From Hirudinaria manillensis (Eukaryota > Annelida > Clitellata > Hirudinida > Hirudinidae): a DNA stretch of 64,000 bases. Position numbers and translations under genes: made by a program. Under the pieces are notes generated by a model. That model did no database searches. It worked only from the letters and a program-made list of their open reading frames with translations, and had not been told where the DNA came from. Of the stretch, positions 1 to 64,000 are shown in pieces (within the stretch, counting starts at the first letter, position 1; each line of letters begins with the position of its first letter). The DNA is taken from the NCBI GenBank assembly GCA_034509925.1, contig CM067531.1, forward strand, positions 7,113,319 through 7,177,318. Reading direction: 5' to 3'.

Positions 1-3000
1 GAAAATGACTCGCATCAATATCACCTATTAATGATGATAATGATACTAGTTGCTAACTTCTGCTAATGGCTAAGTCCAAATACAGCAGATCACATGTCAG
101 AGCTTCAAATAAACCTCAATCTTTCCTTCATTGAACACTGTTTTGTGTGGACTTGCTTAAACCCATGTTCTGAGGTCCTAGTATTTTTAATATTATCACA
201 ATTTAATTAAATGCTTGCTGATAGTTTACTTTCCAAGGTTTGCACGAATTCTGCTTTGGCCATTAATTAATGTTTTTTCAAATGCCATGAAATCAGTTTT
301 TCAAACTTGTGTTAGAAATCAGAATCAAAAGAAAAAATAATTTAAATCTAAACCCAGGAAAGTCATCAGCTGAAATCATAGGCAAAACTTTAGTGATCAA
401 CAAACAAGTAGCAGACTTAAAGAGCCTAAAATGAAAAATATTTAAAAAATGATCTCTGAAATGCAAATTCAACTCAGCAATTATTAGCCAATTATTTTTG
501 TTTGTTTGAATATTTACAGACAACATTACAAATACTTAAATAATGATTCATAACTGAATATGACTATTGAATATTATGATAACCACATTCATCACTGGTT
601 GGAGATCTTTTCAATGCCTAACATTCTCAATATTTCAAGATCAAATTAATACTCATTCATTTACAACAATCTCACCTTCTAAACTGGACTTTACATACTA
701 TGTCTCATAATGTTTTTTTTCTTCAAATTTTAATTCAAGGGTGTGCCTTTTGAATCCCCAAATTACAAACTCCAAAGATTCAGGACTATACCAGGCTAGC
801 AATCAGACTGTGTCACAGTTGATATTATTCTAAGCCTGAATAAGCAGCTTTGATATCATCCTTTAGTAGGTGGTAATTGTCTATATTTAGTAAGCCTTCA
901 TACAGCAGAAGAATCGTATTAGGATGGTCAAAAAGAATATACATGAACCGATCTGTTAGTCATCCAAGTGCTAATCAGAGAGATTTATCATGGTTTCTTG
1001 AACAACATAGACATAACGATAAACTTACAAATCATTGCAACATAATAGGATTTTTCTTGTATATTTAACTATTAACTATCTAAAATTATCCAATATATGC
1101 ATGTATTCTAACGCAAAAAATATCTCAATGGCCAAAAAGAAACTGATCATCGCCAGATGCCTTCAGATGACTCTTAACCATCCATTATTATTAGAAGCAC
1201 TGCATAAAACTCAAACGAACTTCGATAACCCAAGTCAAGACAACTTACCAATTCACGGAACTGAAATAAATATTCTCAATTTGACAATTAAAGTCAAAGA
1301 TTTAACAAAATATCTTAAAACTGCACCGAACTTGAGCAAAACGAAATAAAGATTGCCTAAATGCTATCAGACAAATCTCAAGAATCCTTATTTTCGGAGG
1401 GCGAAGCGCGCCCGAACGCATCACATCACAACACAATTTTTTTTCAAGACTGGCCAGGCAAAGTAAAACATTAAATTGCCATTAGCCAAAGTGTCTATGA
1501 TGCCAAATTTGGCAATGTGTGAGGAAAATTTTCAATTTTAGAAAATAAAAGAGGGTTAAAGAGTACACCATAAAAATTTGCATAACTCATAGCACCATTT
1601 TGCAAGATGAATGATATTACAGACATCTGATACTAAGTAAGGCTTTAGGGATGTCAATCGAAAGATGATTGAAAGGGTGTTTCGCCCACTTCTCATTGAT
1701 TAAATCTGTTTATCCCCGGATCACCAGAGATATTCCAGTTATAATCACGAGGTGGCTCTGATTAAATTGGGGGCATTAAATGTAAATCAAATTTCTGAAT
1801 TACAAGCAAATAATTTAAATTGATATTCTTGATCGAATTGCGAGATTTAATTTTTATGACATTATAATTAAGATATTTCTTCTCTATATGTGTATATAGA
1901 AAACTTGATAGAATCTCGTTGAAAGAAAAATTAGTTTTAAGGTAATATTAATAATATTTAAAATTTTTGATAGTTTAACAATGAACCTCAGTGGTCTAAT
2001 AGCCGAGAGCCAAAAGATTATCTCGATTGCTATAACCTGGCGATTGAAGTATAAATATTAAATATTGAGATTTGTTTCTGTTTGAAAGAAATCCTGGTAA
2101 ACAGTTGGACATGAGCCCTCTTATTCTCATGCAAAATTTATTATTGTTTGATATTACTTATCCAATTCTTTGCTAATTACTTATCCAATTCAGTAAAAAG
2201 AAACATATCAATAATTTCGACATTGTCCCCACGGCGAAGGCTCGTTCTTAAGATATCGCCGGTTCGATACGTCAACGTCACGCATGATTGGAATCGTGCC
2301 ATTCTTCCGGTGCAAATTCGCTTCTTCCATTCAAAGCTTAGCATGAAAAATTGATCTCAAATTCCTCACTGCAGAGTCCCTATTCATTTTTCATTCTATG
2401 ATGGAGCTTTTTTTTATGATTCTTGAGTTTTGGAAACAAGAGATTGAAGTCCTCTAAGTTTGTATCAATTTCAGTCATCTGTATTACAAAAAATGTCGAC
2501 GATAATAAATGACTTAAGACTTTCCTGAAGAATTTTATTATCGGGCGGTGATGATAATGAAGATGACGACCATGTGACTTCCATTCATCAAAGACTGAAG
2601 CTCCACTTCAGACTTCTTAATGACCTTCATGTGATGGACATGCAGTAAACAATTATGGTTCTTAGGGTCCACTTTTTGTTCTTTGCCGTAGTTTATTTCC
2701 TGCTTGTTTATCGCTCGGCCTTATCTATTCGAAGCCTAAGTCATTTTCTGAATACATTATTTCCTCCTCTACTTATCCATCTACATTTTCCTGGACTGAT
2801 GAATGGATGACCCTCATCGGTGAAAAGATTGTTTTAAAAGCTTAACATTTTAGAATTACATCTAAAGTTTAAAGATGCTACCAGAGAAAATGATTTGTTC
2901 TCGTTCAACTTTTGAGCGTAAAGCTTTTGAATGAAATCTGCGCTTGATAATCTTTATGATTAGCCATATTTCTGCAATCTTCTACCGATGAGTCATCGAT

Positions 3001-3225
3001 GAAGTTTGGCTTCAATTGCAAATAGTAAAGGAAATGTTCTTAAAGATGCAGCGGAGTTCACGTAAAATAATAAAATAAATCAAAGTAGAATGATAAAGTG
3101 ACAATCATACAATTATAAAGCACAATTGAATGTATGATATGATATAAGCATAAATTTAATTATTTTATTAAATTAATTGATTCAAGCTAATTATAATAAA
3201 AATCAAATTACATAGTTAAAGTAGT

Positions 3226-3229
3226 AATG

Positions 3230-3262
<33 letters not shown>

Positions 3263-3279
3263 ATAATAATAATAATAAT
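3226..3279. repeat. (TAC)n/(TAA)n microsatellite
   Basis: Consecutive TAC units pass into TAA units. It is a simple trinucleotide array with no gene context. Confidence 0.9.
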
Positions 3280-3865
3280 TACATAATTTAAAACTAAAAA
3301 GTCTCTCACGTGGAATGCGACCTTATTGAGCATAAGTTATGGCGGATTCAGAGATGGGGTAGATATAAGTTTTATATTGAAAACATTTCGGATAGAAGTA
3401 CGGAAAGTCCTGGATAGGATGATAGTATTGATAGCTGGATGGACGGACGAATTAGCGGATGAATGGTCTGATAGACGGAAGCGACGAAAGAATGAAGTCA
3501 TAAATCATTTGAGTCGACGTAATAAATGAGAGTCCCTGGCTAATTAAGAGTTCCACCATTGTGGCTTTTTTTAAGCAGTTAAGTTATAATTAGCTTAAAT
3601 GTTGTGGTAAAAAACTATTTATTGAAAACTTAGACTATCATTTTAAGATGTCCTTATGGAAATTTGAAAATATTACTTACAATCTATGGAAATACAATCT
3701 ACAATTGATTGTATAAAAATAAATTATTATAGAAATGTTATTTATTAATGGGGCCTTTGTATATTTTCAAGCGGTGTAAATTGCGACCTAGATTTATACA
3801 GCTGTTGTTAAAAGTTTAGAGCGATTCCAGAAATGCTGAACTGATCTCGTTCCACGTGATCATTC

Positions 3866-3966
3866 ATCCGTCTGTCCGTCCGTCCATCCATCCATCCATC
3901 CATCCATCCATCCATCCATCCATCCATCCATCCGTCCGTCCGTCCGTCCATCCATCCATCCATCCC
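3866..3966. repeat. (ATCC)n/(GTCC)n tetranucleotide array
   Basis: Uninterrupted CATC/CGTC tetranucleotide units. The open frame across it would encode Ser/Ile/His/Pro repeats and is not a gene. The same repeat family occurs inside the coding exon for the Ser/Pro stalk at 43.1-43.3 kb. Confidence 0.9.
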
Positions 3967-5743
3967 TGCACTCAAATTCTCCCAAAAACATTCGACATCA
4001 TCTTTGGAATCCTAACAATTCCTGGGAGTTCTATTATTTATACATTATCATTCACTTTTGAAATTGATGACTTTAATTAGTGTATAAATTTATTAATAAA
4101 ATTAAATATTTCAATATCGTCGCCATCGTCATCAGGAGCATCGACTTATTTTTCAGTTAGGAGTCGGGAGACCCTCGTGAGCGAACGATTAAAAGTGAAA
4201 ACAGATTTAGATTGCAATCGTTTTCCATGATGAGATTTAACAGAACAATTTGCCTGGAGCCAATTCCATGTTTTTGCAATTTTTCTTCTGCCTTCCACCA
4301 TTTCGATTATTTGTCGGGATTTTTCAGGGTTCTTTTTGTCCACAATTTCATTCTTGATGCTCCAATATGTTAAACGTACTACGTAATTCTTTGGTTTCCA
4401 TGTAATTGAAGGTGCTTTTAATTGCCCGTGCTTCTTACTTTTAATCATCAAATTCTTTGTCAGTAATCCTCGCTTTCAAGACTTGCTATTCCATCGCTTC
4501 TGCGAGCACATGTTGATGAGTTCGATTGCACGTAATATTTCTTCCCGAAAAGCGCCATCCATTCAACAAACAAAACGCACTCCAGAAGTTGATTAAAATC
4601 CTGTCGTGACTGAGGAATCCGTCGTAATTTTCGAGGAAAAGTCAGTTTTGAAGAGTTCTGAGTATTTCATCTCCAGTAATGAACATCAGATGGTTTGTGC
4701 AAAGTCAAGCCGTTTGCTTCCAATTGAAGAAGGTAACTTTTCGTCGGGAATGATGAAGATCGAGAATATACCCCTTGGAGGTGCCGCTGAATTCCTGGGA
4801 GGCATTGGCGGTGATAATTACAATAAGGCAGTAATAATTTTAATAATTATAATTATATAAGATTTGGTAATAACAACAGGTTGGATTAGCAACAAAACCA
4901 ATTCCGTCGATATCTTCGCGATTGTGATTAAGACCACTTTAATTATAATACGGAAATAAAATAATAATTTTAAGTATAATAAAACGACTAATCCAAAATT
5001 ATAGACTTAAAAGATTCAGACCTTCTCTTCCTCACACAACTGGCCCAGAATCGAAAGTTGTTTTTAAGATATACCTTCATAACGAAGTGTCCACTCGATG
5101 GGAAGGAAGTAAAGTGCAAATTTTCTTCTCGATAATTTCAGTTTTTTCAATTTGAATTAAATGCCCCAAAATGCCTTATGAAAATGTAAGAAAAAGGTTC
5201 ATCTGATTCAAGTTCTAATTTTGTCTCTTTTGTTTTCCTGTAATCATTTAATTAACTTCTGGAAGCATGTTGGCAACATAACTTCTAAACGTGACTTATA
5301 CGTGAATCAAGTGCACGTGCGAACGATCAAAAAGATGAACACGTACGCGAACGAAAGAGATCTCCCATCAATCGAGACGGGCCATGCATTGTTATGCGTG
5401 TGGGTGCCGTCAGCCTATATCATCTGCTACGTTGACGAATTGGCTCTCATTTTGAATGAACTGCAGGCTAGTGGATTTGAATTTTTATCGTCTCTCTTTT
5501 CCTCGTAATCTCTCCTCTATTGTGGTTGGCTTTGTCTTTGCTACTGTCCCGGACTGCTACTGTGCAGTAGAAACTTTAGTTGTTCCGATATAGAACAAGA
5601 AAAGATTTACTACATACTTCGACAATTTCGGTAATTTCTGGATACCTGGCTCTCATGACAAGCTGGAGTTGAGTTTACATTTTCCATGATTATTAAAATT
5701 TGATTTCGTAATAAGTCGATCGATCTTGAATTAGGGAGCAGTC

Positions 5744-7621
5744 ATGCCGACAAGATTTCGCTTTGTCGTCGCGATTGTGGTATTGTTTGTCGACAGCGCA
5801 AAAGGCTATCAGATGGACGCTGACACCAAGAAGTGCGAGAAGATAACAATACCTCTCTGTGCCACCATGAAGTATAACCTAACCCTCATGCCCAATCTCG
5901 TCGGTCAATCGAATCAGAAAGATGCCGAACTCCAGGTTCACGAATTCATACCGCTCATTCAGACTGGATGCTCTCCATGGCTCAAGTTCTTTCTCTGCTC
6001 CTTGTACGCGCCGATGTGCACAGAACAAATCGACGAAACCCTCGTCATTCCCGCCTGCAGGTCAATGTGTCTCAGAGTAAAAGAAAAGTGCGAGCCACTC
6101 TTAAGGCAGGTGGATTTTCAGTGGCCTGCTGTTTTGGATTGTGGCAATCTGCCGGAGAAAGGAGAAAGAAGTTCAGTCCTTTGCATCGAACCTCCAGGAG
6201 ATCACGACTCTTATGACAGCAGTTATGACGGGCGACAAAACAACAATATGGAGGAGGTTGGTCTAGTCGGATCAGTTGGAACGAACGGAAACATAGTGCG
6301 CTTATTAGAAGCTCTCAAGCATCAAAACCACCACTTTAGCTCCACTCCGCCTTCAGGTAGTGGCTACAAATCACCAAAACACCATCCTGCCATCAATTCC
6401 ATAATTCCTGGTTCTCCGTCGATTTATAAGCTACACCCCGATGACGGCCACTGTCCCCAGAGATACGTGGATCTCGGCAAAGTAGTCACACGAAAAATTA
6501 ACGACTCTTGCGCCCCACGCTGTCTTGCAGACGTTATGTTCAAAGCCGACGACAAGCAGTTTGCCGAAGTATGGATGATCATTTGGTCGATATTCTGCTT
6601 TGTTTCGACCAGTCTCACATTCTTGACTTTCCTCATGGATAACTCGAGATTTAAATATCCGGAGAGACCGATTATCTTCCTCTCCGCTTGCTGTCTCGTC
6701 TACTCTAGCGCTTACATCCTGAGGATTCTCTTTGGTGCCGAATCGGTTTCGTGCGATCAGTTAAGACCGGGTGTGAGTTACTTGATTCAAGACGGTTTGG
6801 AAAACATAATATGCATTGTGGTCTTCCTTCTCCTCTATTTCTTCGGCATGGCAAGTTGTATATGGTGGGTAATCCTGACATTCACTTTCTACTTATCCGC
6901 GGGTAGGAAATGGGGCAGAGAGGCTATCCAGGGTCTGAGCACTTATTTTCACGTGGTTGCTTGGACTTTTCCAGCCGTTAAAACCATCATAGTGTTGATA
7001 TTGAGAAGAGTTGACGGAGATGAATTGACGGGTTTGTGCTTTGTCGGCAATCAAAATCCAACCTCTTCTCTGGCATTTGTCATCAGTCCGCTGATTTGTT
7101 ATCTGGCTATTGGCTCTATCTTTATCATAGCAGGCTTTTTTGCTATGTTCAGGATAAGGAATGATCTCAAGCTAGACGGAGGCGCCGATTTGAAGAAGTT
7201 CGAGAATCTGATGATCAAGATTGGAGTCTTTTCTATCCTTTACACTGCTCCTGCCACTTGTGTTGTGGGTTGTCTCTTGTACGAGCGCTCCAACCAAGAT
7301 AAATGGAAGGCCACATCATACGCCACACCCTGTCTCCATTTGGACAGATCTTCCAAACTCGTAGATTGCTCGTTGCCACGATCGATACCGTCGTTAGAAA
7401 TTCAAGTTCTCAAGATTTTTATGTTTCTCATCATCGGAACTGCCAGCGGTGTTTGGATTTGGTCACCGAAAACCGTCCAAACCTGGAAAAACTTCTTCTC
7501 GCGAACTATAAACCTTCATTCGAGAAGAAGTCCCCGTGCAGGCAGATCAGTTGTTCGAAGGGCCACCACAAAGGAAAGTGCCGTACTTTTTCAGACTTCT
7601 TCGACCAGAAACGGATTTTGA
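5744..7621 (+). CDS. Frizzled receptor, Fz4/9/10-type, single exon
   Basis: Seven-transmembrane Wnt receptor at the plasma membrane. The 625-aa frame opens with a signal peptide (residues 1-21). A frizzled cysteine-rich domain follows from C31 to about residue 148, with all ten conserved cysteines visible. A long linker of about 120 residues leads to the first membrane segment near 275, which begins WMIIWSIFCF. The cytoplasmic Dishevelled-binding motif KTVQTW starts at K576, directly after the last helix. The DELTGLC motif and a cysteine pair before the last helix (DCSLP) fit the Fz4/9/10 group; by eye it is nearest Fz9/10 there but Fz4-like in the third extracellular region, so the subtype stays open. 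The C-terminus (STRNGF) is not a standard PDZ ligand. No intron interrupts the coding region, unlike the intron-rich neighbours. The ATG follows stops and gives a good signal peptide. Confidence 0.96.
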   Translation: MPTRFRFVVAIVVLFVDSAKGYQMDADTKKCEKITIPLCATMKYNLTLMPNLVGQSNQKDAELQVHEFIPLIQTGCSPWLKFFLCSLYAPMCTEQIDETLVIPACRSMCLRVKEKCEPLLRQVDFQWPAVLDCGNLPEKGERSSVLCIEPPGDHDSYDSSYDGRQNNNMEEVGLVGSVGTNGNIVRLLEALKHQNHHFSSTPPSGSGYKSPKHHPAINSIIPGSPSIYKLHPDDGHCPQRYVDLGKVVTRKINDSCAPRCLADVMFKADDKQFAEVWMIIWSIFCFVSTSLTFLTFLMDNSRFKYPERPIIFLSACCLVYSSAYILRILFGAESVSCDQLRPGVSYLIQDGLENIICIVVFLLLYFFGMASCIWWVILTFTFYLSAGRKWGREAIQGLSTYFHVVAWTFPAVKTIIVLILRRVDGDELTGLCFVGNQNPTSSLAFVISPLICYLAIGSIFIIAGFFAMFRIRNDLKLDGGADLKKFENLMIKIGVFSILYTAPATCVVGCLLYERSNQDKWKATSYATPCLHLDRSSKLVDCSLPRSIPSLEIQVLKIFMFLIIGTASGVWIWSPKTVQTWKNFFSRTINLHSRRSPRAGRSVVRRATTKESAVLFQTSSTRNGF

Positions 7622-8099
7622 TGAGTCACCGAAATAGGAAAACATTTCAAGCAACATCTCCAAAACTAAAAACTTTAAAAGTAATTCAAAATCGAGTTCA
7701 TTTAATGTTCATATTACATGAGTATGTGCGCGTGTGTGCCCGTGTGTGCTTCTCTTTAAAAAAAAAATGATTTTTTTTTGTTTTGCCTTTTTGTTTTGTA
7801 GGAAAAGTGTATTAATTCTAATTTCGATCACAATTTTTAACGAAGGGATTTTTCAAATGTGCTTCGCATTAACTTTGTGTTGCCTTTGTGTCTCGACGAG
7901 AGTAAATATTGTTCTTAATTTTATGAAAAAAAAAGTTTAAAAATATTAACATTATCTATTTATTTATATTATCTTATTATTAAGTTACCTGTTCAAACGT
8001 TTGGGACTGTCCAGCACATCTATGACGTTGGACATGTAAAAAAGTACAAATATATGTCTTTAATGTGTATTCAATTCAATTATATGTCGTGTCATAAGC
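7622..8099. other. 3' flank of frizzled gene
   Basis: T- and A-rich sequence without coding features, probably the frizzled 3' UTR. An AATAAA lies further on near 8.42 kb; no polyadenylation site can be fixed by eye. Confidence 0.4.
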
Positions 8100-8400
8100 C
8101 TCCGTTGCTTGTTACACGTATGGGTCAGAATGTTCCAGAGAATATTCTTGCAGCGTTTAGAAGGTCCGATTTTCCTAGGACCGTTCATGCCAGGGTGTTG
8201 TCCAAACCACACGGTTTAAGTCTTCCCCGACCTCTGCCTCCCTCCTTATGTCCAGTCAATACGCTAGCTTCAAATCCTGTTAGTCTCAACAAGTATCCGA
8301 AGTAGCTTAACTTCATTGTCTTGGCATGATTTTTTATATTCTCTTGTAAACTTCTTAGTTGGTATTTTCCAGCCGTCACTCTCCAAGGGTACAGCAGCAT
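8100..8400 (-). mobile_element. Non-LTR retrotransposon RT C-terminal relic
   Basis: On the minus strand the frame reads like the terminal segment of LINE-type polyproteins. It has a leucine/lysine stretch with KLSYFGYLLR, followed by GHKEGGRGRGRLKPCGLDN. This corresponds to the common YFGHI.R ... GKRGRGR ... WLDN motif downstream of the reverse transcriptase domain. Homology appears to continue in broken frames to about 8.1 kb. It is a 5'-truncated, degenerate copy with no reverse transcriptase core. Neither terminus could be placed. Confidence 0.65.
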
Positions 8401-11400
8401 CTTTTTGATGTGTAAAAATAAAATTATTTACCAATTTTATAAAAGTTCATATTCTTTCGCACTTGATTAATTCGTACAAAACTCCCCCATTTGATGCAGC
8501 CATAATCACCAATATCAATAGTAATTATGCATTCAATACTTGTTTCAATAATTGAATTTCTATCGATTAACATTGAGTGTAGGTGTATTGTTGAAGCACG
8601 TTCTCCTTTCATCTCAGTAATATGATGAACCAGGCAAGCGGAAGATCAAAGAAAGATCCAGTGAAAATTACTTGTAAGGAATTACAAGCCTTCATTGTAA
8701 TAATGAACATCAATTACATTTGTCTTCCTGATATCGCTTATGTAACAATCTTACACTTGTAGTGCTATTTAGGCTGATGATGGTTTGTATTCATTAGAAT
8801 TTCTAGGAGGTCAATACCGATATGTGCCTTGATAGACGTTAAGTAGGAAGTTAATAACTCATAACTAATTGCTCATAACTGGATAATATCCATAACGTAC
8901 AATTGGATATATTGATCCCTCTTAAGGCTATAAAAAGTCAGTGCTACGAATGAAATTAAATCAGGTGAAGCAATTTCACATCATTAAGATAAAGCGGCTG
9001 ATGGATGCGTTGTCTGATGTGGTCCTTATGTCAATATATATTAATGGGAAATGAATGGCTCAGAGGTACAGTGTTCAAGACCGATAAATGGAATGTAAGT
9101 TGGCTAAAATTGTACTTATCGGACAGATTTATGCACAGTTTGGTAATAAAGTTATGCAAGTCCGTGACGTAGACAGGATTTTAAAATTGTACAGTTGGAC
9201 ATGATGCTCACGATACAAGTGAAATTTCAGTGATTCTCGAAGGCTGAAGATTGCCATTAAATTATTTCATTTGAGGTAAAATGATGCTTCGTTGTAAAAT
9301 AATTTTTAAATTTTCATTCGTTCCTTTAAAACGAAATCGGATACAATTTTGCAACGATCAATCACATTAGTATGGAATCTCAGACGATTATCTGCACAAT
9401 AAGCTGATTGTTGCCTTAGAAACTGAAGAACCTTGACCCAAGCAACCAATTTGAGATTATAATAATAACAACAACAGGCCATCATGGACTTGGAATAGCA
9501 ACAACAGCTTCCGAGACGACCAACGTTTTTATATAAGGAAAAGCAAATACTGGCAGTAGGTCAAAGTGCTGACTAGTTGGTTCATGTTAAGACCTTTCTT
9601 AAGAATAGATAATAAAATTACTATTAATTAGTAATAGGATAAAAATGAATAATGGATTTATTATTTAATGATTAAGCAAATCAAAGTGCCGACAAAATGG
9701 AAATTAAATGATCGCATCCTGACATCTAGTGATTAAGAACAATTTCTTGGAAAATCTAGTTGGAAATACCGCAAAACCCTTCATATTTTCACATCCACCA
9801 TGAAAAAAGCAATTAATAAAATTAATAATGTTTTTTTTTTAAAATAAAGTGTAATTACATTAAACTTATTATTGACATTTCCAATGTACTCCAGTTAAGT
9901 TGCAAGTCACAAGCCGGTCAGACCCGAGGACGCCGATTAACATTAGGATGTTAATAATAGGATTATGGATCAATGACAAAGTTATTTGCCACTCAAAAAA
10001 GATGTATCCTCACCTCCTCCAACACGGGCACAGCAACTGACATTAATAACATTTAATGACTTATTATTAGGGCCACAGCAAATCCTTTCCCGAATTTTGA
10101 ACTCGTTTTAAGAACCATAACTTCAAAAACTCAAAACAAGAACCAGAAATAAATGCTAAACACCTTAAGAAATACTAAGAACAAGCACCAGTTATGGCAT
10201 AATAATCACCTTCTCATTAAAGCTCATTTTCATTAAAACTCAGGAATTGTTACCAAATCAATGGATAAAATCAAAAGTCAGATCAAAATATCGTCATTCG
10301 TCATAAACTGAAAAACTTTTTTTTCTTCTGATTTACATAAACACACTTCCATTCACTAAATTGAAATGATTTTTGTTGACGCAAGCTGCAATTTCTGTCG
10401 TGTCCAAAGTATACTTATAACACAATATATACAAATGCAGCCAACAGAATATCGACAGACGAAAAACCAAATGAGGTAGGAGGCTTCAACAATTCGAGAA
10501 TTCATCAAATGTCAGAAACCAGTCACGGGACCAACTCTTGAGCTACCAACTTGGACTTAAAAAAATTTTCGAATAGCGAAAGAATTAACTGCAAATACGC
10601 ATCCATCTTAATTTCATCCCAAGACCTTAAGTCTTGAGTACAAAGTGACGGGATCTGATAAATATCATAATAATCATTCAGTCTGATTCATAATTTCTTA
10701 TCAATTAATGCAACTCTGTGGATGACAAATGCCAAAGAACATGAAGCAAATAACTCTCGAATCAATCTTAGAATCAGTTTTGTAGACAAGGTTCATAATG
10801 CCAAGCCTTCTTGATGACTGTCCCATTTGCATGTTGTTTGCTAATTGCAGCCTCGCACTTTCTAAATAAATCCATGGCAGCCATATAATATTATGAAGCA
10901 TCCAACATAATTTCCAAATTTATAGCTTAAGAGTTATAAATACACACACACACGCATAGCAAACATAACAACATCTTATGGAGAAGAGCAATGGTCGACC
11001 AACAACAACAGGCAGAACTTCAAGTCATGACATGCTTTTAATCACTCATTCTGCACACAGTGACAACTGTGCAGCTTACTGTTGTTAATATAACATCAAT
11101 TTATTAAATTTACGAAGCTTTAACAAGCATCATATAAATAAACTATTAATAATAATATAATTGGCCGCAAACTGATATTTCCCCAAATATCCTCACCTCA
11201 ATAGCAATAAAGCATTTGACCATAAAATGTAAACAATCCATGGCAAGTTAAAGATGAAACAAAAAACTTTACTGAAAAGACACGAATACACATAAACATC
11301 CGAATGCTCTGTACATAACACGCAACATTACAACAACACAAGGTAACATGAATTGAAAGCAAGTGACTTCTGCTTACATTTATCCTAAGGGACTCCCAAG

Positions 11401-12175
11401 AGGAATAATTAGCATAAATAGATGAGGAGCACAACGGGAGTATAAAATATACAGCAAAGCCTAAAAGTACAAAGTTCTACGGAATTTTATATAAACAATG
11501 ATAAATACAAACAATATTAAATATAAACAATAACGTGTTTAAAACGGCATCCGACGAAAGTAACCTCCATCACAAGCGTTGTTATGAAAACCCCGTGGGT
11601 CTGCAATACTGTTGCAATCTCAAACGAAAAACAGCATTGGAAATAATAAATAAATAAATAAATAATAAATTGTTGCCAAGGGCAACCGAGAAATTAACAA
11701 CTGCGAAGGAAATAATAAAATAATTTCTGATGCAATTCAACATCTTCTGCGTTGGAAAATTTAAAAAAATCGAGAAAACAAAACGTTTAATACTTCAAAA
11801 GATCAAATTATGAAAATAAAAATCCATATCATTAATTTCTTAATTCATCCTTCCATCCGTCTGCTCGTTCTGCTTGCAGGATTTACAAGACTAAAATGCA
11901 ACAAATCGCTGCAAAACCAAAGACGTGCGGCATTTGAACCGAGCGACCTTTCCATAGAATATTGAACAACGATACAATAAACTCACAGACACTTCAAGCA
12001 GAAGTAAGTAAGATCACCCAACAAAGCCACTTCTATTGTCGTGAGTGACAATAAGTAGTTAATAATAAAATAAATAAACTAATACCATGAAATAATAAAT
12101 AAATAAGTAAATAAATAAACAAACAAATAAATACGTTTATTTAAACTCTCATGTTCTAATCTCTTTCGACCACGA
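8401..12175. other. Intergenic DNA between frizzled and furin-like gene
   Basis: No recognisable gene. Short open frames only. A palindromic X-box-like site, GTTGCCTTAGAAAC, is at 9410-9423. The stretch next to 12.18 kb is the probable 3' UTR of the convertase on the minus strand, with an AATAAA (minus) around 12137-12142. Confidence 0.5.
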
Positions 12176-15100
12176 TCAGGAATCGTTTCGAGAGTCGAAT
12201 GAGTTTCCGTTCGAGTGACGGAACGTCGATAGGAGTGAAGACAGGAGCAAAGACAGGACGAGAGTTGCAGCGGAGAGGGAAATAGCGGTAGACGAGGAGA
12301 AGACATAGTAGTCTCTGTTGTAGAAGTGGTTGGAGCCTTTGCTCTTTCGGGGCAGAAACATCTTGGGTCCTGGGGGGACCGAAGTGCCATGCATTACCAG
12401 GGACCAGGTGCGCAGGGTGGCTGCAATCATCATAGCCAATTGCAAGTCGTCACTTTTTTAAAAATTATTTTTTAATTTGATTAGTATCACTAATGATTCT
12501 AGGAACAAAATAAACTCCAAAGCTTATCATTTCAGTATTTAAAGATCAAACAGTGTTAACAAATTCTTCACCAATCATGCTTGTTATCAATCAACTTAGA
12601 TCCTGGAACTACCACTTACATTGTTGATGAGAATTCAAAGTTAAATAATTTCAATTAATTAATTGCCAAACCAAAGCAATTTAAAAGAATTTGTTCATTG
12701 ATATTTAAATAACACAAATTTTGAAAACAGAAAAATAATCAATTTAAAGACTTGGATGATGTCATATTAAACAATAACAAACTATTTAAATTCTTCCTGC
12801 CCTAATTTCAATATCATGTCACATTCCTACCTTTCAATGCCATAACCAAGTGAATAAGTGCTATCAGTTGTGTGAGTATTTAATGAAGTGATTAAGTGCT
12901 ATCAGTTGTTGTGAGTATTTAAGCTCAATAACAATGTTGTAGTCTAACATTCCAACTAAGGATTACCCATAAAAAAATACAATTGACTAGGAATAACATA
13001 ACTATGCGATAAAAACAAATCAACAAACGAAGTGGTCAAGAGCTAATTAACATATCAGTTTGAAAAGTACGAATATAAATTAAGAAATATAAATGTGGCA
13101 AAATTAAAAATCTGAACAAAAATCATTCAAAGAATATAAGGATTAAAGGTTCAAATGTAAAAATAGGAACCCTTGAGCATCATGTGTGCTATCATCACCA
13201 TCATCATCATCATCAAACTCTCTTGTAATGACTCATCATCACCACCACCACCATCATCATCAACCTCTCTTGTAATGACTCCTCTTGCTACTGGTAGGGA
13301 ACCAGCCCCTGTGTGGCACAATTTCAGTCCCAAACAAGACCAGGGACCAGTCCAGGAGTTTTGCTAGCATAGAATAATAATGCTAATAGTATCATGACTT
13401 CAATCATCATCGTCGTCATCATCATCGTCAAACCATCAATAATAATACCAAGAACAGCAACGTCAGACTTGGACTTCAAATGATGCAATTCTTCACAAGA
13501 CAGCCAATAATGCTTCTATTTCTTCTGAATCACTCATTAACTTAGGATCACCCTAAATAAAGAACACATTCATACCTTCAATCACTCAGACAATCAATCA
13601 CTCACTCATTTAAGAGAGTAAATCTCACATCCTGGGACTTTCTCATGAATGAGCTTTCGTCCATAAATTTTTAAAAGCTTGCTTCTTGCCCAGTTAATCA
13701 TCAACATCAATATCCACATCAATATCATCAGCATCATCAACATTCATCAAAGTTTTATTAATCTTAACTATTCAGTAAAAAGAACCATCCCTAACAAGAA
13801 CCAATACGAGCCAATACACCCCAGCCAACCAACCGATCCTACCCCCCTCCTCTCCATGGTGTTAGCAAACGGATTGTAACACGAACGAACTTGCAATCAA
13901 TTAGAGGTAATTTGTAAGCAACCAACGAGATTAAAGAAACTGTTGATATTCAAGCACTTGCCAACTTCATTAACCACAGATAACCTCGTTACCAGAACAT
14001 CCCGGTCCGACCCACCTATGCTCGCTCCATTCCTGACTTCCAGCTTCCAGTTCCCCTGACCCGTTTCTCCCCATGAGTGGGTGGTCATGAAGGCCCAGGC
14101 ATTGAAACCGTCCTCCGAGATGTCCTTGCTCCTCCTTGCCAACAGGACCGACCTGAGGTCAGAAATTAAGTTCTTAATTTAGTTAAGGATCAACAGTGAA
14201 ATTCGACGTAAAGAAAGTTTTGAAGGTTCCAGTACGACTGCTCGGCTCGACTCACCTGGTCCCCATGGGGGACGTGAGAGTGATTTCCACCTCCCCCCTC
14301 CTTGACGAAGACAGGGTTACCACGGCCTGAACGTGCTCCAGGTAACTCACCTGGTTAAGACGACCGCTGCAACCGTCGCTGTGCAGGATGCTCTCCACGT
14401 GGCCATCCACTGGAATGATTCTGCAATTAATTATTTTTTAATCGTTAATCCATTCATCAATTATTATTATTGTTAAAACATAAACAATGTTATCCAATTC
14501 CACAGACGAACCGAGGCGATTGTTTGGAGTGGATCTCGCAGCGATGTTGCTCGGGCACCGTGGTCCAGTTGCGTGCCAAGTCGACCATGGACGAGATGTC
14601 CAAGAGACCGTAACCAAAGTGGTGACTGACTAAAATGAGGAGCTTTGAGTTAATTTACCATCCTCAGTGAAAAATGTTTTTTTTGTGAAAAGAATTTATT
14701 GAAAGTTATATCTGAAAACCCTTGTGAACCCTTTGTATGCAAGTCTCTGACTTAATGGATGAGCCTTAATCATTGCTATTATCAGTACATCCAAAGCTAC
14801 CATCACAATAGTTGAATGGTTTCATCTGGAACGACTTGGATATATGAAGTCAGTATTGAAAATTGCAAGCAGTGCAAGGCACCAAATACCACAGATAACA
14901 AAGAGTCTGCTTTTCCTTGCAACTCATTGCATTTATAATTCAATTCTCAGTGCAAACAAATTGCAGTAATTCCTTGAAATTTTTAATTGAACAAAAACTG
15001 TTAATCATAAATATTTAATAATATTTATAACTAAATATATTTAAATTATTAAAATAAATGAAAACCATAGAATAACTAAAATATTTAAATTATTAAAATA

Positions 15101-18100
15101 CCATTTTCTAACCTTTTCTTCCGACGCCATTTTGCATCCAATCGGAAGCCTGGAGGCTCAAAGGCTTGGCAGTGAGGACGACCAGGTATTGGAGATCCCT
15201 CCAAGTCAGTTCGGGACTGAAAACAAGATGATCCGAAAGTAATAAATAATAAACAAGTTAATAATAACAAATAAATAAACAAATAGGGAGATAATGACAA
15301 AATAATCCTCACTTGGCCTGAAGAACCAAAGCAGCAAGTCCAGCTGCCAAAGGAGCAGAGGCAGAAGTTCCAGTATGGGACTCTGTACAACTCTTCCTGA
15401 GATCTGTGGTCACCTATTACGTAAATATTAACAATAAATAAATGAATAAAATAAATATTTCACATAGAAATTATTACTAGCAAAAAAATAGATTCAAGAT
15501 AAAATCTTCACAACTCACTATCTGCTTCTCAACGTTTGAACCACTGCTGAAAGTGGTGGCCAGCGTAGAGGAACAGGCCTCGGAATACCAAGGCACCTGC
15601 CCGGTCTCCGTGGTGCTGCTGATGGAAAGGGTGAAGATGCTGTTCGTGTACCCGTCACAGTTGCATCCGTCTCCTTCCTTTCCTCCATTTCCAGAAGCCC
15701 AAACAAATATGGAACCCAAGCCTCTTCGACCCTTCCATAAAATTAAGCGTCTTTTATAAACTCCGCCCTACTTTTGACGTCTTCTGTGTCAAAGACTTCG
15801 AAGCCATCCGCTGTTCAAAAGAATGCAAATAAAACGAGACCTAACCCTTTGTATGCCTTCCTCGAATGCCCTTCTTGCCAGCGGACCGGGTCCGTCCACG
15901 GTGGTTCCGTCGTCGTCCGGTCCCCAGGAGGCGCTGAAGATGTCGACGTGTTGCGGTCGCATGTTCAATGACTGAGCCTCCACGGCGTCCGTCACGTCGC
16001 CGTCCAACATTCGAACGCCTGAAGAAAAGAACAAATAATAGATTATATAAATACATCATCTTCTCAATCGCTTTCGTCCGGTGAGCAAAAATGCCTCTTA
16101 ACATGTTGTAAACATGATGTGGACAAAAGACAATTTTTAAATCATTGAAAAGTGAAGCGAGTTCTTAAAAAATCTTTTACGTTTCTTACCTCCGATCCTG
16201 GCATCAAAAGCAACCCCAACGCTGCAAATGCCGTTGTTGGCTTCTGCAGCCACCTCCCCTGCGCATCTTGTTCCATGTCTGATGTTAAAAATAGCAATGA
16301 CGATGAACGCGCCTGTTTAATACAGCGTCCGACATCGGTTGTGATGTCGATTATCAATTAAAAACCAACAAACCTGTTTTCGTTGGTGTAGTCGTATCTA
16401 GGCTGTGGATCAGGATCCTGGTCATTGACATCGTAACTTGCAAGTGGATCCTAATGGACAGAAGGACGAGTAGAGAACATTTGTTGGTGTAATTATTTTG
16501 AATATCACTTGTATAGTTTTTAAGATATTATATCGGAATTTATTCGTTTAATCATATTAATAAAATTACATAAATTCCAATTACATACCAATAATTGAAT
16601 ACATTCATTTCAAGTTTAGTCTTTAGCTCAACTTCATGGCATTTTCATCTAATCACATTTATTTTATTTACTTGTGCAAACAAATCCTAAATTAATAAAT
16701 TCGTTTGCTCGGCTAATGGACAAACGTACATAATTCTTCTTGAGATCTGGATGATCTTTTTCTATTCCATCATCAAGTATTGAAACCACGACCCCTTGAC
16801 CGGTGTAGCCCTTGTTCCAAGCTGCCAAGACATTCATGTCCAGAACTCCTCCCCCATTCTAAAATTACAAAAAAAATGGAATGCAATTATTTATGGATAT
16901 TTAATGACCAGGTGATTTTGAATATTTCATGTTTATTCTGAAAAATAATTGAAATTAATGTTATTATTAGGGGCACGTGATGTCATAAAAGGAATTTAAC
17001 AATGTTTATTTGAACATTTTGGATCAAAGATACAAAGCCAGCAATTAAGATATCTTTAAAAGGTTATAGGAACATCTCTGACAGCGTAAGATCGACATCA
17101 TTATCATCACCTGTCCCCAGGACAATCGTGCTCTAAAAGAGCAATAAATCTGATTACCCTTCCCTGGGTCAGGGTGGTCAATCAACTTGTTGAATATTTC
17201 AGAAAGAAATTCAATCACAGCTTTTAAACAATCTCCTGCTAGTGGGACTTGAAATGCAGCATCAAACCCTAAGAACTTAACACAAATATATATTAACGCC
17301 TCCATCTTAGGAACCTTAGCAATAATCACGACAATAATAATAATAATAATAATCATCATCATCGGGTTAGTTAGTTTGGAGCCGATCAAGATGGCAATAA
17401 TTTCTTTTTGATGTAATGCCGCCTTCAAAAAGAAATGCAGAAATCCCACAAACCCAGAATGAAACTTGCAACATCAGCAACTAAAATCTTTCCTCAAAGT
17501 TCACCACCTTTCAAGAGATGCACTTCAAGGCATTCTTTTGACACTTGATCATAATTTTAAATTGTCGGACTGCAAGCAATGATTATTTGAGCAAATTGTT
17601 ACAGGTCCTTTGTTAATAGTGATGATTATGAGAGATTGGTGAAAATTATTGGGATGTATGGTGAAACTTGAAAGAGGTTAGAGTTAGGTCTTAGCAGTGG
17701 TAGCCAGAGCTGGCAGGAATTTGGAATAAATTAAAAAACAAATCCATCTCCCCATTTGTGATATCAGGAGGACAGCAATGTAATTATTGCTCCAATATTT
17801 ACTACTAAAACTTTAGGTGAGATAAAATGTGATGTCATAATATTTTTAATAATGGGAGTCCACAAATAAATGAAACTAGTAATAATTCCAAGTTGCACTA
17901 ACCAGGTACCACATTCTGGGCCATTTGTGATCATTGAAATGGAAGTCCCTCTTAATCCTTCTCCTTGCCACTTGCTGCTCCACCCAGGATACCTTGCAAA
18001 ATAACATTTTTCATAATTATTCAATAATTAAATAATAATTTATTTAGATGCATTCAAATTAAAGATCACAACCAATCTGCAAATGCACCAGAAATATACT

Positions 18101-21100
18101 CGACTTCAGTCTAAACGTGCAAATTCCTTCCAACTGCGAGCCCGGTGATGCGATAAATTAAATATCTTAGCAATCTAATTTTTTTTACAATCACTGAAAA
18201 TTAGGAAAAAAAGTTGAAGAAAATAAAGTCTATGTGTTTTGTAACAGACAAGTTTTTATCTCATAATTATGGCAATGTATTTCCTCCACAAAAATAATTT
18301 TCAAAATAATTTTCTGAACGTTAAAGGCAAGCCCATGAGAAAGATGAGAAATGCTCTCACTTTTGATGAATTGCTAATTTTTATGATTAATTGTCAGAGA
18401 AATCCCTCATTAAAAAATAAAATTGTCACAATCACACAATGCTGGTATGTCCCGAATTAGCTCAAAATTCTGAAGATATGGGAGATAACATGACATGGTT
18501 AACCTCATTGACTAATTAATCCAACATAAATTAATACCTAACTTTATAAATTATTACTAAATTATTACACATTTAGAGCTATTATCTATATAAATAAAAA
18601 TGCAATGTGTGTTTGTAACATGCAAATGTTCTCTGAAAGTACTTAACCTATTGCTTTGAAATTTTGACACAACATAGTGCTCGGTCAGGGGAGTGTTGGT
18701 ATATAGGTTATATACATATGCCACAACTATATTATGTAAAAATACGCTTTTTTCGAAAATCCGGCCATCTTGCCACGATGACGTCACGGCCTGATCTATG
18801 TAAATAAACTTTAGCGAGACATTAAAAAGCTTAAAACGTAATAACTCAAGCATTGTGAAATTGTAAAAATAAACATATTTGAAAATTTATTTCTTATAAA
18901 ATTAATAATCAGATTGAGCCACAGCAACGTGTGGCTGGGCACCACCAGTATCATATATTATCTTGTTTAATTAATGGTAATGGACCTTAATTATGCAATT
19001 TATGAAATTAGAGTAATAAAGAGAGATAATTTTTTGTTTGCAAAGTTTTACATAAATTGATGCAGCCATTTTTAAAACATTTTTAATCCTCCTTGCATTG
19101 CTGTAATTATGTACAAATTCATTCCAGATAACAATCACGAAAGTATGTGACATCAATTACCAATGATGAAAAATGCATTGATACCAACAGACCTAAGTGA
19201 TGCCAAAGTTATGAAATTATTAAATATTAAGAGATATTGTCAAACATTTTTGTGGTAAACAATATTTTGAATAAAATATGTAATGTCTGTAGGTCATGAA
19301 TGATTTATTTTTGGTTTCATCTATCACATGACTTTGGGGTTTCACTGTTTTCAATTAATAACATCTATGTGATCATTGCACATGCAATTACATTACATTA
19401 CATTACATAATACTAAGTAAGTATGTCTATTGTAACCTTGATTAATAATTGGTCCAAGTGTGACTGACTTGTTGGTGTCAGTAATAAAGATGATACAATT
19501 AGCAAAGAAGGACCAACCTTGGAATCCATTTCAAGTGTCATTAGATGTTCTTTGTTCTTCCTTAGTGACCTTTTTACAACTCTAGGATGTCTGAACAGGA
19601 AGTAGTCATCTAGAATCTGTTCAACCAAGTCATAAAATAACCAAAATCAATAATATACATATAAATACAAATAGATGATAAAGATGAAGATGATAACATT
19701 AAAATAAATGTTGTAATTTACAAAAAGATGAAAAGTTCATAACCTTGATCATTTTAATGTTACAACATAAGTTAGAGTATGAATGTTATTCGGAAATATC
19801 TTTTATTAACTACCAACTTTTTTTAAGCACCACTGTATTTATATGGCCAATGCTGCTGGCAGATATCATTATTAATGTAATATATGCAATGCAATTAAAA
19901 TATTGGTGGACTTATTGATTCCTCCCTTGTGTTAATTTCCAATTTATTTGAGCTTCCCAAAAACTCGGCTCCAGAGTCAAACCCACAACACACAACACGC
20001 AACAGATAACCTCCTTTTTGCCAAATTGCAGGAACAAGGATAAAAATTCATTTAATTACAAGTAATGAAACTTTTTTTTATGTTATTTCAAATTAATGAT
20101 TAATAAAAAAATCAAAATCATCATCAGCACTACAACCTTCCTCATAATTATTACACCATTGTCTTCAATAGTGCCAGCTATCATTTTAAATTGTTTAATT
20201 CCAATAAATAAATTAAGTTATACTTGACATTATTTATGAAAATATCTAATAAATAAGTTTAAATGGTTTGAAGTTATCACCATGCTTATTATTATCATTA
20301 CAGCATAGTGATCATTCATCATCATCATCAGATGAGGAAGAGTAAAAAAACTTATCAGAAAAAAAACATCAAAAGGATCCCATTTGCAGTCATGAAGACA
20401 TTAAGTTTTTATAGGATTGCAAAAGCAAAAACACAAACCAATATCAATTGCTATACGTACCAAAGAATCAAAATATTTCCATCATTTTGGCTTGGTACAA
20501 CAAACATGATAAATAAAGTCTCAGTACTGATCATTGCTTTGTAAACTTGTACTATACATGTATCTCAAATATATGTTATTATGTGTTTAATTTTAGCATT
20601 AAGCATCATCATTCATCATTAGTCAATAAGACATAAATGTTAATGCTGAACCATAGAAAAAAATGAAATCATCAACAAATTCTTTTTTGCTGCTCCCCTC
20701 CCAGAAATTTGCATTTCATTTTAATGAGTAAGATTTAACACTAAGAACTAAATTCAAATTTAGGGGTAAGTCCTTTAAATCAACTTAATTAATAAACTTA
20801 TTTGAAAATAAAATTGAAAATAACAGCCAAATTGGCACTCTTTTAAAAGCATAATTATTTTCTCTCAACATAACTTCATACATTTTTTAGGATATTGGAC
20901 ATGAAAAGAGTTATGTTAAAATGGGATCCAAATCCTCAATACCCTGATGATGATGTTGGTAGAACTCATTTTTAAATGATGTTTAGGATATTTTTAAATG
21001 GGAGTTAAATAAAAAATCATAATTTTTACAAGTTCCTCAACTGCTTTACATTATCAAAATTAAATTATTTGTTATTTATTGCTAACATGTGATGATAATA

Positions 21101-21323
21101 ATAATAATAAATAATAATAATTAGACTCGCTAATATAGTGGCTACAAACCTTGGCAACATAGATGAATCCATATTGGGCTGCAATGTTCTTTGCAATTTC
21201 CTCGGTTCCATTTATTTTCACAGCCCATTGGTTTGTAAAAGTGGTTTGGGATGTGCCATCAGCCAAGTTGCTGGAGAAGATGGAGGAAATTATCAATAGG
21301 TAGGAGTTGACACGAATCCACAT
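12176..21323 (-). CDS. Furin-like proprotein convertase, 14 exons, 637 aa
   Basis: Secretory-pathway serine endoprotease cleaving after dibasic sites. Exons (minus, 5' to 3'): 21323-21150, 19616-19518, 17992-17903, 16858-16730, 16450-16374, 16278-16190, 16018-15846, 15731-15519, 15413-15313, 15216-15113, 14629-14512, 14420-14256, 14152-14016, 12420-12176. All boundaries are GT/AG and all phases join. Signal peptide 1 to about 24; prodomain to the autocleavage site RIKR at 103-106. The subtilisin domain has catalytic D150 (LDDG), H191 (RHGTRC), oxyanion N292 (ASGNGG) and S365 (GTSASAP), each exactly three residues before the human furin positions. The P domain ends about residue 568 (WSLVMHGT). 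N292 excludes PC2, which has Asp. No Cys-rich region follows; residues 602-623 form a hydrophobic segment before a 14-residue tail. An in-frame ATG at 21377 would add 18 residues; the 21323 start gives the cleaner signal peptide. Confidence 0.93.
12843..12922. repeat. Imperfect tandem duplication (~40 bp, 2 copies)
   Basis: Two adjacent copies share AAGTGCTATCAGTTGT followed by GTGAGTATTTAA, differing by small changes. Lies inside an intron of the furin-like gene. Confidence 0.75.
13194..13262. repeat. (ATC)n/(ACC)n trinucleotide array
   Basis: Two blocks of ATC and ACC units separated by a short duplicated spacer (CTCTCTTGTAATGACTC occurs in both spacers). Intronic. Confidence 0.85.
16859..17902. 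other. Intron 3 of furin-like gene
   Basis: Non-coding; includes an (AAT)n tract near 17.34 kb. The open frame at 17045-17449 (-) has no recognisable features. Confidence 0.7.
17993..19517. other. Intron 2 of furin-like gene, hosts a Helitron-like element
   Basis: 1.5-kb intron. Apart from the Helitron-like insertion at 18585-18948, I see no coding sequence. Confidence 0.7.
18585..18948 (+). mobile_element. Non-autonomous Helitron-like element
   Basis: The left end starts TCTATATAAATAAAA, directly after an A, as in many Helitron 5' ends (TC...). Near the right end a perfect 7-bp stem, AGCCACA (18917-18923) and TGTGGCT (18930-18936), encloses a 6-base loop. It is followed 12 bases later by CCAG-T, resembling the subterminal hairpin and CTRR end of Helitrons (one mismatch). 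The interior contains CGATGACGTCACGGCC and no protein. About 364 bp, inside an intron of the furin-like gene. It could also be another TA-bounded MITE. Confidence 0.55.
19617..21149. other. Intron 1 of furin-like gene
   Basis: 1.5-kb intron splitting the prodomain from the signal peptide exon. No further coding signal seen. Confidence 0.7.
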
Positions 21324-21377
21324 CCTATGCTCAGAGCATGGATTGATGTTAATCAGTTCTCCAATGCAGCTGTACAA

Positions 21378-22266
21378 TAGGCAAAGACTCGAAACTTCAA
21401 TACACGCAAAAAAAGAAAATTTATCGGAAGTGGAGTGTTTTATATCCCTCCTTCTACCACTTCAGATTTAAACTCGAGAAAGTAATTTTACAATGAATGA
21501 AACGACACGAATGTTCGGTATCCTGCGGTTTTCTTCCATGGAAAGACTTACTCCCAATTTCAACTAATGATATCCTGGAAGAATAATTCCCATCTCAAAC
21601 GTTAAAAAATCGTGCCAATCGTATTCCCACAATTCTGACGACAAGTTGTGAACCCTCCCCTCAGCGATTATTTTGATATGAAAATTCTGTAGTTCGAAAA
21701 CCGATGTTACACTAGATAAGAGAAAGTTATTATATATATAAACTAATTTAAAGTGTTTAATTTTGAAATGCGCATTAAAAACATGAAACAATTAATTAAA
21801 TTAACAAACTTAGCGTTATCAAATTTAATACTATTCTTAAAAACCACAAGTAAATTCAATTTTTTTGCTTTTGAACTCAATTATTATTAATAATTTTCTA
21901 ATGATATAGTGGCCAAGATATATCCAAGAACCCCAAGAACTTCCTTTTAATAGAGAGGATAATTCAATGAAGAGAAATGTTTAATGGGCAGAGTAAAACC
22001 CGTCTGCGTCAATATTAGTAACTTGGAATAATCTTTATTCTGAAGGAGATTGTGACGTTATACAGTAACTTGTCATTAGATGTTTAGCTCTTCAAATATA
22101 AATAATTTAAAAAAATTATCAAGAGGTAATTTTATTTCATTCGCGTCTAATGACAGCAGTACAAGGCTGGTAGAAAAAAACCCGCTATTGTTTTGTGGGG
22201 GCGCAGGGGCCTGCGGGGCTTGGTTTGAGTTTCTTCGCAGTTTTATGAAGTCTAATAAGAAGGGCA
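21378..22266. other. Divergent intergenic region
   Basis: Head-to-head spacer between the furin-like gene (-) and the next gene (+), so it must hold both promoters. A 78-codon open frame at 22080-22316 (+) overlaps the following start in another frame. It could act as an upstream ORF if transcription starts early enough. No defined promoter motif recognised. Confidence 0.5.
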
Positions 22267-23510
22267 ATGAAAACAATAAAATCTGTGAAACATTCGGAAG
22301 CCATGGAAGAAGCTGAATTAGTTTTCGAGAAATTCGTTTTGTTACGTGACATTGGCGGGGCCTCTGTTCGTTCAGACGAAAAACATGATAAAGTGGGAAA
22401 GAAAGCTGACAGTAGGAAAAACATTTTTGAAAAGTTTCGAAACTCTTTCAAACGAAATAAATCTACCAAGTCAAAAAAACGTGATAAGGAAAATAAAAAT
22501 TGTCGCGAGACAAAAATTGTAACAGGTCAGTTTTTCGCTATATGTCTATTTTTCTAAAGTGATTGCTCCACTGTGTTTGAAAGGTAATGAGATTTAGTTT
22601 TTTCTTAATCTGAATGCTATTAATTAATAAGATGAAAGTCTAACAGCTAGTCAAACAAGAAAATTGGTTAAAAGCCATGTGTTACTAAATAAAAATTTAA
22701 ATAAGCGTTAATTTAAATTTTATCGGAAAAATTTAGATCCTTCACGATTTTACAATCTAATGGCATTTGTTCCAATACATTTTATATTAATATTACTTGT
22801 CAGGATAACATTACCTTTGAATTCACTACTTTTAACAATTTTTTATTTTTGATTAAGGTGTAAAGCAGAATGATAAGGTTGTCAGAGATGGCAATCACAA
22901 AACTTCTTCTAAGTTCACAAAAGTACTTGTACAAGAAGGAAATGAAGAAAGATCCTGGAAGTTATCCCTAGGAAGAAAATCACCTCCCACTTTTTGGCTC
23001 ATTGAACCACCACCACCTGTTCCCTCCCCAACATTTCTTGATTATCGTAGAATCAGTGGTTTGGAATTTGATGGTGAAGAACCAGGTTGAAACACCAAAT
23101 GAATAGTAGTTAATGATGTGTTTTCAGATGCTTTATTATAGCACCTGGTTTTGATTCTAAATATAATTATGTTTTATTTAAAGTAAATTCTGAGATTTTT
23201 TTATAACCATAACTCTTTTTTGTCAGAGAATTCCACTATCAGAGGTGGTGCATAAATTCAATAATTTGTTCTTAAATAACATGTAAATAAATGTAAAATT
23301 AATGGTAAATTAACATGTCATTCAAAATAAAATTCGTTCATTGAATGTTTTCTTGAAATAGTGAGCCAGTCAGAAGAATTTGAAGATGACACAGATGATG
23401 TAGATGGAGAAAGTGATAAGTTTGAAGATCTTTCAGATGAGGAGAAGCAGAAAAGAGTGGAAGAAGTCAGCAGGATGCTTGACAAAATTGTTGAAGACCA
23501 ATTTGGTTAA
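22267..23510 (+). CDS. Unrecognised acidic/basic protein, 3 exons, 211 aa
   Basis: Not recognised. Exons 22267-22525, 22858-23085 and 23362-23510 join in phase (1,1) with GT/AG sites. Residues 1-25 are mixed and precede a conserved-looking hydrophobic stretch (AELVFEKFVLLRDIGG). Residues about 38-80 are strongly Lys/Arg-rich. A central segment carries SPPTFWLIEPPPPVPSP. The C-terminus is Asp/Glu-rich (VSQSEEFEDDTDDVDG) and finishes with a predicted amphipathic helix (KRVEEVSRMLDKIVEDQF). No signal peptide or membrane segment. It could be a nuclear or adaptor-like protein, but the sequence alone does not show it. A later ATG at 22303 is an alternative start. The phase consistency and compositional domains make a real gene likely. 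Confidence 0.7.
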
Positions 23511-23762
23511 CCATCCTTATAGTTGTAGGAGTTATGATTGTTCAACAATTTTAATTGATTGATTCTTCTAACTTTATTACATAATTACAACTTTAGAGTA
23601 TTTAAACATGCAAATGAAATACTTTTGGTTGCCCGAGCTTTGCATTTAAGCCAGCATATTTTCATGCACGTGACGATCTTTCTTAACCGATTGGCACTTG
23701 CACCGCGCCGTCAGTGCTTCAGGTGTTGAATACGACACGTGAATTGTTGCCTTAAAACAGCC

Positions 23763-24470
23763 ATGTGCGGGAATCCTGACTATTTAGACAAAATGCACCC
23801 CCGTTTTGGTGACTTCACGAGCCCTAGGAGTTAATTATGAGATTAAATTATTATTTATTATGGTCTTGAGTTTTGACTGATTTTTACCGTTCACTCAATA
23901 AGGACCGGCAACTGAGAATACGATCTTGAGGAGTAGTTCTTCGGCAAGTGTGAGTCATTAGTTGCTTATCAATGTTTTCACATGATGGATTGATAAGATG
24001 TGCCTGATATTTAATCATAACAATTAATCATACCATTAAATAACTCGATTTTGATGATAATCCTTTGGTCATCTGAGGTGTAGTGATGTACACATATTTA
24101 TGATATTCGGTCTCAATTTATTCACTTTCTTTATGATGCATCTTCACATGTGCTTTGATTTTCAACTTCCTTCTCTTGTTGAGACTTGTCTTATTTACAA
24201 ACCAAGATTTCCAGTCTCAGTCAACATTTGGTCAGCGATCGCTCTTACAAGTTCTTTAAAGCAGAAGTCAATTCCTTCGTTCGGTCACACAATGACAAAC
24301 TACTCAACCAGATCGCCCTTTTGTTCTCGATAGCTCGATCTGCCATTAAAAAAGTTGGTTTGAAGACATCCGAGAGTCAGGAGGTCACGAGAAATGCGAT
24401 GAAATTTTATGAGGATGCCTACATGCCCTTAGTTTCCGAAGCTGGTGGATTAGTGGGTTCTTTGATTTAA
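23763..24470 (+). CDS. Unrecognised small protein, 2 exons, ~110 aa
   Basis: Not recognised. The second exon, 24184-24470, is an open frame of about 95 codons. It starts right after a splice acceptor (TTGTTGAG) and is preceded in frame by a stop, so an upstream exon is required. A candidate first exon is 23763-23808 (begins MCGNPDYLDKM), whose GT donor has the matching phase 1. The product would be mostly helical, with hydrophobic heptads (LLNQIALLFSIARSAIKKVG) and no membrane segment. The first exon is less certain than the second. About 720 bp separate it from the next gene. Confidence 0.45.
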
Positions 24471-25193
24471 AATGGTGCCATTTATTGTTTAATGAAGATT
24501 TAATGACTTTTATAAAGTTTTTAATATTAATTTGAAATGAAATTGATTTGAAATTTCAATACAGGAAAATCTTCTAAAATCAGAAACAGAGAGAAGATGA
24601 CTAGAATATTATTTTTATGTCCTACTTTAGTTGGTTCACTTGCTCAAGAAACTAATTGACGATATTATTGATTCTTGTTATTGATATTTTCTGCTAATTT
24701 ATTTTATTATTGGTTGTAACCTGGTTATTCATGCCTGCATGTTATTTTTTTATGTTTTATTGATTATGAATTGTTTTTTTTTGAGACTGATGGCCTAATA
24801 AATCCTGATGAATGAAAAATAAAGTACATAAAATTTTTAAGTGATTGGACGAATAGCAGAGGATGTGGCAGCAGCATTTATGAAGCTTTGGACTAGATTA
24901 GTCGTCTGGTTAACACGTGGTGGGTTGCCGGATTTGATGCTGTTAAATGATGCGCGTGGGAGGTTTCGCTGTTCGGGATTGTCCTTTCCTTATTGAGTAA
25001 AACCGTGCGGCCTCGTTATTCGAGGTTGTTTTGCCCTGAGATTTAGACACGTTTAATAAGTTGTAAACTCTTACTACATACGGTATGACAGTAATTTTTA
25101 TGTTCACTTTTAGTTTGGTAATGTTCTCCTTGACAACGGTCGTGGTTGGCTACAGCATGGTTTCTAAATGATCGTTTACATCAAGATCAGTTT
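24471..25193. other. Intergenic, promoter side of PG-repeat gene
   Basis: No coding sequence seen. A weak X-box-like element, GTTCTCCTTGACAAC, at 25123-25137 lies about 57 bp before the next start codon. Confidence 0.4.
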
Positions 25194-26581
25194 ATGTTCA
25201 AGATGATCAAAAGTAAGTTTCAAACGATTTAAACCTCTCGATAAAATCGATAATCTTCAATCTATCATGGGGTTGTAACAGGCACTTCAGACTTTAAGCC
25301 CAACGAAAAAGAAAAAGGGATCTTGTTTTTATCTTTTTCTGATCGCAAGATGTTCGTTCAAGATGGGGCAAAATCCGCTGTAGAGTCGGCAAGCAAGCAT
25401 GTCGGAGTTGGTCCAGGATCCTACAATTTGGACAAAGTATTTCGTGAAATCTTGATTGAGTTATCCTTTTTCAAAATATCAAAAGGCTTAGACCTAGCAT
25501 ACACTTTAATGAAATTTTTATTGTATGACTTTCATAAGTTTTACTAATGACATTGCAGCATCGTTTCACCCACATGCTGGGAAGTCGTCCACTAAGTTTA
25601 AAGGGTTACGTTATCGGTGCCAGAACTGCTGAACGATATAAGAACTTTCTAAAGGTTACTTGGAGTTTGTTACATTCTTCTCTGATAACGAATTATTTGA
25701 GAGATTATTTTGATAAAAATTGTCTTAGTTTTGATTTTCCCTGTTTTCAGTTCAATAACAAGAAATTCCTCCTACCAAATGTGTTGTGAAATTTGTTTTT
25801 ATTATATTTCTCATAAATATGAGAATATATTTATGCCTTGTTGCATAAATGTTGCAATTTATGGTTTTATACATTTAGATTCTAAAAAGGTGTTTCAGAC
25901 CAAGTTTGATTATGCACATGAATGATTTGATAACACTGAATTTCCATGATGTCAAATGACACCATTAAAGAAGTACTTCTAATAAATAGCTTTCTTGTGA
26001 ACAGGACATCACACCTGATCCAGGTGCCTATCAAAACATTGAAGGAAAACCTGTCCAGCAAGCTAAGGTACCATTTAACACTGCTGCCAAAAGGTTTCAA
26101 AGTGCGCCATCTGAAAACATCCCAGGGTTAAACATTGATTGAATTAATTGTAATTGTTAGAATACTGAATAACACACTACCAATTTGTATTATGGAACAT
26201 AACGTGGTCATGATTGTGCTCTTTACAATGATAACATTGCATTTCAGAGTTGGTAGTTATGACTGTGATAAGAAGGGTTGCAAGAGGGTTCAGTATCAAC
26301 AGTCCTTTGGCAGAAATCCTGTCTGTCTTCCAACCATAAAGCAGCTTAGTTCAATCAAAAGCAATACCAACAAGGTGAGATGCCAATCAAGCTCAACACA
26401 TCCAATGGAAACAAATACACAAAATCTTTCTACAAATTAATGTTGATGGAAACATTGGATATCACATTCATGTATTGTAAATGAAAATTTTCATGTTTCC
26501 ATTCTTATTCTTCAGCTATCCAGTACAACGGCAGAGAAAAGGTACAATAGAAGGCTGGCCTACTTATCCCTTTTTTATTGA
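25194..26581 (+). CDS. Sperm-tail PG-rich repeat (SHIPPO-type) protein, 6 exons
   Basis: Proteins with sperm-tail PG-rich repeats are associated with microtubules of cilia and sperm flagella. Exons 25194-25212, 25282-25436, 25559-25654, 26005-26126, 26248-26374 and 26516-26581 join in phase and encode 194 aa. Three PG motifs are visible: VGVGPGSYNLDK at the end of exon 2, TPDPGAYQN in exon 4, and PGVGSYD made by the exon 4/5 junction. That junction reconstitution supports the model. The protein is basic, without signal peptide or membrane segment, and ends in a short basic helix (AEKRYNRRLAYL). The 19-base first exon is the least certain part; the second ATG at 25203 is also possible. Which vertebrate family member it matches cannot be decided by eye. 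Confidence 0.82.
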
Positions 26582-27026
26582 ATTTGATAAAGACAGAAAT
26601 AACAGATTGAGAACGTACTAATTCCAAAATTAATTCGACCATGATGAAATGATTCCTCTTATAAATCCTAATAAAGCTGACGTATTTCAACTTGATTTTT
26701 GGTCTTTTTAATTTTAGTTGAGAACTAATTTAAATTTCGAATGGAGAAAACAAATTACAAAACAAAACGAAAACACAATGGCAAAAGTAAATTAAATACT
26801 CGGCGCAAATGATTCTAATTAACGAATGGTTACAACTATATTATTTTATTTATTAATTTATATTACTACTTATTTATTTATTAATTTATATTACAATATA
26901 TTTATTTATTTAAAAATTAAATTTCAACTTTCTTTATATAAAGCTTCATGGAACCATAAATTGAATAAACTTTCATCATCTGCAATTTGTTGATTTGACC
27001 AAAATCTTCGGTCTTATTTAGATATA
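26582..27026. other. Intergenic spacer
   Basis: 445 bp of very AT-rich sequence (TTTATTTATT tracts) between the PG-repeat gene and the methyltransferase gene. It must contain the terminator of the first and promoter of the second. No specific motif seen. Confidence 0.5.
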
Positions 27027-28965
27027 ATGGAGTGTGGAGAACTGGTATTGTCAGACGTTCATTTGGGTCATAACACAGAATTACTTGAAGAATGTCGTCA
27101 GTTTCATTTATCGTTTCTATCATTGTATTCAAAATTTTCGAACTTAGAAAAATTACTTTTTTGCACATGATATTCTGTCATTTTTATAGACATATTATAC
27201 CCATGAATGTAGCATTAATAACTATCTATGTCACGATAAAAAATTTAATCTATTTAGGTGATAAGCTGAAACTTGCTAGAAGTAGATTTTTGTACATGGA
27301 GAATTTTCAAAGTACTTCAGATACATGCAAAACAAAGAGAAGTCTTGTTGATAAAGATGGAGATTTAGATCCAATCAGGAAAGAAGAGGCAAACTACAAG
27401 GTCTTATACATAGGTTTGTAAATATAGAGTAAGGGAGTCTGTCAATCATGTTTTAAACTCAAAATTTAAAATGTTACAAGAATGTAGAATAGCATTGAAA
27501 CATCTGAATGTCCAAATTAATCAAAAACCTGATTACAGACCACTGCTTAGCTACAACGTTCGAAGATGTTGGACTGCAAGTTTGGTCGTCGTGTTTGTTA
27601 CTCTGTGACTTCATCCTTGATCAGCCAGAAATCTTTGAGTCCAAGAATGTTATAGAATTGGGAGCTGGAATTGGCCTTGTGAGTCTGGTTTGCTCCAAAT
27701 TCACTCCACACATCTTTTGTACTGGTTGGTGGTGAACCACACAGATTTACATTTATTAATGTTAGATGGAGTAATGCAATTGACAGATGTAATGATTTTT
27801 ATTGTTGTTTCAAGTTGTGCATCAGTTAGTTAGTTATTTTATTATTAATTATTTGTTATTAATTAATTAAGGGAATAATGTTTTTTTCAGACTGCTCATT
27901 GGAAGCTCTAAAACTTTGTGAAAGAAATTTCTTGTTGAATGCTCAAGGTTCACATAAGGTGAATGTGAGACATCTCGACTGGTCAGAGGATATTTCTTAT
28001 TTGAGTAAGATTAAACTTGGATTAATATTAAATAAAATTGGTATGCTTATTGAAAAATTAATTCAAGTATTTTATTGTTACATGATCATAAGTTACATTA
28101 CTAAATATTGATTGTTCTGGAACTGCTGCTTTAGATTGGCCAGTTGAAGATATGAATTTTTTAAAGTCTGTTGATGTCATTTTAGCTTCTGATGGTGAGT
28201 GCCTTTCAAGAAACTAATTTATAAAGCTAATTTGATAAAAGAATATCATTATTTTCTTTTATTACTATAACATTGCCATCAAACTTCTTAAAATATGCAA
28301 TTTCAAGTTAACTACCAGAATGAAAATTATTTACTGGGTCGTGTCCAGTTATTTTCAGTGATGACATAACAGATTCCTTTGTCGATTCACTTCTAAACAT
28401 AGTTGAAGGAAGCAACAGCAAGCATGTTGAGGTTTACATAGCATTGGAAAAAAGGTCAATAAAAAGTACAATGACAATGTTAATTGAGATTTATTATTGC
28501 TATTTGAGAATTAATTGAGTTTTTTTTCAATAATTAGCATTTTATTGTATATTTTTGGTAATTTAAATTGCTAGGTTGAACTTTACTCTTGAAGCAAGGG
28601 ATGTAGCATGTCCGGCTTATACACATTTCATGCATTTGATGCATGAATTGTGTAGCAAGAACAGAAGTTCAGACAACAACTTTATTTTCTCTCAAGTTGA
28701 TAATATTAGGCAACATTTTGTTTATGAGAGATCAAAATATTTGGTGAGCCCATTTATTTTTATGTTTATTTTATTTTTCAGACTTAACCTCTTTATATTT
28801 GAATCGTTGTGTGTTTTTTTGTTGGAGGAAAGGTCCTATTTTAAATTATATACATATTTAGCAAATCATATCTCTAAATTTCAATATTATCAATAAACCT
28901 TTTTTAAATTTTAGGAATTGTGGAAATTGAAAGTTGAAAAGCATCATTCAAAGATCATGTCTTGA
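27027..28965 (+). CDS. METTL22: METTL22-type protein-lysine methyltransferase
   Basis: Seven-beta-strand SAM-dependent methyltransferase of the METTL21/22 family; human METTL22 acts on the nuclear protein KIN17. Exons 27027-27093, 27258-27413, 27539-27724, 27891-28004, 28135-28194, 28349-28454, 28575-28743 and 28915-28965 give about 302 aa, all in phase. Family signatures: N-terminal VLSDVHL, acidic DGDLD, ATTFEDVGLQVW, the SAM-binding motif VIELGAGIGL, DCSLEALKLCERN, ILASDVIFSDD (post-II motif), ALEKRLNFTLE, and YERSKYLELWKL at the C-terminus. The last two span exon junctions, confirming the splicing. Less certain are the donor of exon 1 and that of exon 4 (a canonical GTAAG at 28005 was chosen; a later GT at 28041 would add 12 residues). 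No membrane segment, as expected of a soluble enzyme. Confidence 0.9.
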
Positions 28966-29353
28966 TAATGAAGACTGTAAATAATTAGTAGTTTTAAGTG
29001 AGATCCAACAAGGACAAACTTATGTTAGAAAGTGTTTATGTTTGGCAAGATCCAAAAATTAAACAATGTTAACCCAGACACAGTTGTAATTTTATTTTTC
29101 ACAAATTGGGGTGGCGTGTAACGCGTTGGTGTACTTTTGTTCGTCATGCGTTTGTAGTCGTCTGTCTCATATGCTGAAAAATTTTAATTTGATTGAATCC
29201 CTTAAAGTTGTAAAATTAATTGTTAGAAATTTTATATGGTTGTTGAGTTGAATAAACCCAGAAAAAAACCACTTCAAGGTGAGATTCGGTGTTGTTCGGA
29301 GTAGCCTTAGCAACCGTTCCTGGCCGTAGTTCATTGGTAATGCCGCGAGTGGG
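28966..29353. other. Short intergenic region upstream of DRC10
   Basis: 388 bp holding the 3' end of the methyltransferase gene and the DRC10 promoter. The X-box-like site at 29301 is the only motif recognised. Confidence 0.5.
29301..29314 (+). promoter_or_regulatory. RFX X-box-like site, 40 bp before DRC10 start
   Basis: GTAGCCTTAGCAAC matches the X-box pattern of RFX transcription factors (GTNRCC, 0-3 bases, RGYAAC) in both half-sites. It lies close to the start codon of a motile-cilium gene, where such sites are known to act. The match is seen; function is inferred. Confidence 0.6.
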
Positions 29354-31325
29354 ATGAAGTTAGGCGATGTTATGGTCTTGGCATCATCACCAATGATAGG
29401 GATTAATGAGAGACTTCCTAAGACACGATTAATGGAACGTATGGAGCTCGTACGTACAAATAGTTTAGTCGATATAAAGGTAAAGTTACCTCCTTTGGAA
29501 TTCCAGCATTTTACGTCCGTGTTGAAAGAAGCTATAAAAAAGGTGGAAATTATTGCCATCATGCCACATGTATTAGATAACAAGGAAAAGTTTAAAAATC
29601 TATTGGGATGTGAATTGATGGATCATTTGGAGAAACACAAAATTATTCTGGGAGCATTAAAAGAGCTTGAGATCTTGAACGCTAAGAACAAAGACATTGA
29701 CAATTTTAAGAAGAAAGGTAAAGAATTTTCAAGTGAACTTTCCATGGATGTCACTTCTCAAATGTTTGCAATAAATGAGAAACTGAGTCCAGAAGTATTG
29801 TCTCCAAACAAGAGACTTCAGCAGCAATTTGAAATGATCAGAAAAAATTTAGACTTAGTGGCTCAAAGGCTGAAGTCCTCATGCAGAATAATTTTAAAAT
29901 CTTTTAATCAGAATCTGTTAGCATACGAAACCATAAGAAATGATAAAGATTTGCAAATCTCAAAGGAAGTAGAGGAATTTCTTCATCAGTTCAATTATTT
30001 AAAACTTATATTTACAAAGAGGATGTCCATAACAGCAAATGAGAAGAGAGAAAAAGTAATGGAATTTAATTCTTTTCTGGAGCAAAAGGAAATCGGTGAG
30101 CAGATGATTGTGCAGCTTGAAAGTGAAGTATCTCTGATTGAAAAAGAAATGAAAGATGTGGTTAGATTTTCATATCTAAGATCCATTTAAAGTCAATCTT
30201 ATCTCGCTTAGGTAATTTTATTTTGTGTTGCTATTAAATATAATAAGTACTAGCAGTAATGGTAATGATATAAATATAATCTGCAGTCCAATTTACAGAC
30301 ATCAAAATTTTAGAAGTAATATTGTTGACATTTGAGAAATTCTATTTTCACTGATTAATATATTTCATGATTCATGTGCTTTTTAATGAAGTTGTAGTAT
30401 CTTGAGTTTTCTAGGACCTTCTACTATTTTTTGTCAATTAATAAAGCTATTGGTTGAAAATGAGAAAGTCAACAAACTCCAAGAGAATTTAGAGATGATG
30501 AGAGCCAAACATGAAGAATGTCTAAACAGCATCAGTTCAGAATTTAAGAAGCAAGAACTCACCTGCCAAAAAAATCAAGAAAGCAGAATCAGAAAGATGA
30601 AACAAGAGCTTGAACAAATTGGATCAAAATTTGATTCCGCTCTTGAAATTCATTTTTCTGAAGAAGCTCAACTTAGAAAGGTTATTATGAATCTTTTTTA
30701 CCAAAAGTTATTGCTTTTACTTAATAAATCAAGAAATCAAATCTTTCTTAATTTTTAAAAATTATCACAAAATAAAATCTTTAAAAATTGTTAAGCTTTT
30801 TTTCTGAGTTTTTTTATTTTTAGATATTGCATAATAATTAAGATTAATGAATTAAATCAATATCAATTTAAAATCAGAAAAAATATAAAGTTGAAGCCGA
30901 ATTGGAAGATGCAATCCATAACTTCGATGAACAAATGCTGGCACGAGATGTTAGGACATGTCCTTCTTAATAAGATTTTAAACAGCTACATAACTTCAGC
31001 ATGAAATTACATCATTAAGTTTTGCTTGCAGAAAGAGATGGAAGAGGTAAACCTTTTCTACCAGAAAGAGAAACAAATGCTGGAAATTACGGAGCAGAAA
31101 TTTGGAGCTCTGAAGGTGGAATATGATAGAGTTATGGAGGAAAAGGCAGCAAATGAAAAGAAGCTTCAGAAAGAACAACTAGAAGTAGAAAAGCTCACAA
31201 GAGCAGTCACTATTATACAGAGTGTGTGGAGGTCATACAAAGTCAATAAGATCATTAGAGCGAGGAGGAAGAAGGCTGTCGGCGGTAACTTGGTACGAAG
31301 GAAAAGCATGATGAAGAAGTCTTAG
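29354..31325 (+). CDS. DRC10: Dynein regulatory complex subunit 10 (IQCD-like)
   Basis: Coiled-coil component of the nexin-dynein regulatory complex of motile axonemes. Exons 29354-30160, 30447-30680, 30878-30949 and 31032-31325 all meet at phase 0 and give 468 aa, close to the usual length. The first 270 residues are helical with no membrane segment. Residues about 270-440 form a long coiled coil rich in Lys and Glu. A single IQ motif near the C-terminus (IIQSVWRSYKVNKIIRARRKK region, around residue 445) is the family hallmark for calmodulin binding. An X-box-like RFX site lies 40 bp upstream. The gene name rests on overall layout (helical N-part, coiled coil, one terminal IQ); another single-IQ coiled-coil axonemal protein is the alternative. 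Confidence 0.78.
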
Positions 31326-32722
31326 CACAAAGTAACTCAAAAAAAATCACTTCAGTTGGTTGCTTAGTAACCAGTGATTCAAATGGTGAAAGCACATTTT
31401 TTTGATAATTTGATTAGTTTAAGGTTTTAAGCATTGAAAGCAATGTTCTTGCCAATATGTAATTTGATCTCTAAATTTGTGTTTGATAAGATAAGATGAT
31501 TTGATTTGATAAGTTGTCAAGAATTAGAATTTTTTCCATCTTACACTGCCTTGCGAGTGGATCCATCATATTGTGAATCTCAATGATAATAGTATCATTA
31601 ATGAATATCTAATTTTATTTCTAAATTAGTAACAGAATGAGCATTTCATTTATTCTAGCTGGAAATATCTTTTAAAGTTGTAATTACCATGCTTCTCTCT
31701 TGTTGATACTTCGTTTCCTAATTATTAAAACTTTGTGAAATGCACTGCTCTGGTGAATTTAGATAATAGTTATAGCTGATTCAGGTCAATAATGATATTA
31801 CTGATATTACATTCTATATGATTACATTCTAGGTCTACTTACGACCCTCTTTACTGGGAATAATATGAAGTTAAAGTTATTAAATTTGAAGTCCAAACAA
31901 GCATTTTTACTAATTCCAAAACATGGAATGAATTCAGTATGGTTCAAAGTGTAATAATGATGAAATGTTGTCTATTAATTTCTACCTCACCGATTAATCA
32001 ACTTTAGCTAGAATGGTACATGTAAAATGAGTAATTTATTTTGTTATTTTTCTGAGTGAAATTCGATGGGTGGGTTCTGCGCCAATATACACGTGTCTCT
32101 TCGTCCAATTCGAGTTATTTGACCTGAACAATTAGCCAAATACAGTTTGTAGTACAAAGTGCACTTCGGTTTAATATTTGGCTTTTTTATTACTTAATTA
32201 TTTTAGTATATTTTATCGTAATAAATCAAGTTTTACATTTTCGTTACATTCATTCATTTGTGTAATAATGCGATCATTATTCTGCAACATTCATGTAATA
32301 CTCGAATAACATTGGGGACTGACACCTTATTCCAATTCATTGCAGATTACATTGTAGTCGCACTTAACTCGAAGACCGCAGAGCTAACAAAACCCTAACA
32401 ATGCCAGGTATTGAAGCCACAATAGGACTCTGCTTCTAAAACTGGCCTGGATCTGTTTAGTAATACAATGCACATGTTGAGATCTTGCTAGTCTAATACA
32501 ACAAACAATTTTAATAGCTTTGTAAGCTTTGATAACCTGTACATTTCGCAGCAGAGAATAACTGAGGGATCGCTTTTATTAGCCTTTTTGGTTACGATAT
32601 TTACGCATTATCTGTATATTCTGTAGATTCTGTGCATTTGAATTGGTTACAAATATTTCTTTAAAATCTGTAATACCAAGCAGCTGAAAATACCAGTGGA
32701 TTAAACGTCTTAATAATTGACG
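31326..32722. other. Intergenic DNA between DRC10 and antistasin gene
   Basis: 1.4 kb of AT-rich sequence without open frames of note. A palindromic GGTTGCTTAGTAACC occurs at about 31357, just after the DRC10 stop. The right end should contain the promoter and 5' UTR of the next gene. Confidence 0.5.
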
Positions 32723-35700
32723 ATGGGAAACTTATTTCTCCTGTTTTTGATCATCGCTACAGGTAAATATATCTTGAAATTAATGAGGTACACTTAAAAT
32801 TATATTATAAATATAATTACATTCGATATTTTATATATTCACACCTATGATTAAGATTTTATGCCTCGTTTGACGTAAACATTGACGAAGCCTAATGTTT
32901 TAAGGTTTTGGAGTTTACAAATACACCGACGCCGCCGTTTTATCTGCTGGTAAGAACATTTTATTTGAACAAGGTCTTAATAGATTAGAAACAGATTGTT
33001 TTTATGTTAGGACAGCTAATATTATTTAATAATACTTTTTTATGGTCATGAAACAATTGTTGTGAATTTCCCTTTTTCTCGTCAAGAGTGTCACGATGCA
33101 CCGTGTAATGTTGTCTGTCAGTTCGAACAAGTGGTAGATTCATCGGGTTGCAAAGTATGTGGGTGCCAAGATCCTTGCCAAGTAAATATTTAAAATTTCT
33201 TTTTCAATTATTTCAAATTCCCCTTAATCTCACTTCATTTTCAGTCAGTCTTTCATATTTCCACGTCTTTGCTCGGATAAAATAGATATAGATTGACTGA
33301 TTGATCAAACCTTAATGTTATTGACACTTTCAAATAAACATCACTACCGGAAAATTTCAATTACACCATCGTTATCATTACGACCAATTCATTAGGATGT
33401 AGATTGTCCTTCCAATTCAACTTGTCGGCCGATAAAACACGGCGATTCTGAAGATGACGAGTACATAGGACAATGTACTGGTAGAGGTTGATAATATTCA
33501 TTTTAATTTGTATTTAAATGATATCATTCGATTAAAAATTTTAAAATTTTCTTCTCAAGAATGTCCTGTCCTGTCTTGTAAAGCGAATTGCACAAATGGT
33601 CACACATTGGATTTAGAAGGATGTCCGACTTGCGCTTGCATCGAACCGTGCCATGTTGGTTGTTATTTTTAATTTTATGATCAATCATTTTAGTTATTAA
33701 GTTTTGTTTTAAAGTATTGCCCAATCATATTAATTAAGAAGTTATACTACGATTCGTAATGAACCAATAACAGGAGCAATTGAATAATGACATATAACTT
33801 TTTGTAGCTAAAATAAGATTTCCTAACAAATTTCTTAAAATATCTTTGACAGTCAAAAGTTTGTCCAGCCGGAGAGATGTGTAAGGCAACGAAAATTGGT
33901 GCGAAGAGCGACTTTGAGGTGCACTGCGTGAAGTCGAACACCGTCGAAGAGCCAGAACCTGGTAAAAATAACTTTAAAAAAAGTATTTATTTATAAGATT
34001 AAATATTAGCGGATTTGATACAGATATTAGGACAGCTAATATTAATTAATAGTACAAATGGGCATAGAGCGATTGCTATAAACTTTCCTTCTTTTCGTCA
34101 AGAGTGTCAAGATGGAGCTTGTAATGTTGTCTGTCAGTTCGAACAAGCGATGGATTCACCGGGTTGCAGAGTTTGTGGGTGTCAAGATCCTTGCCAAGTA
34201 AATATTTAAAATTTCTTTTTCAATTATTTCAAATTCCCCTTAATCTCACTTCATTTTCAGTCAGTCTTTCATATTTCCACGTCTTTGCTCGGATAAAATA
34301 GATATAGATTGACTGATTGATCAAACCTTAATGTTATTGACACTTTCAAATAAACATCACTACCGTAAAATTTCAATTACACCATCGTTATCATTACGAC
34401 CAATTCATTAGGATGTAGATTGTCCTTTCAATTCAACTTGTCGGCCGGTAAAACACGGCGATTCTGAAGATGACGAGTACATAGGACAATGTACTGATAG
34501 AGGTTGATAATATTCATTTTAATTTGTATTTAAATGATATCATTCGATTAAAAATTTTAAAATTTTCTTCTCAAGAATGTCCTGTCCTGTCTTGTAAAGC
34601 GAATTGCACAAATGGTCACACATTGGATTTAGAAGGATGTCCGACTTGCGCTTGCATCGAACCGTGCCATGTTGGTTGTTATTTTTAATTTTATGATCAA
34701 TCATTTTAGTTATTAAGTTTTGTTTTAAAGTATTGCCCAATCATATTAATTAAGAAGTTATACTACGATTCGTAATGAACCAATAACAGGAGCAATTGAA
34801 TAATGACATATAACTTTTTGTAGCTAAGATAAGATTTCTTAACAAATTTCTTAAAATATCTTTGACAGTCAAAAGTTTGTCCAGCCGGAGAGATGTGTAA
34901 GGCAACGAAAATTGGTGCGAACAGCGACTTTGAGGTGAACTGCGTGAAGTCGAACACCGTCGAAGAGCCAGAACCTGGTAAAAATAACTTGAAAATTAAT
35001 TTTTTATTAATTTTATGAAACCAGTAAATCTAAGGCCTATTTATTGATTTAATCAAGTCGAAATGGATATTATTGAAATATATTATTAAATTATTAATAT
35101 TTAATATTGTCAGAATGTTTTGAAAAGAGCTGTAACATGTCGTGTGAATTCGGTCAAGCCAAGGATAATAACAACTGTTTGGTGTGCAGTTGTGCTGATA
35201 ATCCTTGTAGTGTTAGTAATTTCATTCTCTTCCAGTCTGCATCAATTGGTTCGCTGTAGTGTCTCAGAAACTGATTGAAACTTCAAAACCAAAATTCTTT
35301 GAGACGGAAAGACAATATAAAAATTGTTGACAACTTTTGTTAAAGCTATTTCCAAACTTAAATGGTTTTGTAATCCACCATAACCTATGGGAGTTTTTTT
35401 AATTTTCGCTTTTAACAATTTCAAGGTTAAGACATGCGATAAAGGACACAAATGTGTGCCTGAAAAGACTGAAGATGATTACTATTTTGGAAACTGCACA
35501 GGTCATTCGATGCGATAATTAACATTTAATTATTATATTAATAAATAATTATTATGTTTTATTTAATTTTTTTACATATTTAATAATTATAAATGAAATA
35601 TTTTTGTAATTGCTATGCTTAACTATTTTTGTGATGATACCATGATTCACTTTTAACCGATAATGGGAACAATTGAGTAATGGTTCATCTAAAAAAAAGA

Positions 35701-38700
35701 TAAATTAATGAATATTTATTTATTGGCATGCTTCTAATTTAAAACTGCATACATTCTATTTAACATTTTCTACGACATACAATTGCATTTTTAAAACTAA
35801 ATTAAAATAACTAATTATAGTCCTAGATTTCAACTCCTTCGTCTTACCACTAATACTTCATTTGATATCCACTTACAGTATGTCCCCACATCAGCTGTGT
35901 TAACAGTTGTCCATTTGGTTACTTGAGACCAAATGGTTGCGATTCGTGCGACTGTGCACGTGACCCTTGTTCTGTGAGTTGATAGGAAAACAGTGATTTG
36001 CGGATTTATTTTGGAACCTCACGTGTTAAAATTCGAGTTAATTGATATTCTTGCGACGTCATGTTTTATTCATTGTTTAAACCAATTTTTAAAAACAAAT
36101 AATACTGCTGCGAGGAGGTACGTAGTTGTGATAAAAGATTGAAATATTTTCAATTGAAGGACATAAGTTGTCCCCAAGGTAACAAGTGCACTCCAAACTC
36201 AGAGAATTTGCCCGAATGTGTTTCTGTCGGTGAGTTGTTGAAGAGTTTTTAAAATTTTAAATTAATTATTATTGAATAATTATCCGTTGTCGTGCATTGT
36301 CAAATGTTATTAGAAAGATTTGCCGAAATGTGGCTGCAGTCTCATAAAGATGTAAAATCTCATATTTCATTTGGTTCGCCTCTTTCCAAATAAAAATATT
36401 TTTTCAGAAAATCATTGCCTTGAATTGGAATGCAGACTGGAATGCTTGGGTTTCGTTGAATTCAATAAGAACAAATTGAACTGCACATCATGCCGCTGCG
36501 ACAATCCGTGTCTCGTTGGTGTCAAAATCATTGTCATGTTAAGCCGAAGTATCATAGTGGCAGAATTTCATTGATATGTGACCCGCCCCAATATAAATCT
36601 TTTGCAGAATGCCACTTGCAAAGATAACATGTGTTTCATGGAGCAGAAAGTCTATTCGGAGGCTGGAAAAGAGATCAAGGTCACCTTGGGAAGTTGTCGC
36701 GGTACGACGATTGGTTATTTTTAACATAAAGTAATTAAATAATTAATTTTTAAGTTTTTATTAAGAATGATTGCAGTACTGACTTGATATAAAGCTGTTG
36801 TGAAATTGTTTCCTGTCAATAAAACAGTAAAACATTAAAGTGAAAATTATTCTAAATCGAAATTAATTGATACTTAAGTAAAGAACAACTAGAATAGATG
36901 TTATCTTTGAATTTAGTTTCTTGTATTGTTTGCAGAAGATCAAAAGTGTCCCACATTGTCTTGCAACAAAACATGCAACTTGAAAAAAGATAAATTTGGC
37001 TGTCCTTTGTGCCAATGTGCTTCGGCATGTGATGTAAGCCTCACATTTTAATAAATACAATTATTTAAATTATTAATTTATTAAAACGTTTAAATACTAT
37101 TAATACAATTATTGATTATATATTTATTTGAAAGTGATGCAATTTATATTCCTTATTAATATCGTCGTCGTCACAACCATTATCTCGATCCAGATAAAAA
37201 AATGAAATATTGTTATAGTTTGCAATCATATTAATGTCATAATATAATGTTTAACATAATATAATATAATATAATATAATATAATATAATATAATATAAT
37301 ATAATATAATATAATATAATGTAATGTAATGTAATGTGATGTGATGTGATGTAATGTGACGTAATGTAATGTAATGTAATATAATGTAATATATTGTAAT
37401 ACAATACAACACAACATAATATAATATAATATAATATTGATAGAAACTCTTGAGCGAGCGTTCTGACAGGGATCTTCAGAGGAATGGCCCCCTCTACGAG
37501 TGTTTCGGCCCTGAATCCTGACACTCTCGGGGTCTGGGCCGCATCCGTTGATCAAGCGGATGTCCCTGCCAGATACTTTCTTCCGATAACCAGACAACGA
37601 CTTCCGACAAACAAACAATACTCGCACCGCCATTTTACGAAAAATTCCGCGAGGGCTCCGCCGTCCGAAAAACCGTCAAAGTAGCCATTACGGCACTTCT
37701 TCTATCACTTTGGTGTGAATGCCGTCCGGGATGTCTCTTTCCTGGTCTTACACTGGAGTCCCTGTTTTGGTGGAGTGGACAGGGACGAGTAGCCTCGCCG
37801 TGTCTGAGGCTTACCTTCGGTCCTTCGTTGTCCAGATCCAGTGAGAAGCCGATTCTGCGGACTCGGCTATTTTCTGGACGAACTGTTTGGTTTGCCTGTT
37901 TGAAAGGCCTATCTTCCTGAGAAAGGCGTATGTAGACTTGCCTACCAGCCCTCTCGCTCCGACTTCTATTGGTAACACACGGGCGCTATAACCTTTCCCC
38001 TCTAAATCCATCTTCAGCTCTTCATAACGGTCGCTCTTCAGAGCATTGCTGACATCAATTCGGTCCTCCCATGGGACCGTCAGCTCTACGATAATGACGG
38101 AATCGGTTGCTGCCGACGCCAGCACCAGATCAGGCCGCTTGCCGCTCTCTTGTATCACCTGGTGGTAGTGCCTTTCTCCCTGCAGGTCTGCCGCAACTGT
38201 CCAGTCTTTGGCTGTGGACAGCAAGTCCCTCATTTGGGCCATGTTCCTTTTGCGGTGCTGTGTTGAGCCCTCTCTTAAGAAGTACATTCTTCTTGGTGCC
38301 GCGATTTCTCGGGCATATGCCTGGGAGCATGCCGTCTTAGCCGCCTCGACCACGACTTGCAGGACTTGGTTATGTCGCCAAGTGTAGCGACCGTGAGCAA
38401 GGGCGTACGTGCATGATGAAAGCACGTGCCGGAGTGACTGTTCACCTCCGCAGAGCTCGCAGCTGGCGTCTTGAACCATCCCCTACTTCTGTAAGTTGGA
38501 CCCGGAAGGGAGCACGTAGACCGACCTTATGAGGAATGCCAAGCGGAGGAGAGACTTTTTCCAAATGTGATGGATCTTTGGATTACGTCTTCCCAGGTTG
38601 TCCACTGTCCTTGCTGGCTTTGCTGCACTGCCAGCGCAATCCTTTCGGTCTCCATCTCTCGCCTTCTCTCTTGGATTATCATGGCGGCTTTTGTCTGCAC

Positions 38701-41700
38701 ATTCGCTGTGGACCATCTTGGAAAATGGTTCCATCCGACTCCATGGCGGTCTACCTGCACGGGTCCTCTTTTCTCCTCGAAGGCTAGGATTGCCTCGGAT
38801 TCCTCAATTTCTTCCTGGGCTCTGAATTTCCTTCCTGAGCGGAGTTGCGGCATGACGTCGCGGACCCTGCTGTCACTGGAGTTGTTGAGCGACCATTGAG
38901 TTCTGATTTTGCTAATTTTATATTCTTCAACGATGGATCTGAGGGGCAGCCTCAACCGTGTGCTTCTGCTGTACAGGGCGATCGACGATAGCGAAGGCGG
39001 TAACCCGAACCATTTCCTTGTACACCGATTTATTTTCCTTTCCATCTCTTCTACCGACTGCAGGCCTATTTCGTAGATGGTCAGTGGCCACAGCAGTCTT
39101 GGTAGCGGGACGAACTGCAGGAGCCAGACTTTGAATCTGCCCTGTAGCGGCGATTCTGCAATCGCTCTCAGAACGTCGGTCATCCTACTCACAGTGGCTG
39201 CCTCCTGGTTTTTGTCGCGGAGGGACACGTCGAAAACTCTTCCCAAGCTCTTTAATGGCTCTTCTGAGACCGTCGGAACGCGTTGTCCTTCGGCGGTGAA
39301 GCACACGTCGCTGCGAACTCTCCCTCTTGTGAGAGAAAGACTCCGGGATTTTGCGGGTTTCAGAGCCATGCGACCATTGGAGTAGATCATTGAGCTTGTC
39401 AAGGGCTCTTTGGACAATCTGCTGCCTGTTTAGAACGATGGTGGTGTCGTCCATGAAAACCTTTACTGAAGGCATAAACACCCCTCTACCCAAACGCATC
39501 TTGGGGATCTCAGCTCCTACTGCATTTAGTACGACTTGAATGGCAAGCACAAACAGCGATGGAGAAATGGCACATCCCATGGCTATGCCGATCTGCAGAG
39601 GGATCCAACACGTGGTGCAATCTTTCGTGGAAAACGCATCACGAAACCGTTGAAGTATTCTTTGAGTACCTCAATTACCGTTCCAGGAACATGGTGGATC
39701 TCTAACGTCTTCCAGAGGAGTTGATGGGGCACCGATCCATAGGCGTTGGCCAGGTCGAGCCACACGACGTGTAGGCTGTTTCCTTTTTGCGTTCTGGATC
39801 GCCTCCCATATCATTGCGGTGTGCTCAATGCACCCCGGCACACCTGGAATGCCTCCCTTTTGAACTGCTGTGTCGATGTACTTGTTTGTTGTCATGAACG
39901 TAGTCAGCCTTGCCGCTAGACATGTGAAGTAGATTTTCCCTTCGACATTCAACAACGAAATGGGCCTGAACTGATTTATGTGCTTGGATTCCTTTTCTTT
40001 CGGAATGTACACACCTTCCGCTACTTTCATTCGTTGTCGACTGCGGCATTGGCCCAGGTGGAAACTATTATTGTGTGGAGCAGCTTGAGCGTTCTTGGGC
40101 ATCTCTTGTAGAGCAGATATGGGATCCCGTTGGACCCGGGCGCGGAGCGGTTTCTTGCCTTCTTCACGACTCCCTTAACCTCCTCGATCGATGGAGCTGC
40201 CTCCTGAAATGGATGATCCGGGAAAGGTGCTTCCAGAATCTCAGTTCTCTGAGGAAGCGGTGTGCTGCGAAGAGCATCGGTGTACGTCTTGGTGAGGTGT
40301 GCTTCTAGCTCCGTCTTTGAAGCAGCAAGAGTCCCTGATTTTGGTGGTTCGAGCAGTGACCTCCCGTAGCGATACGGATCTCTGAAAAATTCTTGTCTTG
40401 CTCGCCTTCTCTCGTACCTCTTTTGTCTCGTCCTTTCTGCTTGACGGAGGGTGTTGATTCTTCCTTTGACCTCCTCCCACAGCACCATCAAACCGGCCTT
40501 TTCGGCCTCACCCGAACTTTTCCATCTGCTGCGAAGGACCCTTTTCTCGCGCTTTAAACTTCGTAGCTCGATCTGCCGCCTGGATTCTTTGGGTTTTGTG
40601 GGGCGCTTGACTTCGACAGACCCGAACTTCTCTAGGCAGGAAGCGTAGATGAAATCGGAGAAGCTCTTCATAGTGCCTTCTCTTTTCATCACTCTCTTGA
40701 GGCCGGTTGCGAGATTGCCATCCAGTTCTTGCCACACTTTCATGTCTTTGCTTGAAGGAAATTTGATCCTTTGCCTGACTGGGTCTGATGCTGGAAGAGA
40801 GACTCGAACCAACTCGGGACTGTGGTGTGCCTCCTGCCCGGTGTCGTTCGGCGTTTTATGTGTCGGCTCTTGCGCGACAGGACGCTGTCTCTCAATGCAA
40901 CCCATTTTTGTCTGATGGATCTTCATTCCCTTCCCTGAAGCAAACGATTTCCCGCAAATACACCTGCGTGTAACGTAATGTAATGTAATGTAATGTAATG
41001 TAATGTAATGTAATGTAATGTAATGTAATGTAATGTAATGTAATATAATATAATATAATATAATGCTATTTAAGATCGTTTAATTGCAGCAAATCGATTG
41101 CGGCAAAATTGGAATCTGCAAATCCGTCCCGATATTTACAGGAGACCCTTCCAACAAATTATTTCTCCAGAAAGAAGTTACCGAATGTCATGGTAGGAAC
41201 GAAATATTATATTAAATATTATTTGACGATCACAATTTTCCAACCTTAATTAGACAAAATATTTAAAAAAAACATCAAGGAATAGAAATAAATAAAATAA
41301 AAACATTATGGCCATAATTTTATTGGATTTTTAATAAATAATCGTCTTTGTTTAACCAGTTTGCCCGACTTTAAAGTGCTCCAAGCCATGTCTGTTCGGC
41401 TTCAGGAATTGTGAATCTTGTCAATGTGCTGACAATCCTTGCGATGTTGGTTCTTAAATAACAATTAATTCCATTATTAATTCTAATTTAATTATTCATT
41501 GCCTAATTATTGTCTATTATTATTAGCTGATCATTATTAGTTGCATTAAAACACACGGGGCGCCTCTGATGCATTACAGATTTAACTGTTATTATTATTA
41601 TTAACATTGATTTTACTGCTGCAATTATATGAATTTGTAATTAATAAAAAAAAATTGAAATTGTAAATAATAAAAATAAGTCGTTGCTAATGTAATTAAT

Positions 41701-43817
41701 TATATGCAACAATATTCAAATCCATTTAATTAAGTAATATTATTTATTTATGTTACTACCAAGAATAATGGATGTTAATTTAGGAACGTTTGAGTTGTGA
41801 TTATAATGTCCAATTTGTGATTATAATGTTTAATATGTGATTATAATGTCCAATGATTATACAATGTCCAATGGTCGTCCATTAATAATATGTTTACCGT
41901 TATTTCGTTTACCGAATATTTCCAATGTCTTAAAATTTATTTTTAACCAGGATGCCACTTTGAACCCTTGGAAAACGTGTCAGGCCCTTTTCTTTCCAAC
42001 TTATGCTGAGTCCACTGAATTATTTACTCCCAGAGCAAACATTTACCAGGACTTCATCTACTTGAGTCAGTCCGTCATCATCATCATCATCGTCATCGTC
42101 ATCATTATTGTCACGATCATCATCATCATAATATGTGACGAACCCTTAAGTTTGTAATATTAATTAATATTTAATTAATATACATTCCAATTGTACCAGA
42201 CGAAGGGGAACCCAGGTGCGATCAACTGAGGCAAAGATACCTGGAGTACTTTAATCTTTCCTATCCGTTGAACTTTGACTCAGAAAACAACTTTAAACCC
42301 CTTCAATGTTTTGCCGACATGTGTTGGTGTCTTAACAAAACTGGTCATCAACTTGGAAGTTTGGAAGCTGAGGACTTGCAATCCATCACGTGTGGTTAGT
42401 ACTGGTTGCTATGCTAATTATGATGATGATGGTGACGACGATGAATTGAATCATTGATGAAGACCAACTTGTTCATAATTCTATTCAGGATATTATTCTA
42501 AGGAATACTTCCAACTGCTAGCAATGAAAGACATGAGTGAGATTCCTGAAGATATTAATTGGAGACTTAAGATGTTGGTCTTTGTAATAAAACCGATTTT
42601 AAAATTTAAAAAAAATTAAACATAATATGTTCTTTATAATTACATAAATTTCAGTGAATTTTCTAAGCAACTGGCAGAGTTGTTAAAAGTGAAAGAAGAT
42701 CAAGTTATTTTTACGTCAATTGAGGTCATTAATTCTGTTAATTTTAATTAATTGATATCTGATTTAATTGAATTAGTTAAAAATAATTGAAAGTACTGTA
42801 GAAGTTGGGTCAAATGGCGTCCAGTTATTTAACGAGATTCTACTTGAAATAGGAACCGAAAAGGAAAGGATTCAAGTTGAACTATCTTGTTTTGGCTTCA
42901 ACGGAGTATGAGGCCGCGCAAATAAGGGTAATTCGATGTTATTAATTCACCATCGTCGAATGATATTATTTCTATAATCGTTCTTTAATGTTTTAAAATT
43001 TTATTAAGCTTAAAGTTTCTATTATACAATTATGCTTATACCTTTTACCGTGCATCCATTTCAGAATCTAGCGCCGACAATTTTAAATCTGACATTACAA
43101 GAACTGCCTTTTGGCTTTCAATCCATCGACCCGGCGATTACTTCTTCCCCCAATCCACCCACCAACCCATCCATCAGTCCATCCCTCAGTCCATCCACAA
43201 ATCTATCCATCGTTTCATCCATCGACCCATCCGTCACTCCATCCAGCAGTCCATCCACCCCTTCATCGACTAATCCTCTTATCAACATTCCCACTGATTC
43301 TTCAACCAATCACGAGTCAAGATCAACCTCTTCATCACCTGGAGAGTCTGAAGAAGTTACGAAGCTTTTGCTTCTCACAATTCTTTTGCCCATTTTAGTG
43401 GCTCTCTGCGTTTTCACAGTTGCCTTTATCATTGGCTTTTGTATCATAAAGGTGAGTTCTTCATCAATGACATCAATGCCATCGTCGTCATCATCGTCAT
43501 CATCATCATCATTGATAATGAGCATTGTTACGTTTGATATTATTTTTATAGAGATTGAAGAGCAAACATATCTCCACGACAGGAAGCCTGTACAAAGAAC
43601 CGATCGTATTTCCAGAGGTGTCTTTGAAGCAATTGAAAAAATAATTGTTGTATAATTTTGTATAATTAATCATCCTAATACAATAAGAATAATTTCACTA
43701 TTAGCACGACCATCAACTCATAAACCACTGCAATTATTAATGTTATTGTTTCAATATCTGCAGAACCCTAAACTGGACTATCCCTACTTGCGTTCCACCT
43801 CATTGTCAGAAGCTTGA
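32723..43817 (+). CDS. Membrane-anchored multi-antistasin/thyroglobulin protein, 27 exons
   Basis: Predicted type I membrane protein of about 910 aa, probably a cell-surface protease inhibitor or adhesion molecule (function inferred). Exons start at 32723, 32905, 33087, 33396, 33560, 33853, 34103, 34412, 34576, 34869, 35114, 35426, 35879, 36160, 36408, 36608, 36936, 41090, 41360, 41951, 42200, 42489, 42655, 42853, 43065, 43552 and 43764; every phase joins. Order: signal peptide (MGNLFLLFLIIA); nine antistasin-type six-cysteine modules (about residues 29-60, 89-120, 157-188, 219-250, 287-319, 345-376, 400-435, 467-499, 534-562), the first eight each followed by a separate exon with three cysteines; a Cys-poor exon; a thyroglobulin type-1 domain (601-665, with QCFADMCWC); an SEA or EpCAM-like region to about 760; a Ser/Thr/Pro stalk; a membrane helix (843-870); a 40-residue tail. 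The TY-SEA-like-TM order recalls EpCAM/TROP2. The exon starting 34412 has an altered donor. Confidence 0.8.
33087..34988 (+). repeat. Recent internal tandem duplication of a two-module block
   Basis: Four exons with their introns (33087-33972) are repeated at 34103-34988 with a constant offset of 1016 bp and no indels. Introns differ at only a few positions, while the first exon of each copy (33087-33181 versus 34103-34197) differs at about eleven bases. Upstream of the exon, alignment needs a 4-bp shift (offset 1020). The unit adds two antistasin modules and two linkers in frame. Confidence 0.92.
37237..37436. repeat. (ATAAT)n/(GTAAT)n microsatellite, 3' side of retroelement
   Basis: Pentanucleotide array of ATAAT units passing into GTAAT/GTGAT units and back, directly abutting the 3' end of the minus-strand retrotransposon. 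Lies in the intron after exon 17 of the antistasin gene. Confidence 0.9.
37438..40960 (-). mobile_element. Decayed R2-superfamily (RLE-type) non-LTR retrotransposon
   Basis: Minus-strand polyprotein remnants in several frames. 40926-40027: basic region and start of reverse transcriptase (APGSNGIPYLLY). 40102-39780: FRPISLLNVEGK and PGVPGCIEHT. 39765-39620: WLDLANAYGSVPH. 39580-39380: AMGCAISPSLF and catalytic FMDDT. 39417-38500: thumb and downstream. 38479-37811: a CCHC knuckle (CELCGG...H...C) and a restriction-like endonuclease core (KRPDLVL...VELTVPWEDR). The order RT, zinc knuckle, C-terminal endonuclease is diagnostic of R2/R4-type elements. At least four frame breaks mean it is dead. 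N-terminal zinc fingers are missing, so the 5' end is probably truncated. About 130 bp of 3' UTR (to 37438) recur at 48.7 kb. Confidence 0.9.
40971..41065. repeat. (TAATG)n/(TAATA)n microsatellite, 5' side of retroelement
   Basis: About twelve TAATG units then TAATA units. It is the counterpart of the array on the other side of the retrotransposon, so the element appears inserted into one such array. Confidence 0.9.
43142..43260 (+). repeat. Coding (CATC/CAGTC) microsatellite forming Ser/Pro stalk
   Basis: Degenerate CCATC-type units inside exon 25 of the antistasin gene encode a Ser/Pro/Thr-rich stretch ahead of the transmembrane helix. The frame is kept throughout. Confidence 0.8.
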
Positions 43818-43990
43818 ATCCAAACAAATCAGTGACAATCGAAACGAATTCCTTCTCGCGAATTCAACGCTTCCCAGGATGCTTTAATTTCAATATTACA
43901 TTTAATATTTTAATCATTTTCTTTTAAATTTAATTTTTTAATTTTTATTGATTGAAATGTTAATGAACGGAAAATCTACGAAAGAATTTC

Positions 43991-43996
43991 AATAAA
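43991..43996 (+). terminator. Candidate polyadenylation signal of antistasin gene
   Basis: AATAAA about 175 bp after the stop codon. Chance occurrences are common in such AT-rich DNA. Confidence 0.35.
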
Positions 43997-44887
43997 TTTT
44001 TAACACCTCGTTCAACATCTCATGAAAACTAATTTGCTGATATCCTCGTTCTCCCAATTTAAGATCAGTTCGAAATTTCTCTTTTCAGTTTTTCATTTTC
44101 AGATGTTTCAATCGTTCTGAGACCATTAGTGGTTATCAAGTGGTTATCAGTTGAAATTAGAAACGAACTTTGACAAACCTCGTGAAGTATTCGAAAGCAT
44201 TCCTTCGAACGAAATTTGGAAATTCCACGATAACAATTCTTGTTTTAATTCGATGTAATTCTCGTTTTCCCTTAATCTTCTCTGTAAGTCCGACTAATTA
44301 CTTGATTAATTAATTTATTAACGTTTTGCGTACTTAAAATTAAAAACTCGCAGCATTAAACGAGGTTAACCCTTTGCTTTCTTAACTTTGTTGCTTGTGA
44401 CTTTCAAGAGAATTTCATTGGTTCTCTGAGTTAATTAAATCTTTTTATTTGATTTCGTTACCAATTAATTTTTCGAAATGATGTAATTCTTCTCACGCGG
44501 TTAAAATTCATTTATCTCAATACATTGGGAACTTTTGGCTTGTATTGACGATGTTATTAATTCACCATTACATATATTGTGTACACAATTAAAAATGAAT
44601 ATTTTGACCAATAATTGAATACTGCCAATATAAATAATTAATAAAAACATTAAATATGTGCAGAGCAGATTTTCTAAATCAATTCCATCAGCCGGATAAT
44701 GGCGATATCTTCTTAAATTCAATAGAATATTTTAATTCCCCATTTCAAATTCAAACTTCTTGGATTGCCACATTTGGAATCCGACATTCAGTTTGACTTG
44801 TAGACCTTTTAACCAAATAAAAACAAATAAATGGAATAAGTAAAAATAAGTGATATAACATCACTAATGCCATAAATAGTTACGTAA

Positions 44888-45130
44888 TTATGGACATCGG
44901 TTCTTGCAATGAGTCTCTCCTAGGAAGCATGTGATTATGTGGAGAATGTTCATATCGTTTGGTATGATGTCCTTAACGTGTCCTTCATCGATCAATCTTT
45001 TATTCGTTGAAAATAAAAGACACCCATGTTCGATGGATCGATACCAGATCGTCTCAACCATGGCCAAAGCTCTATACAATCTGCCCTTGAAGGCCATCCA
45101 TTGGCCGAATCTGTGTCGCGGATAGGTTCA
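44888..45130 (-). pseudogene. Unrecognised open frame of about 79 codons
   Basis: On the minus strand an open frame follows a possible acceptor (GACACAG). It begins FGQWMAFKGRLY and ends GETHCKNRCP before TAA. Amino-acid use looks protein-like (balanced Trp, Tyr, Cys, charged residues), unlike the surrounding low-complexity frames. I do not recognise it and find no partner exons, so it may be a lone exon, a relic or chance. Confidence 0.25.
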
Positions 45131-45516
45131 TAATTGGCTCCCCGATCAGTGCTTCCATGTCAATTAGAAACTAAGCGTGTTCAAAGTCTGTGGAGAATGG
45201 TCGATAAGTCTAACTGTGTCCTTGTGTCATTGGTTGGCCTTAAGACTTCCTGACCAATCAGAGTGAGTGACCTTCAGACGTCTGATTACTTTTTATTTTT
45301 ATTTTTTTAGAATATTCATGTTTAATGTGCTTTATTTTTTTTTTGGATAACGAAACAGTTGTCTGAGGAGGTATGACGTCACTACATCATAACCTTCAAT
45401 AGTCCAACATTCCTTTTAATAAAATATTGTTTGCCAAGTAATAATAACTAAAATATTAAACTAATTAAACAGTATTAATGATAAACGATTATCATCAATA
45501 GTAATAATAACCACGG

Positions 45517-45518
<2 letters not shown>

Positions 45519-45566
<48 letters not shown>

Positions 45567-45585
45567 ATTAATATTATTATTATTT
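45519..45585. repeat. (TTA)n microsatellite
   Basis: Nearly perfect run of about 20 TTA units. Confidence 0.95.
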
Positions 45586-46028
45586 CTTATCATCAATGTT
45601 AGTCAATTCAATCCGAAAATGTGGCGGATGCATGGATATAATCTTGATGATGGTCTATTTGAATCATTTTATTATTTATTATTTTATTTTTTAATTCCAT
45701 CTTCCGTTCTTCCTTTATCTTCACTTCCATCTATCAGATGATACGTCTTTCCATCCTTACATATCCATCTGATATCCATCCGTCCTTCATTCATTCACTC
45801 GCTAAATTATTTGAACATCTAACGTCTGCAGTGCTCACTCGACCATTGAAATTTGCTTGCACTCGCCCACTTGCCTATCCATCGCCCATACATCCGTCCT
45901 TCCAAACGTTCATCCATCGACCCAATCACCCATCCACCAACCCCCCCACATGCAGATTGGGTGATAAAGTCGTCTGACATAAAGACGCGTCATGAAAGGA
46001 AGGTCTCTCGGATCGCGTGACTCCAATG

Positions 46029-46043
46029 GTCTCCAATGGCAAC
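46029..46043 (+). promoter_or_regulatory. X-box-like site
   Basis: GTCTCCAATGGCAAC: RFX half-sites with a 3-base spacer. No adjacent gene recognised. Confidence 0.3.
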
Positions 46044-47524
46044 GACATTTTTGGCTCTCACCTGCACAGGTAGAACAGCACAATTGCTCTGTAATTTACT
46101 CAACCAACGGTGCCACTACTGATCCAATCGTCCAAAATAATAACAATTATTAATCTAATTATAACAACAATTATTAATACAATTATAAATATTGCACTGG
46201 CTTAGGATAATAGTATTATGTTACATTAATTACATTTATTATTTTATTATTATACGAATTTTAATTATTAATTATTAATAATTGTTTATTAATAATAATA
46301 ATTATTATTATTAGCATTGGTGTTTGAAGTAAGAACGTTGATGTCTGCAAAAATGGAACAGGTCACGTGACAAAGCCAATTGACCTGACCTAGATTTGAA
46401 TGGTGACACGGACTCATTATGAATCAATTTGCACCAATGAAATAAAGCCTGAACCAATGGAACACTCGACCAACGGTCACTCTGCAAATGATGTCCATGA
46501 CATCAGGGTGAATTTATTGGAGATTAGTTGATAATTATAATGTTGAAATAATATTATTAATTAAAAAGTAATAAAAAAAGATTCACAAATATTAAGTATA
46601 TACACATATATATATATATTGTAACTGATTAAGTAATTGAAATTATATGTAATATATATGGTGTACATAATTGTAATTATATTTTAAAAGAAATTATTTT
46701 TCAAACAATCACGACTTGACCTGTCACCGACAATCTATGGACAATTATTAAAATACAGGCCCTGCTCATTAATATTCGATAAGATGCTGATTAATATTCA
46801 ACAAGGAGCTAATTAATAAAGCAATTAGTGTCTTTTTAAAAGCTACGGCAGATCTTAAATCAAACTAGAAACGTGATCCTTTCTTGGAGATGTTGATGAA
46901 TTTAAGAGGTAGGTCACTGCACCTGAAATGGAGGCAATCCAGGAGAGGAAGTTATTCTCACAATAATATTCATAATTAATTATACTAGTATTAGATTAAT
47001 ATTTTACTTAATTATTTTTTATTGTAATATACTATTCTTGCATTGAAAAGAAATTATGAACAAAAACTGCTGTCAAAGACTTGGAGTTGCATTGGAAGCC
47101 AAGAAGAAGTTAAGAACGATTTAATCATTGGAACTCATAAATGCTTAAAAATATGCAAAAGTAAAGTTGTAAATCGACAGATACGGGTTTGGGTTAGGTT
47201 ACGTAATTTGAACTAACAGAGCAACTGCAATGAATATGCTAATGAAGCATTCATAATCCAATCCTTCTACATAACTGAATAATCATTCGATTGTTGATTA
47301 ATTATGCAAATACATCTTCGAATAAATTATTAATGAGGAAGGGGAGATTGAGAAGAAGTGAGAGGATTTGAACCGTTTTTTTTTAGGATTTGTGTAATTC
47401 TTCGTTCGTGCTTCTTTGGTTGTTGTTTACATTTTAGAGAGTTCATTTGTAAACTTATGTTATCAGTCAATACTTCTATTCTATGTTATCATGTTATTAT
47501 TAAGCTCATTATTTTCGTATTATA

Positions 47525-47525
47525 C

Positions 47526-47563
<38 letters not shown>

Positions 47564-47564
47564 C
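47525..47564. repeat. (ATC)n microsatellite
   Basis: About 13 perfect ATC units. Confidence 0.95.
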
Positions 47565-48686
47565 CGTCGTTGTCACATACTCTCATTTTATCTTTATGTT
47601 ATCTTTCGAATATTTGAAAGAACAGACAAGTCGTGATGATGATGATGGTGATTGTGATCAGGCAAATGTTCAAACCAAACATCGGTTTTCGACGTTCAAA
47701 GTACTAGCAAAGTTGAACTTTAAGCATCGTAACCGACCACATGCGACGACAGACGACCACACGCGACCACAAACAGCTACAAATTTTGAGTTCAAGACTT
47801 CATCAGGTTCTCCGGCACTTCTTTCCAATCAACTACATGGTTTTAACTGCTTCAATATCAACGACAACAACAACTTTCAGCAGCAACAATAACAACAAAT
47901 CTTGTTGTCCCTCGCTTCATCGGATATGAATTTTTAATTCTTTGCAATTCACGGTGAATTGCTAACGTAACAAAGATGGACTGAAGAAAGAGAATGAGTA
48001 CAACATCGCAGTTTATAAATTGCAGTGGAAAATCCAAAAGCGTTTCCGAATAGATGGAATCACAAAACGAATGCATGGATAAAACCACGAAATGACTGAT
48101 TGTGAAACGTCTGATTATTTTCAATTGAAACCATTTTCGGAATTTCCAGAGAATACTTGTGAGTCACGATTGATTAACTTAGAAATTTAAGATTAGTCAA
48201 GCATTCGATTTCATTTTGAAATGTTATTTACAATAAATATTCACTAAATTCAATCAATTCTTAGCAAATTCAAGAAACGGCCATCATGAATTTATTAATT
48301 CAATGAGGAATTTTTGAAATGTTTATGTTTAAATAATATATTTATTTATTTTATAATTAATTAATTAATTAATTTATGATTAATTAAAAATTCACGTTTC
48401 TCATTCCATGCAATGAGTTTTGTTGGAGTCAAGAATTTCAATTCAAAGAAACCATGTAACCAATCAAGGTCACACGATGAATTATGCCAATTTATGATAA
48501 TTATTATTAAATAATTAAACTCCCCAAACTTGTTGTTAACCTCTTGAGTGGTGCCTCATATGAGCACTTCAACCACCCACCTAAATATTGGGTCCTCACC
48601 GCATCATTTAAATGACAACGGAGATGTAATAAATGAAATAAATAAGTATAATAAATGAAATAAATGTGATAAATACGAAAATTGAT

Positions 48687-48826
48687 ACTCTGTGCGAGCG
48701 CCGACAAGAATCCTCAGAGAGGTTGCCCCATCTGCAAACGTTTCGGCCCATTATACCTCTGACGTTCTCCGGGGCCGGGCCACACCCGCTGATCAGGCGG
48801 ATGTTCTTGTCGGTCGAATCTTTTGC
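48687..48826 (-). mobile_element. 5'-truncated 3' end of the same retrotransposon family
   Basis: About 130 bp align with the 3' UTR of the 37-41 kb element. Both share GCGAGCG near the end, then TTTCGGCCC, GGGGCCGGGCC/GGGTCTGGGCC and the CGCTGATCAGGCGGATG / CGTTGATCAAGCGGATG block. Same (minus) orientation. Flanked on both sides by TAAATGAAA/TAAATA repeats, so it too sits in an AT-rich simple repeat. Confidence 0.8.
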
Positions 48827-49235
48827 ACATTTGATAAATATGTAAATAAATAAATGAAATTACGATATCATATAAATACTTTCAAAACACTTTTGTTAAA
48901 GAGATTTAAAACTTTTTCTTGCGAATAGTTTTCTGTCCTTCGGTGATGATGATGATGATGATGCTAGAGTTTCAGAACGTAACGTTAAAATTACATAATA
49001 TTCAAAATAATTAATGTTGTATTAAATTATTTAATTAATTATAATAAGAAATTATGGGGATAACAATTTCCACCCTCATCAATGTGAACTACAATCATCA
49101 TCACCATCATCATGATTATGGGATCAATTATCTCAGCAAACATTGCTTTGTACTCAACCAACCGATAGAATATGGAACTGCCTGCTATATACTAAAACAA
49201 CAACATCGTGGATACATCGCCATTCCCATCATCCA

Positions 49236-49264
49236 CATCGTCATCATCGTAGTCGTCGTCGTCG

Positions 49265-49295
<31 letters not shown>

Positions 49296-49316
49296 GACAT
49301 CATCGTCGTCGTCCTC
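49236..49316. repeat. (GTC/ATC)n trinucleotide array
   Basis: GTC units pass into ATC units and back to GTC. Confidence 0.9.
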
Positions 49317-49861
49317 CTCGCCTTTTGAAGCGGAAACTTTTGACCTTGCGAACAATTTCCGTTGTAAATCAAGTCATAATTTCTAGGAAGTCAATCAGAC
49401 AACAACAACAACAACGACGACGACAACGACGACGACAACAACAACAACGTAGTCGTCATCAACATTTAATGTTCTGATTAAGCCACGTAGAAAATAGAAA
49501 ATAAACGACTTTTATTGCGCCATCTGACGATCAACAAACAAAGCTTTGGAGAGAATCAATTTCTCAAATCTTTTTGACGATGCTTAACAATTACGGCTAT
49601 AATTAAAATAATAATAATAATGAATAATAATATAAAAATAATATAATTTAATAATTTACACATCTTGCGATATCTGGTTCTTAAAAAAAATGACGATCAC
49701 CTGTTGAGTTCAGGTGAGAAGGACATTCAATAAATTGAATTTCAATCGCAAAATGGATCTAAAAGCAACCGATGCGGTCCAATTATTCAATTAAGTCATC
49801 TTCGTTGTCGTCGTCACTCCCACGGTGGTCTTGCATGGTACTACGTGGTTATTACAGCCAG

Positions 49862-49957
49862 GATGACGATGATGATGATGATGACCATGACGATGATGAT
49901 GATGATGATGATGACAATGGCGATGGTGATGGTGATGACGATGACGATGACGATGAT
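49862..49957. repeat. (GAT/GAC)n trinucleotide array
   Basis: About 32 GAT, GAC and GGC/GGT units, giving poly-Asp frames by chance. Confidence 0.9.
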
Positions 49958-51769
49958 GGGAGGAGCTTTTTTCCTGGGAATAAATATTTGTGGCTGTAAT
50001 TACTTGAACCAACACGTCGAGATCTCCCACGGAAAGGTGGTATTTTAAGCATCTTCAACGGCCTCATGTTTATTCAGGTTTTCTATTTTTGCCTCAATTA
50101 ACATATCCTCATTAATTATTCCTGTTGATTTTTATAATATTTTTGTTGTTGTCATGCTTTATCACTTTGCTATCAAACGTTTAGTAGGGTTATCTGGACA
50201 TAATTAATTTTAAAATGGCATCATTATCACAACCAAAACCTCCAGATTACGCAATTCATAATTAAACATTAGTTTAGCCGAATAAAAATATAATATTTTG
50301 GAATTAATTTCGAATTGTCGATTTTTATTTGTTAAGTACATTTCTTTTTTACTATGCTAATGTTATTGGATTATAATTTTATTAAGAACTTGACGATGAC
50401 GAAGATGATGATGATGATGATGATGATGGTGATGATGATAATGATGATGATTATGTTTACGACGACGATGGATATGGTTAAATTCTTATCAATGGATGAG
50501 AAGGCACGAATGAAAACAATTTATTTTTTGAAAAGTTGTCAAAAAATGTTTTATCACAATTTTACAAAATCGCAAATTGATAAGTAAACGCTAAATCTAA
50601 AAATCTAAGAATAACTTCATTGGTGCCGATCGGCGATAATGGTGATGACGACGGTGATAACAGAGGGGGCATTGTGATGATGATGACGATGAAGACGACG
50701 ACGACGTTGATGACGTTGAAGACGACGACGACGATTATGATGTTGATGATAGCTACTGGAGATAATGTCTTAACATGCAATATGAAAATTTAGTCAAGAT
50801 GATACGATAATAAACCGCATGTGCAAATAACTGCTTATCACCAATGACACCATGACGTCATCATAGGCGTGATGATGATGATGATGGCGTTAGAATTTGT
50901 TGAATTAATTCATTAATTCTTTGTTCGAGGTGAGGACATTCAAAGTTATCGAACGTTTGAAGAAGCGATAAAGGAATTAACTGATAAGAAATTTCATCCA
51001 ACACCGTTATCATTATCGTCGTCGTCGTCGTCATCATTATCATTACCCGTTTGGAACAACAGGACCTTTCTAAAGTCAAGTGTCATGCATAATAAACACA
51101 TAAATATAAAGCGGTAGCAACAAGATGAAATAAATAACAACAATAACAACAACAGCAGCAACAACAACAACAACAGCAACAACAGTTCTAGTTACGTGAT
51201 TAGCTAATTAGCTCGAGTCTCACCTTAAACCGATTGAGAAGGTCCTCGTTGTTGTGTTCTCACGAACTCCTCCGAAATCATTCGAGCGTGTCGACTCCAG
51301 AACAAGTCATCCAAGTCACGCGTAACTCTCAACCGAGAAAAACCCAAGTGACCAGAAAAACGATCAAGTTCAAGGTCGAGTTGGTGATAAAATTTCATTT
51401 TATTTAAAAAATAATTTTATTTCTGCTTCAGGTTGGGGATTCTTTTGCTTCTGCATCATCATCATCGTCGTCGTCGTTATCATCATCATCAACGTCATAA
51501 GTCCAATTATTGGCTCTAAATGAGTTGGAATTCTAATCGGGCAAATATTTTCATAATTCAATTGTTTTTCCATGAATTGACGATTATTAATAATTAAGAT
51601 ATATATATATATATACATATATTTATCTTATAAATTATTATATATAATATAATATTTTATATATTATAAATATTCGAAACAATTATCTTTACATTTCATC
51701 AAGCATCCACTTTTATAATAAAAAGTAATTTAATTATCACCATTTATCATTCTTAGCCCACTTAAAAAA

Positions 51770-51920
51770 CATCATCATCACCATCACCTCCACAACCACC
51801 GTCATCATCATCATCATCATCATCCCACAACCATCTTCATCATCATAACCATCATCCCCACAACCATCATCATCATCATCTCCGTCATCGTCGTCGTCGT
51901 CGTCTTCATCATCACCAACA
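51770..51920. repeat. (ATC)n-rich block
   Basis: Several ATC runs separated by CACAACC-type spacers. Confidence 0.85.
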
Positions 51921-53389
51921 GCGACGACAACGGAGATGGCTTCTCCCGCTGTGATTACAGTCCCCGTGGCCTTTCCATGCCATTCACCACCAGGAAGTTA
52001 TTTTTATCTACTTGGATTTTCTTTTGGAAATTCCATCTTCAAACTGCTTTTTCATTTTCGTTCCTGAAATGCTTCTCATCCTATTGTTTGTCTTTCGGTG
52101 TTTAACAATTTCATCATTTTTGCACACAATTATCTCAAGAAAAACCCACAAAATTCACCAAAAAAAACATACTCTTGAATTATTTATAAAAATACCTTTA
52201 AAAAATAACATAAAATAAATAAAAATAGCTTTTACTGGTTATCAACTTACAAATGATAATTGCATGTTTATAATATATTAAAATGTTTCGAAATCAATTA
52301 AGTATTAATATTGCTTACCTCACATCACGTACACAGACAAACACGTACATTGACGCACACAGACAAACACGATTTCCCCAGCGCGCTTGCAAGATCTCTT
52401 TAAAAAGTACAGACCGAGGTATTCGGTATTCAGTTTTTCTCCACGTCGATATATCGGGCGGAAATATCGCTCGTGTAATATCGAGAAATAAGAGAAATTA
52501 TTTTTTAAATATTTTAAAATTATTCTCGTCGACGTTAAAATTATGACAACAAGGAAAGTAATGTGATAATGTCATACGTTATGACTCGATTATGAAGACA
52601 GGTGAGTCATTCAATACAGGTTAATTAGGAATCGCTTGAAGAATTTTTCTACTTATTTCTCATCATATTTATTTTATTTTAAAATTAATTAAAAACTATT
52701 AAATTTAGAATATTCACGGAACCTATAATCGATTTGCTTGTCTCATCAACGCTTACGACTTAATCAATCATTCGACCAAGCAATCAATCAATCAATCAAA
52801 ATAATATCAACCAACCGATTATCCATCAAATCAATCAACGATTAACATCGTTCGTGTTGCAAAAAATTTATTTTATGTTCCCTGTTCATATATTTTTAAT
52901 TAATTCACCGCTTGCAATGTGGACATCAGGTAATGCATGTATAAATAGAAGCATTGATACATGAAGGGTTACATGGGTTAGGCTCTTGATCCTATTTAAA
53001 TTCAAATTTTTTCATAAATAAATAAATATTTCTGTTAACCAAGATAAGGTTTCCATCTTCATAAACGTCTGTTCTACTGCAGTTTCAATCTCTGCTTAAC
53101 ATCCAATGACTCCATTAATTATTATTAATTATTATTAATTTAACATCCAATGAGTCACTCAACTTTCTGTCCAGTTACAAAACAAAAAAATTGAGAGCAT
53201 CGTTTTTAAAGCATTCTTAAACCATTCAATAAATCCACATTTCTATCATCATCATCACCATCGTCGTCGTCGTCATCATCGAATTCGTCATCACAATATC
53301 AGAAGAATATTTTTTTATTAAATAATTAATCATTTGCTTCTCACCATCACAAGTAGTAATGAAAATGAGAATAACAGCAACAACAACAC

Positions 53390-53422
<33 letters not shown>

Positions 53423-53438
53423 TAATAATAATAATAAA
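53390..53438. repeat. (AAT)n microsatellite
   Basis: About 16 AAT units with one interruption. Confidence 0.95.
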
Positions 53439-53510
53439 AACAATGTTAATAATAAATTCAGATTATTACCTTCGTAACAATCGGCCATGATAGTGCTAAT
53501 ATGACAGCTG

Positions 53511-53524
53511 GTTTCCATGGCGAC
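53511..53524 (+). promoter_or_regulatory. X-box-like palindrome
   Basis: GTTTCCATGGCGAC: two RFX-type half-sites with an AT spacer. A minus-strand ATG with a GT donor 19 bases on lies 23 bp away. Confidence 0.35.
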
Positions 53525-53767
53525 GCGATGCAATTTGGTTCTCAGCGATTACAATTGGATGGAAGTCATCAAAGTATTATTATTGTAATCCAACCATTGA
53601 TTCTGCATTCCAAACCATCCAACGTTCCATCGTTAAATCCGTCAGTCAATCAAGTCTCAACCAATTTTCAATCAGGTTTCATTCAATTTTCAATCAAATA
53701 CATGTTTTTCCTTTAAATATTCGATTAGTTCCTTAAACATTATCATGCAACAATGTTAAATTAATCT

Positions 53768-53773
53768 TTATTA

Positions 53774-53847
<74 letters not shown>

Positions 53848-53887
53848 GTTATTATTATTATTATTATTACTATTATTATTATTATTA
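53768..53887. repeat. (TTA)n microsatellite, ~120 bp
   Basis: About 40 TTA units with few interruptions (TTG, CTA). Confidence 0.95.
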
Positions 53888-54720
53888 GTGTTGTTGCTGA
53901 CATTTATCATGATTCAGTAAATAATTGTATTTCAACCACACCATTGCATGGAATTTTCCCAACCTGGTTGCCATGACAGCGGGAAACAACTCAGACCTTG
54001 CGATTGCAAATCAATCGCAATTGTGGTTCTTTGTGGCCTTCGAAAGGAGGAAGAAGCAGAGAAAGAAGGAAACAATAAAAGACATTTAGTTCAAAGAAGT
54101 TTTCATATCAATTCATTTGGAGTATTTAACATGGTTTTAAAAAATTATTTTCACAAATTATTCTCGACTTCCTCGTCGTCATCACCATCATCATCATCAT
54201 CATCATCAAAACGTTTTTTGAGATATTCTCAGGGAATTTCCGTGAACTCTCCTTAGCAACCTGCCAACCCTTATTATCGCTCGACTCGTGTTTACATCAC
54301 GTGGGCTAACGATGGATAAATAATCGCTGCAGACAACTGTTTCCAGCATAAACTTTTCAAAGCCGTTGAATATCCATCCATCCGTCCGTCCGTCCATCTA
54401 TCCACTTATTCGTCCTTTAATCAGCCACTCATAAATTATTTTACAAATTCATTTCACCTGATTTTGAATTCCATTCTTAAACCTTCCTTCCATCCAAGGT
54501 TAAAAACAAACGAAGTCCATTTTATTGAAACTTTTCAACGTGGATTTTGTGAATCCCTTGCTTTCTTCTGATAAATCTTCTTTTTTACTGACTGAAGAAC
54601 CTTGAACTCTCTCAATTTGATTCGTTCATTCTTCACTTCATCCATCCATCTATTCGACTCGTGGCCTCAACAGGTATTTAACAGTTTCTTGCTACCTTTA
54701 AGCAGCACCTGTACGACTTT

Positions 54721-55012
<292 letters not shown>

Positions 55013-55794
55013 AAAAAATGTTTTTATTTAATCAATGTTCATGCTTCTACGACTGACCCCACAAGTAAATAGGAGATGCATGGAGCTTGTTGGAAAACAT
55101 CAGAAGCCTTAAAATAAAATAAAGCCTCACATGCCATACAAAAGACATATAGGGATAGACACACACAGAGAGGAATACAAACAGAGCTAATAGTCAGACA
55201 CAGTGGCTAATAATCCAGACAGTGATGCAGGATCATGCAAAGATGATCTTAAATTGCAATAGAATTCAGGACATCCACCCCACAACTTGTTTACTGAATA
55301 CAAATTACAAATCTTCATTTGTTCGATTGAATCACTTCGCAATGGATGCTGAAGTTGGATAAATAAACCAGAATCACGTTTTATAACCAGGCCTTCCTTT
55401 AAATGTCCTCTGCCTCAATAGCCGATTGATTGTTCAATCAACCGAACGTTTCATTGGTTGATATTATTCGACCATTAACTTGATTGGACTATCGTTACCC
55501 GATTTCTAAATTCCTATTGGCTGCTAAACGATGACCCGATTATTTAATTGGTCGGCCATTTAAACCACCGTTAAATGGCAAAACGTTCCAACCTGCTGAC
55601 CTAAAGAGGTTAATGCACGTGCACGCGTACGTAAATTGGACTTTAGTAATTATCAATTTTATTCGCAAATATTCCGTATTTTGTTAAATTTTAGATAATT
55701 ATTTTAAAATTTGATTTTTGTACAAATCGATTTTCCAGAGGCTGCGAACTAAATCACTTAAGTAATTTGAGCTGCGTTCATCCGAAGCGACATC

Positions 55795-56215
55795 ATTATC
55801 ATCATTGTCATCTTAGTCGCCATCATCATCATCATCATCATTGTTGTCGTCATGTAAGAGAAAACATAAAAACAATGAATGAAATACAAACAAACTTTCA
55901 TTCGTTTTGTATTCCAAAGAATATGAAGTTATTGTTGCCCCACCTCGTCATCGCAATCGTCATCGTCATCATCACCATCATCATCATCATAAGCATCATT
56001 ATCATCGTGGCACCATCACTTCGATTAATCATCATCATCATCATCGTCGTCGTTATCTTTTTACAGGCTCCATCCATCAGGGTAAGCCCCAGATGAAAAT
56101 CAACTGTCACCAGATGTCCTCCCAGAATGCCACGTGATCCATCATCATCATCATCATCACCTCTAGCATCATCATCATCATCACCATTGCCACTGGTATC
56201 ATCATCATCATCATC
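55795..56215. repeat. (ATC)n-rich block
   Basis: Several ATC/GTC runs separated by 30-100 bp of unique sequence. Confidence 0.85.
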
Positions 56216-56994
56216 GCCGCCTTTCTCGGACCTCAGTTACTTCACCTGACATGTGGATCTCTTTTGGCGGAAAATCCTCGCAGACATTTTCGCTTTTCCT
56301 CATCGTCTGCTACCACTGCGCCTTCCAGGTGGGTTTTTCCTCCCCGTTCTAATAATAGACAAGAGTCACGTGACCGACAGGTGGGTCTGAGGGCTCCCGA
56401 CACACCTGTATTGAATTTATTTGAATAAATCACTGCTCCTAACGTTCATTTTTATCGTGGCAGAGGAGGAAGAGTAAGATGATCGTTTGAGAATTAATTA
56501 TTTTTATTCAGAAATAATTAATTTATATCTTTGTTAAACAATAACCGTAGGATTAAAAATTAATCAAAATAATAATTACATCATAAATAATTACCCTCAT
56601 TTCTAAAAACATTTTTCTGTAAGTGTCAAAATCATCATCATTATCATCATGCTCGAGTTAACAACACAATCATCACATCATCATCGTCGTCGTCGTCAGT
56701 CGCAGTTAATAGTAGTGCAAGGCACGCGAGACGAACCCATCTGCAAATGTTGTCGGCATTTTTAGACCTTTAAATTGCTTCATAATTTTCTAATATTTGA
56801 CACATAATTATGTCAAAATTTATGTTAAAACACACGTTTACACGTGGTTAAAGTCGACATATATAAATTAACAAATTGTATTTTAATAAACTATTTATGT
56901 CCGTCAATATCTATGCGTGCGTTACACATTTTTCTATTGTGTGTGCCTATTCATTCGTTATCGTCGTAAAGATTGGTAAAAATGTAATTGAAAT

Positions 56995-57008
56995 GTCACC
57001 ATGACAAC
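56995..57008 (+). promoter_or_regulatory. X-box-like site
   Basis: GTCACCATGACAAC: RFX-type half-sites with an AT spacer. Confidence 0.3.
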
Positions 57009-57286
57009 GATCGATAAGTTGTTGTTGTTGCCCACGTCGTCGTCGTCAGAGGTTGTTGGTTTCATTGGAGCAATAAATTTTTATTTCAGTCTCGTGAGAT
57101 AACTTGTTTCCTTTAAATTAAAATCTTTCCCAAACAACTCCATAATTCTTCTCCAGCAGCAAAAAACTCTCAACCAATCAACGAACTCCATTCGCAGCTG
57201 CGTTTGTTTTTTTTTTTGCCGAAGAAATTAATAATAAATTGTTTATTAATAATATTCATAATTTATAAATTATTTCTTGGTAATAT

Positions 57287-57345
57287 TACCATTGTTATTA
57301 TTGTTGTTGCTATTATTATTATTAATATTATTATTATTATTATTA
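57287..57345. repeat. (TTA)n microsatellite, interrupted
   Basis: TTA/TTG units in a short array. Confidence 0.9.
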
Positions 57346-58740
57346 TATCTGTGGTTAAATCATGTCCGCTGATATAAATACATAATGGTGATAGTAATAG
57401 TATCCCTTTTTCAAAAGGAATTGCGCAACCAGGGTCGATTTGAGACCTTATTATGCTTAAAACCTATTATAAACACCGTCAAATGCTTATTATAAAACGA
57501 ATAATATATTATAATGGTACATTTATTAAATTATTCAGTAATTGATTTTAAGTTGTTCAAATAATAATAATCGTTTTTGAGCTATTGGCTAATGATAACC
57601 TTTATTATTATTATTATGAATATTTTTATTTTAGAAACAAATCTCCGTTTTAATAATAATAAGAAGAATAATAAGGATAATAATAGTAATAATAATAATA
57701 ATAATAATCAACTCGGTCACATCCATTTTCATTCAACTTGGTTGGACACTTCTTGAAATAGAAAGCATTAGTCAAGTTGAAAGTCTATAATTAGATGTTT
57801 TACCATATTTTATCTCATAATTTTCACTAAAATTAACTGTACATGTTTTACCGTGGATTCATAATTTATGCTATTATTAACTTTTCCTTTTGACCTTGAC
57901 TGATGCCGAAAATAACTACATGCAATGTGGCTCATCGGGGAGTGGAATTTTTGATTTTCATAAGCAATATATTGTAACTTATTATAAATGATAAATGAAA
58001 TTTAAAACTTCTAAAAAGTAATTTTAAATGTAATTGCATTTGACGTGTATTGTAAGGAAAGATTTTAGTCCAATTGCTTGCTGTTAAAAGAGATTTCAGT
58101 TGTTTCTCGTTGAATAACTTAAGTTATTAAACGTATGTTATTTCAGGTTGAATTATGAGGCGATTTTTATATTAAAATAGTTATTCTATTAACGTAATAA
58201 CTTGATTAATATAATGCGATTATTATATTAATAATAATTACTCGATTAACGTAAGACGATCTTAGGTTAATTTTCGTTTATAAAGGAAGAATTCCGTTGT
58301 TAATTGGACCTGCCATATTTGAACAATTTATTGGATTGTAGGCGATAATGATGGTGGTGTTAATAGCGATTATTAATATTATTGTAATTGTTATGATAAT
58401 ATATTTTATTATATTATTATTGTTATTATTATTATTAATGTCAATTGTCTGGAGCGTTCTTTACGATCGTGTGACTAGCGTTTCAAGGATGAATGAATGG
58501 GAAAATTGTTTGAGGCTTCAATGAAGACCTGATTAAATATAACAACTGAGACAATAATATGGATAATAATATTTTATTATTAAACAACTTATTATTATTA
58601 AATAATCAAATAACGTGGACGGTGAAATCACTAATAATCTCAAATTATTACGATCAGTGACGAACTAATTATTAACGATTTTTAATGACATTATTATATT
58701 GATTAATGTAATAATTAATATAATAATAATAATATTATTT

Positions 58741-58982
58741 ACAAAAGCCTTGCCGTCTGTCGGCAGCACCTTTGAGAAAGTTTCATTTTTTAAGAAGAAA
58801 AATCTCAGAAGTTCGGGCTGCTCCCCGACGTCCTTGGCGGGACATGCACGAACAAATTAATAAATTAACAAGAAATAAGAAATAATCTATAATTAATGCA
58901 CTCTCGAATGAATGTGAATTATACGTCGGATTGAAGTGAATTTTATATGTCAATAAAATTGATTGATTGATTGATTGATTTG
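58741..58982 (+). mobile_element. Possible retroelement 3' end with (ATTG)n tail
   Basis: A GC-richer block (58741-58855) leads into AT-rich sequence. It ends TGTCAATAAA followed by about five ATTG units, the form of 3' termini seen in several non-LTR and SINE families. No protein-coding part is present. Assignment rests on end structure only. Confidence 0.4.
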
Positions 58983-59427
58983 CTTGGTTGGTTGGACGGT
59001 CGGTTGGGTGTGCGGAGGAAGAATAAATTCTTAAATTATTAACATGATATTCCCCCGAAATTACTCGATTTGAAATGAATAACAGGATTATAATGATAAT
59101 TGACTGGGAAAACTGACTCGCCTTGGTCGTGTGAATGTGAAGTAAACCTAACTCCCATTAAATATCTCCTGCCGTTTCAATCGATTGACGCAATCAATCA
59201 ATGATAAGTGATTAATCAACCCGATCAGTCAGAATGTCTCGAGAGCGTTCAATCACTTGCAATCCACCATGCACGTGATGAATCGATACGATGACAACGT
59301 CGACCCAAAGGTCTGGTCTTCGAATCTCAGCTCGACTGACTAATTGAGGTGTTCGTCACGTTGAACCGTGGTCTTCCGGCAGTACATCACCGGGCACGAA
59401 ACTGTGGATTTGATGAGACATTCAATC

Positions 59428-59441
59428 GTAACCATGGCAAC
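59428..59441 (+). promoter_or_regulatory. X-box-like palindrome
   Basis: GTAACCATGGCAAC matches GTNRCC-AT-RGYAAC at every constrained position. Confidence 0.4.
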
Positions 59442-59865
59442 ACCAGAATTAAGGCGGTGATGGTGACGATTAAGCCACTGCTCTGATAATAAGGGTGACG
59501 GTGAGGTATGGGATTATGGCAATGTTGTTGTTGTCGATTACGAGTAATATTTAGTATTTTTGTGGAGACCAGTAATATGTGTGAGTATTTTGTGGACACC
59601 ATTTGTTGACAAATTGATGGACTCATCTTTCACATCATTTACAGCTATCATCGTAATAGTCGCCATCTTCGTCATCGTCACCGTCATCATCCTAATTGAT
59701 GATGAACATCAAGGTAAAAGCTCCCCAAGTATTGATTGATTGACTGTTTTGTCTTGTAACAAATTGATTGATCAAACAATCCGCCTATAATTGACATTTC
59801 TGCACGTAAAATACAAGTTTAAATCAACATACATAGGTATGCCACGAATATATATTTCAAGGATT

Positions 59866-60165
59866 AGGGTTGGCGTAACATTATGGTTATGGTTAGGATT
59901 AGGGTTAGTGTTAAGGCTAGTGTAAAATTAAAGTTAGGATTAGGGCCGGTGTTAGGGTTATTGTTAGAGCTAGGGTTAGTGAAACATTAGGGTTAGTGTC
60001 AGGGTTAAGGTTAGGGTTAGGGTTATGTTAAAATTAGATTAGATTAGGTTAGGGTTAGGGTTATATTAAAATTAGATTAGATTAGGTTAGGGTTAGTTCA
60101 AAATAGGTTTACGGTTAGGGTTAGAGCAATATTAGGTTCATAGATAAATTAGGGTTGGGGTTAAA
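59866..60165 (+). repeat. Degenerate interstitial telomere-like (TTAGGG)n tract
   Basis: About 300 bp built of TTAGGG/GGTTAG units with point changes, including GGTTAGGGTTAGGG runs. A roughly 40-bp sub-block (GTTAAAATTAGATTAGATTA core) is duplicated. Confidence 0.85.
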
Positions 60166-60965
60166 ATTTATTTTCAACTGGTGGTATTATAAAGATAAGA
60201 ATGATTTCACTGAATTAAATTCTTTGAAATACGTTAAAATTGGACCTCATAAAAATTAGAATTATTCTTGAATAAATTATGGTAAATAATTGTTCATATT
60301 TAATTTATGAAAGTAAATAAAATTGTCGGCATTTTTTTAGAATTTTTGAAAATTAAGAAATATTTATTTTAATGGTCGCAAAAATAATATTTCCTGAGAT
60401 TGAGAAATTAATAAATTTTTATTTTTATTTTTATTTGAAGTCATAAATGACACTCGCGTGAGCCATTGTTGTCAGAATGCTGGTGTCATTTGACATCATC
60501 ATCATCATCACGACGTCTATGGAATGATTGACAATTGCAACAATACTTCAATCAGTCAATTGATTGAACTCGAGGATTGAATGAAATCAACTTATTAACC
60601 ATGGATTTCGTTTAAGGCATTTGATGGGATTAATTAATATTGGTTGGTAGTAATTGCTAGCTTATTAAGATTATCGTTATCGTTGTTGTTATTGTTTTGT
60701 TATCGCCGTTGTTGCATTGTTATTGCTAAAAGTTGTTGTTGTTGTTGCAATCGTTGAAGACACTTGAGCCTGTTCTTGTGGTCATTATGTGAAATGTGTA
60801 CTGATCACTTAGACACGATTGTTCATTATGTTCATTATCATCGTCGTTGTCGTCATCATCATGGACATCGCTATCATCACCGTCCAGATAAGGGATGGGA
60901 ACCGAGCGAAAAACGAATTGTCAGCAAATTGTTCTCCTAATTTCGTCTGCAATTCCACGCCGTCT

Positions 60966-60979
60966 GTTGCCATGGAAAC
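60966..60979 (+). promoter_or_regulatory. X-box-like palindrome
   Basis: GTTGCCATGGAAAC: two RFX half-sites, AT spacer, one mismatch from the full palindrome. Confidence 0.4.
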
Positions 60980-61192
60980 TCGGAGGAAATAAAAATAGAG
61001 AGAAACACAGCTCTTAACAGACTCCTTTATTGAACTCGCGACGTTGATGACGACGATGATGGCGATGGTCATGATGATGATACTCACCATAGTGATGATG
61101 ATGATGACAAAGACCTCTAAACATGCGAAAGCCCGACTCAGGAAGTTATTGCATTCACACACTCGTATGTCGGAAGTCGATATTATAATAAT

Positions 61193-61258
61193 AATTGTAA
61201 TTATTGTTATTATTATTATTGTAATTATTAATATTATTATTATTATTATTATTATTAA
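61193..61258. repeat. (ATT)n microsatellite, interrupted
   Basis: ATT/GTT/ATA units in a short array. Confidence 0.9.
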
Positions 61259-61780
61259 CACTGGTTGTTAATAACAATAAAACATTATCATCACCATCAT
61301 CGTTCCCATTATTATCGTTGTTAAGTATTTATATTTTTACATTTATTTAATATATTATTAAGTTATTATGGAATTAATTAAAATATTGCGAGAAGTAATC
61401 TATTACACGAATATCTTCGATGCCATTGGTCGGCTTCAGACCACCTGGAATCAACTACAGGTGAGATGTTCGTTCAGGTGAGAGCCGTTTCTATGACGAC
61501 GTTTTGGAGTCCCCAAACAAACTCCGCGTGTTTGTTTCATTCTGAAGACGTTCCATTCATTACGTGCGTGGGCGGACTGCGATTGGTTGGCAATGACGGA
61601 GTCTATGATGATGGTGATGACGACGACGACGATGACGATGATGATCATGATGATCATGATGATGGTGGTGGTGGTGGTCATGACTCTGTAGTCAATCGTG
61701 AGGCATATTGTCGAGATGTACATGGCATGCATGAAGCACAACATTTAAACGTTTAAGCAACTCCATCTAATGACGCGTAC

Positions 61781-61918
61781 AAAGACATCGAAGCAGATTA
61801 ACAGCAACACAGAGAACAACACTGGCAAAGACATCGAAGCAGATTAACAGCAACACAGAGAACAACACTGGCAAAGACATCGAAGCAGATTAACAGCAAC
61901 ACAGAGAACAACACTGGC
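61781..61918. repeat. 46-bp minisatellite, three perfect copies
   Basis: A unit beginning AAAGACATCGAAGCAGATTA and ending ACAACACTGGC is repeated three times without a mismatch, followed by the first four bases of a fourth. Confidence 0.97.
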
Positions 61919-63077
61919 AAAGCATGTGTGAACAACAAACACTTTTAATGCGCCCAACAAAAGAACTTGCATTGCTTTCCCATGAGCTTTTTGAATTTTA
62001 TTCGGCAAAATTCAAAACAAATTCAAAATAAATGTAGAATCGATGGCAAATTTATAAACAAATCAATGATTACTCAATAAATTAACCGATTAATAAGCAA
62101 TTTAACGTGTTTAATAGTCACAATATTATATTAATTGAGAGCACGACTCGTCTTATCAGTGAAGTGATAACAAGGTACAAACCAATTTCAACAAGGACTC
62201 TTACTTCCCTCAGAGATTTTAAAAAGCAATGGCAAGGAATAGTAATTTTGTAACAAAATAATAATTATTAATATTCATTTTAATTTAAGTGGAATTGCTG
62301 TTTGACAGTGATCTGATCCATCATTTCGTGACATCCACTTATCCATCCATCCACCCATGTTCATCCATCAATCTATCAGCCTATATATATATAAGTACAA
62401 TGTATACATATATATGTGTATATCCATAATGAATACTTATATAAATGCATATGTGTGACTAAGATGTCTGTCTAGACACAGCAAAGAAGTAGTTTTTGGA
62501 AACAAGGACCAATTAGGACGGAGCCTTTATTATGGGGTGTTGTTCCTAAAATTTATTTATAGAACGACTCTGTAGTTTCATTATCATCTCATTAGGTATT
62601 CAGAGGTATAAAGTTGCCAATTAATATTTAATTTAACAATTATTAGTCGCAATAAAATAATTTGTATAATTTCCAATAAAGTATTTATTAATTTATTAAT
62701 TAGCTGCCTAATTAAATATTCTTTGTGAGGTCAGAACTTGCACATCACAACAACATGCATGAAATAACTGCCATGTCTCAAAGTTAAACAATAACGTTTT
62801 TAATTCACAAGTTCACAAGTTACGTGCAGTTAAGAAATACATTAAATTAATTCATTTCCAGATTTAATTTCCATAAATTAATTGCACAGATATCAGTAGT
62901 TTTTTGTTCTGATTACAAATTCCAAGCCTGGTTTATTTACCAATCAATTATTTCTCTCGAGACAATTTTAATGTTATTTTTGTAATAAAAATGATTACGC
63001 CGTTAATTGTCTCATATCGTATATTTTTGTTGTTGTTGTTGCTTTTTGTAAATTACTCGACCTTGGCAGGTGGCACC

Positions 63078-63091
63078 GATGCCATGACAAC
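63078..63091 (+). promoter_or_regulatory. X-box-like site
   Basis: GATGCCATGACAAC: RFX-type half-sites with an AT spacer, one or two mismatches. Confidence 0.25.
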
Positions 63092-63540
63092 CGTGTACCG
63101 ATCGATGTACACAAGTCTGCCATTTTATTTCTCAGACGATGTCAGATAAAAATAACAACGACGATACAATAACACAACAATTGCAATAATAACAATGGTA
63201 ATAATAATAATAATAATATGGAAATTATTATTATTATTTCTACTAAGACTACATACACATACATACATATACATATACATACATATACATACACAAACAT
63301 ACATATATACATATACAACCTTAATACTAGAAACACGGTTACCATCACTTTTCGTAGCGCAAAGGAATTCAATTTCTTTTTAGATTGAATTTGCAGATCA
63401 ACGCAAGATGGTGATGGTGATGATGACGACGACGACGATGGCAGTAATGATGTCATCGTAATGATGATGAAGAGGATAACGATCCCTTCATGGGCAGTAA
63501 ATGGTTCAATAATTAATTTTTATGTAGCATCACTGAGCAT

Positions 63541-63582
63541 GATAATAATAATAATAATAATTTAAAAAGAAATACTATAATG

Positions 63583-63617
<35 letters not shown>

Positions 63618-63660
63618 TTAAAAAGAAATACTGTAGTGATAATAATAGTAATTTAAAAGA
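63541..63660. repeat. Compound (AAT)n tandem repeat
   Basis: (AAT)n followed by TTTAAAAAGAAATACT occurs twice, and a third shortened copy follows. Confidence 0.9.
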
Positions 63661-64000
63661 AATAACTAAAAATTGAATTATTTCTTGCTCACTTACAAAG
63701 ATATATTAAAATTAAAAATCACAGTAATAGAAATTTGAACACATAATCATTAGTAATCATAATTTTTTTTAACCAAATCACTGCCAAAGCCTATTGTTGG
63801 CAGATGCCATGTTTTTTGCGTGTTCTTTGGCTCGCTGATCAGACTTGGTGACGTAATCGTTCAGTCATAATTGCTGTTACATCATCGTCGTCGTCGTCGT
63901 CTTCATCGTCATCATCGTCATCATAATGTTTACTTTTTCAGCCATTAATATGTTTACTCGCTTCGTTTCTTCCTTGTGCAGTGACATCTGTTGAGGAACA

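Follow-up and report, generated by a model that had tools for sequence, protein, structure and literature searches.

What is an array of antistasin modules doing in a gene that ends in a membrane anchor? Antistasin modules are of a protease-inhibitor type best known from leech saliva, and leech antistasins have been studied as anticoagulants. The window analyzed here, a 64,000-nucleotide stretch of the Hirudinaria manillensis genome, contains a predicted gene in which such an array is tethered, and because the gene has a membrane anchor its product probably acts on the leech's own cell surfaces. We put at about one in two the probability that it encodes a tethered antistasin surface protein regulating proteolysis on leech cells, into which a thyroglobulin type-1-like (TY-like) exon was inserted in phase 1-1. 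The tethered form hints at the role of antistasins within the animal and at a possible origin of the secreted anticoagulants, and the gene would be a test case for an EpCAM-like end put together convergently through exon shuffling.

A predicted 27-exon gene and its antistasin array

The gene was predicted from the DNA alone, as 27 forward-strand exons between positions 32723 and 43817 that form a single open frame of 2733 nt (910 amino acids plus stop). All 26 donors are GT, every acceptor is AG, and the phases agree throughout, bearing out the preliminary description of the locus as one multi-exon gene with 27 phase-consistent exons. Over the 910 residues the predicted order is a signal peptide, the antistasin array, a degenerate TY exon, 98 uncertain residues, a Ser/Thr/Pro stalk, a transmembrane helix, and a 39-residue tail. 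Exons 1 and 2 (32723..32949) carry, by the in-frame model and hydropathy, the start codon, the signal peptide, and a short N terminus (residues 1-28); the most hydrophobic 12-mer of the exon 1 signal peptide, LFLLFLIIATGF, has a mean Kyte-Doolittle value of 2.8. The best explanation of this model is a type I single-pass surface protein that would present tethered inhibitor or binding modules, and the "tethered multi-headed inhibitor" proposed earlier remains the best reading of the predicted layout.

Exons 4 to 19 (33396..41445) encode eight complete ten-cysteine antistasin modules, each consisting of a phase 0-to-1 exon and the phase 1-to-0 exon that follows it, the two phases taking turns along the array. 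The ten-cysteine pattern matches the predicted protein eight times and 2,000 shuffles not once, and the Pfam Antistasin profile (PF02822) matches seven stretches, at 34.4 bits against a curated cut-off of 21.2; the 533-residue array found no chain among PDB sequences at E values up to 1. Exon 3 (33087..33181), by the in-frame model and the module pattern, adds an N-terminal half-module (C5-C10, with Asn at P1). The nine modules counted previously are nine second half-modules (C5-C10; exons 3, 5, and so on to 19), only eight of them belonging to complete modules. Exon 20 (41951..42065) is, to judge from its sequence, a decayed further module start that links the array to the TY exon: C1 (at the end of exon 19) and C3 are retained, C2 is replaced by Leu and C4 is gone, the spacing is C-x4-L-x5-C, and the phase is 0-to-1 like that of the other first-half exons.

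Antistasin, hirustasin, and MCRA of leeches share the ten-cysteine module and its repetition with the window protein, but they are soluble and have one to four modules, whereas the window protein adds a stalk and a membrane helix. In the excerpt of PMC12838937, MCRA has 242 residues and four antistasin-like motifs, one of them disrupted; the C3-C4 loop spans 4 to 6 residues in the pattern given there and 9 to 22 in the window modules, whose C4-C5 loops are likewise longer. Two-repeat antistasins with 20 cysteines appear in the excerpt of PMC10671345. Since these leech papers, as excerpted, describe two-repeat antistasins and the 242-residue MCRA and no large tethered genes, such genes may be overlooked.

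The excerpt of PMC11897028 names Arg at the reactive-site position in the segments CREHC and CRIYC. The residue after Cys6 in the nine window half-modules reads, in order, N, K, N, K, N, V, R, N, S, so that three of nine are basic (two Lys, one Arg) and four are Asn, against no Asn in the 25 other distinct pattern-matching modules from the loci retrieved. The predicted array would form a disulfide-rich rod standing off the leech's own cells, on which modules with Lys, Lys, and Arg (perhaps Val) after Cys6 would bind serine proteases as substrates do; such binding would protect the cell surface or regulate proteolysis there, and modules with Asn or Ser at this site might be spacers or binders of other ligands.

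From the array to the cytoplasm

Exon 21 (42200..42394), a phase 1-1 exon, scores 21.3 and 23.2 bits as fragments against the thyroglobulin type-1 profile (PF00086; cut-off 20.6). A Pfam scan of the full-length predicted protein lists no TY domain at E values up to 10, and the exon is not among the five matches of a genome-wide TY profile search (E 0.001). It has five cysteines in place of the six, in three disulfides, of thyroglobulin type-1 domains, and in the saxiphilin alignment a Phe sits at the second Cys position; we call it TY-like for these reasons. The thyroglobulin type-1 domain claimed in the preliminary description passes the Pfam cut-off as a fragment, although it has lost Cys2 and goes unlisted at full length. 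An alignment-free fold prediction of the exon consisted of helices only and was of unusable quality (pLDDT 64, pTM 0.45).

Exons 22 to 24 (42489..42927; in-frame model) encode a membrane-proximal region without cysteines, which has been proposed to be SEA-like. Exon 25 (43065..43451) holds the end of this region, a mucin-like stalk of 77 residues (62% S+T+P), and the transmembrane helix (about residues 843-870), whose mean Kyte-Doolittle hydropathy is 2.96 between residues 845 and 865, and exons 26 and 27 (43552..43817; in-frame model) encode the 39-residue cytoplasmic tail, which contains YPYL and ends TSLSEA. The membrane-proximal region and stalk could be where the ectodomain is shed, and the YPYL-bearing tail would allow uptake.

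The SEA-like domain claimed earlier finds no backing in Pfam profiles or PDB sequence searches. Scans of the full protein and of fragments yielded no match to PF01390, and among PDB sequences the post-TY region matched no SEA domain, only mS23 (E 0.013), which we take as chance, and a Cas3-type protein (E 0.95); an SEA profile search of the genome matched nothing anywhere and is uninformative, its controls being equally silent. EpCAM and some other proteins lack the SEA self-cleavage site. Likewise, at the place proposed by eye, the window protein has KGFKLNYL, and a second leech gene treated below has KGSILLT, neither of the G-S-V-V-V type; the site in MUC1 is GSVVV (PMC7349879, as excerpted). 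Four further profile matches are considered chance: the KIAA0319 C-terminal domain (13.4-15.7 bits, cut-off 27), Methyltr_RsmF_N (13.3-14.2 bits, cut-off 34), Orf78 across the transmembrane region (14.6 bits, cut-off 29.4), and AWS (8.4 bits). A search for further copies of the part from the TY exon to exon 25 returned five matches, all within the window (four candidates scored).

A second leech gene and the likeness to EpCAM

Another gene of this genome, L039 (C3:8217500-8226900), comprises an antistasin array, an SEA-like stretch, a transmembrane helix, and a two-exon tail; its last half-module and SEA-like stretch lie in one uninterrupted exon frame, followed by a transmembrane exon, a tail exon, and the last exon. 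Both genes have phase-0 tail introns and last exons that start (N)PK and end in EA, and L039 differs in its short stalk, in its modules, and in that no TY was seen. Kinship is suggested by layout, the similarity of the tail sequences not being significant: for four stretches, 127 (marginal), 426, 1,121, and 2,925 of 3,000 shuffles scored as well; for the whole tail region, 134 of 2,000 shuffles were as good locally and 446 of 2,000 end to end; and BLASTP between the tails found nothing. Queried with two intron-read residues (VI) included at its exon end, which the BLASTP query did not carry, the L039 stretch matched no SEA domain in Pfam (best FAZ1_cons, 12.9 bits, cut-off 27.5) or among PDB sequences, and a search for its relatives returned just itself (one candidate scored).

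A second leech gene of similar layout suggests that the window gene is no freak. Tentatively, the two at least would represent a leech family of membrane-tethered multi-antistasin proteins with an SEA-like domain, guarding or decorating the animal's own cell surfaces, one of which would have become EpCAM-like independently by gaining a TY exon. That exon, in phase 1-1, was probably an insertion between two older parts, the antistasin array and an L039-like membrane-proximal and transmembrane tail. This probable insertion, and L039, where no TY was seen, both point to convergence of the EpCAM/TROP2-like order.

In EpCAM and TROP2, as in the window protein, a TY is followed by a membrane-proximal region free of cysteines and then by a transmembrane helix with a short tail; in the window protein, by contrast, the array replaces the N-domain (none was seen), the TY lacks Cys2, a long stalk is present, and the SEA fold is a proposal, the EpCAM C-domain being described as SEA-type in the excerpt of PMC7349879. 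EpCAM matched at E 0.057 (16.5 bits) and, with a second query, at E 0.033 (17.5 bits), behind thyroglobulin and saxiphilin, over the second half of the TY and about 33 residues beyond; the post-TY region by itself had no EpCAM match in PDB sequences, and TROP2 matched at E 0.58 or worse. We reject EpCAM homology on matches this weak. What stands of the likeness noted previously is the similar order at the C-terminal end, and what lacks support, given also the TY-less L039, is kinship.

HAI-1/SPINT1-type tethered inhibitors are type I membrane proteins with several inhibitor modules, but these are Kunitz modules, and the resemblance to the window protein is an analogy in the way of working only. 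Nor is the domain combination as novel as it had seemed: arthropod thyropins combine TY with WAP-antistasin in one protein (PMC3407033), the excerpt mentioning no membrane anchor such as the window protein has. A membrane-tethered antistasin array was not found in the literature searched.

Competing readings of the locus

The chief alternative, which we regard as possible but doubtful, is an adhesion or ligand-binding surface receptor in which the modules are scaffold, inhibition has been lost, and the TY/SEA-like/transmembrane end works like that of EpCAM/TROP2. Six of nine reactive-site residues are non-basic, the C-terminal domain order resembles EpCAM, and the odd number of ectodomain cysteines (93) would permit a disulfide-linked dimer; against this are the two Lys and one Arg at the canonical site, the weak EpCAM match, and the loss of Cys2 from the TY.

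That the gene is decaying seems very unlikely. Exons 3-6 and 7-10 form an internal tandem duplication (33087..34977; 95.4% identity over 992 nt, copy spacing 1016 nt) whose copies show no clear purifying selection (pN 0.038, pS 0.045), and the splice donor of exon 8 is uncertain and may have shifted, copy 2 having AT where the model uses a GT in copy 1; cysteines have been lost in exons 20 and 21, and intron 17 has received an insertion. Yet both copies have, six bases downstream, another GT that preserves the phase, the 2733 nt are free of stops and frameshifts, the joint loss of C2 and C4 in exon 20 fits the loss of one disulfide, and the insertion is intronic. Least likely of all is a split into two neighboring genes, one for a secreted protein with several antistasin modules (exons 1-19 or 1-20) and the other for a small TY/transmembrane protein. 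An ATG at 41846, which shares the frame of exon 20 and precedes the mildly hydrophobic PLIICLPLFRLP (mean hydropathy 1.7), could be cited for it, but the exon 1 signal peptide is far stronger, the phase and the remaining spacing of exon 20 are those of an array exon, the frame is continuous across exons 19, 20, and 21, and L039 joins a half-module and the membrane-proximal stretch in one frame.

The insertion in intron 17 is a reverse-transcriptase retroelement of ~3.5 kb on the reverse strand (37450..40967, ends approximate), outside the protein; one of five pieces matches RVT_1 at 31.7 bits, and near-identical copies occur elsewhere.

One gene of 27 exons with an internal duplication

We rebuilt the window gene (32723-43817, plus strand) from its splice sites, first by eye and then by script. 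The 27 phase-consistent exons proposed in the preliminary description were borne out: they form an open frame of 2733 nt encoding 910 residues, in which the only stop is the last codon, and the donors (26/26 GT) and acceptors (26/26 AG) are canonical throughout, with the donor GTTGGT used by 5 of the 26 introns. Phases alternate along the array, such that exons encoding second halves of the ten-cysteine antistasin module (C5-C10) run from phase 1 to 0 and those encoding first halves (C1-C4) from 0 to 1. The weakest site of the model is the exon 8 donor, at which the GT chosen in copy 1 of a tandem duplication (exons 3-6) reads AT in copy 2 (exons 7-10); an alternative GT lies six bases downstream and keeps the phase. 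By our judgement, this model and the type I topology of its product are very probably correct. Two separate genes in place of one would be an improbable arrangement: an ATG is present upstream of exon 20, but it is not accompanied by a strong signal peptide, and exon 20 links the array with the thyroglobulin type-1 (TY) exon in a single gene. Across the 148.4-Mb assembly (23 contigs; window at C6:7113319-7177318), the part from TY to exon 25 gave five matches, every one inside the window (four candidates scored).

The two copies are 95.4% identical over 992 nt. Exons 3 and 7 differ at 11 of 95 positions, and the 57 columns preceding them hold 15 differences and 4 gap columns; introns 3-5 combined differ at 4/491 positions and exons 4-6 at 4/289, and past exon 6 there are 7/38 differences and 3 gap columns. 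This uneven divergence looks like an older duplication that was later partly homogenised, or like two events. The identity step at the end of exon 3 (33087-33181 versus 34103-34197) is abrupt, from 88% in the exon to 99% onward to the end of exon 6, and suggests gene conversion or two duplication steps. All four changes in exons 4-6 are nonsynonymous (pN 0.018, pS 0), with pN 0.10 and pS 0.19 for exon 3/7 and pN 0.038 and pS 0.045 for exons 3-6 pooled; because the changes are too few, we make no claim of selection.

Antistasin modules and their reactive sites

The ten-cysteine antistasin spacing occurs eight times in the window protein and in none of 2000 shuffles of it. A first, narrower pattern gave four matches and was then widened in loops C3-C4, C4-C5, and C7-C8; the shuffle control was redone with the widened pattern. 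Nine modules had been claimed, of which eight are complete (exon pairs 4+5 to 18+19), but the ninth is a lone, unpaired second half, exon 3. Exon 20 is an unpaired, decayed first half with the spacing C1-x4-Leu-x5-C3, and hence with Cys2 replaced and Cys4 lost. Hirustasin pairs C1 with C3 and C2 with C4; by that connectivity, exon 20 would have lost both partners of one disulfide and retained the other pair.

Read along the nine second halves, the position right after Cys6 holds N, K, N, K, N, V, R, N, and S (eight read with a strict pattern, the ninth taken from the module at residues 498-556). These sites are not independent since exons 3/7 and 5/9 are duplicates. A further set of 25 distinct second halves contains no Asn at this position (R 4; K 3; E 3; A 3; G, S, F, and D 2 each; T, Q, I, and P 1 each); it was collected with the stricter pattern from fetched loci minus the window loci and is a subset, a genome profile search listing 63 Antistasin matches.

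TY exon, membrane anchor, and a relative in the same genome

Exon 21 (phase 1-1) exceeds the Pfam TY cut-off as a fragment, which upholds the earlier assignment in part, but a Pfam scan of the full-length protein reported no TY domain, and only five of the six TY cysteines are present, with Phe at the Cys2 position in an alignment to saxiphilin. Given the lost cysteine, a role for this exon as a cathepsin inhibitor is doubtful. The ectodomain holds 93 cysteines, an odd number that leaves one or more either unpaired or bonded to another molecule. An SEA domain had also been proposed, but exons 22-24 and the start of exon 25 gave no match to the SEA profile, and the SEA-like reading rests on pattern and position. 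A PDB search ranked thyroglobulin first, with EpCAM at E 0.057 in one search and 0.033 in another. The proposed Ser/Pro stalk and membrane helix are both present (77 residues at 62% S+T+P; mean hydropathy 2.96). The stalk DNA (43130-43270) is a CCATCC-type simple repeat reading HPSIHPS in another frame, so a microsatellite may have given rise to the stalk.

Judging from the predicted protein, we put at roughly 0.5 the probability of the whole statement that it would act as a tethered protease-binding array. Antistasin family membership and three basic reactive sites argue for a tethered inhibitor; the six other sites limit that reading.

A genome search with the array as query found 29 matches up to E 1. 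The window accounts for 18 of them; of the other 11, the best is at C3:8225189 (E 5.5e-5, 33% identity). The surrounding array locus, L039 (C3:8217500-8226900), holds six antistasin half-modules by the strict pattern (including L037, which lies inside it) and about a dozen by eye. Its last half-module and a stretch ending KFEKGSILLTADVLYQN...ENDQ share one frame with no intron between; a phase-0 intron then leads to an exon encoding the end of the region together with a helix of mean hydropathy 3.28. The tail exon and the last exon follow, each in phase 0; these downstream splice sites were chosen by eye. An antistasin module and a membrane-proximal stretch thus lie in one polypeptide without a splice between them, and one splice is needed to reach the helix. 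The window gene is divided in the same way, with region end, stalk, and helix in one exon, then a tail exon and a last exon, all phase 0; both last exons begin with (N)PK and end with EA. Shuffles scored as well or better in 127/3000 cases for the post-intron stretch, 426/3000 for the last exon, 1121/3000 for the pre-intron part, and 2925/3000 for the tail exon, and for the whole region in 134/2000 (local) and 446/2000 (end to end). BLASTP gave no match between the tails. It is therefore only their layout that suggests a shared ancestry of the two tails. Among the segments listed, no additional modules were seen by eye in the 8 kb upstream of L039, and a second fetched array, L040, has no obvious membrane helix past its modules, so tethering is not general.

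TY and antistasin in one protein are known from arthropods (PMC3407033), antistasin with WAP arrays from limpet shell proteins (PMC3374290), and mixed inhibitors from silkworm (PMC3278429). Open-access papers on antistasin with thyroglobulin, with an SEA domain, or in membrane-anchored form yielded, in the excerpts covered, no protein built like that of the window gene; the architecture may be present unannounced among public predicted proteins of annelids.

Other features of the window and genome

Elsewhere in the genome, L009 (C3:2783911-2787096) carries a TY exon (E 1.6e-16) and, about 0.8 kb past it, a transmembrane segment with a basic tail, syndecan-like by eye and preceded by an acidic Gly/Ser-rich stretch; it is possibly a second TY membrane protein.

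Intron 17 of the window gene contains a retroelement with reverse transcriptase (about 37450-40967, minus strand; non-LTR-type by eye). Its 401-base end has at least 41 matches (40 of 363 candidates scored); besides the window's own copy, those listed comprise 39 at 98-99% and a short match at 81%. Copies lie on other contigs. On C7 and C9 several of them follow one another head to tail every 3849 nt exactly, and on C4 and C16 a 75% relative recurs at intervals of exactly 4020 nt; from these spacings, such retroelements form tandem arrays. The intron 17 element sits within a TAATA/TAATG pentanucleotide repeat, which is absent at L048, the sole readable flank among five other copies.

Just upstream of the window gene, on the same strand, a coiled-coil gene (29330-31325) ends with the IQ-like motif IQSVWRSYKVNKII; its 285-residue open frame has no Pfam match at E 0.01 and is DRC10/IQCD-like by eye. 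A single-exon Frizzled gene occupies 5738-7618 (Frizzled 414.6 bits, Fz 106.2 bits).
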